Source: Rhodococcus zopfii NBRC 100606 = JCM 9919 (GTDB lineage: Bacteria; Actinomycetota; Actinomycetes; Mycobacteriales; Mycobacteriaceae). Taken from it: a DNA stretch of 64,000 nucleotides. A program made the position numbers and the translations under genes. The DNA lies in NCBI RefSeq assembly GCF_001895025.1, contig NZ_BCXI01000038.1:1-64000 (forward strand), read 5' to 3'. Of this stretch, positions 1 to 64,000 are shown piece by piece (the first letter of the stretch is position 1; every line of letters begins with the position of its first letter). The notes beneath the pieces were generated by a model. It searched no databases. It was not told the origin of the DNA and saw nothing but the letters and a program-made list of their open reading frames with translations.

Positions 1-111
1 CCCTGGGGTACCCGGGCCGGCTATTCTCGCCTCAGCGCCCGGACATTGGGAATTGCGTGACGGTCGACACCTACACCTTGGTTCGTTTAGGTAGCGCCCT
101 ACCTACCCGCT

Positions 112-131
112 ACGTGACGTGACGTGACGTG
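112..131. repeat. Tandem ACGTG pentamer repeat
   Basis: Four perfect head-to-tail copies of ACGTG lie about 75 bp upstream of the first lipoprotein gene. Just before them is a short inverted repeat (GGTAG and CTACC around 90-103). This could be a regulator-binding array or simple slippage; nothing decides it. The rest of 1-207 holds no gene that I can support. Confidence 0.6.
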
Positions 132-207
132 ACCAGGTCACATGCAGTAATGGCATGTTGTCGACCGAAGAGCCGACAGATTTTCCGGCGAATTGGTGTG
201 AAACTCC

Positions 208-1587
208 TTGATCGTGATGAGTCCACTGCGTCCTCGATCCGGCAGACGGCACGGAGTCCACGGCGGAAGCCGGGTATGCGCGAGTACAGTCGCCGCGCTG
301 ATCGGCGTTGTCGGGTTGCTGGCGTCGGCATGCGGCGGAAGCGCAGCGACGCACGCCGAGGACGCCGCAGCCAGTGATCGAGCATTCGGCGAACCGGAAG
401 ACAGGTTGCCAACTGCATATCCCACCGCTCCGACGGCAGGCTGGTCGGTCAGCGCGGTACCGGTATGCGGTGCCGACAACAGCGACCATCGGTTCGTCGT
501 CAAGGTGGTGACTGCGGATACTGTGCTCGCCTCGTGTGGATCGAGCGCTCGCCTGGTTGCCTTGGACCCGGTGACGGGCAGCGTTCGGTGGCAGTCGGAG
601 GCCGAGCCGGGCTCGGCCGGGATCTTCTGTGCAGATGTCCCACTGGACGGTGCATTCGTATGCACGAACTACTCGGATGCAGACTCGCGGGACACCGTCG
701 ACAACGTCCGCGCGTACCGGGAATCGGACGGCGAACTGATGTGGGGTAAGCGCATCGACGGACTCAAGCAGGTCGAGGTGCGTGACAACACTCTCTACTC
801 GACAGGCTCCTTTGGCCGCGGGTCCGCTCCAGAATGGGTTGGCAGTGGCACCGGGCGGGACTTCCGTGCGAACTGGTATGTCGAGCCGGGGACATGCATC
901 GGAGACGAGATTTTCCTCGAACTCGAGATCGGCGCCGACGTGCTGACCACCGGCTACCACGTCATCGACCGCGAGACGGGGGCCGTCGGCACCCCGACGA
1001 ACCTGTTCGTCCAGGCGGCTCTCCCCGGAGGCGGATTCGTCGCTGCCGATTGCGACGACCCCACTCGGATCACGATCCTCGACTCGGCCGGCAACAGGGT
1101 AAGGACACACAGCAGCAGCGGCGACGACGTCTACACGGCAGGCAGTGTCTACATCCTCGGTGCGCGCAGCGAGGGGACGTATGCCGGCTACGACGCGAAG
1201 ACCGGCGACGAGCTGTGGACGTCCCGCGAGTTCCGTATCGACCGAATTGTGGGCGATGTGATGATCGGGGGTGACCGCACGAGCTATGTCGGTCATTCGC
1301 TTTCCGATGGGCGGGAACTGTGGCGTTGGAACGGCAATCTCGAGGACTTTCCGGATAGCGGATCCGGGTCCAGCGTCGTAGACAGCGAAGGCCGCGTTAT
1401 CGGCTTCACAGAAGAGCGTGGTGGCGAGCTCGTGGCGTTCGATCCGGAGACCGGGCGGATGGTCTGGGACGGCCTTTCGATGACACGAACAACGACAAAC
1501 GAATACCCCGGCATAGACACGGCGCGAGTGGGGGAAGGATTCGTGGCCAGCTTCGGGGACACGTTGACGTTCTACCCGCCGCAGTGA
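208..1587 (+). CDS. PQQ-like beta-propeller lipoprotein
   Basis: The 459-residue product is a predicted secreted lipoprotein. An arginine-rich N-terminus is followed by a hydrophobic stretch and the lipobox LLASAC near residue 42, so the mature protein would be anchored to the outer face of the membrane. The body repeats motifs of the PQQ/WD40-like beta-propeller fold, such as ALDPVTGSVRW, AYRESDGELMW, YDAKTGDELW and AFDPETGRMVW, each with an acidic residue, T-G and a terminal Trp. Such proteins usually act as binding or scaffold platforms; I see no enzyme motif. The ATG at 217 would also serve as start. A second protein of the same class lies at 2817-4283. Substrate or partner is unknown. 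Confidence 0.8.
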   Translation: MIVMSPLRPRSGRRHGVHGGSRVCASTVAALIGVVGLLASACGGSAATHAEDAAASDRAFGEPEDRLPTAYPTAPTAGWSVSAVPVCGADNSDHRFVVKVVTADTVLASCGSSARLVALDPVTGSVRWQSEAEPGSAGIFCADVPLDGAFVCTNYSDADSRDTVDNVRAYRESDGELMWGKRIDGLKQVEVRDNTLYSTGSFGRGSAPEWVGSGTGRDFRANWYVEPGTCIGDEIFLELEIGADVLTTGYHVIDRETGAVGTPTNLFVQAALPGGGFVAADCDDPTRITILDSAGNRVRTHSSSGDDVYTAGSVYILGARSEGTYAGYDAKTGDELWTSREFRIDRIVGDVMIGGDRTSYVGHSLSDGRELWRWNGNLEDFPDSGSGSSVVDSEGRVIGFTEERGGELVAFDPETGRMVWDGLSMTRTTTNEYPGIDTARVGEGFVASFGDTLTFYPPQ

Positions 1588-1948
1588 GAGTCCTGGCAAA
1601 GCCTGGATCAACACCCAGCCGAGCGGGGGTTTCGGTGCGAGATGACACTCGTCGATCGCTTCCGGGAAACGCGATGTCGGTCCGATCGACCGTCGGACGC
1701 GTGACGGGTGTGCCGCCAACGACCCGAGCTCCGGCGTGACGCGCAAGTAACCGCTCGTTTCACACAGCGTCATTGCGTGATTGCGTAGCTGCGCCACGGG
1801 ATCGAGCTGCGGTCAGCGAACATGTCATCCGAACGCTGGATAGCGCACGCGGGAACGAACCGTCATCATCGAAGCGCGATGCGCCTCGGCCGGAGGCAGT
1901 CCGCGTTGCACAGGTGCTGAGGGGTGACGTTGTGAATAGGGCCGGTGG

Positions 1949-2074
1949 CTCGCACTGCAGGGCGGCAGCCAGCATATTTCGGCCGCCGTCGCGGACGATC
2001 TCGTCGAGCAACGAACGGCCGGCACCACCCGTCTTGCCGGACTCGCTGGTGTCGTCGATGTTGTCCATACCCAT
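1949..2074 (-). pseudogene. IS256-family transposase, N-terminal fragment
   Basis: The minus-strand reading frame begins MGMDNIDDTSESGK and contains SLLDEIVRDGGRNMLAAALQ. This matches the typical N-terminus of actinobacterial IS256-family (mutator) transposases, which carry an LLDEIVRxGAxxMLAAAL motif. After about 42 residues the similarity ends and the frame becomes unrelated sequence, so only the 5' end of the gene survives. No terminal repeats were found beside it. The surrounding stretch 1588-1948 and 2075-2245 has no other gene I can support. A C-terminal IS256 fragment lies at 44912-45078. Confidence 0.5.
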
Positions 2075-2245
2075 GAGCACGGGTGTGTCTTCCCACCAGC
2101 GCGCCAACGCCTGGTCTTGATCAGAATTGAGGTTCCTTGCAGATCATCTTCAGGGAAGGCACGCACTTTCAGGATCCACAGGTTCTGACCATTGCTCTAT
2201 TCACGATGAGTTGCACCGTTCCTAATTAGATGACAGGGAATCACA

Positions 2246-2680
2246 ATGGAATCCGCCACATGTTTCGCGCCGACGACTGTTGGAATAGTTCTGTCCGTAC
2301 TAGCACTGACATCATGTAGCGGTGGTAATACCCCTGAGGACGAGATCATGGCTGTGGTTGACCAAATGAACATGGCCTACACAGAGGGCGACGTGGAGTC
2401 CTTCTACCAGAACTATTGCAGGGACTACATTGACGAAGCCCGACGCGGTTTCTCCCCAGAAGAGTTCCTCGCTCAGCTAGAGGCCGAGAAGTCTGCCAAA
2501 CACGGCAAGGTCACAACATTATATGTGACAGATATTAGCGTCGACGGCGATACAGCCACCGCCACATCGGTTACCGAGCTTTTTAATGAGGACGGTGAAC
2601 TGAACGCCGACAAGCGAGGTACCATCAAGTTCGTTCGCGAGGATGGCGAATGGCGAGTATGCGGAGAGGGACAGAGCTGA
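2246..2680 (+). CDS. Small NTF2/DUF4878-like lipoprotein
   Basis: The 144-residue protein has a hydrophobic leader ending in the lipobox ALTSC near residue 24, so it is probably lipid-anchored outside the membrane. The mature part fits the NTF2-like/DUF4878 fold of actinobacterial lipoproteins: a helix with PEDEIMAVVDQMNMAYTEGD and FYQNYC, then beta strands ending in GTIKFVREDGEWRVCG, where the final W-R-V-C is typical. These domains are accessory or sensor modules with no known catalysis. It sits between the two beta-propeller lipoproteins, so the three may form an extracytoplasmic set. Base composition is somewhat lower in GC than its neighbours. Confidence 0.65.
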   Translation: MESATCFAPTTVGIVLSVLALTSCSGGNTPEDEIMAVVDQMNMAYTEGDVESFYQNYCRDYIDEARRGFSPEEFLAQLEAEKSAKHGKVTTLYVTDISVDGDTATATSVTELFNEDGELNADKRGTIKFVREDGEWRVCGEGQS

Positions 2681-2816
2681 AATCCCGCTAGCCGCCGCTA
2701 TCACGGCCGAAGCGGGATCTCACTGGTATCGAGTGGGAGAACCCACCGACACAACGAGGGATGTGTCGTTCCTTTGATGGACATCATCCGTTGGCAGTGG
2801 CGGTTAGATTTTTTCG

Positions 2817-4283
2817 ATGAACGTTTCCGCTAGTTACATCTCGCGCTGCGCTGCACTCTCGGCCGCCTTGCTCTGCGTGGTGGCGTGCGGATCGACCGCG
2901 GAGACAACGATGGCGGTGCCATCGACCACACCGAGTTCCGTGCCGCTGACGACTGCTCCGGTAACAACGACGCCGGCTTCACACACTGCAGAGCTCATCA
3001 CGAGCCCGGAGGCCGGCAACGGAATCTTCGGAGACGTCGCCAAGGTGTCCGACGAGATCATCACCTGGGGTTGCCTCGAAGGCGACGAGACAGAAGTGCG
3101 CTTCGGAACTCCGTTCATCGTCCGCGCGCAGGTCATCGACGGCGGGTCAATGGTCACATTTCCTGCGCCCATGGTGCCTTCAGGTAGCGAGCTAGAGTCT
3201 TTTGCATGCGCAACCGCAGGAACTGGCGATTCGCTGGTGGTGGTCTACGCAATGGGGCTTGTTGTCGAATCGAAGGGGCTGCAACCCGAACATCATCAGC
3301 TTGAGTTGCGGTCCTTCGATGCTCGTACCGGCAAGCTCGTCGGCCAGCAGTCCCAGATGTCGAGTGTGCCCGATTTGAAGGACGGATCGTTCGAACTGTA
3401 CGGCACAACGACGAGCGTCATCGTGGGACAAGGCTTTGGGGACAAGTACGGCTACGGGGTCGTCGACGCTTTCACCACGGAGTTGGATACACAATGGTCA
3501 CGCCCGGGGGAACTACTGGGCGCCACAGGGAACACCGTGCTGATCGAGCAACACGATCCGGCGACCCGTGCAACCATGACTCCCGACGGCGTCGTATACG
3601 TTCTCGATGCGAAGACCGGTGCCGAACTGTCGCGCCTCGACTACGGCGCGCAGATCGACGGTATCGAACGACTCGAAGTGATGGTGATTACGCCGAAGGG
3701 ATATGCGCTGGAGAGGTTGTCCCCCCTCCCAGGTAATGGTTCTGACCTCCGCTTCACGTGGATCGATGGAACGATGGGAACCGTCCTGCATACCGACATC
3801 ACTGATCTCTTCGAGATCGACATCGACCCGTTCGGGGAGTCGCTACTTGTCAACCACAATCAAGTACTCGACCGTGCGTACGTTGTCTACGATCTTAGGA
3901 CATCGAAGGCGCTGCTAACTATCACGAGCGATCAGTCCGCAGGGTTGTCGATCAGGGATATTGGTTTAGCCAATGGACTGCTCTACGTTGACAACAAGGT
4001 AGACAGTCCGGTTACCGATATCGAGACGCAGGAGATGGTGTCGAGTAACTGGAAGTACCGTCCCATACTCCGCGGTGACGGGCACACCATCGTCGCAGTT
4101 GTCGGGCCCCCCGCGAGGACCTCGCCAGTGTTGGAATGCACATACCGCGATCGGTACCGACAGGAATATCGGAACTATGGAATTAACGGCGGGCACTCGA
4201 CCCGAATCGACGGTTACTACAATTGCCCGGCATATAGGGTCGTGCAGGATATCAACGGAAATTTCCCCGGTCCGAACTACTAA
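2817..4283 (+). CDS. Beta-propeller-like lipoprotein
   Basis: The 488-residue protein starts with a signal peptide and the lipobox LLCVVAC near residue 24, followed by a Thr/Pro/Ser-rich linker to about residue 58. The body has propeller-type motifs such as RSFDARTGKLVGQ and YVLDAKTGAELSRLDYG, so it belongs to the same broad class as the protein at 208-1587. The C-terminal 50 residues are unusual: rich in Tyr, Asn and Arg, with two Cys (CTYRDRYRQEY and YNCPAY) that could form a disulfide. The function is not recognised. Downstream sequence is transposon debris. Confidence 0.7.
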   Translation: MNVSASYISRCAALSAALLCVVACGSTAETTMAVPSTTPSSVPLTTAPVTTTPASHTAELITSPEAGNGIFGDVAKVSDEIITWGCLEGDETEVRFGTPFIVRAQVIDGGSMVTFPAPMVPSGSELESFACATAGTGDSLVVVYAMGLVVESKGLQPEHHQLELRSFDARTGKLVGQQSQMSSVPDLKDGSFELYGTTTSVIVGQGFGDKYGYGVVDAFTTELDTQWSRPGELLGATGNTVLIEQHDPATRATMTPDGVVYVLDAKTGAELSRLDYGAQIDGIERLEVMVITPKGYALERLSPLPGNGSDLRFTWIDGTMGTVLHTDITDLFEIDIDPFGESLLVNHNQVLDRAYVVYDLRTSKALLTITSDQSAGLSIRDIGLANGLLYVDNKVDSPVTDIETQEMVSSNWKYRPILRGDGHTIVAVVGPPARTSPVLECTYRDRYRQEYRNYGINGGHSTRIDGYYNCPAYRVVQDINGNFPGPNY

Positions 4284-4285
4284 CC

Positions 4286-4812
4286 TCAATCTTTCGTGCG
4301 GTCCGCGTCCCCGCCTGAGCGTCTTCGGATTGGGCGTGGCGACCGCGGATTCGGTGTGCGGCCACGGTCTGTCGCCCGACGCGGTCGGGTGGCGTCGAGG
4401 TCCGCGGCCCCGAGTGTGGAATCGTCCCTCTTCGTCTCGGTCGAGTGATTTTGGCTGGTCAGGCAGGTGTGGGCAGTGCGTCGACGCGGTCCAGTGCTGC
4501 GGTGAGGACCTCGACCGACGGCCCGGACGGCGAGACTGACCACGGTGCGGCGGGCGTGACGGGTGATCCGTCCAGCGATCGACCACAGTCGCAACCGCAG
4601 ACGTTCGGTTCCCAACACCGGGCCGGACGGCCGGCCAACGCGAGCATCTGGGTCCAGGTGACGAGCTCACGCGCCAGCTGCACGATCGCCAACCAGATTC
4701 TGTTCTGATCGAAACCGTGCAACGGAAGGTTCTGCACTCCGGTGGCTTTCGCCGCCCGGATCCGGTCCTCGCAACGCGCCCGGCGCCGGTGTTGCAACTC
4801 CAGACCAGACCC
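4286..4812 (-). pseudogene. IS1380-family transposase, C-terminal remnant
   Basis: The minus strand encodes LELQHRRRARCEDRIRAAK, then GVQNLPLHGFDQNRIW, followed after a frame change near 4620 by EPNVCG/ERLRLRLWSIAGRITRHARRT. This is the recognisable C-terminal third of IS1380-family DDE transposases, where the first motif carries the catalytic Glu region. The N-terminal two thirds are missing: the similarity stops just before the 40-bp repeat at 4824-4863. The fragment is thus truncated and frameshifted. It is older than, or was cut before, the adjacent IS1634-family insertion. Confidence 0.8.
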
Positions 4813-4823
4813 GACTTGACAAC

Positions 4824-4863
4824 GTCCATGTGGACCCACCTCGTCGCGGGATCGCACATCTAA
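4824..4863. repeat. Left copy of 40-bp target duplication
   Basis: A 40-bp sequence starting GTCCATGTGGACC is repeated without mismatch at 6561-6600. The two copies directly abut the ends of the IS1634-family element between them. Long and variable target duplications are a known property of the IS1634 family (IS1549, IS1634), so these are best read as the target-site duplication. Confidence 0.85.
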
Positions 4864-6560
4864 CCTGACTTGCACCAGGTGAGCCGATTTCTGAGGTAGT
4901 CGTGGGCATCTGCGCAGGTAGCGGCGGTGTGCGTTCGGAAAGTGGCACACTAACGCCTCGGTAGACTCCGGCCGTGGCCGCCTACATCCGCAAAGTCCGC
5001 ACCGCCTCGGGAGCAACGGCGGTGCAGATCGCGGCCAAGCAAGGACGCCGGGACAAGGTCCTCGAACACCTCGGATCGGCCCATACCGACAGCGAACTCG
5101 CCGCGCTGCTCGAGACCGCTCGGGAGAAGTTGCTCGCCGGCCAGCAAGAACTCGACCTCGACCTCGGCACGACCACCAGCACAGCACCGACGATCACCGG
5201 GAAACGCTCCCGCTGGCTGATCGAGGCCATCGACACCGCCTGGCGGCGCCTCGGCTTCGACGTGATCGACAACGAGGCGTTCTTCCAGCTCGTGGCGGCC
5301 CGCATCGTCGAGCCGACGTCGGTCGCAGACACGGGCAGAGTGCTGCGGGAGATCGGCATCGCACCGGCCCACCGCAACACCTTCGTGCGGACCCTGCAGC
5401 GGTGCACCGCCCACGGCTACCGCGATGACATCGCACGACGCTGCTTCGAGCACGCCGCCACCGCAGGGGATCTGAACCTGCTGCTCTACGACGTGACCAC
5501 CTTGTATTTCGAAGCCGAGAAGGAAGACGAACTCCGCAAGGTCGGCTACTCCAAAGAACGCCGGGTGGACCCGCAGATCGTCGTCGGACTGCTCGTCGAC
5601 CGCACCGGATTTCCCTTGGAGATCGGGTGTTTCGAAGGAAATCATGCCGAGACCCGCACCATCGTGCCTATCGTGCGGCAGTTCCAGGCCCGCCACAATA
5701 TCGACGGGGTGGAAATGGTCATCGCCGCCGACGCCGGGATGCTGTCGGCGACGAACCTGAAGGATCTCGATGCTGCCGGACTGAAGTTCATCGTCGGATC
5801 GCGAGTGACGAAGGCACCGGCGGATCTGGCCAGTCATTTCCACTGGAACGGGGACGTATTCACCGATGGGCAGGTCATCGACACGGTCACTCCGCGGCAC
5901 GCCAAAAGCGTGGTCAACGACCTCACGCGTCGTAGTGAGCCGGTGTGGGAGCCCTCCGACACGGCGGCCTGGCGGGCGGTCTGGGCGTACTCGACCAAGC
6001 GTGCCGTGCGGGACAATCAGACCCTGAATGCTCAGGAAGCGCGGGCCCGGGAGGTCATCGACGGCACCCGCGCTGCCCGCACACCCCGGTTCGTCAAGAC
6101 CACCACGAAGGGCAAATCCCTCGACGCAGATGCTCTGGCACGTGCCCGTTCTCTTATCGGACTGAAGGGCTACGTCACGAACCTTCCTGTCTCGCTGATG
6201 AATCCGCGTGAAGTGATGGAGAAGTATCACGATCTGTGGCACGTCGAGCAGTCGTTTCGGATGTCGAAGACCGACCTACGGGCCCGCCCGATCTTCAGTC
6301 ACACCCGGGAGTCGATCGAGGCGCACCTGACCATCGTGTTCACCGCGTTGGCGATCTCACGCTACCTGCAGGATGCGACGGGGATGTCGATCCGGAAGAT
6401 CGTGCGGACCCTGCGTCCCTTGCAGGAAGTCACCATCACCATCGCCGGGCATGAACACACCGCCTTCGATCCGCTCACCGACGACGCCGCGAGCATCCTC
6501 GACTCCCTCAGCATCGCGAATCCCCGGTCGGGATTGGCACACTAAATTGGTGCAACTCGG
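4864..6560 (+). mobile_element. Intact IS1634-family insertion sequence
   Basis: The element is 1,697 bp and contains one transposase gene. Its left end reads CCTGACTTGCACCA and the reverse complement of its right end reads CCGAGTTGCACCA, giving imperfect inverted repeats of about 13 bp with TTGCACCA identical. Perfect 40-bp direct repeats flank it on both sides. Together, intact ends, an intact gene and undecayed duplications suggest a recent insertion next to the IS1380 fragment. Confidence 0.85.
4974..6545 (+). CDS. IS1634-family DDE transposase
   Basis: The 523-residue protein has full family length and no interruption. DDE catalytic residues are visible: Asp in LLLYDVTTLYFE (about residue 172), Asp in MVIAADAGMLS (about 256), and Glu in WHVEQSFRMSKTDLRARPIFSH (about 423), the last being the hallmark Y/W-x-E-x-x-F motif of the IS4-like superfamily. 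It catalyses cut-and-paste movement of the surrounding element. The GTG or ATG starts near 4974 give the conserved N-terminus AYIRKVRTASGATAVQI. The gene is transcribed toward the right-hand repeat and should be functional. Confidence 0.92.
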   Translation: MAAYIRKVRTASGATAVQIAAKQGRRDKVLEHLGSAHTDSELAALLETAREKLLAGQQELDLDLGTTTSTAPTITGKRSRWLIEAIDTAWRRLGFDVIDNEAFFQLVAARIVEPTSVADTGRVLREIGIAPAHRNTFVRTLQRCTAHGYRDDIARRCFEHAATAGDLNLLLYDVTTLYFEAEKEDELRKVGYSKERRVDPQIVVGLLVDRTGFPLEIGCFEGNHAETRTIVPIVRQFQARHNIDGVEMVIAADAGMLSATNLKDLDAAGLKFIVGSRVTKAPADLASHFHWNGDVFTDGQVIDTVTPRHAKSVVNDLTRRSEPVWEPSDTAAWRAVWAYSTKRAVRDNQTLNAQEARAREVIDGTRAARTPRFVKTTTKGKSLDADALARARSLIGLKGYVTNLPVSLMNPREVMEKYHDLWHVEQSFRMSKTDLRARPIFSHTRESIEAHLTIVFTALAISRYLQDATGMSIRKIVRTLRPLQEVTITIAGHEHTAFDPLTDDAASILDSLSIANPRSGLAH

Positions 6561-6600
6561 GTCCATGTGGACCCACCTCGTCGCGGGATCGCACATCTAA
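6561..6600. repeat. Right copy of 40-bp target duplication
   Basis: Identical to 4824-4863 over 40 bp and directly abuts the right inverted repeat of the IS1634-family element. The following 6601-6883 contains no gene that I can support; it is a mix of GC-rich and a short AT-rich stretch near 6765-6785. Confidence 0.85.
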
Positions 6601-6883
6601 TGCAGGAAAGATACGGCTACCGGCGCCGATGCCCGCGCCACGACACGCCGCAGGTGAGATTGCTACCTCACTAGCGCTGGCGATGACCTGCATAAACGCC
6701 AAGATCGCCCCAGGGCGGGAGTTCTCGCATGTGCCGCAACTCCCGGCAGAAAAGTGCCGATAACATTTATTATGTCCACTCATATCGGTCTGCCGTGGTT
6801 CGGACCGATCATCGGGTCTGTCGCCGGCGACACGATCTACACGCTCGTCGGTGTTGCGGGTGCGCCGCACCGTAGGCGAGTGA

Positions 6884-7336
6884 TCATTGCGGGTCTGCAG
6901 ACAGGTTCGTTCGGTTGCATCTGCCGAGGTTCACAGAGATGGGATTGCGTCCCTGCCTTTCGTTGGGAGCGTTGAGCAGGTGCTGTGCACCGCGAATTCG
7001 TCTGCGGCATCGGAGAATCGAGGTAAGCACGACGTCGGGACCGGCGTCTCGCAGGACCTGTGCGGGTGATCGGTCACCGAGGGCGGCGTTGCGGCCCTGG
7101 AACCAGGTCTGCGCGACGGCCGGACTGTCTCGTCGGGTGAGGATCTGTGCCGCGGCGGAGGCGATGCGGAGGCGCTCGAGAAGATCGGCGGTAGGCACTG
7201 GGAGTGTGCCGTCGGACCATCCGTTGACTGCCCTGGTGTCGGTGCTGTGTCCGAGATGAGCAACGAGTTTCGTACCGATAAGCGCACGGAGAGTGATGAC
7301 GACTTCCCTCGCGTCGGTGGTGTCGTTGTCCGCCAT
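6884..7336 (-). CDS. Xre/MbcA/ParS-type antitoxin-like protein (orphan)
   Basis: Residues 10-55 resemble the degenerate helix-turn-helix of actinobacterial MbcA/ParS-type antitoxins (IGTKLVAHLGHSTDTRAVNGWSDG). Residues 56-95 resemble the toxin-binding DUF2384 domain, with AAQILTRRDSPAVAQTWFQG and NAALGDRSPAQVLRDAG. These antitoxins usually precede or follow a RES-domain toxin that degrades NAD+. Here the sequence downstream on the same strand is the IS1634 insertion and no RES gene is visible. From about residue 110 (after VVLTSIL) the protein no longer looks like the family, so the end is probably frameshifted or replaced. ATG at 7336 has a weak GAAAG ribosome site. Confidence 0.65.
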   Translation of the reverse strand: MADNDTTDAREVVITLRALIGTKLVAHLGHSTDTRAVNGWSDGTLPVPTADLLERLRIASAAAQILTRRDSPAVAQTWFQGRNAALGDRSPAQVLRDAGPDVVLTSILRCRRRIRGAQHLLNAPNERQGRNPISVNLGRCNRTNLSADPQ

Positions 7337-7554
7337 GATGATTCGCTTTCATTGGCATGCTACGCGGGAGGCGGGTGGCATATCGGGCGCCGTCCCTGTC
7401 TCGGCGCCCGGTCTACGCCGTGCCCGCAGTGTCGGGGGCCCTCCACTGGCGCTGCGAACCGCGCCGCCCCGTTGCGGCGGCACTTCGGGTGGTTCCCGCT
7501 CGCTGAATGTGTCGCGGGCCCGCACTGTCGATTCTAGGTCGCACAGCCACGGAC

Positions 7555-7585
7555 GGCAGTGCCGAAATAGGGATGCGGCACTGCC
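7555..7585. other. Perfect hairpin, possible terminator
   Basis: GGCAGTGCCG and CGGCACTGCC form a 10-bp perfect stem with an 11-nt loop. It lies in the gene-poor stretch 7337-7753 between the antitoxin gene and the IS256-family element. There is no U-tract, so a terminator role is uncertain. I see no gene in the rest of this stretch. Confidence 0.45.
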
Positions 7586-7745
7586 TGCAACGGCCGCTCG
7601 ATCGGATGGTTCACGCTGCTCGTTGGCAGAGTGTCGGACAGCGGAATCTGGTTCTACCGTGGGTGTTACGCCACCTGAATCCCGTTGACTCGTTGTGCGA
7701 CTACGCACCACGAGTACTGCACCGCGTCGTGGTCAGGGTGGTGAT

Positions 7746-7780
7746 CGATTGGCGGGTTATAGGCCAAAATGTGTGTACAG
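7746..7780. repeat. IS end: target duplication CGATTGGC plus left inverted repeat
   Basis: The 8-bp target duplication CGATTGGC (7746-7753) is followed by a 27-bp inverted repeat (7754-7780) containing GGCCAAAATGTGTGTACAG. The repeat matches the other end of the element at 24 of 27 positions. Confidence 0.9.
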
Positions 7781-9065
7781 CCCTCGGTGTGTCGCCCTGG
7801 TTCACCGGCGTGATCTGCCCGCCCAACCCTGTTGGAGACCGTTGCCGTCCTCCCAACTGAAATCGGTGCCCATCGCCGGGCCGAGCGGTTCGTCCTCGGT
7901 GGTGACGCGGCGGGTCATCCGCGGCGGTGCGTAGTGCTCGGGCCGGACCAGAGCCCACAGATCGCGGGGCTCGGCGGTGAGACTGTTGAGTTTCCATTCG
8001 GCGGCCCGGCGGGCGTGCTCGACCGGCAGCCCACGGTGTGTGCGGAACAGGTCCTTGATCGCCTTGTTCGGGCCGCCCTCGAGCGGTGAGGTGGTCCGCT
8101 GCAGGGGGTGATCGTCGTCGGTCAGCTCGGGGTCGATCCAGGTGAACAGGTGGTTGTTGGCGATCAGGCGGCGGAACAGGCCGCGGGTCTTGCGCAGGTC
8201 CCGGTGGGTGTACCACCACTGCTGGTCGTCCGAGACCCCGCTGGGGCGGGCCACATGCGTTTTCGCGTAGGTGCGGTGGCGCAGGAAGCCGTCCCAGCGT
8301 GCCTCCCACGCGGCGTACGCCTGCAACCACAGCACGGCCTGGTCGATGCCGCGGACGTTCATCAAAGCTCGCGTGAGGGTGAGGATTTCGCGGGCGGCTT
8401 CGAGTCGGGGTTTGAGGGTGTTGGTGGCGGCGTACGACCTGGAAGATGTGGAAGTAGCAGCGTTGGATGCGGGTGGTGGGCCACTGTTCGGCGATCGCGG
8501 CGTGCAGGCCGGTGCCGCCGTCGATGACGGCGACGGTCGGGGCGCGGTGGCGCTCGAGGATCTGCAGCCAGGCGATCTTCTTCTCGCGGTCGCACCATTG
8601 CCAGTCGATGACGTGGTGGCCGTCGGTGGCGATCAGCAGGCACCAGGACTGGAAGTAGGTGCCGTCGAGGATCACCAGATCGGCCGGTGTCGGGGCGGGG
8701 GCCGGTGGTGGGATCTCGATGTTCCAGCACCAGGAGGTGTCGCGGCGGAAGGTGCGGGCGCTGGAGGCCACCTGGGTGGGTGTGTGGCCGTCGAGAAGCC
8801 ATGCCCGGAATGCGTTGAGTTGTGCTTTGCGGGTGATGTCCGGGCGTGACTGGGTGGTCGATGCGCCGCAGGCTTTGCAGCGCCAGCGGGTGCGGCCGGC
8901 TGTGGTGGTGCCGTTCTTGACCAGCTTGGCTCCGCATACACCGCAGAGCGGGGAATTCCGGGTAGCTGACACCGAACATGCTTTCAGAGCATGTTCGGAC
9001 GCCTATCATTCGAGGTCAGGGGCAGGAAATGGCGGGTTCTGTACACACATTCTGGCCATTAACCC
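7754..9065 (-). mobile_element. IS256-family (IS1249-like) insertion sequence
   Basis: This complete 1,312-bp element is bounded by 27-bp imperfect inverted repeats (24/27 identical) and by an exact 8-bp direct repeat, CGATTGGC, at 7746-7753 and 9066-9073. An 8-bp duplication is normal for the IS256 family. The single transposase gene inside, on the minus strand, is frameshifted, so the copy is probably immobile unless helped in trans. Removing the element and one repeat restores a continuous sequence that leads into the three-gene unit at 9254. Confidence 0.92.
7802..8972 (-). pseudogene. IS1249-like transposase, frameshifted
   Basis: The N-terminal part has a zinc ribbon (CGVCGAKLVKNG and WRCKACG) and SSARTFRRDTSWCWN, as in IS1249-type members of the IS256 family. 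The catalytic Asp residues are seen in LVILDGTYFQSWCLLIA and VAVIDGGTGLHAAIAEQWP, with RIQRCYFHIFQV after them. At about 8435 the frame changes; the protein resumes in another frame with TLKPRLEAAREIL, ALMNVRGIDQAVLWLQ and the catalytic Glu region SPLEGGPNKAIKDLFRTHRG. A one- or two-base indel therefore separates the catalytic residues. Programmed frameshifting cannot be excluded, but I see no slippery sequence at the site. Confidence 0.88.
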
Positions 9066-9073
9066 CGATTGGC
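9039..9073. repeat. IS end: right inverted repeat plus target duplication CGATTGGC
   Basis: The inverted repeat (9039-9065, starting CTGTACACACATTCTGGCC) pairs with 7754-7780, and the 8-bp duplication CGATTGGC follows at 9066-9073. Confidence 0.9.
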
Positions 9074-9086
9074 ACTCTGAAATGCC

Positions 9087-9116
9087 GAAGGACGCCGAGC
9101 CGATTCGGTGTCCTTC
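9087..9116. terminator. Strong hairpin upstream of the recombinase unit
   Basis: GAAGGACGCCGA pairs with TCGGTGTCCTTC (12 bp with one G-U pair, 6-nt loop). It may terminate incoming transcription ahead of the three-gene unit or be a structural end of that unit; there is no clear U-tract. Between it and 9253, the 8-mer ACTCATGA occurs at 9155 and again at 9173. Confidence 0.45.
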
Positions 9117-9253
9117 CGGAATCATCAGCCAGGATCCTGCGGGGATCTCACATGACTCATGAGGGTGTGACTACTCATGACAATACCCCTCTGCGCGCCG
9201 ACAGCGACAGCACGCTTCCGACGTTCTCCGAGTGCCGATGATCGCGGTGAACG

Positions 9254-10198
9254 GTGATGGCTGCGTACCGGCGTCGCGTCGATGATCCCGAATCGATTGC
9301 GGTCTGCATCCGGGGTTTCGAACCACGATCGGTCGATCCCGCATCGTGGACCGCGGTCGCCGTCTGGGTGCGCGAGACGGTCACGCTGTCGCAGCCGAGC
9401 CTGCACAGTCAGGCCGCGAACTCGATGAAGGTCCTGACCCGATTCGCGGTGTGGGCTCTCGAAGTGGGTTACGACCTCGACCGCGAGGTAGTGCTGACCC
9501 CGGAGGTGCTCGAACGCTACCGGGTGACCGGGATGCGGGAACTCGCTCCGACGTCGCGGTCGACGGAGATCTCCCGGTTGCGGACGCTGGCGAGGTCGGT
9601 GACGCGGCGGGCACCGTGGCCCGCCGCCGACGAACGCGCCGCGAGGCAGGGGCTGTCCGCGCCGTACACCGACGGCCAGATCGACGCCTACTGGGGGGCC
9701 GCGGCGGCGCAGAACGGTCCGTTCCGGGTGCAAGCGCTGCGCGCGGTCCTGGCGTTGACGGTGGGGGCCGGTGCCCGGGCTCGGGAGCTGTTCGCGGTGA
9801 CGGGGGAGGACGTCGTCGATGTCGACGGGGTAACCGCGGTGCGGCTCGGGGCGGATGGGTCGGTGCGCGTCGTTCCGGTCCGCGCCCGGTGGGTCGAGCG
9901 ACTGCAGACGGTCACCGGCGGTGCGGGGACGGTGCCGCTGATCGCGTCGCGGCGTGTCGGTCGGGATCGGGCGTCGGCGTTGGTGGGCTCGTTCGAGTAC
10001 CCCGCCGGGATGACGCCGTTGAAGGTGGCGCGGCTGCGGTCGACCTGGCTGACCGGTGTGCTCACCGACTGTGGTGTCGCGGAGATCTTCGCGGCCGCCG
10101 GTATATCCAGTGGGAAGGCGTTGTCCGATCTCGTGCCGTATCTGCCTGCTGCGGAGGTCGGTTCGCCTGCCTGGAGGCGGTTGGGAGGTGAGCGGTGA
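9254..10198 (+). CDS. Degenerate tyrosine-recombinase-like protein, gene 1 of 3
   Basis: The 314-residue protein has the layout of a tyrosine recombinase: an N-terminal core-binding-like helical region and a C-terminal domain with a box I-like segment VLALTVGAGARARELFAVTGEDV, where the family Arg is kept. A box II-like segment KVARLRSTWLTGVLTDCGVAEIFAAAG keeps the second Arg but lacks the usual His before it. The GHxS motif reads GISSG, without His, and a Tyr follows in LVPYLP. Cleavage may therefore be impaired or use altered chemistry. A GTG at 9254 followed by ATG at 9257 can both serve as start. The stop overlaps the next gene's start, so translation is probably coupled. Confidence 0.65.
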   Translation: MMAAYRRRVDDPESIAVCIRGFEPRSVDPASWTAVAVWVRETVTLSQPSLHSQAANSMKVLTRFAVWALEVGYDLDREVVLTPEVLERYRVTGMRELAPTSRSTEISRLRTLARSVTRRAPWPAADERAARQGLSAPYTDGQIDAYWGAAAAQNGPFRVQALRAVLALTVGAGARARELFAVTGEDVVDVDGVTAVRLGADGSVRVVPVRARWVERLQTVTGGAGTVPLIASRRVGRDRASALVGSFEYPAGMTPLKVARLRSTWLTGVLTDCGVAEIFAAAGISSGKALSDLVPYLPAAEVGSPAWRRLGGER

Positions 10199-11130
10199 TG
10201 GCACCGACGCGGCCGGAGGACGTACTCGAGCTGTACGTACCGCGGGGTGATCCGGACTGGTGGGAGGAGATCGCGCCGTTCGTGCGGGATGTGGTCCGGC
10301 GAGGATTCGAGCCGTCACCGGTGGCTCAAGTGGTTCGGGGCCGGATCTGGAAAGTGACCTCGTTGGTGCGATGGGCGCTCGAGCAAGGGCTCCCGCTCGA
10401 TGTGGAGCAGATCTTCCACCCGGCGACGGTGAATCGGTATGCGCTCACCGTCGCGGGGTTGTCCGATGCGACGCGGTGTACGCGTCGTGCCACGTTGACG
10501 GGGCTCTCACGCAGGATCACCCGCGTGGCGCCGTGGGAGCCCCCGCGTGTGGTGCTGCACAATCCGTGCACGGCGAACCCGTACACGCCGGCACAGGTGG
10601 CGCGCCTGTTGTGGTGGGCGCCGCGACAGACGACCGAGCTGCGGCGACGGACCCTTGCCGCCGCGGTTGCACTCGGGGCCGGGTGTGGTTTACGGGGCAT
10701 CGAGATGATGACCGTCCGCGCCTCGGACGTTCGAGTCCGTGGGGATCATGTGATCGTCACGGTGACAGGTCCCCGGGCCAGACAGGTTCCGGTGCGCCCG
10801 CAGTACGCGGCCGCGGTACTCGCGGCCGTGGATCGGGCGGCGGGCGGTCACCTGTTCCGGGATCCGGTGCCGGGGTCGGCTCAGGGTGCCGCGCAGGCGT
10901 TGGACGAGTGTGAGGTTCCGGCGACATTGATGCCGGTGACGACGTCGCGTCTGCGGTGGACGTGGGAGTGCGCGATGATCCAGCGCGTTCCGTTGCCGGT
11001 GTTCATGGCGATGTCAGGGCGGACGGATACACACCGGCTCGCCGATGTGCTTGCCGGGGCGCGGCCGCGGTCCCGGCCCTGGTGGACCACAGCAGAACTC
11101 GCTACGCTCGCCGAGGCGGAGCCATGGTGA
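10195..11130 (+). CDS. Degenerate tyrosine-recombinase-like protein, gene 2 of 3
   Basis: The 311-residue protein parallels its upstream neighbour in length and layout. RIWKVTSLVRWALEQGLPLDVEQIF matches MKVLTRFAVWALEVGYDLDREVVL of gene 1, and AAVALGAGCGLRGIEMMTVRASDV is a box I segment with its Arg. The C-terminal SRLRWTWECAMIQRVPLPVFMAMSGRTD keeps the second Arg, but no His or catalytic Tyr is evident. The two proteins could form a heteromeric DNA-binding or strand-exchange complex. The GTG start at 10195 overlaps the preceding TGA, and its own stop overlaps the start of the DDE transposase gene. Confidence 0.6.
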   Translation: MMAPTRPEDVLELYVPRGDPDWWEEIAPFVRDVVRRGFEPSPVAQVVRGRIWKVTSLVRWALEQGLPLDVEQIFHPATVNRYALTVAGLSDATRCTRRATLTGLSRRITRVAPWEPPRVVLHNPCTANPYTPAQVARLLWWAPRQTTELRRRTLAAAVALGAGCGLRGIEMMTVRASDVRVRGDHVIVTVTGPRARQVPVRPQYAAAVLAAVDRAAGGHLFRDPVPGSAQGAAQALDECEVPATLMPVTTSRLRWTWECAMIQRVPLPVFMAMSGRTDTHRLADVLAGARPRSRPWWTTAELATLAEAEPW

Positions 11131-12848
11131 GAGCGACACGCGTAGCGCACCGACGTCACCGCCGACCCGACGCGGATACTCGTCGCGTCCGGCGGCTACA
11201 CGAGGTGAGCACCGCCGTGTACCGCACCGAGCCGTGGCAGTTCAAACGGGTCCTGGCATTGATCGAACACTGCACCGCACGCGAATTCGTCCGCGAAGTC
11301 TTCGACCACCACCGCGGCGCGCACCGCGTGTTCACCGCCGATGCCTTCCTCGCCGCGTATCTGCTCACCCCGATGCTCGGCATCGCGCTGCACCAGACGA
11401 ACGTGACCGCGGTCGTCCGCGGCTGGACCACCTCGCAGCGCCGGTCACTGGGACTGCCGCCCCATGCGGTCATCACGTACAAGAGCGTCAACGATGCGCT
11501 GCGTCGCCTGCTGTGGGCGTGCCGATCGTCCCGCTATCCGCAGTGGGACGAACGCGGCTTCGCGCAGGCTCTCCTCGATGCGTCCCTGTGGTGTTATCCG
11601 CCGACCGGTGCCGTCGCCCTGGATTCGACGGACATTTCGACGTGGGCGAAGGTTCGGTACCGCAAACCGCTCGTCGACGCCGACCCCGACGGGGTGCCAC
11701 CGCCCGATCATCCGCTGGCGCCCCCGGACCCGAAGCATCCCCATGCCCGTCGCCGCGGGCATCATCTCCCGAACGCGCCGGTCGGCGCGGACAAGCGGTA
11801 CATCTACACGGTCGATATCACCGCTCGAATGGGCTGGCGTAGTGCCGAGTTCGAGGAGACCTGCTACTTCTGCGGGTATGACCTCCATGTGATTACCGAC
11901 GTCCCCGCCGCTCCCGGCCTCGGGCCGGTGGTGCACGTCGCACGGTCGATGAATCTCACCCCGGCCGGGTCGCACAAGGGCATCGGAGGGCTACCCGCAG
12001 TGGAGGCACTCGGGGCCACGATCCCGAAGCCGCGCCAGCTCCTCGCCGATCGTGCCTACAACAATGTCCGCAATGACACCTTCGCGCTCCCGGTCTGGCG
12101 ACTCGGGTACACCACGATCTACGACCTGCACCCGAATCAGCGTGGGATGCATCCCGGACCCACGGGCACACACACGATGTGGATCGACGGGGTCCTCTAC
12201 GCAGACAGTCTCCCGGAAGGCCTGTACGGCCTCGACCCGATCAGTACCGACATGAAAGAGGACGAACGCGCCCGGGTCGAACGCCGGCACCAAGCACGCC
12301 AGGCGTACGCGTACACCCCGCACGACGCCCGCCATCGCGACGGAGCACGCCGCTACCGTGGACCAGCCGTCCCACCGGCGCGGGTGCGCTGCCCGAACAA
12401 CCCGCGATCGATGCGCGAGCCGCACAGTCTGCCTACCACCTCCTGTATCCGTGGCGAGGAATGCGGATGCGGGCGCACCGTCACCCTGTACGACACGGAC
12501 TACCCCGACATGCGGATGCCGTTCCAGCACGGCACCCTCGCGTGGGAGGAGTCGTATCACCGTCGCCCTGGAATCGAGAGCGTCTACGCCGACCTGAAGC
12601 AGAATCGGCTGCACGTGCATCGCGGGTACTTCCGTGGTTTCGGGATCGGCCGGTACACGGTGCTTGTCGGCTTCACACTTGCTGCGCTGAACGTGCTCGA
12701 GCTGCACGACTGGTTCTGCAAGCGTGCGCGTCTCGATCCGTGGGGCCGGTTCCTCGGTGAGCCGGAACCGGTGCGCGCATTCGGCAGGCGTCGTCTCGTA
12801 ACGCGATCGCGCGAGGAGTTCCCGGTGAGGTTTCGATCCGGCAGATAG
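11124..12848 (+). CDS. DDE transposase, gene 3 of 3
   Basis: The 574-residue protein carries a plausible DDE triad: Asp in GAVALDSTDISTWAKVRY (about residue 170), Asp in RQLLADRAYNNVRND (about 311), and Glu in RRPGIESVYADLKQNRLHVHRGYF (about 486). The E-x-x-Y/F-A-D-L-K pattern is that of IS5/IS1182-like DDE transposases. A Cys cluster (TSCIRGEECGCGRTV) just before the Glu may bind zinc. The start is the ATG at 11124, which overlaps the upstream stop as ATGGTGA; the frame is open further upstream, but that would run over gene 2. I see no inverted repeats that would mark a simple IS. Confidence 0.75.
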   Translation: MVRATRVAHRRHRRPDADTRRVRRLHEVSTAVYRTEPWQFKRVLALIEHCTAREFVREVFDHHRGAHRVFTADAFLAAYLLTPMLGIALHQTNVTAVVRGWTTSQRRSLGLPPHAVITYKSVNDALRRLLWACRSSRYPQWDERGFAQALLDASLWCYPPTGAVALDSTDISTWAKVRYRKPLVDADPDGVPPPDHPLAPPDPKHPHARRRGHHLPNAPVGADKRYIYTVDITARMGWRSAEFEETCYFCGYDLHVITDVPAAPGLGPVVHVARSMNLTPAGSHKGIGGLPAVEALGATIPKPRQLLADRAYNNVRNDTFALPVWRLGYTTIYDLHPNQRGMHPGPTGTHTMWIDGVLYADSLPEGLYGLDPISTDMKEDERARVERRHQARQAYAYTPHDARHRDGARRYRGPAVPPARVRCPNNPRSMREPHSLPTTSCIRGEECGCGRTVTLYDTDYPDMRMPFQHGTLAWEESYHRRPGIESVYADLKQNRLHVHRGYFRGFGIGRYTVLVGFTLAALNVLELHDWFCKRARLDPWGRFLGEPEPVRAFGRRRLVTRSREEFPVRFRSGR

Positions 12849-13178
12849 CGGCCCTGCCCCGGTAGCGAAACCCACGGGTTCCGCGGCTCGACTTCGGCCA
12901 CCTGGTGAAATTGCTCATCGCGTCGACGGCGCCAGAGCACGACTCGGCTCGGTCTGTGGGGAATCGCGCCGCGGTCGGGCGGCAAATCTGCCGGATCCGA
13001 CCGTTCAGGCGGTGTAGCGATGCAGATCGGGGTGAGATCTCGGCGGTGGTTCCAATGGGTGAACATAACGCGGCCTGATGGGTGAACACCCTTGATCCCT
13101 CGTGATGGCGAACCCCGGCCGTACCCTCAATGCACCGATACCGATGCACCCGCCGACGATGGCGGGCAGGAGGATTTG
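12849..13178. other. Non-coding stretch after the recombinase unit, with direct repeats
   Basis: I find no supportable gene in these 330 bases. The 11-mer ATGGGTGAACA occurs at 13055-13065 and at 13078-13088, about two helical turns apart (23 bp), just before the next gene. It could be an operator pair for that gene or a structural end of the preceding unit. Confidence 0.5.
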
Positions 13179-13511
13179 ATGGCCAAGGCCAAAGACACGG
13201 TCACCGTGAGACTTCCTGGGGAGAACCGCGCAGTCGCCTGGTCCGGTGGAACATTCGCTGGCGACCGCGAACTCGTCGAACGGGCGCAGGGCCTTGCAGC
13301 GATTGAGGCGCAGGTCGAGGTCGTCACACCCGGTGGATATGCCACCGCCGGGAGCGACAGCCGGCAGGGTGCGATGGTGGCGATGCTCGGCGCGGCACGT
13401 GGGCGCGGCCTTGTCGTCGAGGACGATCCGGAGCTGTGGGACGGCATCCTCGACACCGACACCGACACCGACACCGACGGCGTCGACGGCAGTGACAGAC
13501 GGATCTACTGA
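13179..13511 (+). CDS. Hypothetical protein with Asp-Thr repeat tail
   Basis: The 110-residue protein is not recognised. ATG at 13179 has an excellent AGGAGG site (13168-13173). The first 30 residues (AKAKDTVTVRLPGENRAVAWSGGTF) look like beta strands, and the middle is helical. The C-terminus is an acidic tail built by a hexanucleotide repeat, (CGACAC)n at 13451-13478, giving alternating Asp and Thr. The gene follows the direct repeats at 13055-13088 and is followed by a 56-residue gene 19 bp downstream, so the two are probably co-transcribed. Confidence 0.6.
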   Translation: MAKAKDTVTVRLPGENRAVAWSGGTFAGDRELVERAQGLAAIEAQVEVVTPGGYATAGSDSRQGAMVAMLGAARGRGLVVEDDPELWDGILDTDTDTDTDGVDGSDRRIY

Positions 13512-13530
13512 CCCGAAGGATTACTCGCAC

Positions 13531-13701
13531 ATGGACTATCGCAGTACCCGAGGAAATGACGGCCACACTCCGCGTGAGGATTCGCGCCGCAGGCCCCAGC
13601 CAATCACCGACGAGCGACCGGCGCCCGGGCCGAACACGACCGAGATGATCCACCGCGCGTTGTTCTCGGATTACGACTCGACAGTGCACCCGTCGTCATG
13701 A
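13531..13701 (+). CDS. Small hypothetical protein (56 residues)
   Basis: ATG at 13531 lies 10 bases after a GAAGGA ribosome site and 19 bp after the preceding stop. The product starts MDYRSTRGNDGH, is rich in Pro, Arg and Asp, and looks disordered apart from TTEMIHRALFSDYD near its end. No family is recognised. Reading-frame length alone would not support it; the ribosome site and the tight spacing do. Confidence 0.45.
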   Translation: MDYRSTRGNDGHTPREDSRRRPQPITDERPAPGPNTTEMIHRALFSDYDSTVHPSS

Positions 13702-13734
13702 CCGGAGGCTGACCTCCCGTGCGGGCGGAAGGGG

Positions 13735-13947
13735 TCAGCGGGCCTGCCTGGCCTCGACGATCAGGTTGTCGGGCATCGCCCGCTGTCCTTCCCTCTCGCG
13801 GACCCACCGGACTGCCTCGCGGGGCGACATCCCCAACACCTGTCCCAGCGCGGCAATCGTGGTGACCAGGGTCCCATCCACATTGCGAACATCCCAGGCC
13901 CGCATATCCCGAAACATCGGGAGCGGACGCCGAGTTCGATCAGACAC
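13735..13947 (-). CDS. Small partner protein coupled to the ART-like gene
   Basis: The 70-residue product starts at a GTG (13947) that overlaps the upstream stop in GTGTCTGA, so translation is coupled to the ADP-ribosyltransferase-like gene. Residues 28-55 (TTIAALGQVLGMSPREAVRWVRERE) could form a helix-turn-helix-like pair of helices. Position, size and coupling fit an immunity protein or a regulator of the upstream enzyme, but this is inference only; no family is recognised. Longer starts in the same frame would run inside the upstream gene. Confidence 0.5.
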   Translation of the reverse strand: MSDRTRRPLPMFRDMRAWDVRNVDGTLVTTIAALGQVLGMSPREAVRWVREREGQRAMPDNLIVEARQAR

Positions 13948-15583
13948 GCTCAACCTCCCATTGCGCACGGCCACCGACCACGATGACCTCTTCCTCGGAC
14001 AAGCATCCCATTCCGGTTCGCGGCAACGACAGGATCCGCGAGGCATGGACTGTGCCGTGCAGTCGTACCGACACGTACTCGTCGTCATCCCACTCGCGGC
14101 GTGCGAAGTACGACGACACCTCGCCGCGAAGCGTGAACGACGCTGCCGGGTTCAACGTCAAATCTGCCTGTTGCCGCTCGCCTTTCGCGGCCGGCACCCA
14201 CGCAGGAGCAGGGGAGCCGGTCGGAAACCACATCCCGCGCGAAACCGACACCTCGGTGATGCCACGTGCTGCGAGATGCCGTTGCGTGAGGGCGTACTGG
14301 GCCTGCACCACCGCCCGGGCCCGCAGAGCCTCCACCGACCGCGGCGGGCCGGCGTCGGGGTGGACGAACACATCCCGGACCGCGGACTGCATGTGCACCG
14401 CCGCGGGTGACATGTCGCGCTCTGTGTGCGCAGCCCACGCCGACATCGCCTGAGAGGCGATGGTGCGCCGAGCGAGGACCGCGACAGATCCTGTCTTGCT
14501 CGGGGTCACCGTGCGGTGATCGACGCGTTCCCCGGTCCCGATCTGCCGCCACGGCTCGTCGTTGGCTGTCCGCCAGCACAACCCGGACGCGGACTGACCC
14601 CATTGCGCCTGATCGGGGGCTGCCAGCGCTGCGCACTCCGCGTCGTCGAACAGTTCGTGGTCCTCGACGGCGGCCAGCTCGTCGCCCAACTGAGCAGCGT
14701 TGTCGCGTTTGACCGGCACCGCGAACGGTTCGATCGCGCCCTGCGACAGCACGACCGGCACGGGCACTCCGTCGATGTGGTCGTCTTCGATGCACGCCCG
14801 CTGCGCTCGGTCGAGCGCCACGTTCCGATGAGCCGCGAACTGTGCGCTGCTCGTATCCAGCGACCCGTCCGCCCGGCGCGGGATTTCCGGTAGCCCCTCA
14901 GGTAGCGGCCCGTACCGGTCGTCCCGGCACACCTGCGTGATCGCGTCGGCGTCGGCCGCGATCAGCGGAATGTCCTCGTACAAGCCGGCCGACAGGGACT
15001 GCGCAGCAGCGGTTCCAGCGATGGTGCCCGCTGGTGTCGGGGGCGGAAGTTGGGTGCTGGCGGTGAGGGCGAGGCGGCGGGCGTCGAGGATCACCGAAGG
15101 ACAACGGTGGGAGGCCGCGGCGAACTGGCCGCACGCAGGACAGCGCTCACCGCCACCTCGCACTTGCGGAGGCTTCCACCCATCGGCAGCTGCCGTGTTC
15201 TCCGCGATGTCGGCGGCCCGGCGGCGTGCGAGCCCACGCGTGACGAGTCGGCGCAGTTCGGTGGCGTGCTCGGGTTGGCCGCACTGTTCGTGGGCGTGGG
15301 CTTCGAGCATCAGGTTGTGAGCGCCGCGTGCGGTCGAGGCCAGGTCGATGCGTTTCTGTTGGAATCGGCGGCGGGCCTGGTCGAGTTCGCCGGCGGACTG
15401 ATCGAGCCATGCCGGGGACACCGGTTCACGCTGCGCGGTCTTCAGGCGGGCATCGTGGGTGAGCTGCAATCGCCGCACTTCCTGTTCGGCGCGGTCGAGG
15501 CTTTCCGCGGTGTGGGGGAAGCATCGTCGGCCGACACGGCACACAGTTGTCCTCCTGGTTGGTGGGATCCGGGGCGGGCACAC
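13940..15583 (-). CDS. ADP-ribosyltransferase-like protein with zinc knuckle
   Basis: The 547-residue protein is coiled-coil-like and Arg-rich in residues 25-130. A CPACGQFAAASHRCP zinc knuckle follows (C148, C151, H159, C161), then a long middle region. Residues 440-540 fit the R-S-E class of ADP-ribosyltransferases: Arg in VSVSRGMWFP (R449), NPAASFTLRG as the S-T-S strand (about 478-486), and the E-x-E motif in CLSEEEVIVVGG (E530/E532). Such domains move ADP-ribose from NAD+ onto a target; plasmid and phage versions act as toxins or host-takeover enzymes. The N-terminus may be damaged: MASHSAADRVELQTRYERGQ at about 15712 and LMARTGERGPYRVPAP, in two other frames, look like its lost 5' end. 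Confidence 0.6.
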   Translation of the reverse strand: MCPPRIPPTRRTTVCRVGRRCFPHTAESLDRAEQEVRRLQLTHDARLKTAQREPVSPAWLDQSAGELDQARRRFQQKRIDLASTARGAHNLMLEAHAHEQCGQPEHATELRRLVTRGLARRRAADIAENTAAADGWKPPQVRGGGERCPACGQFAAASHRCPSVILDARRLALTASTQLPPPTPAGTIAGTAAAQSLSAGLYEDIPLIAADADAITQVCRDDRYGPLPEGLPEIPRRADGSLDTSSAQFAAHRNVALDRAQRACIEDDHIDGVPVPVVLSQGAIEPFAVPVKRDNAAQLGDELAAVEDHELFDDAECAALAAPDQAQWGQSASGLCWRTANDEPWRQIGTGERVDHRTVTPSKTGSVAVLARRTIASQAMSAWAAHTERDMSPAAVHMQSAVRDVFVHPDAGPPRSVEALRARAVVQAQYALTQRHLAARGITEVSVSRGMWFPTGSPAPAWVPAAKGERQQADLTLNPAASFTLRGEVSSYFARREWDDDEYVSVRLHGTVHASRILSLPRTGMGCLSEEEVIVVGGRAQWEVERV

Positions 15584-15742
15584 GGTACGGGCCGCGTTCG
15601 CCGGTGCGGGCCATCAGCGAGCGCACCGGGCTGCTGCTGCAGAACACTCGTCTGGCCGCGTTCGTAGCGGGTCTGCAACTCGACCCGGTCTGCAGCCGAG
15701 TGTGAAGCCATCACCCCAACCCCCCACGACCAAGAGGTTTGT

Positions 15743-16112
15743 ATGACCGCCACCGCAGTCGCCCCCGAAGCCTCGGACCATCGTCCGCGCCGCCGAACGG
15801 CTGGCTCAGCTGAGTGCCGATGTGCCGTCGGCCGACACCCCGATCACTCTCGCGACACTCACTGCGATCGCGGCTGCGACCCCGGAGACCCTCGACGGGG
15901 TGCTGGAGGAGGTATTCGGCATCGTTCACGCTGGCGCCGTGGCCGGCGGGTACGGGGAGGACCCGGTGCGGGAGGTGGTGTGGCTGCGCACCCGCCTGCG
16001 CAACGCCCGCAGCGGCGACCCTGATCGGCGCGGTGTTCTTGAGGTCCCGGTGTTGGTGCTCGACGAGAAACTGCAGGAGGTGGGGGAGCGGACTGTGCTA
16101 CTGCGGTGCTGA
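15743..16112 (+). pseudogene. Hypothetical protein gene, probably frameshifted near its start
   Basis: ATG at 15743 begins MTATAVAPEASD but soon leaves the coding-like frame. One frame over, the sequence reads TIVRAAERLAQLSADVPSADTPITLATLTAIAAATPETLDGVLEEVFGIVHAGAVAGGYGEDPVREVVWLR, which looks like real helical protein and runs to 16112. A single-base indel near 15775 would explain this. Alternatively the gene starts at the GTG at 15822 with 96 residues. No family is recognised. It is divergent from the ART-like gene. Confidence 0.5.
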
Positions 16113-16153
16113 TCGGATGTCGAGTGACTCCGACTACGGATAATATCGAATGT

Positions 16154-16468
16154 ATGTTCGAAGATTGGCGTGCGGAGTTCGAGCCGCTGCCCTACCGCAT
16201 CGTCGACCCTCCGACGCCGGTTCTCGTGCACATCGCATCGGCGTTCGGCGCGATCGGTGGGCGCCCCGCGAACACCCTTCCGCTCAGGGTGCGAGCCGAG
16301 GGACTCGCCCTGGATGTTCAGGTGATGGGAACACTGTCGGCTTGGGCAAGAGTGAACACAGGTAGCTGGATCTGCCGCGTCTCGTTTTCGATCCCGACCA
16401 GCAACGGCCGCGGACACCTCGACGTCGACCAATGGTGCCCCGCAGCCGCTGTCCGACCCTGCACGTGA
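16154..16468 (+). CDS. Hypothetical protein
   Basis: The 104-residue product (MFEDWRAEFEPLPYRIVDPP) has a plausible globular composition with beta-rich C-terminal half (LDVQVMGTLSAWARVNTGSWICRVSFSIP). A GTG at 16106 overlapping the previous stop is an alternative start that would add 16 residues. GATAAT at 16139-16144 resembles a -10 box just upstream of the ATG. The following 16469-16746 holds no gene that I can support. Confidence 0.5.
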   Translation: MFEDWRAEFEPLPYRIVDPPTPVLVHIASAFGAIGGRPANTLPLRVRAEGLALDVQVMGTLSAWARVNTGSWICRVSFSIPTSNGRGHLDVDQWCPAAAVRPCT

Positions 16469-16746
16469 ACCGCGAACCCGCCCGCCAGCGCCGCTGATGT
16501 ACGACGCGCCCGATCCTCGTGGATTGCCCGAAGGTCGCGAGGGTTCCTCCTGCCGACCCGTACGAACGCAGGAAAATTCATCGGCCAGGGCGGGCCGAAC
16601 ATCTCCGGCGTTACGTCGATGTTCGAGCGTTGGAGAAGGCGAATGGTCCCATTTCCGGCATGAGCCACCGCCGACTCTCAATCTCCCGGCCGCAGGTCAG
16701 TGCCCTGCGCAGCCGGAACAGAGCCGGCGCTGGCCCGTTCGCCGCG

Positions 16747-17307
16747 CTACCCGGCGAACGCCGCCGCCCGCGCGCGCAACGCCTCCGGGTCGGTATCGAT
16801 CAGGCCGGCCGGGGCGTGCCCGTCCACGACGGTCACCCACCAGCGGGCAACCATCCAGCTATCGCCGTGATCGGTCAGCTGCCGGTTGACCTCGGCGACC
16901 ATCGGGTGGACCCGCGCCCGCTCGACGTCGAACTGGAACGCCGGGAACAGAAATCGTCCCTGCACCTCCAGCCCGACGATCTCCCCGCGCGACCGCAACC
17001 GCGATGCGACAACCCGGTTGCTGGATCCGCGCGCACCCACGGCTTCGGCGACCTCCACCGCGGTAAACAGGGGTTGGCCGAGCACGACGTTCTGCTGTGC
17101 GATCTCGGAACGGGCGGCGGCGAGGGCCTGCTCAACGAGCTGTCCGACGCCGGCTTCGGTGACCGCGGTCAGCGTCGGTCCCATCGAAAGCAGAGTCGCG
17201 AGCTGGTCGCGCACGGCCTCGAATCCCGGGCGGCGATCGAGTTCGGTGAGGATTGCGCGCACGAACTCCGAATCGCTGAGGTCGGCGAGCTGGTCGCGCG
17301 GCGGCAT
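16747..17307 (-). CDS. ParS/MbcA-like DNA-binding protein
   Basis: The 186-residue protein starts at ATG 17307 after an AAAGGA site. Residues 75-105 contain a helix-turn-helix-like stretch (FTAVEVAEAVGARGSSNRVVASRLRSRGEIVG), then GRFLFPAFQFD. The C-terminal domain, VHPMVAEVNRQLTDHGDSWMVARWWVTVVDGHAPAGLIDTDPEALRARAAAF, follows the toxin-binding pattern of actinobacterial MbcA/ParS relatives (VN..L....W....WW.....G..P..L). No RES-type toxin gene is adjacent. It may act as a stand-alone regulator or an orphan antitoxin. It is the second such protein in the window. Confidence 0.6.
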   Translation of the reverse strand: MPPRDQLADLSDSEFVRAILTELDRRPGFEAVRDQLATLLSMGPTLTAVTEAGVGQLVEQALAAARSEIAQQNVVLGQPLFTAVEVAEAVGARGSSNRVVASRLRSRGEIVGLEVQGRFLFPAFQFDVERARVHPMVAEVNRQLTDHGDSWMVARWWVTVVDGHAPAGLIDTDPEALRARAAAFAG

Positions 17308-17461
17308 GCGGTCCTTTCGTCGGCCGGTCGTAGCGGTGGCTACGCAATCTTGCCCCGTTACGCGCGTTGCACCTACTCGATCACGTCGCGACCGCCTCCC
17401 ACACGCGGTGGGGACACCGAAACCACAGGTAAAGCCGGTCGGGAAACAGGGAGAGAAATTT

Positions 17462-18868
17462 GTGTGTGACGGGATCAACGATCCGGGCGGGCCACGTCGA
17501 TGCCCCTCACAGCGCGGCGAGCGTCGCCGCGAATACCGGCGGGCGCTGTACGCGGCGCAGAAGGCCGCGGCCATTACCGATCCTGCCGGACCCGACTCCA
17601 CGCCTGGCGACCACTCGGCAATCGCGGCAGACTCCCAAGTGCGCGAGGCATGCGCCGCGGCGAGCGCCGCGTTCGCCGCGTTCACCAGCAACCAGGACTT
17701 CGAGACGCTTCGCCGATATGAATCTGCTGTCCGCTACGCTGGCGAGCTCGTTGCGACCCAGGTCGACGCCGAGATCAGTGCCCGCCTCGACCCGACCGAA
17801 CTCGACCGACTCGACGCCGACGCTGCCGTGCTCGAGGCGGCAGCCATCAAGCACGCCAGCGAGAAACGCGCCGTAGAACAGCGAGTGCATGACCTCAGGG
17901 CCAAGCTACGACGGCTGCCGCCATCGGAACGCGTCCAGTACCTCGACGAGATCGACGAGGTGATCACTGATTTCAACCAGCGCACCCGAACATTGCAGGC
18001 CGTTGCTGCGGAGATTGAACGTCGCCGGCTCGCACACGGCGCCTCCGAAGGCCGCGTCGCCGCAGAGGTGCTGGGCCGCTATCGCCAGTACGGCACCGTA
18101 GTGCCCGACGTCCACCAGAGCACCACGAAGCGGGCGCAACAGGTCACCGCCGCCGCCTCAACCGTCTTCCCCGCGGATTGGATGACCGCGTCCAACAACA
18201 GCCGTCGAATGATCGTCAAGGAGTCCAAGGACCGCGCGTACTACCAGCACCAATCGAGAGTGCGTGTCTCCGAGGACACCGACTACGACTACAGCGCCGA
18301 CCCGAAGTCCGAGCAGACCTGGGCAACCCGCAAGGAGATGCCGCCGGCACCGGAGAAATCGACCGTTGATCGGATGCGTGAGCTCGACTGGCCCGACGGA
18401 GAACCGAAGTGGGTCGCTGTCCGGGACCCGGAAACGCGCCGCTGGGGGTGGAAACTGCGCATGACCTACAAAGGCACCGTGACGATGTCCGAACTGCGGG
18501 TGCCCAGCTCCGCATCGACTGCCGAGGACACCCACCGCACAGCGATCCACGAGATGTCCCACCGCGTCGAGGCATTCAACGTTGCAGCGACTGCTGCATG
18601 CCTGAGCTTCCGGGAACGCCGCACCATGGCAGCAGACGGAACTCCGCATCCGTTGCAGCAGTATGCGAAAGGGGAGTACGTGCGCCCCGACGATTTCGTC
18701 GACGTCTACGTCGGCAAGCAATACCAGTCGTCGGTGCACACCGAGGTGCTGTCGATGGGGATGGAATCGGTGTTCGGGGGTTCCCATGGGGGTCTGAAAG
18801 GCCGCCACGGTTACCGCGCCGACCCGGAACACCGGCACCTGATTCTCGGGCTCTGCGCCACCGTCTAA
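17462..18868 (+). CDS. Gluzincin-like HExxH metallopeptidase, phage/plasmid type
   Basis: The GTG at 17462 with a CAGGGAGAG site gives 468 residues beginning VCDGINDPGGPRRCPSQRGERRREYRRAL. Residues 55-240 are strongly helical, with coiled-coil character (SARLDPTELDRLDADAAVLEAAAIKHASEKRAVEQR). Residues 250-468 are the catalytic-like part: THRTAIHEMSHRVEAFN has the zinc motif H363-E364-x-x-H367, and VHTEVLSMGMESVFGG supplies Glu candidates (E428, E435) for the third ligand. This arrangement recalls peptidase-like domains of phage head-associated proteins. Its substrate is unknown. The frame is open far upstream, but that part is antisense to the ParS-like gene. Confidence 0.65.
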   Translation: MCDGINDPGGPRRCPSQRGERRREYRRALYAAQKAAAITDPAGPDSTPGDHSAIAADSQVREACAAASAAFAAFTSNQDFETLRRYESAVRYAGELVATQVDAEISARLDPTELDRLDADAAVLEAAAIKHASEKRAVEQRVHDLRAKLRRLPPSERVQYLDEIDEVITDFNQRTRTLQAVAAEIERRRLAHGASEGRVAAEVLGRYRQYGTVVPDVHQSTTKRAQQVTAAASTVFPADWMTASNNSRRMIVKESKDRAYYQHQSRVRVSEDTDYDYSADPKSEQTWATRKEMPPAPEKSTVDRMRELDWPDGEPKWVAVRDPETRRWGWKLRMTYKGTVTMSELRVPSSASTAEDTHRTAIHEMSHRVEAFNVAATAACLSFRERRTMAADGTPHPLQQYAKGEYVRPDDFVDVYVGKQYQSSVHTEVLSMGMESVFGGSHGGLKGRHGYRADPEHRHLILGLCATV

Positions 18869-18963
18869 CCCACTTGTTGCGGCTGCAACATCGCGGATTC
18901 CCGTTTCTAGCATCTCAATCGACCGAAATCGACTGAGACATCGGAATGTAAGGGGAATCCACG

Positions 18964-19197
18964 ATGGCGCACCTCCCGCACACTGCCACCCACCGACCGA
19001 CTGCTTCGGTGGTGCGCCACCGCACCCGGCTCGAGGTGGCGCGGCCGCCGGCCCCGGCCACGCTCGAGGACGAGCTGCTCGCGCGCCTGGACGAGTGGAT
19101 GGCACACCACCCGACCGCGGCTAGCATCGTCGCCGGCGTCAGCGGCGTCGCACTGACCTTCCTCATCGCCTACGCAGTGGTCGCGTCGAGCATCTGA
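18964..19197 (+). CDS. Small single-pass membrane protein
   Basis: The 77-residue protein has a basic, His/Pro-rich N-terminal half and one transmembrane helix near residues 53-75 (ASIVAGVSGVALTFLIAYAVVA). ATG at 18964 follows AAGGGG. An acidic amphipathic segment (LEDELLARLDEWMAHH) precedes the membrane helix. No family is recognised. It lies between the HExxH protein and the pentapeptide-repeat membrane protein. Confidence 0.55.
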   Translation: MAHLPHTATHRPTASVVRHRTRLEVARPPAPATLEDELLARLDEWMAHHPTAASIVAGVSGVALTFLIAYAVVASSI

Positions 19198-19340
19198 CAC
19201 CGCCCGGGCCGCCATGGGAACGGTGCGACACCTGCACCGATACACAACCCGTGCGCCCCTTCGGTATCTTCACGTCACCACCACCACACCACCGCGGGGA
19301 CCATCGCAGCGTCCACCCAGAACCACAAGGACCGCCGACG

Positions 19341-21698
19341 ATGACCACCATCGACCTCACAGATCTGCTCCCCGCCGAACAACGACTCCTCGACGCAGCA
19401 ATCGCCGGCGAAGCCTGCGACCTCATCAACCCAGACGCGCGGCCCACCCATGACGAAATCGTCGCCTGGAATGACCGCGAGCGCGAAATCCGCGCCGAAT
19501 TCTTCGCCCGACTGATCACCAACCAATTCGACGGCCACGAGATCGCGAAAGTCGAGGTGAGAGGGGCAATCATTCACGGAGACCTCGACCTCACCGGACC
19601 GATTGACGTCATCGACTTCCAGTCCGAGTACAGCCGGTATCAGGAGGTGACACTACAAAGCGCGACCTTCACCGGAGGCGCATCGTTCCTTGGTTCGACG
19701 TTCACGGGTGCCGCCCGGTTCGGCGATTCGAGGTTCGTAGGGGAGGCCCAGTTCAGCGGGGCGACGTTCGCCAGATACACAGGGTTCCTTGGTTCGACGT
19801 TCGACGGGGATGCCTGGTTCGCCGGGGCTACGTTCGCCAGGTATGCAGGGTTCGGCAAGGCGACGTTCACTGGGGAGGCATGGTTCTCTAACGTGACGTT
19901 CGACGGGGATGCCTGGTTCGGCGGAGCGACGTTCGCCAGATATGCAGGGTTCGGCGAGGCGACATTCGCAGCGGAGACTCGGTTCAGCGGGACGACGTTC
20001 ACTGGAAAGGCATCGTTCGCACAGGTGGTGTTCTCCGGCGAGGCCTCGTTCGCTCGGGCGACGTTCGTCGACGAGGCTTCGTTCGCTCAGGCGAAGTTCA
20101 CCGGCGAGTCATGGTTCCCCAACGCGACGTTCGCCGGGGAATCCTTGTTCGTCGAGGCGACGTTCACCGGGATTGCCTTCTTTTCTGAGGTGACGTTTAC
20201 CAGTAAAGCGACGTTCGACAGGGCGACGTTCGGAGATCTCCTTCTCTCGGAGACAGTCATAGGAGAAGGATTTTTTCGGAGAGCAACGTTCAACGGCCCG
20301 GTCGACGGTGCATGGGCCGCGCGAACTGTCACGTTTGATGCGGCTCGATTCGTTGAACCCGTGACCATTCAGTTGCTGTGCCCAAGCGTGAGTCTGACCA
20401 ACATCGAACTGCAATCCAGAGGAACCCTCCAGCTACGCGGCGAAGTCGATGGAACCGCCGCAACATTCGGTGGTCGAACAACGCTCGCCGATCCGGGGAC
20501 CGAGCAATGGGAAGAGTGGCTTCCAGGCAAGCTGCTCGACGGAGAAGCAGTTCAGAACGAAGCGCGAATCAAACTTGTAGAACAGCTGCTACCTCTCCTT
20601 AAACCGGAGTTCCACACCACAGTGTCATCGCTTCGGCGGGCGACTGTCGCTGATCTCGAGCTGTCCGCAGTTGACCTGACCGAGTGCCGCTTCGCGGGTG
20701 CGCACGGTCTTGACAAGATGCGCATCGACAGCGCCTGCACTCTCCCGACCACGCCGTCTACCGCTGTGTTCTGGAAGCTGCGACGTTTCACCCGGCGGAT
20801 CGTGATCGCAGAGGAAGGTATCTGGCGGAAGAAGCACGCGACATGGGATCAAGGTGGCGGGACAACTGAGCTCGCCCTGCCCGCAGCGGAGCAAGGCGGG
20901 GACACTCAACACGACCCGGTCGCCGAGGCGGTGCCGGAGGCCGAGCGTGAGGCTTCTACCGAAGGGGCGGTGCCGGAGGCTGATCCTGATCAGCGCGAGG
21001 TGGAGAAGGGAAGACGTCACGACGCACCGGACGCAGCGACGATTGCGGGGATCTACCGGGCGCTGCGCAAGGGCCTCGAGGACTCCGGCAACGAGCCTGG
21101 TGCGGCGGACTTCTACTACGGCGAGATGGAGATGCGCCGGCTTGCCCGTCGTGGGACGAAGACCGGGAATCGGGCCCAGCCGCGAGCCGAGAGTGCACTG
21201 CTGGCTGCGTACTGGGCGGTGTCCGGGTACGGGTTGCGGGCATCGCGGGCGATCGCTGCGATCGTGGTGCTGATCTTGGTGGGGTCGGTGGTGTTCTGGA
21301 CGGTGGGGGTGCAGGACCCGCCGGGGTCTACATCCCAGTTGGCGAAGGTGGACCTCGGCACAGGTCAGGTCGAGTACGCGCCGGGCGAAACGTCGCAGGT
21401 GGCCATGGTGGATTCCGCTACTGGTCAGGTCGAGTATGTGCCGGTGCCGACGTCTCAGATCGACAGGGTGAATGTGGGGACCGGCGAGGTCGAGTACACG
21501 AAGGTGCCACGGCCAGCTTTCACATGGCCGGAGTCGTTGGAATTCGCCGCGCGTACCAGCGTGGCATTGCTGCGGGCCCCGGCGGGCGCACCGGCGCTGA
21601 CCGGGATCGGGACCGTCACCGACATCGCGCTGCGGCTGCTGGTTCCGGTGCTGATTGCTCTCGCTGTGTTGGCGATCCGGGGTCGTACGAAGCGCTGA
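19341..21698 (+). CDS. Pentapeptide-repeat membrane protein
   Basis: The 785-residue product starts at ATG 19341 after AAGGA. Residues 95-325 consist of pentapeptide repeats of the F-x-G-x-A/S type (ATFTGGASF, ATFAGESLF and others), which fold as a right-handed quadrilateral beta-helix. A linker with acidic low-complexity sequence follows (about 510-575). The C-terminal part has two membrane helices (AIAAIVVLILVGSVVFW near 660 and LVPVLIALAVLAI near 770). Between the helices are three copies of a roughly 25-residue repeat ending TGQVEY/TGEVEY, probably outside the cell. The DNA of the beta-helix is itself repetitive. The role is unknown; actinobacteria carry related C-terminally anchored proteins. 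Confidence 0.8.
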   Translation: MTTIDLTDLLPAEQRLLDAAIAGEACDLINPDARPTHDEIVAWNDREREIRAEFFARLITNQFDGHEIAKVEVRGAIIHGDLDLTGPIDVIDFQSEYSRYQEVTLQSATFTGGASFLGSTFTGAARFGDSRFVGEAQFSGATFARYTGFLGSTFDGDAWFAGATFARYAGFGKATFTGEAWFSNVTFDGDAWFGGATFARYAGFGEATFAAETRFSGTTFTGKASFAQVVFSGEASFARATFVDEASFAQAKFTGESWFPNATFAGESLFVEATFTGIAFFSEVTFTSKATFDRATFGDLLLSETVIGEGFFRRATFNGPVDGAWAARTVTFDAARFVEPVTIQLLCPSVSLTNIELQSRGTLQLRGEVDGTAATFGGRTTLADPGTEQWEEWLPGKLLDGEAVQNEARIKLVEQLLPLLKPEFHTTVSSLRRATVADLELSAVDLTECRFAGAHGLDKMRIDSACTLPTTPSTAVFWKLRRFTRRIVIAEEGIWRKKHATWDQGGGTTELALPAAEQGGDTQHDPVAEAVPEAEREASTEGAVPEADPDQREVEKGRRHDAPDAATIAGIYRALRKGLEDSGNEPGAADFYYGEMEMRRLARRGTKTGNRAQPRAESALLAAYWAVSGYGLRASRAIAAIVVLILVGSVVFWTVGVQDPPGSTSQLAKVDLGTGQVEYAPGETSQVAMVDSATGQVEYVPVPTSQIDRVNVGTGEVEYTKVPRPAFTWPESLEFAARTSVALLRAPAGAPALTGIGTVTDIALRLLVPVLIALAVLAIRGRTKR

Positions 21699-21890
21699 CC
21701 CCTGGCCGAGGCGGGCGGGGAAGCGGGGTGGGCTGTCCACGAATCGCCGGCGAGGGCACCGGGGTAAACCTGCTGGCTGCCTAGGGTATCCCGGACGGTA
21801 GCGGGCGAATTGTTAGTGCAACACCCGCCGGCCCTCATCGGCAAAGTCGTTCCCGTCAGCACCGAGAACGACCGAAAGAGGTTGCCCGCC

Positions 21891-22418
21891 ATGCCCGCTC
21901 CCGTGATCCCCACCAAGTCCAATTTCGCTGAGATTCACGGCATCGACGCCGAGACCGGCTACCTCGTCGACGTCGACGGCGCGTTCCTCGGGGTGCCCCC
22001 GGCTATCACCGCCGCCAAGCACAAGCTGTTCATTTCCGCCGCGGCCGCTGCCACACGATTGCTGCGCGCCCGCCCTGCTGCTGGTACCGCCACCGTGTGG
22101 AGCGCCAGCCACCAGCGCCTGTGGGACGCCATGAACATCGATCTCGGGCAGCTCCGCGGTCACGTCCACCACGACGCCACCCGCTGGCTGCGCGACGCGA
22201 TCGACCAGGCCCGCGTCGAGCGCCGCCTTCGTGAGAACGGCCAGCCCCTGCCGCCGCGCAACGCGGTCTACATCAAGGCCCTGGCCAGCGAAATCCGCCT
22301 CGCCGAGCGCTCCGTCGCCTACCTGGCCGCCCTGACACCGCTGCGCCCTGCCCCCGGGCGGGGCGCAGCGGTCTCCAACTACCCGTCCCTGCAGCCGCCC
22401 GCCCAGGAGCCAGCATGA
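21891..22418 (+). CDS. Hypothetical protein
   Basis: The 175-residue protein starts at ATG 21891 after GAAAGAGG and begins MPAPVIPTKSNFAEIHGI. It appears mostly helical (LWDAMNIDLGQLRGHVHHDATRWLRDAIDQARVERRLRENGQ). No family is recognised. Its stop overlaps the next start (ATGA), so it forms an operon with at least the following 77-residue gene. Confidence 0.65.
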   Translation: MPAPVIPTKSNFAEIHGIDAETGYLVDVDGAFLGVPPAITAAKHKLFISAAAAATRLLRARPAAGTATVWSASHQRLWDAMNIDLGQLRGHVHHDATRWLRDAIDQARVERRLRENGQPLPPRNAVYIKALASEIRLAERSVAYLAALTPLRPAPGRGAAVSNYPSLQPPAQEPA

Positions 22419-22648
22419 GCGATCAGCCGCGCATCCGCGTCACCATCACCGAGACCATCGTCTACGAGCGCATCTACACGCCCACGGAAATCGTCGAGGC
22501 CGACCCCGCTCTCGCCGACTTCGCCCCAGGCGAGATCGTCACCCTCATCAACGACCACGGCGACAGCGAGGGGCTCTTGCACGAGGACATGGAGCGCCAC
22601 AACAAGGTCACCAGCGCAGTCGCCGAGGCGGTGCTCATCGACGAGTGA
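22415..22648 (+). CDS. Small hypothetical protein
   Basis: The 77-residue acidic protein begins MSDQPRIRVTITETIVYERIYTP, alternating beta-strand-like sequence, and its ATG overlaps the previous stop by four bases. This short beta-rich form is common among plasmid and phage accessory genes. The function is not recognised. Confidence 0.65.
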   Translation: MSDQPRIRVTITETIVYERIYTPTEIVEADPALADFAPGEIVTLINDHGDSEGLLHEDMERHNKVTSAVAEAVLIDE

Positions 22649-22847
22649 CCAGCACCGCTGCCCCGTCCCAAGAAACTGCGCACGGGCTTGCCAACCGGGC
22701 GCTGTCCGTCCGCTCCCGGTGGCCTGCTGTACCGGGGCACGGGCACAAGGTTCGGAGGCTCGGTGGGTGCAACACATGGCGAAGAACCGCCATACATTTT
22801 GTGCATCGGATCTGCTCACACCCCCCCGCATTGAATGGAGAGCCGCC

Positions 22848-23183
22848 GTGCATACACCTATCGATCAGTCCGAGCTTGATCTTGTTGCTGCTGTGCTGCT
22901 CGTCGTACCCGAGGCACGCACCATCACCCTGGAGCTCGCGGACTGCACCGAGGTTCCCACGTGGGACACGATGGTCGTGCTCACCGTCGGAAAGTACGGG
23001 GCGCTCGACGCACTCGAACTCGACGCAGACGTCGTCGCAGCGTTCTCGGCCGTGCACCCGCCCGCAGGCCGGTACGTGATCGACGTCGATGCCGCGCTGA
23101 CCGCGCCACTCGCACCGCCGATTCCGCTTCCCCTGCCAGCCCCGGCAGTCGAATCGATCCGGCGCCCGCTGGCGGCGTCGTGA
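22848..23183 (+). CDS. Hypothetical protein
   Basis: The GTG at 22848 with a TGGAGAG site gives 111 residues (VHTPIDQSELDLVAAVLLVVPEARTITLELAD). Residues 5-80 look alpha/beta; the tail is Pro/Ala-rich. The stop overlaps the GTG start of the following nuclease gene, indicating coupled translation. No family is recognised. The preceding 22649-22847 has no gene that I can support. Confidence 0.6.
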   Translation: MHTPIDQSELDLVAAVLLVVPEARTITLELADCTEVPTWDTMVVLTVGKYGALDALELDADVVAAFSAVHPPAGRYVIDVDAALTAPLAPPIPLPLPAPAVESIRRPLAAS

Positions 23184-24060
23184 CCCAGCCAAAGCTCGCA
23201 CACGCAACCGAGTGGGGGCGGATGTACGGCCGGTTTGTGGGCGACCGGCCGCGTGTGCCCTCGATTACGACTGTCCTGGGGGGGAGGCCCCGGACACCCT
23301 GCACGGGTGGCACGCCCGCGTCGCGGCCGACGCGATGAAGGCCTACCTCGACGGCGGTGACGCGCTGGCCCGGTACCCGCACGTGACCGCCGCGATCGAC
23401 GAAGCCCGCGCCCGCAAGCGCGACGTGGACCGCGCAGCGCGCAAGGCAATCGCGGGAACCGGTGTCTGGCTGGCCGACCAGGCATCTGAGCGAGGCGATC
23501 GTGTGCACGACTACGCCGAACAGATCGCCCGCTTCTACCTCGGGGTCGGCACTCTCGACGAGATCGCCGATGCCCGCGATCGACTCGCTGCTCACGACGA
23601 GCTTGGCTACGCCGCACAGTTCGATGACTGGTGGATGAGGTACCAGGTGCGGCCAGTTTTCTGTGAGGCGACGGTTTGGAATCGTGACGCTGGGGGATAC
23701 GCCGGCACCATCGACATCGACATCGACATCGACATCGGCTTCGAGACGAACGGGCGGTTGATCATCGGGGATTACAAGTCGAAGGAATCGTTCGACAACC
23801 GCCCGAAGCGGCTGGATCCCAAGGTCGGCCTACAGCTCGTGGCGGGATGAACGCGCAGGAGTACTGCACCGACCCGCAAGCTCCGGGTCTGTGGGAACCG
23901 TGGCGTTGGGTTCAGCCCGCGATGCTTGTCGGCATCGGCATCTCGGACGCAGGCGTTGACGTCAAACGGATCAACCCCAGCCTCCACGATTTGCTGTGGA
24001 CGAAGTTCCAGCGACTGCGGGTGCTGTGGCAGTCCCACCACGACGTCAGCATGGCCGACG
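23180..24060 (+). pseudogene. PD-(D/E)XK phage-type exonuclease, decayed
   Basis: Three reading frames together rebuild one protein. Frame A from GTG 23180 gives TQPKLAHATEWGRMYGRFVGDRPRVPSITTVLG. After a run of seven G (23278-23284) frame B continues with EAPDTLHGWHARVAADAMKAYLDGG, GDRVHDYAEQIARFYLG and the nuclease core VFCEATVWN..GGYAGTIDID..RLIIGDYKSKESF..LQLVAG. Frame C, from 23847, adds NAQEYCTDP, AMLVGIGISDAGVDVKRINP and WTKFQRLRVLW. This is the RecB/Cas4-like exonuclease pattern with catalytic GT-x-D and DYK. Two frameshifts make it a probable pseudogene. A hexamer repeat (ATCGAC)n at 23710-23737 sits right at the catalytic Asp. Confidence 0.7.
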
Positions 24061-24444
24061 TCCTGTCGCCGTTGCGGCCTCACCATCTGCCGCACGGTGG
24101 CCGGACGAAGCCCTGGTCCCTCTCGACCTGGGTTCAGCAGGTGCCGCTGCATGACCTGTCGAGCTCCCAGGACGAAAACCTGGGGGCTCGACCTCACTGC
24201 TGATGCGCTGTCCATAGGCTCGTCAGTGAGTACCCGTGTCGTCCAAGAACATCGGTTGAAGCCGCCCGAAACGACACTCCCAACCGGGACTGATCGAGTG
24301 GCCAGACCAGGCCTTCCAGCGCCCCCACAGACCGTGAAGGCGCAGCGCATTGCCATTGGAGAAACGCGCGGGCCGCTTCCGGTTTGATGCTTGTATCCCA
24401 TTACTCTCATGGGTGCGTTACGACACGACAGCTGGAGGATGAGA
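24061..24444. other. Unassigned stretch after the nuclease remnant
   Basis: Open frames continue on both strands to about 24410, but none looks like a family that I recognise, and similarity to the nuclease ends near 24060. It may be the debris of another insertion. A GGAGG site at 24434-24438 belongs to the next gene. Confidence 0.3.
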
Positions 24445-25179
24445 GTGGGTCAGCCGAACAAGGGGCGGTTTCTCGACCGCCCGACACCTTGGGTAGACCC
24501 ACCCGCGTCGGGCCCGACCGTCGTCATCGACATCGATGGCCCGCTGGCCAACATGGACGAGTTCGCGCACCTGATTCAGGCCCCCAAGTACAAGGACCGG
24601 GACTGGAAGGCCTTCCACAGTCACTTCGGCGACGCTGCACTCAACCGAGCCGGCGGACGCCTCGTCCGGGACCTCGTCGACGCAGGCTTCACCATCGCGT
24701 ACACCACCACGCGTCTCGACACGTTCATGCAGACCACGGACTACTGGCTCCGGCAGAAGTCCCTGCCTCCGGGACATATCGAGTGCCGCGACTTCTGGAC
24801 TGACGGCACCGTCCGCCCGTCCCTCGACATCAAGCGCCGGCATTGGTGGAAGTGGGTCGACAAGTACGAGGACCAGTCACCGGTTGTGGCCTGGATCGAC
24901 GATGGCCCCGAGGCCGTGGCGATGCTTGCCGAGCAGGGCTGTCCGGTCTGGAAGTTCGACCAGCTCGTCGTCGAGCACCTCGCCGGCAACCTGCTGCCGA
25001 CGATCGAGCGCGGCCCCCGCCCCGCCGACGAGCTCGCCCAACAGCGCGCCGAAGCCCGCCCCATATTCGACGAGGCCGAAGCGGAGCACCAGCGCAAGCA
25101 CAAGAAATGGCAGCAGGCACACGTAGCCCGAATGAAGCAGCGGCAGAGGGAACGCCGCCAACGACGCGCCCAGTCGTGA
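24445..25179 (+). CDS. HAD-superfamily phosphatase, PNK 3'-phosphatase-like
   Basis: The GTG at 24445 with GGAGG six bases upstream gives 244 residues. HAD motif I is TVVIDIDGPLANMDEF (nucleophile Asp near residue 31 and second Asp two later). Motif II is IAYTTTR, and motif IV is PVVAWIDDGPEAVAML. The DWKAFHSHF segment after motif I is like the phosphatase domain of phage T4 polynucleotide kinase and its bacterial relatives, which remove 3' phosphates from nucleic acids. The C-terminal 60 residues are a highly charged helix (EAEAEHQRKHKKWQQAHVAR). The kinase half is absent. The precise substrate is not certain. Confidence 0.75.
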   Translation: MGQPNKGRFLDRPTPWVDPPASGPTVVIDIDGPLANMDEFAHLIQAPKYKDRDWKAFHSHFGDAALNRAGGRLVRDLVDAGFTIAYTTTRLDTFMQTTDYWLRQKSLPPGHIECRDFWTDGTVRPSLDIKRRHWWKWVDKYEDQSPVVAWIDDGPEAVAMLAEQGCPVWKFDQLVVEHLAGNLLPTIERGPRPADELAQQRAEARPIFDEAEAEHQRKHKKWQQAHVARMKQRQRERRQRRAQS

Positions 25180-25643
25180 CCGGCCGCCGCCGGGCAGTTG
25201 TCTCGTTGACACCGCCATCGGCATCAAGGACGCCTTCGCGCTGCTGACCGTCTTGCAGCCCTCGGTCGCACCAACATCCGGGTATTCATCGGATCGCTGC
25301 GGACCGGTGCCCTCGTCGCCGTGCCGTCCCATCCGGCGCCGACGGTTTCGGGGACGCAGGAATGCGGCCTACCGATGACTATGCCGTCGACCAGATTCTG
25401 CGTACCGCCAATGACCGGCGGGTCGAGAACCCTCTCGTGCTGTCCGGCTGCCGGACGGTGACGATCACGGGCGGATGAGTGCCGCTTTCCGCTGCGACAC
25501 CGCCGCGGCTTCCCGAAGTTCCTGTCAAAGGGCGACACGAACGCCAACCGGTCCGCGTCGACGCGTAGCGGTGCAACATGGCTCCGCTGCGTTCATAGCG
25601 TTGCAGGCGAATCCAACCCACCAAGTTCGCCCAGGAGAACTGT
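25180..25643. other. Gene-poor stretch
   Basis: I see no gene that I can support in these 464 bases. A short frame ending at 25480 (about DDYAVDQILRTANDRRVENPLVLSG) has protein-like composition and may be the tail of a lost gene. No strong hairpin was seen. Confidence 0.3.
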
Positions 25644-25988
25644 ATGGCCACCATCGCTGACCTCGAATCCCGCCTCACGGAGCTCTACGAAGAGCATTCC
25701 AATGCGAATCTTGAGATCGAGACGACCAGCATGGCGCTGATCGCCGCGTTGCTGCGTGAAGCAGTCCCGACCGCGACGCACCTGCTGCTCGACTGGGGCG
25801 ATCAGGGCCCACACCACGACCTCGCCGACGTCACCGCCGCTGACGGCACGTCGCTGATGGACCAAGTCGACGAGCATGCTGAAAATGTCGCGGTGTACGT
25901 GACGAACCTGCGTGGCGCCATCGCCGACCGCTTCGAGCCGATCAACCCCGACGGTGGGGTCTACCGCGTCGAACTCGCTCGCTTCTGA
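25644..25988 (+). CDS. Hypothetical protein
   Basis: The 114-residue acidic protein starts at ATG 25644 after AGGAGA. It begins with a helical segment (ADLESRLTELYEEHSNANLEIETTSMALIAALLREAV) and continues with alternating strands (THLLLDWGDQG, VAVYVTNLRGAIADRF). The codon use and clear ribosome site support a real gene; the family is not recognised. The following 25989-26247 has no supported gene. Confidence 0.65.
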   Translation: MATIADLESRLTELYEEHSNANLEIETTSMALIAALLREAVPTATHLLLDWGDQGPHHDLADVTAADGTSLMDQVDEHAENVAVYVTNLRGAIADRFEPINPDGGVYRVELARF

Positions 25989-26247
25989 CCTCGGTTGCTG
26001 TGCTGGCGGGGTGCTCCAGGCGAGCGGCCCCGCCCAATGCCCTCCGGCACACGAGCTACCCGGCCTTCTGCCCATCGTCATCGTCGTCGCCAGCGCCTGA
26101 CGCTCAACGGGATCGGAGCTCGGTATTCGTCCCCTGTCACCCTCGTGACCTGATCAGCCGACGATCCCCACGACGCCACCCCGGCTACCCGGCGCCAGAT
26201 TGTCCTGGGCGCGGACCGCCCCCGTAGGGGCAGTCACACTCCTGAGG

Positions 26248-26808
26248 TCACCCCCAGGTGATGCGGCTGGCTCCGTTCTCGATCGCCCAGACCGCAAGGT
26301 CGTGCAGCTGAGTGAGCCGACGACCGTCGTAGCCCTCGGCGCGGCCGCAGTCGATCATCCGTGGCCCGATCGCGCGCGTCGGTACACCAGCGGACGCGGG
26401 CGCAGTCAGCGCAAGGAGTGTGCGTCCGAGGAACTGCTCGCACGACTCCTCACCCCACAGATCGTCCTCACCAGCGATCGGCAGCTCGCCGCCGTCGCCC
26501 GCGCGGGCGACGTCGCCCGCGCCGAGCCCCGGGAGCAGACCGAGCAACCGCAGCAGGTGACGTGCGTTCGCGTTCGACGCATTCACCGACGGAATCTCCT
26601 GGTCGCCGTGCACCGGCTCGACCATGTACGCCCCGTAGGCGCGAACAGTCTCGGGATCGGTGCAGCCGGGCAGCGGCTCACGGGTGGCCTTGAGCTCGGC
26701 AACGCGGGCGTACGCGGCCTCACGGGTGGCGTGCCGCTCCCGGCCATCTTCACCGTCGGTGACGTCGAAGCCGGTGGGCTCGATCTCGGGGGTGAAGGTG
26801 ACCGACAT
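26248..26808 (-). CDS. Conserved plasmid-type hypothetical protein
   Basis: The 186-residue protein starts at ATG 26808 after a perfect AGGAGG site. It begins MSVTFTPEIEPTGFDVTDGEDGRERHATREAAYARV. Its last 35 residues, RMIDCGRAEGYDGRRLTQLHDLAVWAIENGASRITWG, follow a pattern (GY...RL..L..LA..A...G..I.WG) that I associate with short proteins of actinobacterial plasmids and phages of unknown function. The middle segment NASNANARHLLRLLG may be an Asn-rich helix. No catalytic motif is visible. Confidence 0.65.
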   Translation of the reverse strand: MSVTFTPEIEPTGFDVTDGEDGRERHATREAAYARVAELKATREPLPGCTDPETVRAYGAYMVEPVHGDQEIPSVNASNANARHLLRLLGLLPGLGAGDVARAGDGGELPIAGEDDLWGEESCEQFLGRTLLALTAPASAGVPTRAIGPRMIDCGRAEGYDGRRLTQLHDLAVWAIENGASRITWG

Positions 26809-27023
26809 GCTGCCTCCTGAAGACCGGTGGTTCGGCGATTCCGAACCGGTGCAACCACTCTCGCTCTGACGCTCGGTGGGTGTTGCACATCAGGACAGTT
26901 GGCTCGAAAAGACAGAGCGCAAGGCGTAATCGATCGGAGATCGCGGCTGACCAGACAGTACGAATCGGCCGGTGCGCCTGCCATAGACTCCGAGCCGTGA
27001 GTATTGACCTGGAGGATTTGTCC

Positions 27024-27500
27024 GTGCCTGAAATCTTGAAGGTGTGGACCGGAGCAATGGACGAGCTCCAGAAGCGCAACGTGATCCGAACCGCCAACAA
27101 TCCGATCGGTGGTCTCGCGGAAGCCATCGTCTTCGAGCACTTCGGCGGCGAGCGAGGATCGTTCAACCAGAAGGCTTGGGACATCCGCACCGAGGCCGGC
27201 GAACGGATCCAGGTGAAGGCTCTTCGTCGTGCGGGTGAGCGGCAGCGTCGCAACCTCGGTGCGATCCGCGACAGCGACTATGACTCGGTCGTCGTCGTGA
27301 TGTTCAACGCCGCCTTCGAGCTGACCAACGCTGTCAAGTTTCCCCGTGAACTCGTTGAAGAGACCTTCCAAGTCCGTGCCCACGTCAACGGGCGCATCGT
27401 GCGGCTGTCCGACACGTTTCTTCGGCATCCGCAGGTCGAAACTCTTGACTTGAGCGCGGCTTACGAGCGGATCAGCAACCCCGACGCGGTGGTGCTCTGA
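27024..27500 (+). CDS. PD-(D/E)XK-type protein, DUF6998-like
   Basis: The GTG at 27024 with GGAGG at 27012-27016 gives 158 residues (VPEILKVWTGAMDELQKRNVIRTANNPIGGLAEAIVFEHFGG); a GTG at 26997 is an alternative. The segment NQKAWDIRTEAGERIQVKALRRAGERQRR has the D-x(n)-Q-V-K layout of PD-(D/E)XK nucleases, with D near residue 54 and QVK near 64-66. The NNPIGGLAE motif is typical of the DUF6998-type family often found near restriction or defence genes. It could be a nuclease, but no methylase or partner is adjacent. Confidence 0.65.
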   Translation: MPEILKVWTGAMDELQKRNVIRTANNPIGGLAEAIVFEHFGGERGSFNQKAWDIRTEAGERIQVKALRRAGERQRRNLGAIRDSDYDSVVVVMFNAAFELTNAVKFPRELVEETFQVRAHVNGRIVRLSDTFLRHPQVETLDLSAAYERISNPDAVVL

Positions 27501-27597
27501 TCCCACGCGCCGGTGACGGATAGGGGCGCGGCGCGGCTCGCTGACCCAGTAATGGGGGTGATCAGCGAGCCGTCCCGATCCTTGTTCGTTGGCCGGT

Positions 27598-28034
27598 TCA
27601 CCCGACCCCGAACCCCACGATCTTCGGTAAAGCAACGTCGTCTGTGCGGGCGACGAGCCGCACCCCGTCCCGGCGCACCGGGGAGCCTTCCGCGTAGTAC
27701 GTCAGCACCTGCGCGGCCAGCGCCCGGGTCGCCTCGTCACGAGTACGGGTTCTCATGCGGCGCAGCCGAATGTCTGCGTCGAACACGACAGTGGTGTCGT
27801 GCACCGACACCCGCCCCTCGCCGATCGCCGGTACGCCGCCATGTTCGAAGCCCACGCGTACCCGACGACCTGCTCGAGGTACGCCACCGCATACTCGTCG
27901 GGCTCGTCATCGAAGATCACCCCGAACCGGGTGTAGCCGTCGAAGTCGACGTCCGATGCGCTGAGCGGGCGCAACACTGCGCCACCCCGCCAGGACGGGA
28001 GCTGTTGCCGCATGTTCGGCCGGAGGACGGTCAT
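27598..28034 (-). pseudogene. Hypothetical protein gene coupled to the AAA+ gene, probably frameshifted
   Basis: ATG 28034 overlaps the stop of the upstream AAA+ gene (ATGA). The frame reads TVLRPNMRQQLPSWRGGAVLRPLSASDVDFDGYTRFGVIFDDEPDEYAVAYLEQVVGYAWASNM. It then degrades, while another frame from about 27830 reads GRVSVHDTTVVFDADIRLRRMRTRTRDEATRALAAQVLTYYAEG to 27598. One indel near 27840 would fuse them into a protein of about 145 residues. Two overlapping genes are the alternative. The coupling suggests that the product works with the MoxR-like ATPase. No family is recognised. Confidence 0.5.
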
Positions 28035-29332
28035 GCGCGGCCACCGAGCGCGAGTGGCTGCACACCCATCCCGTAGACGTCATTGATCGCCTCCTGCACC
28101 CAGTCGACGCTGTCGGGATCCGTGCAGGCCGTGAGCATCGTCGCGAGCGCAACCTCCAATCCGAGGCCAGCATCGAGGACCTTCTGCGTGACCAGCAAGT
28201 CCGCGATCTGCGGCACCCAGCAACCGAGGCCACCGTCGCTCGTCTCCTCGGCGTTACGGGTGCGCAGATTGCGGGCGACCTTGATCAGCTTCGGGTCGAC
28301 CCCGGCTGCCTCCGCGGCCGTGAAGTCCGCAGCAACCTCGATCGCGATAGGGAACCGCCGCTTGATCGCGTCATCGAGCGGGCGAACACCCTGGCCGTAC
28401 TCGTTGTAGCCGATGACCATCCAGAACCCGTCAGCGGCGACGACGGGCTCAGACCCCGGCAGATCGTCGATGTTCAGGGTGCGGCGCCCGTCGGCCACCG
28501 ACATGAGCACGGCCATGGTCTCGGACGGCACGCGGGAGGCCTCGTCGAGGAAGAACACCTTGCCTTCGCGCATCGCCCGGGTCAGCGGACCGTCCCGCCA
28601 TTCGAACCCGCCGTCGGGCAGCGGGAGGTACTGGCCGACGAAGTGCGAGACGTTGGTGTCACCGTGGCCCTGCATCACGACCAGATCGGTGCCGAACGCG
28701 CCGTAGGGAACGGTGGACTTGCCGCCGCCGGCGGGGCCGTGCAGGCGCACGAACAGGTCGGGCGAGTTGGCGCGCAGGTGCCGCATGAGGGCGACGTCGG
28801 TATGCCCGGCGACCTGGCGCGGATACATCGTGTGCCCGTTCGGCAGCACGATCCCGTTGCGCTCGCTGGGATCAACGGTCAGGCCGGTCACCCGGGACGC
28901 CGACGGCGCCGCGGTGGCAGCGGACGCCGATGCCGGCACGGGGGAGAGAGTCTGAGCGACCACGGCCTCGACGGTCGAGACATCAGCCGACAGCACAGCG
29001 TTCTCACCCCGAGCGACGGCGACCAGCTCGGCGGGGTCGATCTCACCGGTCGCTGCGACGTCGAACGCGACCGGGCCGGCAAGCACCGTGCCGTAGCTGC
29101 CCTTCGAGCACTTCTTCGTCCACACATCCGCCATCGCAGCGACCGCGGTGTCGACCGAGGCATACTGCTTGTTGGACTGAACGCGCATCCGGTTGCCAAC
29201 CCAGTTGGCGAAGCCCCCGGAGGCGGTGGCGAATCGGAACGACGAGCCGTCGCGGTACACGAATGCCGCATACACCTTCTGCTCCGGGCTATTCGAATCC
29301 TGGACGGCGAATCCGGCGACGGTCGTGGTCAT
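28031..29332 (-). CDS. MoxR/CobS-type AAA+ ATPase with WGR-like N-terminus
   Basis: The 433-residue protein starts at ATG 29332 after an AGGAGA site. Residues 15-80 look like a WGR-type domain (KVYAAFVYRDGSSFRFATASGGFANWVGNRMR). The AAA+ core has Walker A GPAGGGKST (199-207), Walker B VFFLDEASR (259-267), a sensor Asn in MVIGYNEYGQG (310), and the arginine-finger region DDAIKRRF (325-326). MoxR-type ATPases remodel proteins together with VWA-domain partners. A metalloprotease-VWA protein lies 3.4 kb away at 32729. No other ATPase gene is nearby. Confidence 0.8.
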   Translation of the reverse strand: MTTTVAGFAVQDSNSPEQKVYAAFVYRDGSSFRFATASGGFANWVGNRMRVQSNKQYASVDTAVAAMADVWTKKCSKGSYGTVLAGPVAFDVAATGEIDPAELVAVARGENAVLSADVSTVEAVVAQTLSPVPASASAATAAPSASRVTGLTVDPSERNGIVLPNGHTMYPRQVAGHTDVALMRHLRANSPDLFVRLHGPAGGGKSTVPYGAFGTDLVVMQGHGDTNVSHFVGQYLPLPDGGFEWRDGPLTRAMREGKVFFLDEASRVPSETMAVLMSVADGRRTLNIDDLPGSEPVVAADGFWMVIGYNEYGQGVRPLDDAIKRRFPIAIEVAADFTAAEAAGVDPKLIKVARNLRTRNAEETSDGGLGCWVPQIADLLVTQKVLDAGLGLEVALATMLTACTDPDSVDWVQEAINDVYGMGVQPLALGGRA

Positions 29333-29628
29333 GGCGTGCTTCTCCTGGTGGTGTGGTCGTGATCGGTGTGCCACCAACGTATGAACCGCCATGCCATGGT
29401 GTTTCAGACCTCGAAGGGCGGCGTGATCGGGCTGCGCCGGCACAGTCTGGATGCTCACCGCGCCCCTCGCTCAGGCACTCCCACGCGCGCATTCCCACGT
29501 TGTAGGCGTGCTGTCCGTGGCTCGGGGATGGTCAGCGCCGGAATCGGGATTAGCGGTGCTGCAACATCTTCCGTGTGAGTTCGTAGCGTCGGCAGCGTTC
29601 ACGATCGCGAGATGACGAGGAGCAGGGG

Positions 29629-30075
29629 ATGCACTACACCGATCTCAAAGGCGCACCCGCCGCAGGCGAACTCTGGTCGCCCGGCCCGAAGATGCACACC
29701 GTGTGGGTCCTCACCGCCGACGAGCCGACTGTCGTCGACACCCGCACCATGACCGAGATGCGCTACCTGGCCCCCGAGCTGGGCGTCCCGCATTCGAAGA
29801 GTGCCGTCGCCGCCGCGCGGAAGGTCCTCAAGGACTGCCCCGCCTCCGGATACCCGCGGACCCTCGAGCCTCGCGATGCGGCGGAGGCTGCGGCTGTCGG
29901 CCACGCCCGCACCGTCATCGCCGAACGGCAGGCATTCGACAACGACTGGCACCAGCGGCAGATCCGCCGTGGTCAGCGCGCCCCACTGAGCAAGAAGGTA
30001 TGGGCGGACCTGTTCGCAGCGCACGTCGCCGAGTTCACCGTCGACAGCCCGGACCTGTTCGCGGCCGCCGCCTGA
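29629..30075 (+). CDS. Hypothetical protein
   Basis: The 148-residue protein starts at ATG 29629 after an AGGAGCAGGGG site. It begins HYTDLKGAPAAGELWSPGPKMHTVWVLTADEPTVVDTRTM and then turns strongly helical (SAVAAARKVLKDCPASGY, EAAAVGHARTVIAERQAFDNDWHQRQIRRG). It is not recognised. A strong hairpin follows its stop. The 29333-29628 stretch upstream holds the divergent promoters of this gene and the AAA+ gene. Confidence 0.6.
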   Translation: MHYTDLKGAPAAGELWSPGPKMHTVWVLTADEPTVVDTRTMTEMRYLAPELGVPHSKSAVAAARKVLKDCPASGYPRTLEPRDAAEAAAVGHARTVIAERQAFDNDWHQRQIRRGQRAPLSKKVWADLFAAHVAEFTVDSPDLFAAAA

Positions 30076-30463
30076 GCTGATCAACGAACGCCTCCGACCC
30101 GCGTGGTCGGAGGCGTTCGTTGTTGGACGCGATCAGGTGCAGCGACTGACGACGTCCGCGTACGCGCACAGGTAGGAAGCAGGTGGGAGAAGCCGGACCG
30201 TAGAAGACCTCGGTCTCCCCGGTGCAGCCCTTCAGGTCGACTACGGACAGCTGCTTCCCGAGGTCGGCGGCATGGCGCTTCACCCGGGCCTCGGCATCGT
30301 CCAGGTCGGCGCTGCGCTGGCCGGCGCGGCGCACCGTCGAGAGCCGTACCTCGGACACTCAGCTGTTCGTGATCTCCCACCCGCGCACGTCGAGGTAGTT
30401 GCGACCAACCTGGATGATCCGTGCGTCATCGGAGTGTGCTGCCGCTGTCCGCCCGACCTTGAC
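30035..30463 (-). pseudogene. GIY-YIG-type nuclease gene, 3' part (interrupted)
   Basis: This is the downstream half of a gene split by the TnpB element. The frame starts at the insertion site with VKVGRTAAAHSDDARIIQVGRNYLDVRGWEITNS, meets a TGA (30359-30361), and continues in the same frame as VSEVRLSTVRRAGQRSADLDDAEARVKRHAADLGKQL. If the TGA was once TGG, the protein read straight through. The KVGRT motif is the Lys-Val-Gly-Arg signature that follows the GIY strand in actinobacterial GIY-YIG/T5orf172-type proteins. The frame runs to 30035, through the terminator, so its true end is uncertain. Confidence 0.6.
30082..30122. terminator. Strong intrinsic terminator hairpin
   Basis: CAACGAACGCCTCCGACC and its exact complement GGTCGGAGGCGTTCGTTG form an 18-bp stem with a 5-nt loop, 7 bases after the stop at 30075. 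It lies between convergent genes, so it may stop transcription from both sides, although no long U-tract follows. Confidence 0.8.
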
Positions 30464-31791
30464 CTGCTGGTTCTTCGGCGCTATCCCAGTCGTTCACGGC
30501 CGGGATAGCAATCCCTCGATATTGGTGTCGGTGGGTGCCAGTACGTTGCGGGCGTGCAGCTCCGATACCAGTATCGCGTCTATCCGACGCCCGGGCAGCA
30601 GGACATGCTGGCCCGGTCGTTTGGGTGTGCGCGGGTGGTGTTCAACGACGCGCTGCGCGCCCGCCAGGATGCACACAAGGCTGGGGTGAAGCTCTCGGAC
30701 ACCGAGGTGCAGAAGCAGGTGGTCACCGACGCGAAGAAGACCCCGCAGCGGGCGTGGCTCACCGAAGTCGCCTCGGTGGTGCTGGTGCAGGCCACCCAGG
30801 ACGCGCGACGCGCCTACCGGAACTGGTTCGACTCGATGTCGGGGAAGCGGAAGGGCCGCAGGATCGGGGCGCCACGGTTCCGCTCCCGCAAGGATACCCG
30901 GCAGGCGATCCGGCTCACCCGCAACGGGTTCTCGCTGCGTTCGAACGGGAAGTTGTATGTGGCGAAGGTCGGCGAACTCGAAGTTGCGTGGTCGCGGGAT
31001 CTGCCGTCGGAGCCGTCGAGCGTGTCGATCATCAAGGACACCGCGGGCCGGTACTTCGCGTCGTTCGTGGTCGAGACGGCCGACGAGCCGCTGCCGGAGT
31101 GCGATGCGGAGGTGGGGATCGACCTCGGGCTCACTACGTTTGCGGTGCTCTCGGACGGGAAGGTCATCGAGTCCCCGAAGTTTTCCGCCGCGCCGAACGC
31201 AAACTCCGCAAGGCGCAGCAATCCCTGTCCCGCAAGGACAAGAGCAGCAGAAATCGGGCCAAGGCCCGGATCAAGGTGGCCAAGGCGCACGCGAAGGTGG
31301 CCGATGCCCGCAAGGATTGGGCGCACAAGCAGTCCACGGCGATCATCCGCGAGAACCAAGCGGTGTTCGTCGAGGACTTGTGTGTCGCAGGGTTAGCACG
31401 GACCCGGTTGGCGAAGTCGGTCCAGGATGCCGGGTGGGGCATGTTCACCCGGATGCTGGAGGAGAAGGCTGCCCGGTACGGGCGCGTTTTCGTGAAGGCG
31501 GACCGCTGGTTCCCGTCGTCCCAGATGTGCTCGACGTGCGGGCGGGTCGACGGACCGAAACCACTATCGGTGCGGGAGTGGACCTGCCCGTGCGGTGCGG
31601 TCCACGATCGCGATCTCAATGCTGCGAAGAACATCCACGCCGCAGGACGTGCGGAGTGGTTAAACGCCTGCGGAGGGACCGTAAGTCCTTCCGTCTAACG
31701 GAAGGCGAGTCCCAGTGAAACAGGAACCCACTGGAGTGGCGCGTAGCGCTGCAGGAGGAATCTCGGTCGTTCACGGCAGGGAGGACGTCAA
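30464..31791 (+). mobile_element. IS200/IS605-type element carrying only tnpB
   Basis: The left end follows a TTGAC target (30459-30463) and contains a hairpin with arms GCTATCCC and GGGATAGC (30481-30508). The right end contains a related imperfect hairpin around GTCGTTCACGGC and ends in TCAA (31788-31791), the right cleavage tetranucleotide known for this family. GTCGTTCACGGC is shared by both ends. Precise removal of 30464-31791 rejoins the flanks in frame as EFSSGW-VKVGRT, restoring one gene on the minus strand, which strongly supports the borders. No TnpA transposase is present. Confidence 0.88.
30554..31698 (+). pseudogene. tnpB: RNA-guided nuclease TnpB, frameshifted
   Basis: The first frame (from 30554) gives MQLRYQYRVYPTPGQQDMLARSFGCARVVFNDAL and the first RuvC motif VGIDLGLTTFAVLSDG, then derails near 31188. 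The second frame continues with FRRAERKLRKAQQSLSRKDKSSRNR, the RuvC Glu in AVFVEDLCVAGLART, the zinc finger CSTCGRVDG..WTCPCGAVHD, and the last RuvC Asp in HDRDLNAAKNIHAAG. All three catalytic acidic residues and the zinc finger are present, but split by one indel in a T-run (GTTTTCC). TnpB uses an RNA made from the 3' end of the element (about 31600-31791) to guide DNA cleavage. The copy is probably inactive unless the indel is a sequencing error. Confidence 0.88.
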
Positions 31792-31988
31792 CCATCCCGA
31801 ACTGAATTCGAGGACGTACAGCAAACCGCTGTCCGCGCGCCGAGTCCGAGGACCTTCCGAAGGCTTGATCTCGCTGAACTGAACATCGTTGATGTCGACC
31901 ACGAGGAACCCTGAACCCCCGCGATCGCCGCGTCGAGACCCCCCAACGCCGCCCGATCGATGTGAAACACGCTCGCAGGCAACGCCAT
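31792..31988 (-). pseudogene. GIY-YIG-type nuclease gene, 5' part (interrupted)
   Basis: ATG 31988 starts MALPASVFHIDRAALGGLDAAIAGVQG. A one-base shift then gives FLVVDINDVQFSEIKPSEGPRTRRADSGLLYVLEFSSGW, which ends exactly at the TnpB element. GLLYVLEFSSGWVKVGRT, rebuilt across the insertion, is a GIY-YIG-type strand-turn-strand core. The gene therefore carries an insertion, a frameshift and probably a nonsense codon. Confidence 0.6.
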
Positions 31989-32032
31989 AACGTCATTCCC
32001 ATCAGCCGGACGACACATCCACGGAGGAATTG

Positions 32033-32443
32033 ATGAGCAGTGCAGGAGCCATCGACCAGCTCGAGGTCATCCACGCTTACATCCGCGCCGACGCGATCGC
32101 AGACGGTGTTCTGCACGATGTCACCGAGCTTGCCGCGCAGCAGGGCATGCGGTACCCGGTCGCGATTGCGACCCACGCGTGGGATGCTGCCGTGGCCTGG
32201 GACGAGGAGCACGGGGCGATGCAGGACGAGACGGGCCGCCAGTGGGACGTCCTGACGATGGCTGCCGTGGCATTGCGTCGCGCTAGTCGGCTCCGCCTGA
32301 CGGGCCTGCAGGAGTTCACCGTGTACGTCGTTCCGAACCGTCTCGGTGCCGACGAGCCCGAGCCGGTCACTCTCGGAATCTCCGTCGGCCCAGGCGACAA
32401 CTACGAGCCGGCGCTGACGATCACGTCATCCGCGGACCTCTGA
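32033..32443 (+). CDS. DUF6573-like protein
   Basis: The 136-residue protein starts at ATG 32033 after GGAGGAATTG. It reads QLEVIHAYIRADAIADGVLHDVTELAAQQGMRYPVAIATHAWDAAVAW and then DETGRQWDVLTMAAVALRRA. This matches the DUF6573 pattern (VIHAYTRAQAIxDGVLVDVT..A...GFRYPVAVT..VW..CV.W) found on plasmids and in phages. No enzymatic motif is evident; the family's function is unknown. Confidence 0.8.
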   Translation: MSSAGAIDQLEVIHAYIRADAIADGVLHDVTELAAQQGMRYPVAIATHAWDAAVAWDEEHGAMQDETGRQWDVLTMAAVALRRASRLRLTGLQEFTVYVVPNRLGADEPEPVTLGISVGPGDNYEPALTITSSADL

Positions 32444-32728
32444 CGCGGTTGTCGGTATCCCTTCGTCCACTGCCCCGGAACGGTCCGACGTTCCGGGGCG
32501 GTGGCGACACGAGAACAAACGGGGGAGCGACACCCTGCGTCCGCGATGAGGTGCCGGCAGTGGCTCCGCCCGCTGCGGGCGGCTGTCCTCCCTGTGTTGG
32601 CTCCTCCGCTGCCGCATGCCTGAGACGAGAGCCGCCGGCCTGCTCCCGGAGCGCTCGCCTGCAACTCCGTAGGACCGGCGTCGAGACGATCGGTGAAATC
32701 ACAACCCCACGACCGCCAGGAGCACCGA

Positions 32729-34426
32729 ATGCCCGCCACCGCCACTGCCACTGCCACCCGCGCCGCGTGGGAGAGCCCCTCCCATCCGCAGTGGCGGCAG
32801 CTCGGCTCTCGGCTGACGGACTGGGTAGACACGCTTACCCCGCGCCGCGACGTCCTCGTTTCGGTGCTCCCGCACCATCCGGGCAGTGGCCAGCCCGCGG
32901 GTGTGTTCAACCACCGCACAGCTCGCATCACCCTCGACGCCACCCAAGCGATGCCCGGGCGGCCGGACCCTGACCGGATCGATCTGCGCGACGAGCGGGA
33001 CCGCGCGCGATTCCCGGTTCTGACCGGCGTCCTCGCTCACGAGGCAGGCCACGCCACCCACACCAGCCGTCGCTACGGTCTGAGCGGGGCTGTCGCGGAG
33101 TGGGCGGCGCTGCTCGAGGAGCCGCGTATGGAGGGCCGGGTGGCCGCAGGCAATCCCCAGGCCCGCCGATGGTTGCAGGCCTCGGCGCTGCACCTGCTCG
33201 GGCAGGTCGACCCCACGAGCACGGATCATGCAGCCCGCACTCTGGTTCTGCTCGGTGGCCGCGTTCTGGCCGGCGTGCTCGAGGGGGAATCGTTGCCGGA
33301 CCTGGACGCCGTGCTGGCGCCGTGGCTGACCGCGGAGCAGATCGCGGTGATCGCCGAGCAGACCGACCGCGCGGTCGCCGCGGTCGACGGCGATACAGCG
33401 ACGATTACTGCCGCGGCCGAGAAGATCGCCTCGCTGTTCGGGGACGACGCCGCGGAGGGTGAGGGCACCGACGACGGCGACGACGACTGCGGTGCGCACC
33501 ACGGCGCACCCGGGGACGGACCGCTCGCGGCTGCGCTGACTGCTGTCGCTGTCGCCGCCGCTCGGGGGTTGCGTGCGGCGGCCGGAATCGTCGATCCATC
33601 CCCCGCTGCTGTGGCTGCCCGCGCAGCGCGTCAGGCCCACACTGCGCAGGCCGTCGAGGACCAGCGCGCCGCCCGTCAGGGGCTGCACGAGTCTCGTCGC
33701 CGCCGACCGACTGCTGACGATCACAAGCACGCGAAGGTCCTGACACGGAGTCTCGAGTCGGCGGCGTTGCGCGCTGTCGATGTGACCCGCACACCGTCGT
33801 CGACCCCACCGGGGCGTCTGCGAACCTCACAGCTGGTGCGGCGGCAGGGGCAGATTCATGCTCGGGTGCGACCGACCGCGACCCCCTGGGAGAACACCCG
33901 CCGGCGGACTGTCGACACCCCGAGCCTGGTCGTGGGGGTCGCGCTCGACATTTCCGGGTCGATGGAGCCGTTCGCTGCGCCCGCGGCGGTGGCGGCATGG
34001 GCGCTGGCCAGGGCTGTGCGGCAGGTCGGCGGCAAGGCCGCGACGGTGACCTGGAATCACACCGCGGCGATGCTGCCGGTCACCGCTGTGAGCGGATCGG
34101 TCCCTGTTCCGTCGATCGGCGGCGGGTCCACCGGCTTGCCGGCCGCGATGCGCGTCCTCGACCGCGAGCTCGCCCTCAGTCGCGATCAGGGCGCTCGGAT
34201 GGTCGTGGTGGTCACTGACGGCGACCTTCCGAACGACGCCGTGGTGCGTGAGGAGGCGGAGGGGCTTATCGCTGCTGGTGTGCGGATCTTGTGGCTTGTG
34301 ACCGAGGACGGTGGGATGACGCCACCTACGGGGGCGGAGGTCGCCGTGATCGAGGACCCGAGTCGCATCGGGCAGCTCATCGGTGCTGCGGCGGTGACTG
34401 CGTTGAGGTCCGAGAATCGCAGGTAG
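32729..34426 (+). CDS. HExxH metallopeptidase-VWA fusion protein
   Basis: The 565-residue protein starts at ATG 32729 after AGGAG. The N-terminal part has FPVLTGVLAHEAGHATHTSR with the zinc motif H104-E105-x-x-H108 and a following LLEEPRMEGRV (Glu 130/131) as a likely third ligand. The C-terminal domain is a von Willebrand factor A domain with a full MIDAS: VGVALDISGSMEP (407-412), SIGGGSTGLPAAM, and MVVVVTDGDLPND. The middle region is acidic and low-complexity. VWA proteins with MoxR ATPases form metal-insertion or chaperone pairs; the likely partner is at 28031-29332. An intrinsic terminator follows directly. Confidence 0.8.
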   Translation: MPATATATATRAAWESPSHPQWRQLGSRLTDWVDTLTPRRDVLVSVLPHHPGSGQPAGVFNHRTARITLDATQAMPGRPDPDRIDLRDERDRARFPVLTGVLAHEAGHATHTSRRYGLSGAVAEWAALLEEPRMEGRVAAGNPQARRWLQASALHLLGQVDPTSTDHAARTLVLLGGRVLAGVLEGESLPDLDAVLAPWLTAEQIAVIAEQTDRAVAAVDGDTATITAAAEKIASLFGDDAAEGEGTDDGDDDCGAHHGAPGDGPLAAALTAVAVAAARGLRAAAGIVDPSPAAVAARAARQAHTAQAVEDQRAARQGLHESRRRRPTADDHKHAKVLTRSLESAALRAVDVTRTPSSTPPGRLRTSQLVRRQGQIHARVRPTATPWENTRRRTVDTPSLVVGVALDISGSMEPFAAPAAVAAWALARAVRQVGGKAATVTWNHTAAMLPVTAVSGSVPVPSIGGGSTGLPAAMRVLDRELALSRDQGARMVVVVTDGDLPNDAVVREEAEGLIAAGVRILWLVTEDGGMTPPTGAEVAVIEDPSRIGQLIGAAAVTALRSENRR

Positions 34427-34435
34427 TGGAAATAG

Positions 34436-34465
34436 CTCAGCCCCCACCGTGTGGTGGGGGCTGAG
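34436..34465 (+). terminator. Intrinsic terminator after the VWA gene
   Basis: CTCAGCCCCCACC and GGTGGGGGCTGAG form a perfect 13-bp stem with a GTGT loop, followed by GCTCTTT. It begins 9 bases after the stop codon at 34426. The rest of 34466-34864 holds no gene; it contains a palindrome and an AT-richer promoter-like stretch. Confidence 0.88.
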
Positions 34466-34631
34466 GCTCTTTACGACTCGCGCCAGCATGAGCATCAGCG
34501 GCACGTACGGCATGTTTCGGCCGACCCGGCAAGCCGGGGTCTGTATGTGTGCGGCCCCGTAGGGGCGCGGGAACAGTATGACACGAAGTGTTGCTTGTGT
34601 GAAAGTCAAAAATCGCTTGTGTATCGCTTTT

Positions 34632-34645
34632 GAGTACAAGTACTC
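34632..34645. promoter_or_regulatory. Palindromic operator candidate
   Basis: GAGTACAAGTACTC is a perfect inverted repeat (6-bp arms, 2-bp centre) in an AT-richer stretch between the terminator and the ImmA/IrrE-type gene. In systems with an Xre regulator and an IrrE-like peptidase, such palindromes are usual binding sites for the regulator. The link to the regulators at 37953-39049 is inference. Confidence 0.5.
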
Positions 34646-34864
34646 ACTGAAGATCGGAGATAGTGCCAGTTCACAAGATGGATGGGTCGGTCAGTGGAAG
34701 ATGATCGAAAAGCCAATTATTGCCTTTATATGCTGCCTGAATGACTGCGAGATGACGCTCAGGTGGGGGACATGGGGAGGGTAGGTGGGGCGCCGGGAGG
34801 CGCCCGCCCGTATGGTTGGTGCGCTGAAAAAGCTGCACCAGGGGGGAACGTGCACGGAGGTGTC

Positions 34865-35407
34865 ATGAGTGGAAACAATCCGGACAACCGGATTTGTATG
34901 GAGGTTCAGGACCGCGTCAACGTGATGCTGTCGGAGATCGACCAGGCCCTGCCGGGCCTGTGGAATTTCGACGACTTTCGCGCCTGGCTGTCCGAGCGGC
35001 GTGGGGTGCCACTCGAGATCAGAACAGTGCCCGGCGGCATGGATCCGGACTCACCGTGCGGATGGACCATTGTCTGCGAAGACCGCGACATCATCTACTC
35101 GTCGAACGCCGTACGCCAGGGTCGAGTCGTGTCCTACCACGAATGCGCGCACCTGCTGTTCGACCACAGCAGCAGCGGCGAGGACCGGCAACTCCTCGGT
35201 GAGTGCCTCGCCCCCGATGTCGATCCCGAGCTGATCAAGAAGATCCTCGGCCGCACGGACTACGACCGGCCCCAGGAACAAGAAGCCGAACTCCTCGCGA
35301 TGCGCCTGTGGCGCCGCGACGTCGAATACTTCGGCATCCGATCCACAAACCGCCAAGTCGCCACCCGCGTCGGGCGGGCACGACTGCTCCTGCGAGGCGG
35401 TCGATGA
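34865..35407 (+). CDS. ImmA/IrrE-type metallopeptidase
   Basis: The 180-residue protein starts at ATG 34865 after CGGAGG. Residues 85-105 contain RVVSYHECAHLLFDH, with the zinc motif H-E-x-x-H, and residues 145-155 QEQEAELLAMRLW, where the Glu is the expected third ligand. ImmA/IrrE-type peptidases cleave Xre-type repressors to release gene expression. Two Xre-type genes are found 3-4 kb downstream. The stop overlaps the next start (ATGA), so the peptidase and the membrane protein are coupled. Confidence 0.85.
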   Translation: MSGNNPDNRICMEVQDRVNVMLSEIDQALPGLWNFDDFRAWLSERRGVPLEIRTVPGGMDPDSPCGWTIVCEDRDIIYSSNAVRQGRVVSYHECAHLLFDHSSSGEDRQLLGECLAPDVDPELIKKILGRTDYDRPQEQEAELLAMRLWRRDVEYFGIRSTNRQVATRVGRARLLLRGGR

Positions 35408-36609
35408 CCTCGACCCTGCCCGACTACCTGGCCTGGCCCATGCTGGTCACACTCGCCGTCATCGTCATCCTTCGGGTGCTGTTCCTGCACACGCTCGTCG
35501 ACAAACGACTGTCCACCATGCTCGCCTTCTGGGTCTTCGTCGGGCTCCTCCGCGACCCTCACGTCCAGAACCTCCTCGCCGTTCACCTCGTCGATCCCTC
35601 GGTGATCCGCCAGGCCACCCACATGTGCGCCATGCTCGCCAGCGCAGCAATGATCGGCGCCGTCACCATCTGGGCAGCCCCAGACCACGACAACGACGGC
35701 TTCATCACCAAGACCCGCCGCCGCGATCGCCAGCCGCTCATCTACTGCGCCGTATTCCTCGCAGGCCTGGCACTCTTCCCACTGTCCGCGCCCGCACGAG
35801 TGGCCGGGCAAACCCTCGAAGAGCACGGCACCTGGCATGTCGTCGCGTACATGACGATCTATTCGGCCCCGACCATCGTGGCCGTCACCTGCCTGGCCGC
35901 ACTCGCCTGGGAAACCGCGCGTGCCGCCGGCACCCGAGTACTCCAAATCGGAGCCGGACTCGCCGTCTTCATTAGCGCTGTGTCCGCCTTCGACGGCATC
36001 ACCCGGATCATCAACTCATTCCTCGTGGCCGCTCACCAAAACAACGCCTTCACCGAATGGCGCAGCGAGTCCAACGACATCTTGTTCCTGCCCGAAGTCA
36101 CCGCGATCGCCATCGTCCTTGCGACACCGTTGGCACACCGGCTCGCGGCGAAACTCGGCATCGACGGAGCCAGCCGCCGTATCCGACGTCTCGAACCGAT
36201 GTGGCGCGATCTGACAGAGGCGATGCCCACAGTGGTGCTCCACCCGCGCCCTACGGACGTCGACGCGATTGTCGACCGCCTCGAGATTGAAATATGGGAC
36301 ACGATCGTCCGGCTCCGCCCTTATCTCCGCCCGGACCTGACGCCCCACGACCTTCCAGACCTCGCCCAGGTGAGCCGACACTCCCGCGCCGACGTCATCC
36401 GCGCACTCGCAGTCCACGAAGCGATCGACACGTACCGCGCGCAGCAAGGCACCCGGCCCATCGCACGGCTCGACGACCACACCGAATCCATCGACATCGA
36501 CCGTCTCGCCCGAGCATGGGCTACAGCACGGGACCTCAAAATTTCGACCAATGATCCCGCCAACCAGGAAGGACACGGACAGCCCCGGCTGTCTCGATCG
36601 CATGGCTGA
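35404..36609 (+). CDS. MAB_1171c-like seven-helix membrane protein (DUF6545)
   Basis: The 401-residue protein starts at ATG 35404, overlapping the upstream stop. About seven transmembrane helices span residues 8-260 (WPMLVTLAVIVILRVLF, ASAAMIGAVTIWAA, LIYCAVFLAGLALFPL and others). The cytoplasmic C-terminus has RRIRRLEPMWRDLTEAMPTVVLHPRP and RLEIEIWDTIVRLRPYL, the DUF6545 signature of MAB_1171c-family putative transporters or sensors. These occur in actinobacteria next to Xre regulators and IrrE-like peptidases. The transported or sensed compound is unknown. It overlaps the P450 gene by eight bases. Confidence 0.82.
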   Translation: MTSTLPDYLAWPMLVTLAVIVILRVLFLHTLVDKRLSTMLAFWVFVGLLRDPHVQNLLAVHLVDPSVIRQATHMCAMLASAAMIGAVTIWAAPDHDNDGFITKTRRRDRQPLIYCAVFLAGLALFPLSAPARVAGQTLEEHGTWHVVAYMTIYSAPTIVAVTCLAALAWETARAAGTRVLQIGAGLAVFISAVSAFDGITRIINSFLVAAHQNNAFTEWRSESNDILFLPEVTAIAIVLATPLAHRLAAKLGIDGASRRIRRLEPMWRDLTEAMPTVVLHPRPTDVDAIVDRLEIEIWDTIVRLRPYLRPDLTPHDLPDLAQVSRHSRADVIRALAVHEAIDTYRAQQGTRPIARLDDHTESIDIDRLARAWATARDLKISTNDPANQEGHGQPRLSRSHG

Positions 36610-37978
36610 GCACACCACAATCCCGCACCCGCCCAAGCGCATCCCGATCCTCGGCGACATCATCGGAATCGACCGAGCCAAACCCAACCAGAAGACCCTG
36701 CTCATGCACGAGCGGCTCGGACCGATCTATCGCCGCACCATCATGGGCACGCACCTGACCTTCGCCTCCGGAGCGGACGTGGTGGCCGACCTCAACGACG
36801 AGACTCGCTTCCGCAAGCACGTCGGCCGGCCGCTGCAGCAACTCCGCAGCCTCGGCGGTGACGGCCTGTTCACCGCGTTCAACGACACCCACGCCTGGAC
36901 CAGCGCGCACAACGTGCTGATGCCCGGGTTCACCAAAGACGCCATGCGCGGCTACCACGACACCATGGCCACGACGATCGCTGAGCTCGTCAAGCACTGG
37001 GACGAGCGCCCCGGCCAGCGGCTCGACGTCAGTGCCGAGATGAGCAAGCTCACCCTCGAAGTCATCGGCCGATGCGGATTTGGTCGCAGCTTCGGATCGT
37101 TCAGCCGCGACGCGGTCGACCCATTCGTCACCGCGATGCTGCGCGCGCTCGACTACTCCCAGCGGTCATCGATTCCCATCCCGATTCTCGGCGCACTCCT
37201 CGGCCGTGCAGAGGCCAAGCAGAACGCCGCCGACATCGCCTACCTCCACTCGGTTGTGGACGAAGTGATCGCGGCCCGAACCGGAAACCCCGGAGCCCAT
37301 GCAGACCTCCTGGATCTGATGCTGACCAATCCGGACCCGGAGACCGGTCAACAGCTCGATCTCGAGAACGTACGCGACCAGGTGATCACCTTCCTGATCG
37401 CCGGCCACGAAACGTCGTCGAATGCGCTGTCTTTCGCACTGCATCTGCTGGCGACCCACCCGGACATCGCCGCTCGTGCCCGCGCCGAGATCGACGCAAT
37501 GTGGCCCGATGCCTCGGCACCGTCACTGTCCTTCGACCAGGTACCCAAGCTCCGCTACATCCGCCGTGTGATCGACGAAACCCTGCGGCTGTGGCCGTCG
37601 GCTCCCGGCTACTTCCGGGAAGCCATCGCCGACACCACCGTCGCGGGCGGATATGGATTCAAGGCCGGGGACTGGGCATTCGTGCTGCTGCTGCGGCTGC
37701 ATCGCGACCCGGTGTGGGGACCCGATCCCGAGCGTTTCGATCCGGATCGATTCCTGCCGGAGAACATCAAGGCCCGGCCCGGCCACGTCTACCGGCCGTT
37801 CGGGACGGGGATTCGCTCGTGCATCGGACGCCAATTCGCGCTGCACGAGATGGTGCTCGCTCTCGCCACGATCGTGCACCAGTACGACCTGGTGGCCGAC
37901 CCTGACTACACCCTCGAGGTCGATGAGCTGCTGACGTTGCGCCCGGCCGGGTTCACTCTCGAGTTCCGTCGACGCTGA
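36602..37978 (+). CDS. Cytochrome P450, CYP102-like heme domain
   Basis: The 458-residue protein starts at ATG 36602, overlapping the upstream stop as ATGGCTGA. P450 features are complete: the I-helix FLIAGHETSSNALSFAL, the K-helix RRVIDETLRLWP (ExxR), the PERFDPDRFLPE meander, and the heme loop PFGTGIRSCIGRQFALHEM with the axial Cys. The heme loop and I-helix resemble the CYP102 (BM3) fatty-acid hydroxylase type. No reductase domain is fused, so it needs a separate ferredoxin or reductase, none of which is nearby. Its last 26 bases overlap the convergent Xre gene. Confidence 0.92.
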   Translation: MAEHTTIPHPPKRIPILGDIIGIDRAKPNQKTLLMHERLGPIYRRTIMGTHLTFASGADVVADLNDETRFRKHVGRPLQQLRSLGGDGLFTAFNDTHAWTSAHNVLMPGFTKDAMRGYHDTMATTIAELVKHWDERPGQRLDVSAEMSKLTLEVIGRCGFGRSFGSFSRDAVDPFVTAMLRALDYSQRSSIPIPILGALLGRAEAKQNAADIAYLHSVVDEVIAARTGNPGAHADLLDLMLTNPDPETGQQLDLENVRDQVITFLIAGHETSSNALSFALHLLATHPDIAARARAEIDAMWPDASAPSLSFDQVPKLRYIRRVIDETLRLWPSAPGYFREAIADTTVAGGYGFKAGDWAFVLLLRLHRDPVWGPDPERFDPDRFLPENIKARPGHVYRPFGTGIRSCIGRQFALHEMVLALATIVHQYDLVADPDYTLEVDELLTLRPAGFTLEFRRR

Positions 37979-38378
37979 GAGCGGCGTCGTCGCGGTGGCG
38001 GGCGAGGTCTTCGAGTTCGGACACCAAGTTCGTCAACTCGGGACCCGCACCGTCGCCGCGGAAACAGATGCCATTGACTTGGGCATCACGGGCGGCGATC
38101 AATGCACGGAACTGCAGATCGTAGGCGCCTGTCGCATCCAACTCCGTCAGGTAGTTGGCGGGTGCGGCGAAGACTTCCGCCACCGCCACCAGCAGGCTGG
38201 TGGGCGCGTCGGTGAGGGTGCCGCGGCGCAGCGCGACGATGGTGTCCTCGTCGACGTGGGTGTCGAGCTTGGCGGCCACCGCAGCCGCGACCGACGCGGC
38301 GGAACGCTCGGGCTCATGGAGTCCGTGCGCGAGAGTGAACAGTCGGTCGACCCGGGTAGCGATGTCCGAACCAATCAC
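37953..38378 (-). CDS. Xre-type regulator of the P450 module
   Basis: The 141-residue protein starts at the GTG at 38378, overlapping the upstream stop (GTGA). Residues 6-75, RVDRLFTLAHGLHEPERSAASVAAAVAAKLDTHVDEDTIVALRRGTLTDAPTSLLVAVAEVFAAPANYL, form a helix-turn-helix of the kind found in actinobacterial Xre/EspR-like regulators. The C-terminal half is a predicted helical dimerisation or sensor part. It is a candidate substrate of the ImmA/IrrE-type peptidase. The 3' end overlaps the convergent P450 gene, which may couple the two by antisense transcription. Confidence 0.75.
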   Translation of the reverse strand: MIGSDIATRVDRLFTLAHGLHEPERSAASVAAAVAAKLDTHVDEDTIVALRRGTLTDAPTSLLVAVAEVFAAPANYLTELDATGAYDLQFRALIAARDAQVNGICFRGDGAGPELTNLVSELEDLARHRDDAALSVDGTRE

Positions 38379-39049
38379 GAGTTTGGCGCCTCCTGTCTGC
38401 GGGCAAGGCGTTCGGTGAAGTCTGCTGCTTGCTCGTCCGAGATGTTATCTGTCCGGCCCGCCAGCCAGCGCCGGTAGAGGCGTTCCTCGGCGTCCGGTGA
38501 CGATAGGTCGACCGGGGCTGCCAGGTGCGAGCTGAAGGCGAACTCGATCATCACCGGGATCCCGTTCGTTGAATGAGCGTTTCGCTCAAGGATTTCGGTG
38601 ACCCAGATCCCGGTCAACGAGGACACGAATTCCTTCATCTCCGCGACGGTTTTCGTCAGCAGCGCATTGTCGGGATTCGCATCGGCGACCGCGACCAGGG
38701 TGCTGTGGATGTCGAGGAGCTTGGTCAGCTCCTCGAGCGAGACCGGCACCTCCATTGGGCCGAGGGTGAAAGCGGCCGGCGAGGTTCCGTTCAACGAGAT
38801 CGGATCAGGCACAGGAGTGGGGTGCCCACCGCGCCATGTCCGGGCTGCGCTTCCCGGCTCCCAACGCAGAGCCGCGTCGAACTTGTTGAGGGTGCTCAAG
38901 GAGGGCTCGGGGCCATCGGCTCGTTCGACACGAGTCTGGGTGGTGTCCGAGGGGCCACCGGCGCCGAACACGTCATCCTGTGTCAGTCCGAGCTTCAGAC
39001 GTCGCTCACGCACGATACGTCCGAAACGGACACGATTCGACGCCTTCAT
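38375..39049 (-). CDS. Xre-family transcriptional regulator
   Basis: The 224-residue protein starts at ATG 39049. Residues 5-60 are an Xre helix-turn-helix (RFGRIVRERRLKLGLTQDDVFGAGGPSDTTQTRVERADGPEPSLSTLNKFDAALRWEPGSAART). The C-terminal 150 residues are a helical ligand-binding or interaction part of unknown kind. The frame is open 16 codons further upstream. It is coupled to the second regulator gene. A perfect 13-bp palindrome lies 34 bp upstream of its start, suggesting self-regulation. Confidence 0.8.
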   Translation of the reverse strand: MKASNRVRFGRIVRERRLKLGLTQDDVFGAGGPSDTTQTRVERADGPEPSLSTLNKFDAALRWEPGSAARTWRGGHPTPVPDPISLNGTSPAAFTLGPMEVPVSLEELTKLLDIHSTLVAVADANPDNALLTKTVAEMKEFVSSLTGIWVTEILERNAHSTNGIPVMIEFAFSSHLAAPVDLSSPDAEERLYRRWLAGRTDNISDEQAADFTERLARRQEAPNS

Positions 39050-39082
39050 GACCTGCAGCCTAGGGTAAGGAGCGACGAAGAA

Positions 39083-39095
39083 GCCAACTGTTGGC
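39083..39095. promoter_or_regulatory. Palindromic operator candidate of the Xre operon
   Basis: GCCAACTGTTGGC is a perfect palindrome with a single central base, upstream of the Xre gene that starts at 39049 and next to an AT-rich AAAATAT stretch. Its position fits an auto-regulatory site. The rest of 39096-39384 holds the opposed promoter of the DUF932 gene and no other gene. Confidence 0.55.
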
Positions 39096-39384
39096 AAAAT
39101 ATCGTCACGCTCAATGTCTCCTCTAAATCACCCGATGACCTGCGTGGATCACCGGTACTGGGGAAGCTGATTCGCTCGAATGCAACTTTTTCGCCGTTCC
39201 GACCCTTGTCCGGCGAGCGCAAGACGAGGCACACCGACCCGTCTACCGTTTCGCACGTCGCCGGCGTTACCGCCAGCGGTCGACAGCTCGTCCTGTAGCG
39301 CGGTGACGCGACGCCTGAAACACCCGGGGGTCCCGTTCATAGCGTCGAATCCGACATCGCATTCCAGCTATCTCGGAGGTTCAC

Positions 39385-40329
39385 ATGACCGCTCCCGCCG
39401 CCACCCGCATCCCCGCCAGCCGCGCACTCGGTGCCGACATCAGCACAGCACGCACCGTGCACGACGCCCTCGAGCTCGCCGGACTGGACTGGGGGATCGA
39501 AGAGCATCCGGCCGACAGCTTCGCCCTCACCACGGACGACGGTGTCACGATGACCGGCATGCCGGGGATGCGCTTCTTCTTGCGGTCGGACACCAAGGAG
39601 GCGCTGCACCTGGGCGGTGCCCGCTACACGCCCGTTACCAACGCGGACGCATTCGCTGCCGCAGACGCCGCAGTCGCGATGGGCGCCCGGTTCGCTACCG
39701 GTGGCGCGCTGCGTGGGGGTCGGCAAACCTATCTGGAACTGGACTTGCCGGACGCCGCCGTGAAGGTCGGAGGCAAGGACCTGGTGACCTTCACCCTCCT
39801 ACAGCGCACTGCCCACGACGGCTCCGGGCGGGTGACCGGCCAGGCCGTCGCCCGCAGACTCGTCTGCATGAACGGACAAACCGCCAACATCGGTTTCCCG
39901 ACCACGTTCGCCATTGGGCACACCCGCTCCGCACACGATCGTCTCGCCGCAGCGACGACGATGGTCCAGGGTGCGGTCCGTTACGCGAAGGAGTTCAGCG
40001 CAATCGCGGATCACATGCTCGACACCCCGATGACGCTGTCGGAGTTCGGCGCGTTCATCGATGCCATGTACCCGCGGCCCGACGAGGAGAACGCGCGCGA
40101 GTTCGGTCGGTGGGAGCGCCGCCGTCACGAGCTGATCGAGCTGTTCCGATTCGCGGACACCAACGATCTCGGCAGGGGGAGCCGGTGGGGCGCGTACTCG
40201 GCCCTGACCGAGTACGTCGACTGGTTCGCGCCGGTGCGGGGCGGTGACGACGCCCGGGCGCTGCGTCAGCTCGACGGTACCGCCCAGGGCGCCAAGGACC
40301 GGGCGATGAAGATGCTCGCCGGCGTCTGA
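39385..40329 (+). CDS. DUF932/phage-plasmid-like protein
   Basis: The 314-residue protein begins TAPAATRIPASRALGADISTARTVHDALELAGLDWGIEEHP. It continues with FFLRSDTKEALHLGGARYTPVTNADAFAAADA and TFTLLQRTAHDGSGRVTGQAVARRLVCMNGQT. This is the DUF932 (TIGR03299-type) family, which is carried by plasmids, prophages and integrative elements and has no settled function. The length is normal for the family. ATG 39385 follows a GGAGG site, and a terminator hairpin follows the stop. Confidence 0.85.
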   Translation: MTAPAATRIPASRALGADISTARTVHDALELAGLDWGIEEHPADSFALTTDDGVTMTGMPGMRFFLRSDTKEALHLGGARYTPVTNADAFAAADAAVAMGARFATGGALRGGRQTYLELDLPDAAVKVGGKDLVTFTLLQRTAHDGSGRVTGQAVARRLVCMNGQTANIGFPTTFAIGHTRSAHDRLAAATTMVQGAVRYAKEFSAIADHMLDTPMTLSEFGAFIDAMYPRPDEENAREFGRWERRRHELIELFRFADTNDLGRGSRWGAYSALTEYVDWFAPVRGGDDARALRQLDGTAQGAKDRAMKMLAGV

Positions 40330-40339
40330 TCGCTGACTA

Positions 40340-40381
40340 GGGAAGGGGCGGGGAGGCCGGAGGGTCTTCCCGCCCCTTCCC
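40340..40381 (+). terminator. Intrinsic terminator after the DUF932 gene
   Basis: GGGAAGGGGCGGG (40340-40352) and CCCGCCCCTTCCC (40369-40381) form a perfect 13-bp stem with a 16-nt loop, 10 bases after the stop. Confidence 0.8.
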
Positions 40382-40562
40382 ATGTTTCCGCGCCGCGCTG
40401 TCCGCCGGACCCGCCGGCCGGCTATCGGAGAACCGGGAGAATCACGGGTATCGCGTGCATCGCGTGTGTCGTGTATTTCCCGGGTACTAGGCCTGCAACA
40501 CAGCAGGTAGGCGACAAGCAAAGTCGAGTCATCACGCCAGACGAACAGAGAGGACACCCGCG

Positions 40563-40739
40563 ATGACCGTCGTACAGCCCACCGGGAAGATGACCGCCCG
40601 GCAGCTCCGGCACAAGCTCAACGTCGCCCACGCGTCCGGGCGGCTGCAGCCCAACGGCCGCGCACGCGACGCCAAGGGCCAGTGGCGCGGCAACCGCTCC
40701 GCCACCCGCGGCCGCGCGATCTCCGAGCAGGTGCGCTGA
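40563..40739 (+). CDS. Small basic protein
   Basis: The 58-residue product (MTVVQPTGKMTARQLRHKLN...) starts at ATG 40563 after GAGAGGA. It is very basic, rich in Arg and Gln, and may bind nucleic acid. The stop codon overlaps the next ATG by one base (TGATG), so the two genes are coupled. No family is recognised. It was found from coupling and composition rather than length. Confidence 0.55.
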   Translation: MTVVQPTGKMTARQLRHKLNVAHASGRLQPNGRARDAKGQWRGNRSATRGRAISEQVR

Positions 40740-41164
40740 TGACGGCACTTGACGAGATCAATGCCCAGATCGACGTGTGGGCAACCGTCGTGAGAGACGC
40801 TCACGCCCAGATCGCACGACTCGCCGTCGACCGCGTCCGCGAAGTCGCCGCGAAGGAGCACCCCGAGGCGCGGGCCTTGCACCTGAACTGCGACGGAGGC
40901 GGGTACTACATCCTCGGCATGTTCGCCGCCGAGGGCCGCGACATGATCGACGGAACGGTAGACATCGACGGAATCGACCCCGACGACAACCTCGTCGAAG
41001 CCGTCTCGGCGCTCCCCGGTGGGGCCGTCACCTACGACCGCGACGCCGACACCCATCTCGTCACGCTGCCCGGCGGCCCGCCCCGGTGCATCGCCTGTGG
41101 CCGCACCTTCGAGGAGGACGACTCCTGCGCCGACCACATCTACGGTCGCCACCGCTTCCCGTGA
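40739..41164 (+). CDS. Hypothetical protein with C-terminal Cys/His knuckle
   Basis: The 141-residue protein starts at ATG 40739. The C-terminus reads RCIACGRTFEEDDSCADHIYGRHRFP, a CxxC...C..H...H pattern that resembles a zinc finger. Upstream is an alpha/beta region with DEINAQIDVWATVVRDAHAQIARLAVDRVREVAA, then ALHLNCDGGGYYILGM and an acidic GTVDIDGIDPDDN segment. The family is not recognised. Confidence 0.6.
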   Translation: MTALDEINAQIDVWATVVRDAHAQIARLAVDRVREVAAKEHPEARALHLNCDGGGYYILGMFAAEGRDMIDGTVDIDGIDPDDNLVEAVSALPGGAVTYDRDADTHLVTLPGGPPRCIACGRTFEEDDSCADHIYGRHRFP

Positions 41165-41321
41165 CCACCGGTCTCTGCGCCCCGCACGACAGTCCCGTCG
41201 TGCGGGGCGCACGTGCGTTCACGCCGACGCCTGCCGGGGAGCTGTCCGCCTGTGGGTGCGGCACGAGGAATCCCGGAATTGTGACTGCAATACCCACCCA
41301 AGGGGGAGGTACTTTTGCAGC

Positions 41322-41957
41322 ATGAAAGGGACAACCTGGCTGCCGATCGCAGCTGAACTCGCCACCACACAGTGGGGCCTGTTCACGACCGCTCAGGCCC
41401 GCGCCGCCGGCATGCACCCCAAGCACCTCGCCACCCTCGCCGACGCCGGCGCCATCCACCACGTCCGCCACGGCGTCCACCGCATCAACGGAGCTCCCTG
41501 GCATCCCCATGAGGACCTCCGAGCGGCCTGGCTCGCGCTCGACCCCACCCACACCGCCGACGAACGCCTCACCGCAGCCACCACCCCCGCCGCCGTGTCG
41601 CATCGGAGCGCCGCCAAAGTCCTCCAACTCGGCGACACCGACGCCGACCTCCTCGAATTCACCCTCCCTCGCCGCCGCCAGACCCGACTGACCGACCAAC
41701 GCTTCCACATCGGCACCCTCACCGCCGACGACATCGAATTCGTTGACGGCCTACCCGTCACCACCCCGGCGCGCACCATCGACGATCTCGCCGCCGATCT
41801 CCTCGATGGCGGCCACCTCGCCGGCATCATCCACGCCGCGATCAACACCGGTCGCCTCACCGACACCGCGGCCGCCGCCATCCTCGACCGACACTCCCGC
41901 CGCTACGGCCATCCCCGCCACAACGGTCGGCGACTGCTCGAACATCTCCTCGCCTGA
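41322..41957 (+). CDS. AbiEi-type antitoxin
   Basis: The 211-residue protein starts at ATG 41322 after GGGGGAGG. It begins AAELATTQWGLFTTAQARAAGMHPKHLATLADAGAIHHVRHGVHRINGAP, the winged helix-turn-helix of AbiEi-family type IV antitoxins. The LLEFTLPRRRQTRLTDQRFHIGTLTADDIEFVDGLPVTTPARTIDDLAADLLDGGHLAGIIHAAI part is the typical C-terminal domain. AbiEi represses its own operon and counters the nucleotidyltransferase toxin AbiEii. A candidate toxin gene lies 0.9 kb downstream, separated by a lipoprotein gene on the other strand, which is unusual. Confidence 0.8.
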   Translation: MKGTTWLPIAAELATTQWGLFTTAQARAAGMHPKHLATLADAGAIHHVRHGVHRINGAPWHPHEDLRAAWLALDPTHTADERLTAATTPAAVSHRSAAKVLQLGDTDADLLEFTLPRRRQTRLTDQRFHIGTLTADDIEFVDGLPVTTPARTIDDLAADLLDGGHLAGIIHAAINTGRLTDTAAAAILDRHSRRYGHPRHNGRRLLEHLLA

Positions 41958-42009
41958 CCGGCGACGGACCGGGGCCAACCCTCCGATGACCCCGGCCCCT
42001 ATCACTCCA

Positions 42010-42642
42010 TCACTCCGCAGCCTGCGGAATATCCCGAACAGCCAACGGAGACGGGAACGCCCACCGCGCGATCGGATCCTTCGCCGTCGCACTGGGATAC
42101 AGCGCGACCTCGGTAATCGAGACATCATCGGCGAGACCGGACGAGCTGTAGCTGGAGAACGAGATCAGTCCTTCCGCTGCGCGATCGAGCGGACGATCAC
42201 CGATCACGTTGGGAACGGAACTCGTCGATGCGCCATCGACCGTCTGTCCACTGAGCGTATGCAGCTTCCAATACAGCGGCGCCGCCGGGACGGCACCGGA
42301 CTCAACATCGATTGACACCGGCACCAGCACACCGTTGTATGTGAAGCTCTCACGCCTTGCCAGCTGCCCACCGACCGTGATCGTGGCACTCCAATCGCTA
42401 CCCGACACGTGCTGAGCCTCGCCGACGAGCGGATCCGCGGCCGCCCTGTCCGTCGTCGTAGCTGCCGTCGTGGTCGATGCCGACACCGTCGGCTGCGCGC
42501 TCGCCGTCGTGCCTTCCACCGCCGCGCTCCGCGACGTCGCCGACGCAACGCCCTCCGAGGAATCGCTCCCACAACCAGCGAGCAGCGCGCTCGCTACCGC
42601 GCACAACGCCACACTGCCCACTACACCCCGCGAAAACGCCAT
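42010..42642 (-). CDS. Secreted lipoprotein, MPT63-like
   Basis: The 210-residue protein starts at ATG 42642 after GAGGGG. A signal peptide ends in the lipobox ALLAGC near residue 24, followed by a Ser/Thr/Ala linker to about residue 75. The mature domain (SDWSATITVGGQLARRESFTYNGVLVPVSIDVES and ISFSSYSSSGLADDVSITEVALYPSATAKDPIARWAF) fits a beta-sandwich like the DUF1942/MPT63 group of mycobacterial secreted proteins. It sits, on the opposite strand, between the AbiEi and AbiEii genes, so it was probably inserted there or is selected together with them. The function is unknown. Confidence 0.65.
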   Translation of the reverse strand: MAFSRGVVGSVALCAVASALLAGCGSDSSEGVASATSRSAAVEGTTASAQPTVSASTTTAATTTDRAAADPLVGEAQHVSGSDWSATITVGGQLARRESFTYNGVLVPVSIDVESGAVPAAPLYWKLHTLSGQTVDGASTSSVPNVIGDRPLDRAAEGLISFSSYSSSGLADDVSITEVALYPSATAKDPIARWAFPSPLAVRDIPQAAE

Positions 42643-42839
42643 CACACTGTTCCCCTCTGTCCGCGAATCTCGCCACACCCGCCGGGCCACGCCGGCGAAT
42701 CGAAATGAACGGTCGCGATCGTATCTACCTCATTCCCCGACACCGTATCCATACATGCTCACCAACCATCCCGCGCCGACGTGCATATCGGAAAGGTGAA
42801 CTGCAACACCAGAAACCGCTCGCACAGACGCTTAGCGGC

Positions 42840-43751
42840 ATGACCCAGAGATACCGCAGCCCCGGCGCATTCCAGATGGCGCTGAACGCGCGCATCAAGT
42901 CCGTGGCAATGACCACCGGCACCCCCGCTGCACAGGTCCGCCGCCAGTTCCTGGCCCAGCGATTCCTCGCCCGCGTGTTCGCCGATCCGGCTGCACCCTG
43001 GGTTCTGACCGGCGGTACCGGACTGCTGGTTCGTCTCGCAGGTGCGCGGCACAGCGAAGATCTCGACCTGCTCCACACCAGCAGTGGGACCGACGCCGCA
43101 GCCGCCATCGCAGACCTGCGCGCCACTATCACCGCCACCGAAGATCTCGACCCGTTCCGGTTCACCATCAGCGTCCCCACCACACTCCACGGTCTAACCG
43201 GGGGAGCCACCGTACGCGTCAACGCGCACCTCGGCACCACCGCCGCCGGGAACTTCCCGGTCGATCTCGTGGTCGGCCGCAGCACTGTCGGCCGCATCGA
43301 ACGGATCGCTCCCGCACCGGTTCTCGACCTCGACGGCATCACCCCCACCCCTGCGATTGCCCTGTACCCGATCGCAAACCAGGTGGCAGACAAGATCTCA
43401 GCGATGTTCTACCGCTACGGCCCGCGCCGCTCACCGTCGACCCGTTTCCACGACCTCGTCGACCTGCTGTTCATCGTCACCCGCTGCACCATCCCCGCCG
43501 CCGACACCCACACCGCACTCGCCAGCGAGTTCCGTCGCCGCCAGATGCCCGCCGTCGCCGCCATATCCGTACCCGGAGATCGGTGGCACGACGGCTACCG
43601 CCGTACCGCCCGCCTCGCCGGACTCGCGGCCGAATGTGCCGACCTCGACACCGCCCTCGCAATCGTCGGCACGTGCCTGAACCCGCTGCTGACAGGCACC
43701 CGCACCACCGGCACCTGGTCCCCGGAAACGGCGACCTGGCATGACGACTAA
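42840..43751 (+). CDS. AbiEii-type nucleotidyltransferase toxin
   Basis: The 303-residue protein starts at ATG 42840. FLARVFADPAAPWVLTGGTGLLVRLAGARHSEDLDLLHT is the nucleotidyltransferase core of the AbiEii/AbiGii family: a GG(T) turn and the D-x-D metal-binding pair (EDLDL). VNAHLGTTAAGNFPVDLVV supplies a third acidic strand, and KISAMFYRYGPRRSPSTRFHDLVDLLFI is the conserved C-terminal helix with K and R residues. AbiEii-type toxins add nucleotides to RNA and are countered by AbiEi (41322-41957). The start codon has no strong ribosome site, which may keep expression low. Confidence 0.85.
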   Translation: MTQRYRSPGAFQMALNARIKSVAMTTGTPAAQVRRQFLAQRFLARVFADPAAPWVLTGGTGLLVRLAGARHSEDLDLLHTSSGTDAAAAIADLRATITATEDLDPFRFTISVPTTLHGLTGGATVRVNAHLGTTAAGNFPVDLVVGRSTVGRIERIAPAPVLDLDGITPTPAIALYPIANQVADKISAMFYRYGPRRSPSTRFHDLVDLLFIVTRCTIPAADTHTALASEFRRRQMPAVAAISVPGDRWHDGYRRTARLAGLAAECADLDTALAIVGTCLNPLLTGTRTTGTWSPETATWHDD

Positions 43752-43941
43752 CCGGCGAGCCCGCTCAAGGGGCGGGCCCGCCGATGCGCGCCCGCTGTCC
43801 ACCCCGGCGGCGGCGCGCACAGCTCCGCTGAACCGGAAATCCCGAGACGACTCACCATCATCCGCAGTTCCACTTTGCAACAACACAACTGGGTCCGCGC
43901 GACAGTGAAGCCCTCACGAACCGAGCCTGCAGGAGCAGACC

Positions 43942-44319
43942 GTGACCCTCGCACTGATCATCCCCATCGCCACTCTCATCGCCGCCGCCGGCATCGGTGC
44001 CCGCAAATGGATCTACGTCCCGCTCGTGATCCTCGCCTTCCCCGCACCGGCGGTCGCCACGGTCATCGCCTCGATCTCACTGGCCTGGCTCGCCCGTCGC
44101 TACGCCGTCGCGGAACGCCCCGCCACCGCGATCGTCCTGGCCGTGACCGCGCTCATCGGCTGGTTCATCGGCACAGGACCGAGCCTGCAGGGCTACGGCG
44201 CGTTCTCCCTGATCCTGATCGTGCCAGGCCTCGCCCTGACCGCGGCCTCCCTCATCCGAGTCATCGCCACCGGAACGCGACCCACAGGGTTTCAGTGGCC
44301 CTCCCACGGCCGTGCCTGA
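43942..44319 (+). CDS. Four-helix membrane protein
   Basis: The GTG at 43942 after an AGGAG site gives 125 residues with four hydrophobic helices: LALIIPIATLIAAAGIGA, WIYVPLVILAFPAPAVATVIASISLAWLA, ATAIVLAVTALIGWFIG and FSLILIVPGLALTAASLIRVI. There is no soluble domain and no family that I recognise. It could be a small ion or holin-like protein. It precedes the 108-residue gene by 67 bp. Confidence 0.6.
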   Translation: MTLALIIPIATLIAAAGIGARKWIYVPLVILAFPAPAVATVIASISLAWLARRYAVAERPATAIVLAVTALIGWFIGTGPSLQGYGAFSLILIVPGLALTAASLIRVIATGTRPTGFQWPSHGRA

Positions 44320-44386
44320 CACTCCACAGTCATCCCGAAAAGCAACCCGACGCCCACCGCAATCCCCACGAACCGGAGGAACCGAA

Positions 44387-44713
44387 ATGCCCGAGGCACC
44401 TGTGAAAGCCCTGCCCGTCCTGCGCGCCGCAACCACGACTGCCGACCTCATCGAAGCAGCAGCCCTACGAGATCGCACGCCGAACACCTACGAGATCACC
44501 GAATCGACCGAAGCGAACGCGGTGCGCGGACTCAACGCGGCACGGCTGCTCGCCGAGTACATGCGATCCGTCGGCGACGACGAACTGCAGACCGGCCTCA
44601 CCGACCTGCTCGGCGATCTACACCACCTCTCGGACGCGATCGGAACGGACTGGGATGCAGCCGTCGACGCCGCCGCCACGCACCACCAGGCGGAAGTGGC
44701 GGGCGAGGACTAG
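44387..44713 (+). CDS. Hypothetical protein
   Basis: The 108-residue acidic helical protein starts at ATG 44387 after a clean GGAGG. It reads LRAATTTADLIEAAALRDRTPNTYEITESTEANAVRGLNAARLLAEYMRSVGDDELQTGLTDLLGDLHHLSDAI. Composition and ribosome site support it; the family is not recognised. The stretch 44714-44911 after it is without a gene. Confidence 0.6.
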   Translation: MPEAPVKALPVLRAATTTADLIEAAALRDRTPNTYEITESTEANAVRGLNAARLLAEYMRSVGDDELQTGLTDLLGDLHHLSDAIGTDWDAAVDAAATHHQAEVAGED

Positions 44714-44911
44714 TCCATCGAGCCCCGGGCGCGCACGGCTGGAGTCACCGCCAGCTTCCGCGCCCGCCCTGCATCGAACATCAACCGGCGGATGCGACGG
44801 TGCGCGAGCGCTCACAGATGCACGGGCTGTCCACCTTGTGGTTCGGCGACGGTGTCCGCGCAGTCGCCGGGACTATCCGGATAACGGTGGATCCGGTTCT
44901 GGCACACAGGT

Positions 44912-45078
44912 TTAGTTCTCACTTGGTGTGATTCGGCCTTCGAACGTGATAGCGAAGGCGTTGAGGGCCGGCTTCCACATCGCTGCCCATCGTGCTCTTC
45001 CCTTCCCGGTCGGGTCCAGTGCCCGGGTCGCCAGATACAGGCACTTGATCGCGGCTTGCTCGTTGGTTCTGTGGAATC
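44912..45078 (-). pseudogene. IS256-family transposase, C-terminal fragment
   Basis: The minus strand reads RTNEQAAIKCLYLATRALDPTGKGRARWAAMWKPALNAFAITFEGRIT and then PSEN and a stop. This is the usual C-terminus of IS256-family transposases (LYLxTRxLDPTGKG..RW...WK.ALNAFAI.F.GR). Only about 55 residues remain. It abuts the downstream end of the recombinase gene at 45086. Confidence 0.75.
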
Positions 45079-45085
45079 ACGATTG

Positions 45086-46171
45086 TCAAGTTCGTGCTGG
45101 TCGGCCATGGTTGACAGCGACGATCGGCAACGGGGTGGCGGTCAGTTGGCGTGGTGTTGTTCCGGCCGGGGTCGGAACGTCGGCGAGGCGTTGCAGTAGC
45201 TGCTCGAGGGCGGCTTGGTCGTCTTCGACGGCCGCTTGTTCATCGTCGGTGAGCGGGATGCTGACGAGCATGCGCTGAAGGTTCGATTTCGCTTGTAGAA
45301 GTTGGCTTTTGCTGGACTCTTTGGGTATGTAGAAGTCGCAGCGGGCGCAGGCCACGCGGTGCGGGCATTGCTCGAAGAAGGTGTAGCTGCAGAATCCGTG
45401 GCCGAGGTCGTAGTGCTGCCAAGGCTCACCAGCGGCGGCAGCGCCGGAGGTCGCCGCGTCGCGGTCGACGAGGACTTCGATGGTGCGGACGTTGCGGGCG
45501 AAGTAGCCGGCGTCGTTGTATGCCTTGGCCAGGGTATTCGGGGTAATTCTGGCGTAGTGCTGGGTCGATTCCGGGCTGCGGTGCCCGAGCCAGGCCTGCA
45601 GCTCGAACAGCGTCATCGGTTCCTTGGCGTTGTAGAGCTGTGTCGCGATGGTGGAGCGAGCGCGGTGGCTGGTGATCGGCCCGCGAACGTCGGCGGCTGG
45701 AATGTCGGCCTTGCGGCAGAGCGCGGGGATGATCGTGTCGTTGATGTAGTTCTTGCTGATCCGCCCGGCCCGGACTGCGAACAGGAAGTGCACCTTCTCA
45801 CCGGTTTTCCGGTCCAGCATCGGTGGTTGCGCGGGGTGCAGGGGCTGCCATGCTTCGATCGCCCGGCCCAACAGCGGGTCGACGGGCTTGGTGAACGCGG
45901 TGCCGGTCTTGTGGGTAGGGATATCGAGCAGACAGACCGATGAGTCGGTCTGCTGTGGGTCGTCGCCGACGGCGGGCTGATCGTGTTGCCAGCGGATGCA
46001 GCCGACCCGAAGCCGGGCGATTTCGTCGCTGCGCTGGCCGGCGAACAGCCAGGTCAGCGTGACGGCGCGGACCATGTCGACCGGGTGGGCCCCGGGTCCT
46101 GCGGGCAGGTCGCCGGGATCGAGGTTGAGGCCGGCCCAGAGAAGTTTGGCCCAGAGGTCATCGGCGATCAC
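45086..46171 (-). pseudogene. Tyrosine recombinase, N-terminally truncated
   Basis: The 361-codon frame holds a full catalytic domain of a site-specific recombinase of the Tn554-TnpA type: Arg in WLFAGQRSDEIARLR, His-x-x-Arg in GPITSHRARSTIATQLYN, and the LGHRSPESTQHYARI block with the conserved His and the nucleophilic Tyr. A Cys-rich tail follows (GFCSYTFFEQCPHRVACARCDFYIPKES), which I associate with this transposon-recombinase group. The N-terminal core-binding half is missing: the sequence is cut near 46171, where another recombinase fragment begins in the opposite direction. The catalytic core is intact, but lacking its arm it is probably inactive. Confidence 0.8.
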
Positions 46172-46189
46172 TCGGGGGTCGGGTCAGCG

Positions 46190-46604
46190 CGTGGACAACC
46201 TCGCCGTCTACCTGTCGCTCGGCAGCGAGCCCGCCCGACTGCCCGCACCGCTCGACCAGCTCGCGCTCGACCTGGTCGTCAACCGGTATCGCGGCCGCGC
46301 TGCCCTGGCCCGTGTCACCGATCACGACTGGCTTTTTCCCGGTGTCCGCGCAGGGACCCCAATGACCAGTGGCCACCTCAACGCACGCCTCAAAAGCCTC
46401 GGTGTCCCCGCGCGAGCCGCACGGCAGACGACACTGATGGACCTTGCCGGTCAATTGCCCGCGGCCGTTCTCTCCGCGCTTCTCGGGATCGACGTCACGA
46501 CAGCCCAGGGCTGGGCAATCGAGGCCGGCCATCGCAGCGCCTACGGCGCCCTCGTCGCCACCCGACGCGTTTCCGAGCGCCCCGCAGCCGACGAGATGTC
46601 CTGA
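46190..46604 (+). pseudogene. Recombinase-like gene, C-terminal fragment
   Basis: From the junction the plus strand reads RVDNLAVYLSLGSEPARLPAPLDQLALDLVVNRYRGRAALARVTDHDWLFPGVRAGTPMTSGHLNARLKSLGVPARAARQTTLMDLAGQLPAAVLSALLGIDVTTAQGWAIEAG. This is the C-terminal part of a degenerate tyrosine-recombinase-like protein of actinobacteria (WLFPG.R.G.P......RL..LG......R..AL..LA..LPA..L...LGI). The 5' part is missing. It faces away from the truncated recombinase at 45086-46171, so a recombination event joined two unrelated 5'-deleted genes. Confidence 0.65.
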
Positions 46605-46680
46605 CACGAAGGCGCCCTGTTCGCTGCCGCCGGATCATCCTCGGATTCACGACAGCAGATCGGACGGAGGCTGCGACCGT

Positions 46681-47721
46681 CTACCGGACCATCCGTCTGA
46701 CCAGGTACCGGGCGTCGCGGCCGACGCCGCGCAGTGATGCGGAGGAGAGGCTGCGTTGCCATTCGAGGCCGACGTAGCCGAGACCCTGATGGGTGGTGGA
46801 CACGCCCTTTCGGTGGTGAGGGAGCCCGGTGTCGGTGAGCGCGCCGAGGTCGGCGAGGTAGGGCAGGTGCGGGGTGTAGCCGGTGGCGAGAATGATCGTG
46901 TCCACCTCGGTGGTGGTGCCGTCCGGCCAGAGCGCGGTGCGGCCGTCGAGACCGGTGAACATCTGGCGGGCCTGGGGTTTCCCGGTAGCGAGGGCGGTGC
47001 GGTAACGGCCCGTATCGAACACCGGCGCGGTCGGAGTCCGGTGGAGCAGAGATCCGATCGGGAGAGTGTCGATACCGGTGACGGTGAACCAGAAGTGCAT
47101 GTCACGGCCGAGGGGGCGTTGGGGCACGAACTTCGGTGGTGTGCGACTGGCGAGGGTGACGCGGGCGGTGTCGGCGAGTTCCGCGGCAATCTGGACGGCG
47201 GAGTTCCCGGCGCCGACGACGATGACGTCCTCGCCGGCGTGGTCGGCGGGATTGCGGTAGGTGCTTGCGTGGATGATCGTGCCGGCGAACCTGTCCTGAC
47301 CGGGCAGGGCCGGGATGGCGGGTGATCCGAATCCGCCGGTGGCGGCAACGATCCGCGGTGCTGTGAACGTTTCCCGGGTGTCGGTGGTGGCGGTGTAGAG
47401 GTGGCCGTCGTGGGCGACGGCCGTCACACGCTGGTTGACGTGGATGTCGGCGTCGAGAATCTTGGCATAGCGGCGCAGGTAGTCGACGACCTCGTCGCGG
47501 TGCGGGTAGCGGTCTCCGTCGCCGGGGAACGGAAGTCCGGGCAGGGCACTGTATTTCGCGGGCGAGAACAAGGTGAGGCTGTCGTAGTAGTGCGGCCAGG
47601 ATCCGACGGGTTCGTGCGATGCCTCGAGCACCGCGGTGCGCAGGTGTGCGCGGCGCAGTGCGGAGGCGGCGGCGAGGCCGGATTGGCCGCCGCCGATGAC
47701 GAGGGCGTCGTAGTCGGGCAT
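46681..47721 (-). CDS. Flavin-binding monooxygenase, ArsO-like
   Basis: The 346-residue protein begins with the FAD-binding VIGGGQSGLAAASALRRA (GxGxxG) and has the NADPH-binding VIVVGAGNSAVQIAAELA near residue 165, plus LATGYTPHLPYLAD near 280. This is the layout of class B flavin monooxygenases of the ArsO/CzcO-like type, which are frequent in arsenic and metal operons. The substrate is not known from sequence. The gene ends a three-gene run on the minus strand (flavoprotein, MFS transporter, monooxygenase) that is divergent from the ArsR-GNAT gene. Confidence 0.85.
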   Translation of the reverse strand: MPDYDALVIGGGQSGLAAASALRRAHLRTAVLEASHEPVGSWPHYYDSLTLFSPAKYSALPGLPFPGDGDRYPHRDEVVDYLRRYAKILDADIHVNQRVTAVAHDGHLYTATTDTRETFTAPRIVAATGGFGSPAIPALPGQDRFAGTIIHASTYRNPADHAGEDVIVVGAGNSAVQIAAELADTARVTLASRTPPKFVPQRPLGRDMHFWFTVTGIDTLPIGSLLHRTPTAPVFDTGRYRTALATGKPQARQMFTGLDGRTALWPDGTTTEVDTIILATGYTPHLPYLADLGALTDTGLPHHRKGVSTTHQGLGYVGLEWQRSLSSASLRGVGRDARYLVRRMVR

Positions 47722-47736
47722 CGGGTTCCTTGCAGG

Positions 47737-48960
47737 TCAGGGTGTGGGTTCGGTGGTGCGCCGGGGTAGGGAGGCGGCGGCGAATCCTGCGCCGGCCAGG
47801 GCGATGGCGCCGAGAACGAGGTAGGCGCGGGTGTAGCTTCCGGTCCAGGTGGACAGTGCGGTGCCGGCCCACGGCGCGAGGGCCATGACGATGACGATCG
47901 GTGCGGACATCAGGCCGTTGAGACGGCCGTAGTGGGTGGCGCCCCAGCGGTCGGTGATGGCGGTGGCCTGGACGAGGGTGAACACACCGCGCACCAGTCC
48001 GGCGCCGATGGCGACGCCGATGAGCGCGACGACGGTGTCGGCGACACCGAGCAGGGCGGTGGTGGCGGCGGTGGCGGCGATGATGCCGACCGTGCGGCCG
48101 AGTGGCCCAGTGCGAGCGGACAGTGGCAGGTAGCCGATCCGCCCGAGGACCTGTCCGGCGCCGCCGAGGCCGAGGGTGAGCGCGGCCAGGCCGGGGGAGA
48201 ACCCCTGCTCGATGAGCAACGGGACGAGGTTGAACACGCCGGCGAACGCCGCGAACGCGGCCAGGGCTAGGGCGATCACGAGGGCGGCGAACGCGCGACT
48301 GCGGGAGGCGTCACGGTGATCGGTGGCCTGTTGTCCGGGATGCTGCGGCGGATCGGGCCAGTGACCGCGCAGACCGACGTAGTGCCCGGGAATGGTGACG
48401 GCGGCGAGGATCACGGCGAGGACGAGATAGGTTGCCCGCCAGTCGTATCGATCGACGAGCGCCGCGGTGAGCGGCGCGAACACGGTGCTGGCCAGACCGG
48501 CGGCGAGGGTGAGGATCATCAGCGCCTTGACGTGATCGGAGCCGTACCAGCGGGTCAGGGCCGCGAACGCGGGCGGGTAGAGCACCGCGCCCATCGCGGC
48601 GCCGGCCAGCACCCACCCTGCGTAGAACCACGGCAGCGTCGGGGCCCATGCCACGAGCAGCAGCGACGGCACCGCGAGGACCGAGCCGGCGGTCATCACC
48701 GTGCGGGGACCGCCGGCATCGAGGATCCGTCCGACGGGGATCCCGACCAGCGCGGCGACCAGCTGGCTGATCGAGAAGGCCGCGACGATCACAGAGGCGG
48801 ACCATCCGCTCTCACGGGAGATCGCCACCGACAGAACGGGGAAGGCGTAGTAGAGGATTCCCCAGCTGGTGATCTCGGTCAGGCACAGGGTGGCGAGCAC
48901 CCGCCGCAGACCGGCGCGATCGAGGGTGCCGATCTGCGGCGTGGTGGTCGTCTCCGTCAC
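47737..48960 (-). CDS. MFS transporter of the arsenic-type cluster
   Basis: The 407-residue protein has twelve predicted membrane helices and major-facilitator motifs: GIPVGRILDAGGPRTVM as motif A between helices 2 and 3, and a long central loop (residues 195-225, Gln/His/Asp-rich). Genes 15 and 6 bp away on the same strand encode flavoproteins, so it is probably an efflux pump for an oxidised or modified arsenical. The direction and substrate are inference. No Acr3-type or ArsB gene is present in the window. Confidence 0.8.
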   Translation of the reverse strand: MTETTTTPQIGTLDRAGLRRVLATLCLTEITSWGILYYAFPVLSVAISRESGWSASVIVAAFSISQLVAALVGIPVGRILDAGGPRTVMTAGSVLAVPSLLLVAWAPTLPWFYAGWVLAGAAMGAVLYPPAFAALTRWYGSDHVKALMILTLAAGLASTVFAPLTAALVDRYDWRATYLVLAVILAAVTIPGHYVGLRGHWPDPPQHPGQQATDHRDASRSRAFAALVIALALAAFAAFAGVFNLVPLLIEQGFSPGLAALTLGLGGAGQVLGRIGYLPLSARTGPLGRTVGIIAATAATTALLGVADTVVALIGVAIGAGLVRGVFTLVQATAITDRWGATHYGRLNGLMSAPIVIVMALAPWAGTALSTWTGSYTRAYLVLGAIALAGAGFAAASLPRRTTEPTP

Positions 48961-48966
48961 CGGTGT

Positions 48967-50313
48967 CTACCGGCCCGACGGCGAGGCGAGGGTGACCAGC
49001 TCCGGTGCCGCGGGGGCGCCGCAGCACCCACCGCCGCCCTCGGCGGTGTCGGCGTTCGGGTCGTCGAACACGCCCGCGCCGCCGCATACCCCGGTCTCGG
49101 GCAGGACCAGCTCGACCCGGTTCGCGGCCTCGTGGTCGCCGGCGAGGTGGGCTGCGATGGACCGGACCTGTTCGTAGCCGGTCATCGCGAGGAACGTCGG
49201 GGCGCGGCCGTAGCTCTTCATCCCCACGACGTACACGTTCGGTTCGGGGTGGGTCAGTTCGCGGACCCCGTGCGGGTAGACGGTGCCGCAGGAGTGCACG
49301 TTCGGGTCGATCAACGGCGCCAACTCCACCGGTGCCTGCAAGACCGGGTCGAGACCGAGGCGGATCTCCGACAGCCACGACAGGTCGGGGCGGAACCCGG
49401 TCAGCGCGACGACCTGGTCCACCGCGTCGATTCGCTGACCGGCGTCGGAGACCAGGGCGATCTGGCCGTCGCCGTCGGATTCGACCGTGGCGGTGCGGAA
49501 TCCCGTCACCACCTGCAGCAGTCCGTCGTCGACGGCCTTCTTCGCACGCAACCCGAGGGCGCCGCGGGCGGGCAACTGGTCCTCGTCGCCACCACCGAAT
49601 GCAGTCCCGACCCCGGCGCGGCGCACCGCCCAGGTGATCCGGGTGCCCGGCGCGTCCGCGGCGAGCGAGGCGAGGGCAACGATCGCGGTCAGCGCGGAGT
49701 GGCCGGCGCCGGCGATCACCGTGTGCTTGCCCGCGTACTCGGCGCGGACCTGCGGGTCGTCGAGGTCGGGGACGCGGTAGGAGATGCGGGCAGCCGCGGC
49801 GTGTTCCCCGGCCGCGGGCAGGCCTTCGCTGCCGAGCGGGTTCGGTGCGCCCCACGTTCCGGAGGCGTCGATCACCGCACTCGCGAGGATCCGGTCCTCG
49901 GTGCCGTCTGTGCGGCGAATGTGCACCGACAACGGTTCGGTGTCGCGTCCGGCGTCGACGATCCGGTCGCGACCGCGACGCGCGACGCCGACGACCTCGG
50001 TGTTCGGCTGGACCGCATCACCGAGAGCATCGGCGAGCGGGACGAGGTAGTCGCTGGCCCACTGCGATCCGGTCGGATACGCCTCGGGGTCCGGGTGGGT
50101 CCAGCCGGCGGCGGTCAGCAGCCGCTGCGCGGCCGGGTCGACCAGCTCGGACCAGCGGGAGAACAGTCGGACGTGGTTCCACTGTGCGACCGCCGCTCCG
50201 GCGGCCGGGCCGCGCTCGAACACCAGCGGGGTCAGTCCTCGTTCGCGTAGCTCGGCGGCGGCGGCCAGGCCGATCGGGCCGGCGCCCACGACAACAACGG
50301 GCAGGTCGGACAT
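48967..50313 (-). CDS. FAD-dependent oxidoreductase with Cys-rich tail
   Basis: The 448-residue protein starts at ATG 50313 after AAAGGTG. It has an N-terminal FAD motif VVVVGAGPIGLAAAAELRERG and a central NAD(P) motif HTVIAGAGHSALTAIVALA. The last 45 residues hold a Cys-rich tail (TGVCGGAG and GGGGCCGAP), likely to bind thiophilic metal. Proteins of this type travel with ArsR regulators in actinobacterial arsenic islands, but the reaction is undefined. It is the first gene of the minus-strand run, right behind an operator copy. Confidence 0.8.
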   Translation of the reverse strand: MSDLPVVVVGAGPIGLAAAAELRERGLTPLVFERGPAAGAAVAQWNHVRLFSRWSELVDPAAQRLLTAAGWTHPDPEAYPTGSQWASDYLVPLADALGDAVQPNTEVVGVARRGRDRIVDAGRDTEPLSVHIRRTDGTEDRILASAVIDASGTWGAPNPLGSEGLPAAGEHAAAARISYRVPDLDDPQVRAEYAGKHTVIAGAGHSALTAIVALASLAADAPGTRITWAVRRAGVGTAFGGGDEDQLPARGALGLRAKKAVDDGLLQVVTGFRTATVESDGDGQIALVSDAGQRIDAVDQVVALTGFRPDLSWLSEIRLGLDPVLQAPVELAPLIDPNVHSCGTVYPHGVRELTHPEPNVYVVGMKSYGRAPTFLAMTGYEQVRSIAAHLAGDHEAANRVELVLPETGVCGGAGVFDDPNADTAEGGGGCCGAPAAPELVTLASPSGR

Positions 50314-50326
50314 CTCAAACACCTTT

Positions 50327-50404
50327 CATCGACGATCATCGATCAACTCACTTCCCGACTGTATCGACGTCCATCGATGAATGCAACCATCGACGAACAT
50401 CGAT
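50327..50404. promoter_or_regulatory. Divergent promoter with duplicated ArsR-type operator
   Basis: The 17-mer CATCGACGATCATCGAT occurs at 50327-50343 and again, with one change (CATCGACGAACATCGAT), at 50388-50404; a partial copy (CATCGATGA) is at 50372. The first copy is just ahead of the flavoprotein gene and the second just ahead of the ArsR-GNAT gene. The pattern fits one regulator controlling both directions. Confidence 0.7.
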
Positions 50405-50415
50405 ATAGTGAGGTC

Positions 50416-51288
50416 ATGACTTCCCTGGACATGCCGGTCGCCGCGACCGCCCGCCCCACCGCGGCGGAGGCACTGGCGACCGAGGACGCCGCAACGTACG
50501 CCGCCTGGTTCGCGTGCCTGGCCGAACCGACCCGGGTGCGGCTGCTGCACCAGGTCGCGAGCACTCCCGCCGGGATTACCGTCGGCGAACTGGCCGATGC
50601 GCTCGGGATCGGGCAGCCGACCGTCTCCCATCACGTCCGCAAACTCGCCGACGTCGGGTTCGTGCGCGTCCACAAGGACGGCACCAGCACCGTCGTCGTG
50701 GTCAACCCGACCTGCTGCACCGGCCTGCCGCAGGCCGCCGACGTGGTCATGGGCACGCTCGCCCCACGCCCGTGCTGCCCGGATGATCTGCCCGCCGACG
50801 TCACTGTCCGCCCGATGCAGGGCGACGACTGGGACGCGGTGCGCCGCATTTACGGCGAGGGCATCGCCACCAAGGCCGCGACCTTCACCGCCGAGGTCCC
50901 CACCCGCGAGGTCCTCGACAAACAGTGGCTCCCCGGGCACCGGTGGATCGCCGAGATCGACGGCACCGTCGTCGGATGGGCTGCCCTGAGTCCGGTGTCG
51001 AGCCGGGACTGCTACCACGGGGTCGCGGAGAACTCGGTGTACGTCGCCGCCGGGATGCGGGGCCGCGGCGTCGGCAAGGCGCTGCTGCGCAGCCAGGTCA
51101 TCGCCGCCGACCAGGACGGCCTGTGGACCCTGCAGACCTCGATCTTCCCCGAGAACCGGGCAAGTATCGCCCTGCACCACTCGGCCGGATTCCGCACCGT
51201 CGGGGTTCGCGAGCGCATCGCCCAACTCGACGGCCAGTGGCGCGACACCGTCTTCCTCGAACGTCGCAGGCCCGCCAGCGAGCAATAG
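50416..51288 (+). CDS. ArsR-type regulator fused to GNAT acetyltransferase
   Basis: The 290-residue protein starts at ATG 50416, 12 bases after the second operator. Residues 25-110 are an ArsR winged helix: WFACLAEPTRVRLLHQVASTPAGITVGELADALGIGQPTVSHHVRKLADVGFVRV. A CC pair (NPTCCTG) and PRPCCPDD follow and could bind arsenite. Residues 135-285 are a GNAT domain of the ArsN type (VRPMQGDDWDAVRRIYGEGIATKAATF, VAAGMRGRGVGKALL, ENRASIALHHSAGFRTVGVRERIAQLDGQWRDTVFLER). ArsN-type enzymes acetylate amino-containing arsenicals or phosphinothricin-like compounds. Sensor and enzyme are thus in one chain. Confidence 0.9.
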   Translation: MTSLDMPVAATARPTAAEALATEDAATYAAWFACLAEPTRVRLLHQVASTPAGITVGELADALGIGQPTVSHHVRKLADVGFVRVHKDGTSTVVVVNPTCCTGLPQAADVVMGTLAPRPCCPDDLPADVTVRPMQGDDWDAVRRIYGEGIATKAATFTAEVPTREVLDKQWLPGHRWIAEIDGTVVGWAALSPVSSRDCYHGVAENSVYVAAGMRGRGVGKALLRSQVIAADQDGLWTLQTSIFPENRASIALHHSAGFRTVGVRERIAQLDGQWRDTVFLERRRPASEQ

Positions 51289-51646
51289 TCCAGTCCCGGT
51301 CGGTCGGGGTTGTCCAAGGATGGAGTGCACGATGTGCGCGATGGAGGAGGCGTGCCGTCGGCGAGCTTCTGCGCGAAGTCGGCGGGTTCGATCACGCCGC
51401 GTAGGCGGACCGCAGCCGTGGCCGACGATAGTTGTCGTCGAATATGACTGCAATGCAATATTTTTCGAGTGTCAATCTCGTTGAGCTCCGACAATTGGAG
51501 CCCCGGGATGGAGTCACCCATATCTACTACGCAGGATAGTATCTGGGTGTGATGTGCGAGCCCCGGCGATTGCCGTGCCCTTTCCGAGTGGCCCTTCTCT
51601 TCTCACCTCGAAGGCTCGATCTGCCGAGCTGTCCGGGGGTGCACGC
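51289..51646. other. Gene-poor stretch with inverted TACTA/TAGTA site
   Basis: No gene is supported here. A minus-strand frame near 51360-51420 (LRGVIEPADFAQKLADG) looks like an unrecognised gene fragment. An AT-rich patch lies near 51455-51470. TACTA-N7-TAGTA at 51525-51541 is a possible operator ahead of the DsbA-like gene. Confidence 0.35.
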
Positions 51647-52306
51647 ATGAGTCGGGGAGCGAAGATCTCGCTGGCGCTCGTGGTCGTGTTCGTGGTTGCC
51701 GCCACCGCGATCCTGCTGGTCGGCCGCCCGGACAAAGACGCCGAGGATGGCACGGCTGCGGGCACGCCGGCCGTAGCCGCCGAGGTGGTCCGCCAGGACA
51801 GCCACCGGCTCTCCTCTGCTCCGCAGGGCAGCCCCGTGTTCGTGGAGTTCCTCGATTTCGAGTGTGAGGCATGCCGCGCGGTGTACCCGGCTATCGAGGA
51901 GCTGCGCGCCGAGTACGGGGACCGGGTCAGCTTCGTGGTGCGCTACTTCCCCCTGCCCGGCCACTTCAACTCCGAGCGCGCAGCCCGCGCGGTGGAGGCG
52001 GCGGCCCAGCAAGGCCGGCTCGAGCAGATGTACCAGCGGATGTACGAAACGCAGACCGAGTGGGGCGAGCAACGCGTCCCCAAGGACGACGTCTTCCGCG
52101 GATATGCCGTCGACCTCGGACTCGACATGGCCGCGTACGACGCGGCCTACGCAGATCCCGCCACCGCAGCACGGGTCGCGTCCGACGTCGCCGACGGCGA
52201 AGCGCTCGGAGTGCAGGGCACCCCGACGTTCTTCCTCGACGGTCAGCGCTTCGAGCCTTCCACCTACCAGGACCTCATCGATGCGTTCGACGCCGCACTC
52301 GACTGA
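51647..52306 (+). CDS. DsbA-like membrane-anchored thiol oxidase
   Basis: The 219-residue protein starts at ATG 51647 and has an N-terminal membrane anchor (ISLALVVVFVVAATAILLV). The thioredoxin fold carries FVEFLDFECEACRAVYPAIEEL with a C-E-A-C active site near residue 80, and the cis-Pro motif GVQGTPTFFLDGQRF near 195. It would oxidise Cys pairs in exported proteins. The next gene, a VKOR-type protein, overlaps it by 26 bases and would regenerate its disulfide, as is usual in actinobacteria. Confidence 0.9.
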   Translation: MSRGAKISLALVVVFVVAATAILLVGRPDKDAEDGTAAGTPAVAAEVVRQDSHRLSSAPQGSPVFVEFLDFECEACRAVYPAIEELRAEYGDRVSFVVRYFPLPGHFNSERAARAVEAAAQQGRLEQMYQRMYETQTEWGEQRVPKDDVFRGYAVDLGLDMAAYDAAYADPATAARVASDVADGEALGVQGTPTFFLDGQRFEPSTYQDLIDAFDAALD

Positions 52307-52928
52307 CGCCGTCAACCCGCCGTCCGGTGCGGCTCGTGGCGGCGCCCCCTTCGGCCGGGCGCTGTCTTGGCTGCTGCTGGTCGGCGGGCTTGTCGGCCTG
52401 GGGGCGTCGTTCGTTCTCACGGTCGAGAAGTTCACCCTCGCCGCGAATCCCGACTACATACCGACTTGCAGTCTCAATCCCGTTCTCAACTGCGGCTCGA
52501 TCATGTCCACGCCGCAGGCGGCGGTGTTCGGGTTTCCCAACTCGCTGCTCGGCATCGCCGGGTTTTCGGTGGTCGCGGCGACCGGTGCGGCGCTGCTTGC
52601 CGGCGCCCGGCTCGCCCGCTGGTACTGGCTCTCCTTGCAGGTCGGGGTGACTGCGGCGGCGGCGTTCGTGCACTGGCTGATCATCCAGAGTCTCTACGAG
52701 ATCGGCGCCTTGTGCCCGTACTGCATGATCGTCTGGGCCGTGACGGTCCCGGTGTTCTGGTACGTCACCCTGCGCAACATCACCTACGGCGCCTTCATCG
52801 TTCGGCCGCGTAGCGCCGAACAGGTTTCTGCGGCAGGGCTGCACCTGCTCCCGATCACGGTGTGGTTCCTGATCGTCGCCGCACTGGTCATCCACCGCTT
52901 CTTCTCGTACTGGTCCGGCCTGATCTGA
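52281..52928 (+). CDS. VKOR-family disulfide reoxidation protein
   Basis: The 215-residue membrane protein starts at ATG 52281, inside the end of the DsbA-like gene. Four or five helices carry the VKOR features: a loop pair in CSLNPVLNCGSIM and the active-site C-P-Y-C in IGALCPYCMIVWAV. VKOR passes electrons from DsbA-type proteins to quinone. The two proteins form a complete extracytoplasmic oxidation pair within the metal-resistance island, where exported metal-binding proteins with Cys are likely clients. Confidence 0.9.
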   Translation: MRSTPHSTDAVNPPSGAARGGAPFGRALSWLLLVGGLVGLGASFVLTVEKFTLAANPDYIPTCSLNPVLNCGSIMSTPQAAVFGFPNSLLGIAGFSVVAATGAALLAGARLARWYWLSLQVGVTAAAAFVHWLIIQSLYEIGALCPYCMIVWAVTVPVFWYVTLRNITYGAFIVRPRSAEQVSAAGLHLLPITVWFLIVAALVIHRFFSYWSGLI

Positions 52929-53144
52929 CTCGTTGATCGGCCCGAAGCGCGGTTCGGGAGGTTGCGGCCTTCCGGGACGAGGGTTGTCGATCGCGGTCGG
53001 CATCAGGGCCGGTGCGGACGGTGACCGCTCGATGGTCAGGGCATGGTGCGCCACGGGTGGGGGTGACGGTGACGAACACCGCCACCGCCACCGCCGCGGC
53101 CGGGAGGTGGGCAGGGTTTAATTCATCGCCGAAATCCGGTTATT

Positions 53145-53160
53145 ATCGTCATATGACGAT
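53145..53160. promoter_or_regulatory. CmtR-type operator over the start codon
   Basis: ATCGTCATATGACGAT is a perfect 16-bp palindrome whose centre contains the ATG of the regulator gene at 53153. It fits the binding site of an ArsR/CmtR dimer that blocks its own translation start and transcription. The 52929-53144 stretch has no gene. Confidence 0.7.
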
Positions 53161-53536
53161 GAATGATGTGGATGGGTGCCTTGCCGCGGCGGGCGCCGGT
53201 TCGGAGCTGGGTGCGGCGGTGGCGTTGTTCCACAGCCTCTCCGACGGAACCCGGCTGGCGATCGTGCGCCGCCTCGCCGACGGAGAGGCGAGGGTCGCGG
53301 ACCTGGTCGAAGCGCTCGGATTGGCACAGTCGACGGTGTCGGCACACGTGGCCTGCCTGCGTGATTGCGGCCTGGTGACCGGCCGCCCGCAGGGTCGGCA
53401 GGTGTTCTACTCCCTGGCCCGACCCGAGTTGCTGGACCTGCTCGCCGCCGCCGAAACCCTCCTGGACGCAACCGGCAACGCGGTCGCACTCTGCCCGAAC
53501 TACGGCACCGACACCGGCGCGGGGGTGACGGCATGA
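53153..53536 (+). CDS. CmtR-like ArsR-family soft-metal regulator
   Basis: The 127-residue protein starts at ATG 53153 (53159 is an alternative). Its winged helix reads LFHSLSDGTRLAIVRRLADGEARVADLVEALGLAQSTVSAHVACLRDCGLVTGRPQGRQVFYSLARPELLDLL. The Cys pair in HVACLRDCGL and the later Cys in VALCPNYG match the three Cys ligands of CmtR, the mycobacterial Cd(II)/Pb(II) sensor. The next gene, a metal-exporting ATPase, starts inside its stop codon. Metal binding would release the operator at 53145-53160. Confidence 0.88.
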   Translation: MTMNDVDGCLAAAGAGSELGAAVALFHSLSDGTRLAIVRRLADGEARVADLVEALGLAQSTVSAHVACLRDCGLVTGRPQGRQVFYSLARPELLDLLAAAETLLDATGNAVALCPNYGTDTGAGVTA

Positions 53537-55491
53537 GCGACGCCTGCGGCTGCGGCCACGACGAACCCCGCCCCGAGGGCGAGGAAGAACACGAACCCGA
53601 GAAGCTGTGGCAGATCACCGAGATCCGGGCCGCCGCGGCCGCGGGTGTGCTGCTGGTCGCCGCGCTGATCGTCGGCTGGAGCGGCGGCCCCCACGCGGTG
53701 AAACTGACCCTCGAAGCACTCGCGTTGATCGTCGCCGGCTACACCTTCGTCCCTTCCACCCTCACCCGGCTGGTGAAAGGCAAGATCGGCGTCGGGACCC
53801 TGATGACGATCGCCGCGGTCGGCGCCGTCCTGCTCGGCGAGGTCGGCGAGGCTGCGATGCTGGCGTTCCTGTTCGCCATCAGCGAGGGCCTCGAGGAGTA
53901 CGCGGTCACCCGCACCCGCCGCGGTCTGCGCGCCCTGTTGTCCCTGGTCCCGGACACCGCCACCGTCCTTCGCGACGGCCGGGAACAGGTCGTCGCGCCG
54001 ACCGAGCTGCGGCTCGGAGAGATCATGATCGTCAAACCGGGTGAGCGGATCGCCACCGACGGCACCATCCGGTCCGGGCGCACCGCTCTGGACACCTCGG
54101 CGATCACCGGGGAATCGGTGCCGGTCGAGGCCGGCCCGGGTGCGGAGGTGTTCGCCGGGTCGATCAACGGCACCGGTGTCCTCGAGGTCGAGGTCACCGC
54201 CGGCGCCGAGAACAACTCGCTGGCCAAGATCGTGAAGATCGTCGAGGCCGAGCAGTCCCGCAAGGGTGAGGCGCAACGTTTGGCCGACAAGATCGCCAAG
54301 CCGCTGGTCCCGGGGGTGATGGTCGCGGCGGCACTGATTGCCGCGATCGGCAGTGTGTTCGGCGATCCCCTGGTGTGGATAGAACGGGCCCTGGTCGTGT
54401 TGGTCGCGGCGTCCCCGTGTGCGCTGGCGATTGCGATTCCGGTGACGGTGGTCGCTGCGATCGGTGCCGCCTCCAAGCTCGGTGTCCTGGTCAAGGGTGG
54501 TGCCGCCCTCGAAGCCCTCGGCCGCATCCGCACCGTCGCGCTCGACAAGACCGGCACCCTCACCCGCAACCAGCCCGCCGTGATCGACGTCGCCACCGCG
54601 AACGGCACCACCCGCGACGACGTCCTCGCGGTGGCCGCAGCATTGGAGGCGCGCAGCGAACACCCCCTCGCCCGAGCGATTCTCGCCGCCGTCGACGACT
54701 ACGAACCCGCCGACGACGTCGATGCCGTGACCGGCGCCGGACTGACCGGCCGCATCGACAGCACACCGGTTCGACTCGGTCGGCCCGGCTGGATCGACCC
54801 GGGCCCGCTCGCCACGGACATCGAGCGGATGCAGCACGCCGGCGCCACTGCGGTCCTGATCGAACGCGCCGGAACCGTGATCGGGGCGGTCGCCGTCCGC
54901 GACGAACTCCGACCCGAGGCACACGAGGTGATCGCCGGCCTGCGCCGCGATGGCTACCAGGTCGCGATGCTCACCGGCGACAACGACCGCACCGCCCGCG
55001 CCCTGGCCGCCGATGTCGGGATCGACGAGGTGCACGCGGACCTGCGGCCAGAGGACAAGGCCCGCATCGTCGAAACCCTCCGCGAGCAGCGGCCGACCGC
55101 GATGGTCGGCGACGGCGTCAACGACGCCCCCGCCCTCGCCACCGCCGACCTCGGCATCGCGATGGGCGCGATGGGCACCGACGTGGCCATCGAAACCGCC
55201 GACGTCGCCCTGATGGGTGAGGATCTGCGGCACCTGCCCCAAGCGTTGGCGCACGCTCGCCGCTCCCGGACGATCATGCTGCAGAACGTCGGCCTGTCGC
55301 TGGCGATCATCACCGTCCTGATGCCGCTGGCCCTGTTCGGGGTCCTGGGGCTGGCCGCGGTCGTCCTCGTGCACGAGGTCGCCGAGATCGTGGTCATCGC
55401 CAACGGTGTCCGCGCCGGCCGCACCCGCGCCCTCACCGCCCCCGCAGCGGCCGCGCCCGCACCGGTTCCGGCGACCGCGTCGCACGCATGA
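53533..55491 (+). CDS. P1B-type soft-metal exporting ATPase (CadA-like)
   Basis: The 652-residue protein has a short Cys/His N-terminus (MSDACGCGHDEP) in place of a full heavy-metal-associated domain. P1B hallmarks are present: TGES in ALDTSAITGESVPVE, the metal-site SPC in LVVLVAASPCALAIAIP, DKTGT in TVALDKTGTLTRNQP, the SEHPLA motif, and GDGVNDAPAL. The SPC motif with a CmtR regulator suggests Cd(II), Pb(II) or Zn(II) export. The ATG overlaps the regulator's stop, and the following lspA gene overlaps its stop by four bases. Confidence 0.93.
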   Translation: MSDACGCGHDEPRPEGEEEHEPEKLWQITEIRAAAAAGVLLVAALIVGWSGGPHAVKLTLEALALIVAGYTFVPSTLTRLVKGKIGVGTLMTIAAVGAVLLGEVGEAAMLAFLFAISEGLEEYAVTRTRRGLRALLSLVPDTATVLRDGREQVVAPTELRLGEIMIVKPGERIATDGTIRSGRTALDTSAITGESVPVEAGPGAEVFAGSINGTGVLEVEVTAGAENNSLAKIVKIVEAEQSRKGEAQRLADKIAKPLVPGVMVAAALIAAIGSVFGDPLVWIERALVVLVAASPCALAIAIPVTVVAAIGAASKLGVLVKGGAALEALGRIRTVALDKTGTLTRNQPAVIDVATANGTTRDDVLAVAAALEARSEHPLARAILAAVDDYEPADDVDAVTGAGLTGRIDSTPVRLGRPGWIDPGPLATDIERMQHAGATAVLIERAGTVIGAVAVRDELRPEAHEVIAGLRRDGYQVAMLTGDNDRTARALAADVGIDEVHADLRPEDKARIVETLREQRPTAMVGDGVNDAPALATADLGIAMGAMGTDVAIETADVALMGEDLRHLPQALAHARRSRTIMLQNVGLSLAIITVLMPLALFGVLGLAAVVLVHEVAEIVVIANGVRAGRTRALTAPAAAAPAPVPATASHA

Positions 55492-55988
55492 CCGGCACAC
55501 CGGTGTCGAGGCCGCGGCGGCCGCGGCGACTGTTGCTCGTCGTGGCCGCCGGGCTGCTCGCGGTCGCGTTGATCATCGACCCGATTGCCCGGCACATTCT
55601 CGCGGGCGGCCGCATCCTCGACCTCGGGGTGCTGGAGTTGCGGCTGACCTACAACACCGGAGTGGCATTCAGCATGGGCAGTCAGCTGCCCACCCCGCTG
55701 CTGCTCGCGGTCACCGGGCTGATCACCGCCGGTGTCGGCGTGTATGCGTGGCGGTCTGCCCCCACCAGCACCTGGCCCACCACCGCCGGATTGGCGGCGA
55801 TCTTCGCCGGCGCTGCCGCGAACGTCATCGACCGCACCCTCGACGGCAAGGTCACCGACTACTTCCACACCGGATGGTTCGCCACCTTCAACCTGGCCGA
55901 CACCTTTCTCACCTGCGGCGTGGCCCTGCTGTTCATCGCGATGCTCACCGAAGCCCGCACCGAAACGCCGAAGGAGACCACGCCATGA
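55488..55988 (+). CDS. lspA: Signal peptidase II (lipoprotein peptidase)
   Basis: The 166-residue membrane protein has four helices and the LspA motifs: RLTYNTGVAFSMG, GAAANVIDRTLDGKVTDYF with a catalytic Asp, and TFNLADTFLTCG with the second catalytic Asp. LspA removes lipoprotein signal peptides. A second copy of lspA in Cd/Pb/Zn-export operons is a known arrangement. It is translationally coupled to the ATPase before it and to the DUF3703 gene after it. Confidence 0.93.
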   Translation: MTGTPVSRPRRPRRLLLVVAAGLLAVALIIDPIARHILAGGRILDLGVLELRLTYNTGVAFSMGSQLPTPLLLAVTGLITAGVGVYAWRSAPTSTWPTTAGLAAIFAGAAANVIDRTLDGKVTDYFHTGWFATFNLADTFLTCGVALLFIAMLTEARTETPKETTP

Positions 55989-56332
55989 CAGCGATGCCCG
56001 CCCCGGTCCGGGACGCCTACACCACCGAAATGACCGCTGCTGCCGCCGCGACCGAGGCCACCGAACGTTGGCGGCACCTCGAGCGGGCCCACATCCTGTC
56101 CCAGCCCTACCCGTGGCCGCACACCCGCAACCACTTCGCCATGTTCACACTTGCTCTGCGGCAACACGATCGGCGTGAGGCACTCGGCCAGGTGATCCGC
56201 ATCATCGTTGCCGCCCCGGGGTCGGCGCTGGGTCGCTACCCCGAGGGCAACACCGGCCGCACCCGCGCCGGTCTGATGACCCCGATGCCGATCCCGCCCG
56301 ATCTGGCCGCCGTCGTGGCAGCGCCCGAATGA
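55985..56332 (+). CDS. DUF3703 protein
   Basis: The 115-residue protein starts at ATG 55985, overlapping the lspA stop. RWRHLERAHILSQPYPWPHTRNHFAMFTLALRQHDRREALGQVIRIIVAAPGSALGRYPEGNTG is the DUF3703 pattern, with conserved His and the GRYPxGNTG loop. The family is repeatedly found beside metal-resistance genes, but its biochemical role is unknown. It is the last gene of the CmtR operon; a GC-rich hairpin follows near 56365-56390. Confidence 0.88.
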   Translation: MTAMPAPVRDAYTTEMTAAAAATEATERWRHLERAHILSQPYPWPHTRNHFAMFTLALRQHDRREALGQVIRIIVAAPGSALGRYPEGNTGRTRAGLMTPMPIPPDLAAVVAAPE

Positions 56333-56411
56333 CCGGAACGATCTCCGGTCCGTTTTCGGTTTCCTCGCGGGCGCGGCGCCGCGCCGCGGGTGAGCGCTGA
56401 CCAGGGCTGGG

Positions 56412-56522
56412 TCAGCAGCACATCATTGCGGCGCACATGTCACAGCACATGTCACACATGCCGGTGGCCATCATCACCTGGCAGTTCCACCAGCTCTGCA
56501 GATTCGTCAGCAGATCGATCAT
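56412..56522 (-). CDS. Cys/Met-rich metal-binding peptide candidate
   Basis: ATG 56522 gives a 36-residue peptide with an ordinary helical start (MIDLLTNLQSWWNCQ) and a C-terminus of M-C-D-M-C-C-D-M-C-A-A-M-M-C-C type. It has seven Cys and eight Met in total, and both classes are ligands for Cu(I) or other soft metals. It is read divergently from the BlaI/CopY-type gene at 56667 and shares the palindromic operator at 56566-56604. Ribosome site GAGAAG is weak. It may be a small metallothionein-like or metallochaperone peptide. It does not match mycobacterial MymT as I know it. Confidence 0.5.
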   Translation of the reverse strand: MIDLLTNLQSWWNCQVMMATGMCDMCCDMCAAMMCC

Positions 56523-56565
56523 CAGCTTCTCGTCTCTGGCCCGGCCGAACGCCTTGGCATCCGAC

Positions 56566-56604
56566 CTATCTACGTATCTACTTACGTAGTACGTACGTAG
56601 ATAG
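56566..56604. promoter_or_regulatory. BlaI/CopY-type operator cluster in a divergent promoter
   Basis: CTATCTACGTA (56566-56576) and its exact complement TACGTAGATAG (56594-56604) form a long inverted repeat. Between them, CTACTTACGTAGTACG adds further TACGTA half-sites. BlaI/MecI-type regulators bind TAC...GTA dyads. The cluster lies between the Cys/Met-rich peptide gene and the regulator gene and could control both. Confidence 0.7.
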
Positions 56605-56666
56605 TAGATGGTGGATGGACCGGAAAGGCACCACCCCACGATGGGGGAGCGATGCCGTAGGAGGTA

Positions 56667-57044
56667 GTGGTGCGGGTGAACGGATTCGGCGAGCTCGAGG
56701 CGGTGGTGATGGACCGCCTGTGGAACCGTACGGGAGAGAGCACGGTACGAGAGGTGTTCGACGAGATAGCGGACGACCGTGAGATCGCCTACACCACCGT
56801 GATGTCGACAATGGACAACCTGCACCGCAAAGGATGGCTCGCCCGGGTCCGCAAGGGCAAGGCATTCAGCTACTGGACCACCCTCACCCGCGAAGAACAC
56901 AGTGCGCGCCTGATGCGCGAAGCCTTCGACGCTGCAGGGCAATCCGATCTGGTGCTCACCCATTTCGTCGAGCAGATGAGCGCCGAGGAATCAGCCCGGG
57001 TGCGCGCCGCGCTGCACCGCCTGACCGACGGGAAGGCACCGTGA
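56667..57044 (+). CDS. BlaI/MecI/CopY-type regulator
   Basis: The 125-residue protein starts at the GTG at 56667 or 56670 after AGGAGG. FGELEAVVMDRLWNRTGESTVREVFDEIADDREIAYTTVMSTMDNLHRKGWLARVRKGKAFSYWTTLTREEHSARLMREAF is the family winged helix with its conserved Y-T-T-V-x-x-x-M-x-x-L-x-x-K-G-W core. BlaI-type regulators are cleaved by a BlaR/M56 protease, while CopY-type ones respond to copper. No M56 gene follows: the frame starting at 57041 is short and does not resemble BlaR. A copper-type signal is therefore more likely here, but is not shown. Confidence 0.88.
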   Translation: MVRVNGFGELEAVVMDRLWNRTGESTVREVFDEIADDREIAYTTVMSTMDNLHRKGWLARVRKGKAFSYWTTLTREEHSARLMREAFDAAGQSDLVLTHFVEQMSAEESARVRAALHRLTDGKAP

Positions 57045-57185
57045 ACGCACCGCCCAGTTCGATGGCCAGGCGCGACACCGTCGTTCTGCCTCGAACGCCG
57101 CTCGCCGGGGCGGTAGAGGCCGCTCCGCCCTGGCCTGGCTGTCTCGGACGGGCGGACAATGTGTGGGGAGACGGGGTGACGGAAA

Positions 57186-57722
57186 TTGACGGCGGATCCG
57201 TCCGAGGCGGTTGATCGAGCGGCGATAGCCGCTGACTTCGAGCGGGCGCGGGTAACGCTGCACGAGTTCCTCGACGGTGCGAGCGCCATCGATTTCGAGC
57301 GCAACTCGAGCGGGACCCGGTGGACGAACGAGCAGCTGCTGTTTCACATGGTCTTCGGTTACATGGTCGTCCGGCGGCTGCTCGTGCTGGTCAGGGTGTT
57401 CGCTCGGCTGCCGGATGGCGCGAGCCGGGTGTTCGCGCTGGCGCTCAATGCCACAACTCCGGTGTTCGACGAGGTCAACTACCGAGGATCTTGTCTGGCG
57501 GCGCGGGTGTTCGATCGACGGCGGATGGGACGCAGATGCGACCGCGTCATAGCCTCGCTTCAACGCCGCCTCGCCGACGAGTCCGAGGCTGCCCTGCACC
57601 GCGGCATGCACTTCCCTGCGAGATGGGATCCGTTCTTCGCCGAGTACATGACGCTCGAGCAGGTCTACCGATACCCCGGACGACACTTCGACTTCCACCG
57701 GAACCAGCTCACTCTCGGCTGA
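57186..57722 (+). CDS. DinB-superfamily protein
   Basis: The 178-residue protein starts at a TTG (57186). It reads ADFERARVTLHEFLDGASAIDFERNSSGTRWTNEQLLFHMVFGYMVVRRLLVLVRVF and ends HFDFHRNQLTLG. The DinB/DfsB-like four-helix bundle with a His in LLFHMVFGY and another in GRHFDFHRNQL fits a metal-dependent thiol (mycothiol- or bacillithiol-type) transferase fold. In actinobacteria such proteins often use mycothiol. The substrate is unknown. It lies downstream of the BlaI-type gene. Confidence 0.75.
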   Translation: MTADPSEAVDRAAIAADFERARVTLHEFLDGASAIDFERNSSGTRWTNEQLLFHMVFGYMVVRRLLVLVRVFARLPDGASRVFALALNATTPVFDEVNYRGSCLAARVFDRRRMGRRCDRVIASLQRRLADESEAALHRGMHFPARWDPFFAEYMTLEQVYRYPGRHFDFHRNQLTLG

Positions 57723-57752
57723 GACTCAACCTTCGCCTGTGGCGCGGAGAAC

Positions 57753-58124
57753 TCAAGCCGACGGAACAACCGGTTCCTCAACCGGCGGCAGGTGCAGCGC
57801 CGCGCGCAGCGCCACCGCCGATGGTGCGCCGTCGACGCCGCCACCCTCGACCGGGTAGAGGCGGCAGGACACGCTCGGCGTGAGACCGGGATTCGCGAAC
57901 GGGTCTTCGCCGTCGACCAGCAGAGTCGGCGACCCTGTCATGCCGGCGTCGGCGGCGGCCGCGGGGTCGTCGAGCACGCGGTGGGTGATCGTCAGGTTGA
58001 TAGATTCGCCGGCCACGGCCTGGGCGATTCGCTGCTCGAGCAGCCCCACATTGGGGCAGTCGGGGACCTGCAGGATTTCCAACCTCATCGTACCGGTCCG
58101 GGCGGCGACGTCACTTCTGCGCAT
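57753..58124 (-). CDS. Thioredoxin-like protein of metal-resistance islands
   Basis: The 123-residue protein starts at ATG 58124 after GGTGGAG (58088 is an alternative). It reads MRLEILQVPDCPNVGLLEQRIAQAVAG, then ITHRVLDDPAAAADAGMTGSPTLLVDGEDPFANPG and SVSCRLYPVEGG. The GSPTLLVDG block is a thioredoxin-fold cis-Pro strand. The protein lacks a CxxC but keeps Cys in VPDCPN and VSCRLY. Such proteins are linked with mercury, arsenic and cadmium genes in actinobacteria and are sometimes annotated as alkylmercury-lyase-like; the function is not known. Confidence 0.7.
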   Translation of the reverse strand: MRRSDVAARTGTMRLEILQVPDCPNVGLLEQRIAQAVAGESINLTITHRVLDDPAAAADAGMTGSPTLLVDGEDPFANPGLTPSVSCRLYPVEGGGVDGAPSAVALRAALHLPPVEEPVVPSA

Positions 58125-58189
58125 GCCGCAATTCTCCACCCGGATCCGGCTGTCGGGGCAAAGGTGGCGAGCCAGGCGGCGCCGCAACC

Positions 58190-58470
58190 TACGCCGCTTG
58201 GTTCGCGTACCTGGCCTGACCGACACGGGTGCGGCTGCTCCACCGGGTTGCGAGCACCCCCGCCGGATCACGGTCGGTGAGCTGGCGGACGCGCTCGGCG
58301 TCGGACAGTCGACCGTCTCGCATGATGTCCGCAAGCTCGCCGACATCGGGTTCGTCAATGTCCACAAGGGCGGCACCAGCACCGTCGGCGTGCACGAGTG
58401 CATCGCCCAACTCGACGGCCAGTGGCGCGACACCGACTTCCTCGAACGTCGACCGCCGCAGGGGCCCTTG
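58190..58470 (+). pseudogene. ArsR-GNAT gene, decayed and internally deleted copy
   Basis: The plus strand reads YAAWFAYLA, a stop, PTRVRLLHRVASTPAG, then after a frame change ITVGELADALGVGQSTVSHDVRKLADIGFVNVHKGGTSTVGV. It jumps directly to HECIAQLDGQWRDTDFLERRPP. Each part matches the intact fusion at 50416-51288, but the GNAT domain between them is gone. The gene thus carries a nonsense codon, a frameshift and a large internal deletion. It is 7 kb from the intact copy. Confidence 0.85.
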
Positions 58471-58715
58471 GCGACTGAGATCGCGGCGACCCGGCGTCTC
58501 GGTCGGTCAGCGTCACAACGTCAGCAGCGAGGCCAAGTCTGTGTCGGTGCTTATGCCTGGATGCCCACGCCGGCAACCAGGGGCCTCGAATGCTGCTGGA
58601 CTCCGCGTGCGCCCGAGCGAGTTCGCCTCGCGTGCACCACCTGTTTCTGTGGGCGCGCATCAGGAAGGTGTCGGTGTGGACCGGGCAGGGGTTGGCCCGG
58701 TCCACACCGCGGTAC

Positions 58716-59858
58716 TCAGAGCGTGACGAGAGTCTCGGCGTCCAGGGGGTAGCCGAGCTGCTGGCGTCCGAACAGTCCGAAGAACCGGTCCGAGACCAGA
58801 AGATGCTGTGCGGCAACATGCGCGTCGCGCAGTCGCTTCTGCAGCGGGCTCGCCACGTGGACCGACGACCCACCGGCCAACGAATAGGCGGAGGCTGCGA
58901 CGGCGGTCGCCTCGCTCGCGCTGTGGCTGATGGCGAGCCGGGCGGCGGCGCGCTGTTCGGTCGTCGGTTCGTCACCTGCGACGGTGGTCTCCCACAGCTG
59001 CGCCAGGCTGGATCGAAGGTATGCCGTGGCCGCACCGAGCTTGGCGTGGATCTCGGCGAGCCGGTACTGGAACACCTCGGATTCGGCGAGCGGAGCCTTG
59101 GATCCGGTGGGGACCTTGGTTGCGGCCAGTTCGGCGAGTTCGTCGAGGGAACCCCGGGCATTGCCCACAGCGACCGCTGCGTAGGCGGCGGCGATGTACA
59201 CGAAACCGGGGAAGCGCGTGAGGTCGGCACTACCGTTCGGGATGAACCCGGCGCCGAACTCGAGGACTCGGTGTCGCGGGATGGCCACACCGGGCCGAAT
59301 CGCGAAGTCCGCCGACGCGCTCGCCCGCAATCCGACCGCATCCCAGTTCTCGAGCGGCTCGAAATCGCCACGGGGTACGAAACCGATCTGCAGGACGCCG
59401 TCGACAACGAAACCGGCCGCCATCCAATCGGCTTGTGCGCCTGTCGATCCCCATGGCCAGCGGCCGGAGTCGGCGACGAGGTTGTCGTCCACCCACCGGC
59501 CGGCGCCGGTGGGGGCAAACGAACTCCCGGTCAGCGACGAGCCGTTCGGGTAGATCTCGCGGATGGCGTCCTCGGGCAGGTACCAGGCGAGCACCGAGGT
59601 GGTCGACGAGACGGCCGAGTACCACCCGGCTGCTGCATCACCGACCGACACGTCGGCGATGGCGTCGACGTAGCTGACCGGGTCGGCCTCCGGCCCGCCG
59701 AACTGCCGTGGCACGGCCAGGCGGAGCAGATCCGCCGCTGCCAACGCATCGAGAACCTCGCGGTGCAGGACCCCGTCCGCTTCGCCGGCGCGGGCGTGTC
59801 GTCGCGCGACCTCTCCGGCCTCGGTTGCGCTGTGCACCACGTTCACACTGGTAGTCAT
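58716..59858 (-). CDS. Acyl-CoA-dehydrogenase-fold flavin enzyme (SfnB/DszC-like)
   Basis: The 380-residue protein starts at ATG 59858. It has the acyl-CoA-dehydrogenase layout: an N-terminal helical part (VLDALAAADLLRLAVPRQFGGPEADPVSYVDAIADVSVGDAAAGWY), a central beta part (GRWPWGSTGAQADWMAAGFVVDG) and a C-terminal helical bundle (YRLAEIHAKLGAATAYLRSSLAQLW and VHVASPLQKRLRDAHVAAQHLLVSDRFFGLFG). DHxxR-like and VxxPLQRxxRD motifs are typical of group D flavin monooxygenases and of SfnB/DszC-type desulfurisation enzymes. It is divergent from an SsuA/TauA-type importer, so an organosulfur or related substrate is plausible. Confidence 0.8.
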   Translation of the reverse strand: MTTSVNVVHSATEAGEVARRHARAGEADGVLHREVLDALAAADLLRLAVPRQFGGPEADPVSYVDAIADVSVGDAAAGWYSAVSSTTSVLAWYLPEDAIREIYPNGSSLTGSSFAPTGAGRWVDDNLVADSGRWPWGSTGAQADWMAAGFVVDGVLQIGFVPRGDFEPLENWDAVGLRASASADFAIRPGVAIPRHRVLEFGAGFIPNGSADLTRFPGFVYIAAAYAAVAVGNARGSLDELAELAATKVPTGSKAPLAESEVFQYRLAEIHAKLGAATAYLRSSLAQLWETTVAGDEPTTEQRAAARLAISHSASEATAVAASAYSLAGGSSVHVASPLQKRLRDAHVAAQHLLVSDRFFGLFGRQQLGYPLDAETLVTL

Positions 59859-60277
59859 ATCTATCCGTTCTTGTCGCGCCGTGTAACGACGCCTGATGTG
59901 CAATCCAGCAGGCTAGGTCGACATGAAATCGTGAAGAAGGCTTCGGATCATGGCGAGCGGAACGCTGGCGGGCCCGACGATCCTGTGCTTGCCGATTTGC
60001 GCTGATCGTGATGCACGCCCCAATTGTGTGAATTTTGATCCTCGCGATCGGAACTCTGTACGGCACGCGTGATCCGGCGGAAGCTTCATCAGACCTCCCG
60101 GATTCGATAAATGTGCAGATCGTGACTCGTACGGGTCCGACGCTGCCGGTCCCGTCGCGATTCGGAGGGTTCTCCATCCGGGGCGGGACGCGGAAGGACC
60201 CGTAGACAACGGGTGCCCGTGTCCTCGACCGAAAACAATTTCGGCCCCGTACAACCCGCATTGAGAAGGAAACTGCT
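59859..60277. other. Divergent intergenic region of the ABC importer
   Basis: There is no supported gene in these 419 bases. They must hold the promoters of the flavin enzyme (minus) and of the ABC operon (plus). A moderately structured, GC-rich stretch at about 60120-60235 precedes the substrate-binding protein gene and could be an untranslated leader; I could not assign it to any riboswitch class. Confidence 0.4.
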
Positions 60278-61405
60278 ATGCCGCACGACGTCGATCCGCC
60301 GGAGCCGGTCCTCGAGCCCGAATCGACACCCGGCTCGGCGCAATCCGAACCGGCAGATGAAGATCTCGGCGATCTGAATGCCTCGACCGAACCGCCGGCC
60401 TCGGGGTTGTCGCGCCGCGGGCTGATCGTGGGTGCAGGTGCCGCTGCCGCGATTGTGGTCGGTGGTGGACTGACAGCCTGGCTCACCGCTCGCCGAACAC
60501 CCGGTACCGGTGGCGTCAACAAGGCACTGAAGATCGGCTATGGCGGCGGCGTCTGCGAGGCGCCCCTGTATGCCGCCTACCACCAGGGCCTGTTCGAGAA
60601 GCACGGTCTGGACGTCGAGATCGTCAAGACCGGTCCCACGGAGACGACCGATGCGGTCGGCTCCGGGAAACTCGATGCCGCACCCGGCATCTTCTTCTCC
60701 TGGCTCAAGCCGATCGAACAGGGCATCGATGCCAAGCTCGCGGCAGGCCTTCACGAAGGATGCCTGCGCATCGTTGTCCCCAACGACAGCCCGATCCGAT
60801 CGGTCGCCGACCTGCGAGACAAGCCGATCGGCGTAGCTGCCATCGGCGACGCGGCGATGTCCTTCTTCTCCCTCGACTTGGTCGATGCCGGCCTCAATCC
60901 GAGTGAAGATGTCGAATGGCGGGTCTTCGCGTCCGACCAGCTTCCGGATGCCCTCGCACGCGGGGAAGTGGTAGCCCTGGCCGCAGCCGACCCGATTGCG
61001 CTTCTGCCGACGCTCAAAGGCAACGCCCGCGAACTGACGAACAACAGCCAAGGTCTCAACCGGCAGCTCTACTGCTGCGCAACCGTCCTCAACGGCCGTC
61101 TGATCCGAGAGGACCCCGACAGTGCCCGGGCCCTGGTCACCGCATGGGCCGAGGGCAGCCGCTGGGTCGGTTCCAACGTTGCCCAGACCGCGTCCATCGA
61201 GGTGGACAACCAGTACGTTGCTGCCGAACGCGACGTGATCCAGTCGATCTTGGAAACCTACGGATTCAATCCCTCCGCGGCACGACTGCGCGACGAGATC
61301 GTCCCGGGTATCGAGAAGTTCGCCAAGACCGGATATCTCGACAAGAAGACAGATCCCCAGGCGCTGGCGGACAAGGTCTACGTCGACCTCGGACTGAGCT
61401 GGTGA
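60278..61405 (+). CDS. ABC substrate-binding protein, SsuA/TauA/NrtA type
   Basis: The 375-residue protein has a long acidic N-terminus, a twin-arginine signal (SRRGLIVGAGAAAAIVVGGGL, residues 48-68) and a periplasmic-binding domain: LKIGYGGGVCEAPLYAAYHQGLFEKHGLDVEIVKTGPTETTDAVGSGKLDAAPG is the NMT1/THI5-like fold of SsuA/TauA/NrtA proteins. The GGGVCEAP loop with Cys lines the ligand site and is unusual. It probably delivers a small anionic or thiol-containing compound. The permease and ATPase follow directly. Confidence 0.85.
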   Translation: MPHDVDPPEPVLEPESTPGSAQSEPADEDLGDLNASTEPPASGLSRRGLIVGAGAAAAIVVGGGLTAWLTARRTPGTGGVNKALKIGYGGGVCEAPLYAAYHQGLFEKHGLDVEIVKTGPTETTDAVGSGKLDAAPGIFFSWLKPIEQGIDAKLAAGLHEGCLRIVVPNDSPIRSVADLRDKPIGVAAIGDAAMSFFSLDLVDAGLNPSEDVEWRVFASDQLPDALARGEVVALAAADPIALLPTLKGNARELTNNSQGLNRQLYCCATVLNGRLIREDPDSARALVTAWAEGSRWVGSNVAQTASIEVDNQYVAAERDVIQSILETYGFNPSAARLRDEIVPGIEKFAKTGYLDKKTDPQALADKVYVDLGLSW

Positions 61406-61406
61406 C

Positions 61407-62429
61407 GTGACCACCACCGCCTCGACCCGGACCGACCCGGGAACGACACCCCCGGCCTCCCCGCGCACGCCCACCCCACCGCGCTACGCGCCGACCGTCG
61501 GTTTCGTGATCGCATGGTCACTGTGGGCGCTGACAGCCGGCGTCACCCTGTGGATGCCGGACGCGCTCGATGTGGAAGAGCCACTCGCGGCCGGTGCGAT
61601 CTTCGCCCTCTGGACGCTGCTCCTGGCAGGCTGGGCCACCTACGCATACTGGAACCGCACAGCGACCGAACGCCTGCGGCACTGGACGCCGTGGATCGGG
61701 GCGGGTGCCGGGTGGGTGCTGATCTGGGAATTCACCACCGCCAAGACGGGTTGGCTGGTTCCACCGCACTTCGCGTCCCCACAACAGATGCTCGCTGTCT
61801 TCGTCAGCGACGCGGGAATTCTCGCTTCCAGCACGTGGCATTCACTGCTGCTGCTGCTCATCGGATTCACGGTGGGAGCCTTGGCCGGACTCGGGACGGG
61901 GATCGCTCTGGGCTGGTCGAAACTGGCTTCCTACTGGGGCAATCCCGTTCTGCAGACGATCGGCCCGGTACCCGCAGCAACACTGCTGCCGGTGGTGCTC
62001 GTCCTGTTTCCCACCACCTACAGCGGGAGCATCTTCATGGTCGCATTCGGGGTGTGGTTTCCCGTCGCCGTCCTGACCCGAGCGGGCATCGCCGGCGTCG
62101 GACGCGGCTATTTCGAAGTTGCACAGACACTCGGCGCGTCGAAGAACTTCCTCGTGTGGCGGGTCGCGGTCCCGGGCGCCCTACCGAGCATCTTCACCGG
62201 ACTGTTCATGGGACTCGGGGCGTCCCTCGCGGCCCTGGCCGTTGCCGAACTCCTCGGTGTGAAGGACGGCCTCGGTTGGTACATCCAGTGGACCAAGGGA
62301 TGGGCCGCCTACCCACGCATGTATGCAGCGATCGTGATCATGATGCTGCTGTGCCGCACCCTGATGCTCGTGCTCTTCCGCGTGCGCAACCACGTGCTGG
62401 CATACGAGAAGGACCTGGTGAGATGGTGA
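61407..62429 (+). CDS. ABC permease, SsuC/TauC type
   Basis: The 340-residue membrane protein starts at the GTG at 61407, two bases after the binding-protein stop. It has about eight membrane helices and the EAA loop of BPD-type permeases (FEVAQTLGASKNFLVWRVAVPGALPSIFTGL). Two extra N-terminal helices (residues 28-80) precede the usual SsuC/TauC core. Its stop overlaps the ATPase start (ATGGTGA). Confidence 0.88.
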   Translation: MTTTASTRTDPGTTPPASPRTPTPPRYAPTVGFVIAWSLWALTAGVTLWMPDALDVEEPLAAGAIFALWTLLLAGWATYAYWNRTATERLRHWTPWIGAGAGWVLIWEFTTAKTGWLVPPHFASPQQMLAVFVSDAGILASSTWHSLLLLLIGFTVGALAGLGTGIALGWSKLASYWGNPVLQTIGPVPAATLLPVVLVLFPTTYSGSIFMVAFGVWFPVAVLTRAGIAGVGRGYFEVAQTLGASKNFLVWRVAVPGALPSIFTGLFMGLGASLAALAVAELLGVKDGLGWYIQWTKGWAAYPRMYAAIVIMMLLCRTLMLVLFRVRNHVLAYEKDLVRW

Positions 62430-63268
62430 CCGACACGACACAGCAACTGGGAAGTGCCGTCGACATCGATTCGGTGTCCCACCAGTTCACGGTCACCGGG
62501 CCGCGCACCCGCACCCTCCTCGACCGGATACTCGGCAGACCCCTCCCGCCGGCGACATCGCGACAGCAACCCGGCTACTTGCGGGTGCTCACCGACGTAT
62601 CGCTGACCATCGAACCCGGACAATTCGTGGCCCTGCTCGGACCATCCGGATGCGGCAAATCCACCCTGTTGCGACTGCTGTCGGGCCTGGAACGCCCTTC
62701 CCGGGGAACCCTGAGGGTCGACGATCACCCGGTCACCGGGCCCGATCCGCACCGTGCGCTAATGTTCCAGGATCCGACGTTGCTTCCGTGGCGGACGGTG
62801 GTGCAGAACGTCGCTCTCGGGCCGCAAGCACGCGGCACGCTCGACACCGACCACCCCAGAGTCGAGGAAGCGTTGAAGCTCGTCGGCCTGGAGGGGTTCC
62901 GCGATTCCTACCCGGCGCAACTGTCAGGAGGAATGGCACAGCGGGTCGCGCTGGCCCGGGCTCTGGTGAACCGGCCGAGACTGTTCCTGCTCGACGAACC
63001 ACTCGGAAAGCTCGACGCGTTGACGCGCTCGACGATGCAGACCGAGATCGCGCGACTGTGGGGCGAAGAGCGCTTCACCGCAGTGCTCGTCACCCACGAC
63101 GTCGACGAGGCCCTGCGCCTTGCCGACCGGGTCGTGGTGTTCTCCCCACGACCGGCACGGGTGACCCGCGACCTCGAAGTCGACCTTCCCCGCCCGCGTC
63201 CGCACGACCACCCCGAATATCTACGCCTCCGGCGCGAGATCCTGCGCCTGCTCGGCGAGACCGAGTAG
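62423..63268 (+). CDS. ABC ATPase, SsuB/TauB type
   Basis: The 281-residue protein starts at ATG 62423, overlapping the permease gene. Walker A is ALLGPSGCGKSTLL, the signature is AQLSGGMAQRVALARAL, Walker B is LFLLDEPLGKLD, and the switch His is in VLVTHDVDEAL. The Q-loop reads MFQDPTLLPWRTV, which is typical of nitrate/sulfonate/taurine importers. A 20-residue insertion (RILGRPLPPATSRQQPGYLR) interrupts the first beta strands. The gene completes the importer operon. Confidence 0.93.
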   Translation: MVTDTTQQLGSAVDIDSVSHQFTVTGPRTRTLLDRILGRPLPPATSRQQPGYLRVLTDVSLTIEPGQFVALLGPSGCGKSTLLRLLSGLERPSRGTLRVDDHPVTGPDPHRALMFQDPTLLPWRTVVQNVALGPQARGTLDTDHPRVEEALKLVGLEGFRDSYPAQLSGGMAQRVALARALVNRPRLFLLDEPLGKLDALTRSTMQTEIARLWGEERFTAVLVTHDVDEALRLADRVVVFSPRPARVTRDLEVDLPRPRPHDHPEYLRLRREILRLLGETE

Positions 63269-63351
63269 CGCACTACACCCACCCCACAACGCGTCGAGGT
63301 ACCAGCCCCGCAAGGGGCGAGTTACTCATATCTGCAAGGAGCTTCACGTCA

Positions 63352-64000
63352 TGACCGCACGCACCGCGAAGAAGATCGCCACGGTCGCGGTGGCCACCGC
63401 CGGATGGCTGATCGCATCCCCGGCCGGGGCATCCGCACACATCACCGCCACCGCCACCGACACGGCCCCGGGAGCGTATTCGGTGATCACGCTTCGAGTA
63501 CCGACCGAGTCCACGACGGCCGGCACGATCGGACTCGAGGTGACACTGCCCGCCGAGCATCCGTTCGCGGTTGTGCGAAGCGAAACCACACCCGGCTGGA
63601 CATCGACACAGCACACACGCACGTTGACCGAGCCGATCGATACCGGCCACGGCGGCGTCGTGAGCGAGGCAGTGAGCGCGGTGACCTTCACCGCGCAACC
63701 CGGCAGCGCGATCGCTCCGGGTGAATTCGCCCAGTTCCGACTGTTGGTCGGACCCATACCCGACGCCGAAACACTCGTCCTCCCCGCGATCCAGACCTAC
63801 AGCGACGGAACGGTCGTGTCCTGGATCGAGCAGAGCAGCGATGGTACCGAGCCGGACAAGCCGGCTCCGGCCCTGGACTTGACGCAGCCGAGCGGCAACG
63901 TCGCGGGAACCACCACGGCGGGCCAGGTCTCGGCGACCGCGACGGCGGCAGATCCCGGTTCGACACCGAACGCGGACTCGTCCATCCCGTGGGTGTCGTG
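63352..64000 (+). CDS. YcnI-like copper-binding protein (DUF1775), partial
   Basis: The reading frame starts at ATG 63352 after AAGGAG and runs off the window. A Sec signal peptide (IATVAVATAGWLIASPAGASA) is followed by a mature N-terminus HITATATDTAPGAYSVITLRVPTES; an N-terminal His after signal cleavage, together with the Trp in TTPGWTST, is the copper ligand set of the YcnI family. The body is a beta-sandwich ending near residue 170, then a Thr/Ala-rich linker, which normally leads to a C-terminal membrane helix outside this window. It is usually found with CopC/CopD-type genes. Confidence 0.88.

Follow-up and report, generated by a model that had tools for sequence, protein, structure and literature searches.

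A conserved family of Cys/Met-rich micro-peptides beside BlaI- and ArsR-type regulators in Rhodococcus and its relatives, with a probable role in metal sequestration

The 64,000-nucleotide stretch of Rhodococcus zopfii DNA analysed here in full (hereafter the window) encodes a 36-residue peptide that, judged by its copies in Rhodococcus and relatives, belongs to a conserved gene family, and which probably serves as a metal-induced, metal-sequestering micro-peptide, acting like a miniature metallothionein, under a BlaI-repressed promoter. The peptide gene lies between a metal-resistance operon and a divergent repressor gene, in the following order:

53153..53527, plus strand, ArsR/SmtB metalloregulator of a Cd/Pb-type operon (NF033788, E 3.2e-26, over cut-off)
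53533..55491, plus strand, heavy-metal P1B ATPase, CadA type (TIGR01525, E 2.2e-176)
55488..55988, plus strand, signal peptidase II (LspA) of the metal operon (TIGR00077, 80 bits against 73.95)
55985..56332, plus strand, DUF3703 protein, convergent with the peptide gene (PF12487, E 2.9e-39)
56412..56522, minus strand, Cys/Met-rich peptide gene, 36 aa, stop codon included, conserved family
56566..56604, no strand, long inverted repeat, probable BlaI operator (from its arms and the uniqueness of a 12-mer)
56592..56605, minus strand, operator core ACTATCTACGTACG, the 13-mer beginning 82 nt 5' of the peptide ATG
56670..57044, plus strand, repressor of the BlaI family (PF03965), 124 aa, Cys-free and without an M56 gene beside it

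The peptide, MIDLLTNLQSWWNCQVMMATGMCDMCCDMCAAMMCC (36 codons; ATG at 56520-56522 and stop codon at 56412, minus strand), contains 7 Cys, 8 Met and 3 Asp, is devoid of Lys, Arg and His, and has M, C or D at 13 of its last 15 positions, so that the frame, its Cys and Met counts and the almost pure Met/Cys/Asp character of its C-terminal part are all as the first-pass annotation had described them. It is the sole ATG-started ORF of its class (20-60 codons, 5 or more each of Cys and Met, Cys+Met at least 35%) across the 64-kb window, and when the whole window was simulated 20 times with a second-order Markov model, no ORF of this class arose. The Shine-Dalgarno-like sequence of the window copy is weak (gacgagaag), that of many relatives, just 5' of the ATG, is strong (e.g. 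gaggaggtgaaac); a simple scan of 56300-56750 yielded no sigma-70 promoter, and Rfam gave no match anywhere in the window. Compared with Pfam (no family at E up to 1), with NCBIfam (none at E up to 10; a single chance-level match, E 4, for a 35-aa relative) and, as a profile (A2), with the PDB (a single match, E 1.2), the peptide belongs to no catalogued family. AlphaFold2 predicted a helix at residues 2-19 followed by a disordered tail, with low confidence (mean pLDDT 62.8), a model too weak to warrant a fold search.

Relatives of the peptide are patchily distributed. The A2 profile, built from ten members, gave matches in 23 genomes out of 401 from the taxonomic family (7 of 31 genera) with E-values of 1e-9 to 1e-15, and the peptide is present in 4 of 18 genomes of the host's own genus and in 8 of 28 genomes of genus g24. 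In a sample of the order, two of 397 genomes matched, both from the host's own genus and both already known, and the matches in four of 394 genomes from a sample of the class, not counting the host's own genome (E 2e-4 to 6e-3), were judged on reading to be due to chance. The named genome collection holds five peptide loci (four in Rhodococcus and one in Skermania), and a tblastn search with the N-terminal 19-21 residues hit 12 of 72,556 plasmid records (11 Rhodococcus, 1 Prescottella), 10 of which were read around the match. No listed feature underlies any of the 12 plasmid matches, in a gene table known to be incomplete, in keeping with the earlier remark that genes of this size are easily missed. 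Phages gave no match with the peptide type of locus L010, and a phage or viral origin was rejected when none of 32 pattern matches in viral contigs turned out to be a relative. Searches of the open-licence literature found no paper naming this peptide family.

Members share the consensus NLQxWWxCQxMMxxG followed by a Cys/Met tail. Across 16 aligned members (alignment A3), N7, Q9, C14, M17 and C30 are invariant, and L8, W11, W12, M18, C23 and M29 nearly so. For the whole ORF, pN was lower than pS in 18 of 18 differing pairs (20 pairs compared, 2 identical; pairs not independent), and in the 12-codon core, with pairs of 20 distinct sequences pooled, pS was 0.59 and pN 0.08, the latter being lowered because the core was chosen by motif. 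By these measures the peptide is under purifying selection. The first-pass annotation had staked its proposal on conservation of the frame and of the Cys/Met positions, and relatives beside BlaI do keep the frame, the N-terminal core and a tail of Cys/Met character; on this comparative evidence the window ORF is a genuine small gene, real and conserved, and apparently unannotated. The 21 distinct peptides span 29-53 aa, with 3-7 Cys, 5-13 Met and 1-3 Trp, and the Cys count goes down to 3 in some BlaI-type copies, which is few for a metallothionein. Two copies have decayed, L012 through loss of Trp and Cys and a run-on tail, and L073 with its tail out of frame. At the long end of the range stands a 53-aa member (L074:5313-5474), in which repeats of a DMC unit lengthen the tail, as though metal sites had been multiplied.

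To place the peptide in its genomic setting, 35 loci (the window, 10 plasmid regions and 24 genome stretches) were compared and grouped at a minimum of 90% over at least 800 nt around the start codon into 21 clusters. The homologues next to BlaI that the earlier annotation had proposed to look for are in the majority, the divergent side being occupied by BlaI in 14 of the 21 distinct loci, by ArsR-CadA in 5 and by neither in 2. In two of the 14 BlaI-type clusters (L015 and L052/L053), BlaI is separated from the peptide by other elements. In the L052/L053 cluster, a gene annotated as of iron-dependent-repressor type and a small ORF intervene between BlaI and the peptide. On plasmid pDK1 (L015:2569-3798), an IS256-family transposase lies between BlaI and the peptide with its operator, a position that would separate BlaI from the shared operator. 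In the five ArsR-type clusters, ArsR is followed by a P-type ATPase, with LspA similarity in all five and, within the stretches read, DUF3703 in 3. The peptide thus occurs beside BlaI plus operator or beside ArsR, that is, one family appears wired to two unrelated metal-type switches. The locus with neither regulator in L009/L059 lies ~1.7 kb upstream of a TlpA-TlpA-CcdA-ResB run. One further copy (L065:3925-5347), lacking BlaI, ArsR and the operator, adjoins toxin-antitoxin-like genes, which we take to be a RES/Xre-like pair.

The divergent gene of the window encodes a BlaI-type repressor (Penicillinase_R/BlaI, PF03965, E 1.5e-22, 80.5 bits against a cut-off of 22.6), as had been noted; its labelling as BlaI/CopY-type does not extend to CopY, since the protein scores below the cut-off of TIGR02698 (30.6 bits against 121.95) and contains no Cys at all, as do 4 of 4 aligned relatives, and the absence of Cys makes the regulator BlaI-like rather than CopY-like. 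The earlier statement that the regulator lacks the usual BlaR-type protease is true of the window copy, where no M56 gene lies beside BlaI and where the sole M56 match in the host genome (E up to 0.001) is on contig 1, next to another BlaI-type gene; it fails for the family, an M56 gene standing next to BlaI in 13 of the 14 BlaI-type clusters, with the window as the only exception.

Between the peptide gene and the divergent BlaI-type gene sits the long inverted repeat that had been described there, with arms at 56566-56582 and 56588-56604 of 17 nt each and 88% complementary. The 12-mer CTATCTACGTAC, with at most one mismatch, has two sites in the host genome (146 contigs), both inside this repeat, and its reversed control has one. 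A core of consensus ACTATCTAyGTACG is found upstream of the peptide in all 14 BlaI-type loci. When 24 upstream regions were compared (15 BlaI-type, 7 ArsR-type and 2 other), CTATCTACGTACG was present in all 15 BlaI-type regions (14 clusters), 14 of them with no mismatch and one with a single mismatch, whereas its best match had at least 4 mismatches in 7 of 7 ArsR-type regions (5 clusters) and in both other regions. In 14 of the BlaI-type regions it begins 65-82 nt from the start codon used; in the decayed L073 the distance, counted from the start of the match, is 105 nt.

The same elements were sought genome-wide. Perfect copies of the 12-mer CTATCTACGTAC number 14 across 14 genomes, of which 11 precede the peptide, two lie in the copper region of G237 and one falls within the coding region of an unrelated gene. 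Once a single mismatch was allowed, the 12-mer did not outnumber its reversed control in these 14 genomes (58 vs 73 matches summed), and only perfect 12-mers and the longer palindrome were therefore used. The palindrome ACTATCTNNGTACNNAGATAGT, with at most two mismatches, was found in 43 of 401 family genomes as against 2 of 401 for the reversed pattern; the degenerate site of the window itself is outside these 43 genomes. When 18 chosen palindrome regions were searched with query proteins, BlaI lay near 12 and M56 near 11, a CopA, CysK, MFS or multicopper oxidase gene was present in 6, and two had no query gene. A second, shorter inverted repeat, ACTATCTCGCGTAGTA, was observed between the peptide and the subsequent TlpA-type gene at L052:5716-5790 (= L003:1597-1670).

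Which metal is involved may differ between locus types. Of the 14 BlaI-type clusters, 6 have copper-named neighbours (L051, L013, L014, L015, L016 and L070) and 4 adjoin a CadA-type operon (the window, the L010 cluster, L052/L053 and L074), so that copper is the likeliest candidate metal at BlaI-type loci, on the evidence of gene neighbourhoods, but not the sole one; L060, L064, L072 and L073 had neither in the stretch read. In L051, CopC-CopD follows 120 nt past the peptide (PF04234, E 2.2e-17; PF05425, E 6.5e-10). The other five copper-flanked clusters share the order BlaI-M56, then LpqS, a CysK-type enzyme and an MFS transporter, the LpqS of L013 matching NF052429 with E 1.6e-33, over cut-off. 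The RicR copper regulon of M. tuberculosis includes lpqS, cysK2, Rv0849, mmcO and mymT (PMC10470581), and from gene order we infer that the CysK and MFS proteins of these loci correspond to CysK2 and Rv0849. A plasmid of R. oxybenzonivorans, which carries the peptide elsewhere, has two perfect palindromes in a copper region comprising a CopA-type ATPase (TIGR01511, over cut-off), an annotated multicopper oxidase, a heavy-metal-associated protein and a metal-sensitive regulator.

At ArsR-type loci, cadmium or lead is likelier, as these copies adjoin CadA-type ATPases. The peptides themselves differ in the same sense: Cys/(Cys+Met) was 0.45-0.55 in ArsR-type peptides (n=5) vs 0.24-0.47 in BlaI-type peptides (n=14), after exclusion of the two decayed copies (L012, L073) and of the two peptides that have neither regulator beside them (Mann-Whitney p 0.0018, for related sequences and uncorrected for kinship). 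Cys-richer ArsR-type and Met-richer BlaI-type peptides are the direction expected for Cd/Pb vs Cu(I), a trend that is suggestive only. The window copy, at 0.47, falls within the ArsR range. On the side of the peptide gene away from BlaI, and convergent with it, lies the ArsR-CadA-LspA-DUF3703 operon, the ATPase of which exceeds the cut-off of the Cd family model TIGR01512 (E 9.3e-158, 526 bits against 313.5) and barely reaches that of the Cu model TIGR01511 (397.7 against 397); its ArsR/SmtB regulator matches the CmtR model NF047906 below that model's cut-off (E 2.7e-18). With a BlaI operator yet a Cd/Pb-type operon adjacent, the window copy is the one for which the inducer is least certain. 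Just upstream of this operon, a VKOR-domain protein is encoded at 51864-52928 (PF07884, E 1.7e-43), VKOR being a disulphide-forming enzyme family. There is good support, at the level of the family, for the initial idea of a small and new metal peptide controlled through a BlaI-type operator. Whether the metal is copper or cadmium may depend on the locus, BlaI-type loci leaning to copper and ArsR-type loci to cadmium/lead.

In the mechanism that we favour, the divergent BlaI would repress the peptide promoter through the intervening palindrome, and an excess of soft metal, most likely copper at BlaI-type loci, would switch the peptide on. The conserved N-terminal NLQxWWxCQxMM, probably a helix, would provide a fixed Cys/Met/Trp site, and the Cys/Met tail would bind Cu(I), or Cd/Pb at ArsR-type loci, via thiolate and thioether ligands. 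The peptide would be located in the cytosol and would hold the metal until exporters clear it, thereby conferring protection. The helix with its Cys/Met tail, which is almost free of basic residues, the location of the gene next to BlaI or ArsR and the DMC repeats of L074 all fit an on-demand metal-binding peptide. Against this mechanism count the weak ribosome-binding site of the window copy, its BlaI with neither an M56 partner nor a Cys by which metal could relieve repression, the CadA-type operon beside four BlaI-type clusters, the two clusters in which BlaI is set apart from the peptide, the copies with as few as 3 Cys, the two loci with neither regulator and the patchy distribution of the family.

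Another way of reading the neighbourhoods, to which we give a minor share of the probability, is that the peptide traffics copper, handing Cu(I) to TlpA-CcdA-ResB or CopC-CopD systems or keeping their thiols reduced. Annotated TlpA genes begin 29-95 nt past the peptide stop in L013-L017 and TlpA similarity begins 64 nt past the peptide in L052, the CopC-CopD pair of L051 lies 120 nt past it, a thioredoxin-fold gene (PF00578) is second past the peptide in L060, and the near-invariant N-terminal segment suggests a specific partner; however, no such gene lies 3' of the peptide in the window or in L008/L061, where the neighbour is convergent. This same arrangement bears on the idea that the short ORF is a Cys/Met leader, the translation of which controls downstream genes, with the peptide itself dispensable. 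Cys-rich regulatory uORFs are known in mycobacteria, and at some loci the short ORF is closely upstream of TlpA or CopC, but the peptide gene of the window, of L008/L061 and of L063 is followed by a convergent gene or gene-like ORF, so that there is nothing to attenuate and a leader role is unlikely as a general rule, and the most conserved part is NLQxWWxCQxMM, not a run of Cys. We regard this idea as improbable.

Copper-linked RiPPs such as methanobactin exist, and the combination of a conserved, leader-like N-terminus with a variable Cys tail could be that of a precursor, leader plus core, of a modified metallophore. However, the annotation of some 4 kb around ten plasmid copies (from a gene table that is incomplete) names no RiPP-type modification enzyme, nor do the scans of part of the window ORFs near the peptide, and this renders a RiPP precursor decidedly unlikely. 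Least credible of all, to the point of being barely worth entertaining, is a toxin, be it of a small toxin-antitoxin system or membrane-active: the peptides are short (29-36 aa), most contain a Trp pair and L065 has its RES/Xre-like neighbours, but BlaI or ArsR adjoins 19 of the 21 distinct loci, and the helix is no more amphipathic than its own shuffles in any of the seven peptides tested, so that an amphipathic membrane helix was rejected.

A metal-sequestering peptide under BlaI or ArsR has several partial counterparts. Bacterial metallothioneins are small, very Cys-rich proteins without aromatic residues that hold several metal ions via thiolates, and MymT, the copper metallothionein of M. 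tuberculosis, is longer than the peptide described here. Like MymT, the latter is a small Cys-containing product of what may be a copper regulon; the RicR regulon lists lpqS, cysK2, Rv0849 and a multicopper oxidase together with MymT (PMC10470581), and in 5 of the 14 BlaI-type clusters LpqS-CysK-MFS genes come after BlaI-M56. In contrast, MymT is under the CsoR paralogue RicR and our peptide under BlaI, and our peptide is Met-rich and without Pfam, NCBIfam or PDB relative. SocAB are further small ORFs named as part of the same RicR copper regulon (PMC10470581). CopY/CopR belong to a related helix-turn-helix repressor family, and copper genes adjoin part of our loci; CopY carries CxC motifs at its C-terminus and acts at the operator RNYKACANNYGTMRNY (PMC7253601), whereas the window BlaI, without Cys, is without such motifs, and the site here centres on TACGTACGTA. 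Compared by eye with RNYKACANNYGTMRNY, TACGTACGTA carries a G at a place where the ten inner bases of the former call for A, and the window deviates in its 3' flank as well. The BlaI repressor and, in most BlaI-type clusters, its M56 protease partner recall BlaI-BlaR (MecI-MecR), but the apparent target here is a metal-type peptide and the window copy is without the partner. In the lead operon of C. metallidurans, the Cys-rich Pb-binding product PbrD, far larger than our peptide, is encoded beside a P-type ATPase and an LspA-type peptidase.

A second peptide family, MNPxxMxCxWxCxMMxxCCxM (e.g. MNPMKMLCDWMCSMMASCCQM; variants of 21-25 aa in other Nocardiaceae), came to light near this palindrome in a different genus, most copies being preceded by a strong ribosome-binding site; it resembles the window peptide in composition and position, without clear sequence kinship. 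At E up to 1, 33 genomes of that genus out of 150 have a match, and 28 still do at E up to 0.01, some with several copies; tblastn matched 19 plasmid records (18 Rhodococcus, 1 Nocardia) with weak E-values of 0.1-0.6, none of them over a listed feature in the incomplete plasmid gene table. Examples are at L148:15956-16021, L151:5018-5086 and L191:5001-5069 and in loci L165-L189. In L148, L153, L166 and L168-L173 (L148 and L168 being the same place, as are L153 and L171), the peptide lies between a multicopper oxidase gene and the palindrome, followed by BlaI; in L151, it is divergent from BlaI-M56 and beside CopA. In R. erythropolis PR4 and Rhodococcus sp. NJ-530, it is divergent from a heavy-metal-responsive regulator and directly before ArsR-ATPase genes, the NJ-530 frame extending beyond the usual stop. 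Other examples (among them L177, L179-L182, L185, L187 and L189) had no query gene within 1.5 kb.

These two families raise the possibility, which we put forward tentatively and hold somewhat less firmly than its negation, that Nocardiaceae possess overlooked micro-metallothioneins of 20-55 residues as outputs of metal switches. At least two families, NLQxWWxCQxMM-tail and MNPxxMxCxWxCxMM, without evident sequence kinship, would be placed under various regulators (BlaI-M56, ArsR and apparently MerR), the Cys:Met ratio of their tails being tuned to the metal sensed. If so, BlaI-M56 together with the palindrome ACTATCTNNGTACNNAGATAGT would form a copper-response circuit in the place that RicR takes in M. 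tuberculosis; no description of such a circuit turned up in searches of open-licence papers, judged by titles and abstract openings. If the peptides are confirmed, metal resistance in rhodococci gains a step of sequestration, a set of short peptides becomes available for testing Cys:Met ratio against preference for Cu or Cd/Pb, and the peptides point to a BlaI-M56 copper-response circuit.

Two further small proteins were seen near such palindromes. A Met-rich, membrane-like protein (MQQLLLGVAVLACPIGMGLMMWMMMRGG...) adjoins a BlaI-type palindrome on plasmids of R. oxybenzonivorans and R. pseudokoreensis (L112:6915-7103, L115 near 2508-2828). At L122:1977-2117 (= the L152 place), a 46-aa ORF, MAVTYTAGGARPLMWCCGETMMAMPMDACPCCANMKEPCPCCAGKM, which failed the ribosome-binding-site filter, lies near a degenerate palindrome in an ArsR-CadA-DUF3703-like region and is possibly a third small Cys/Met peptide.
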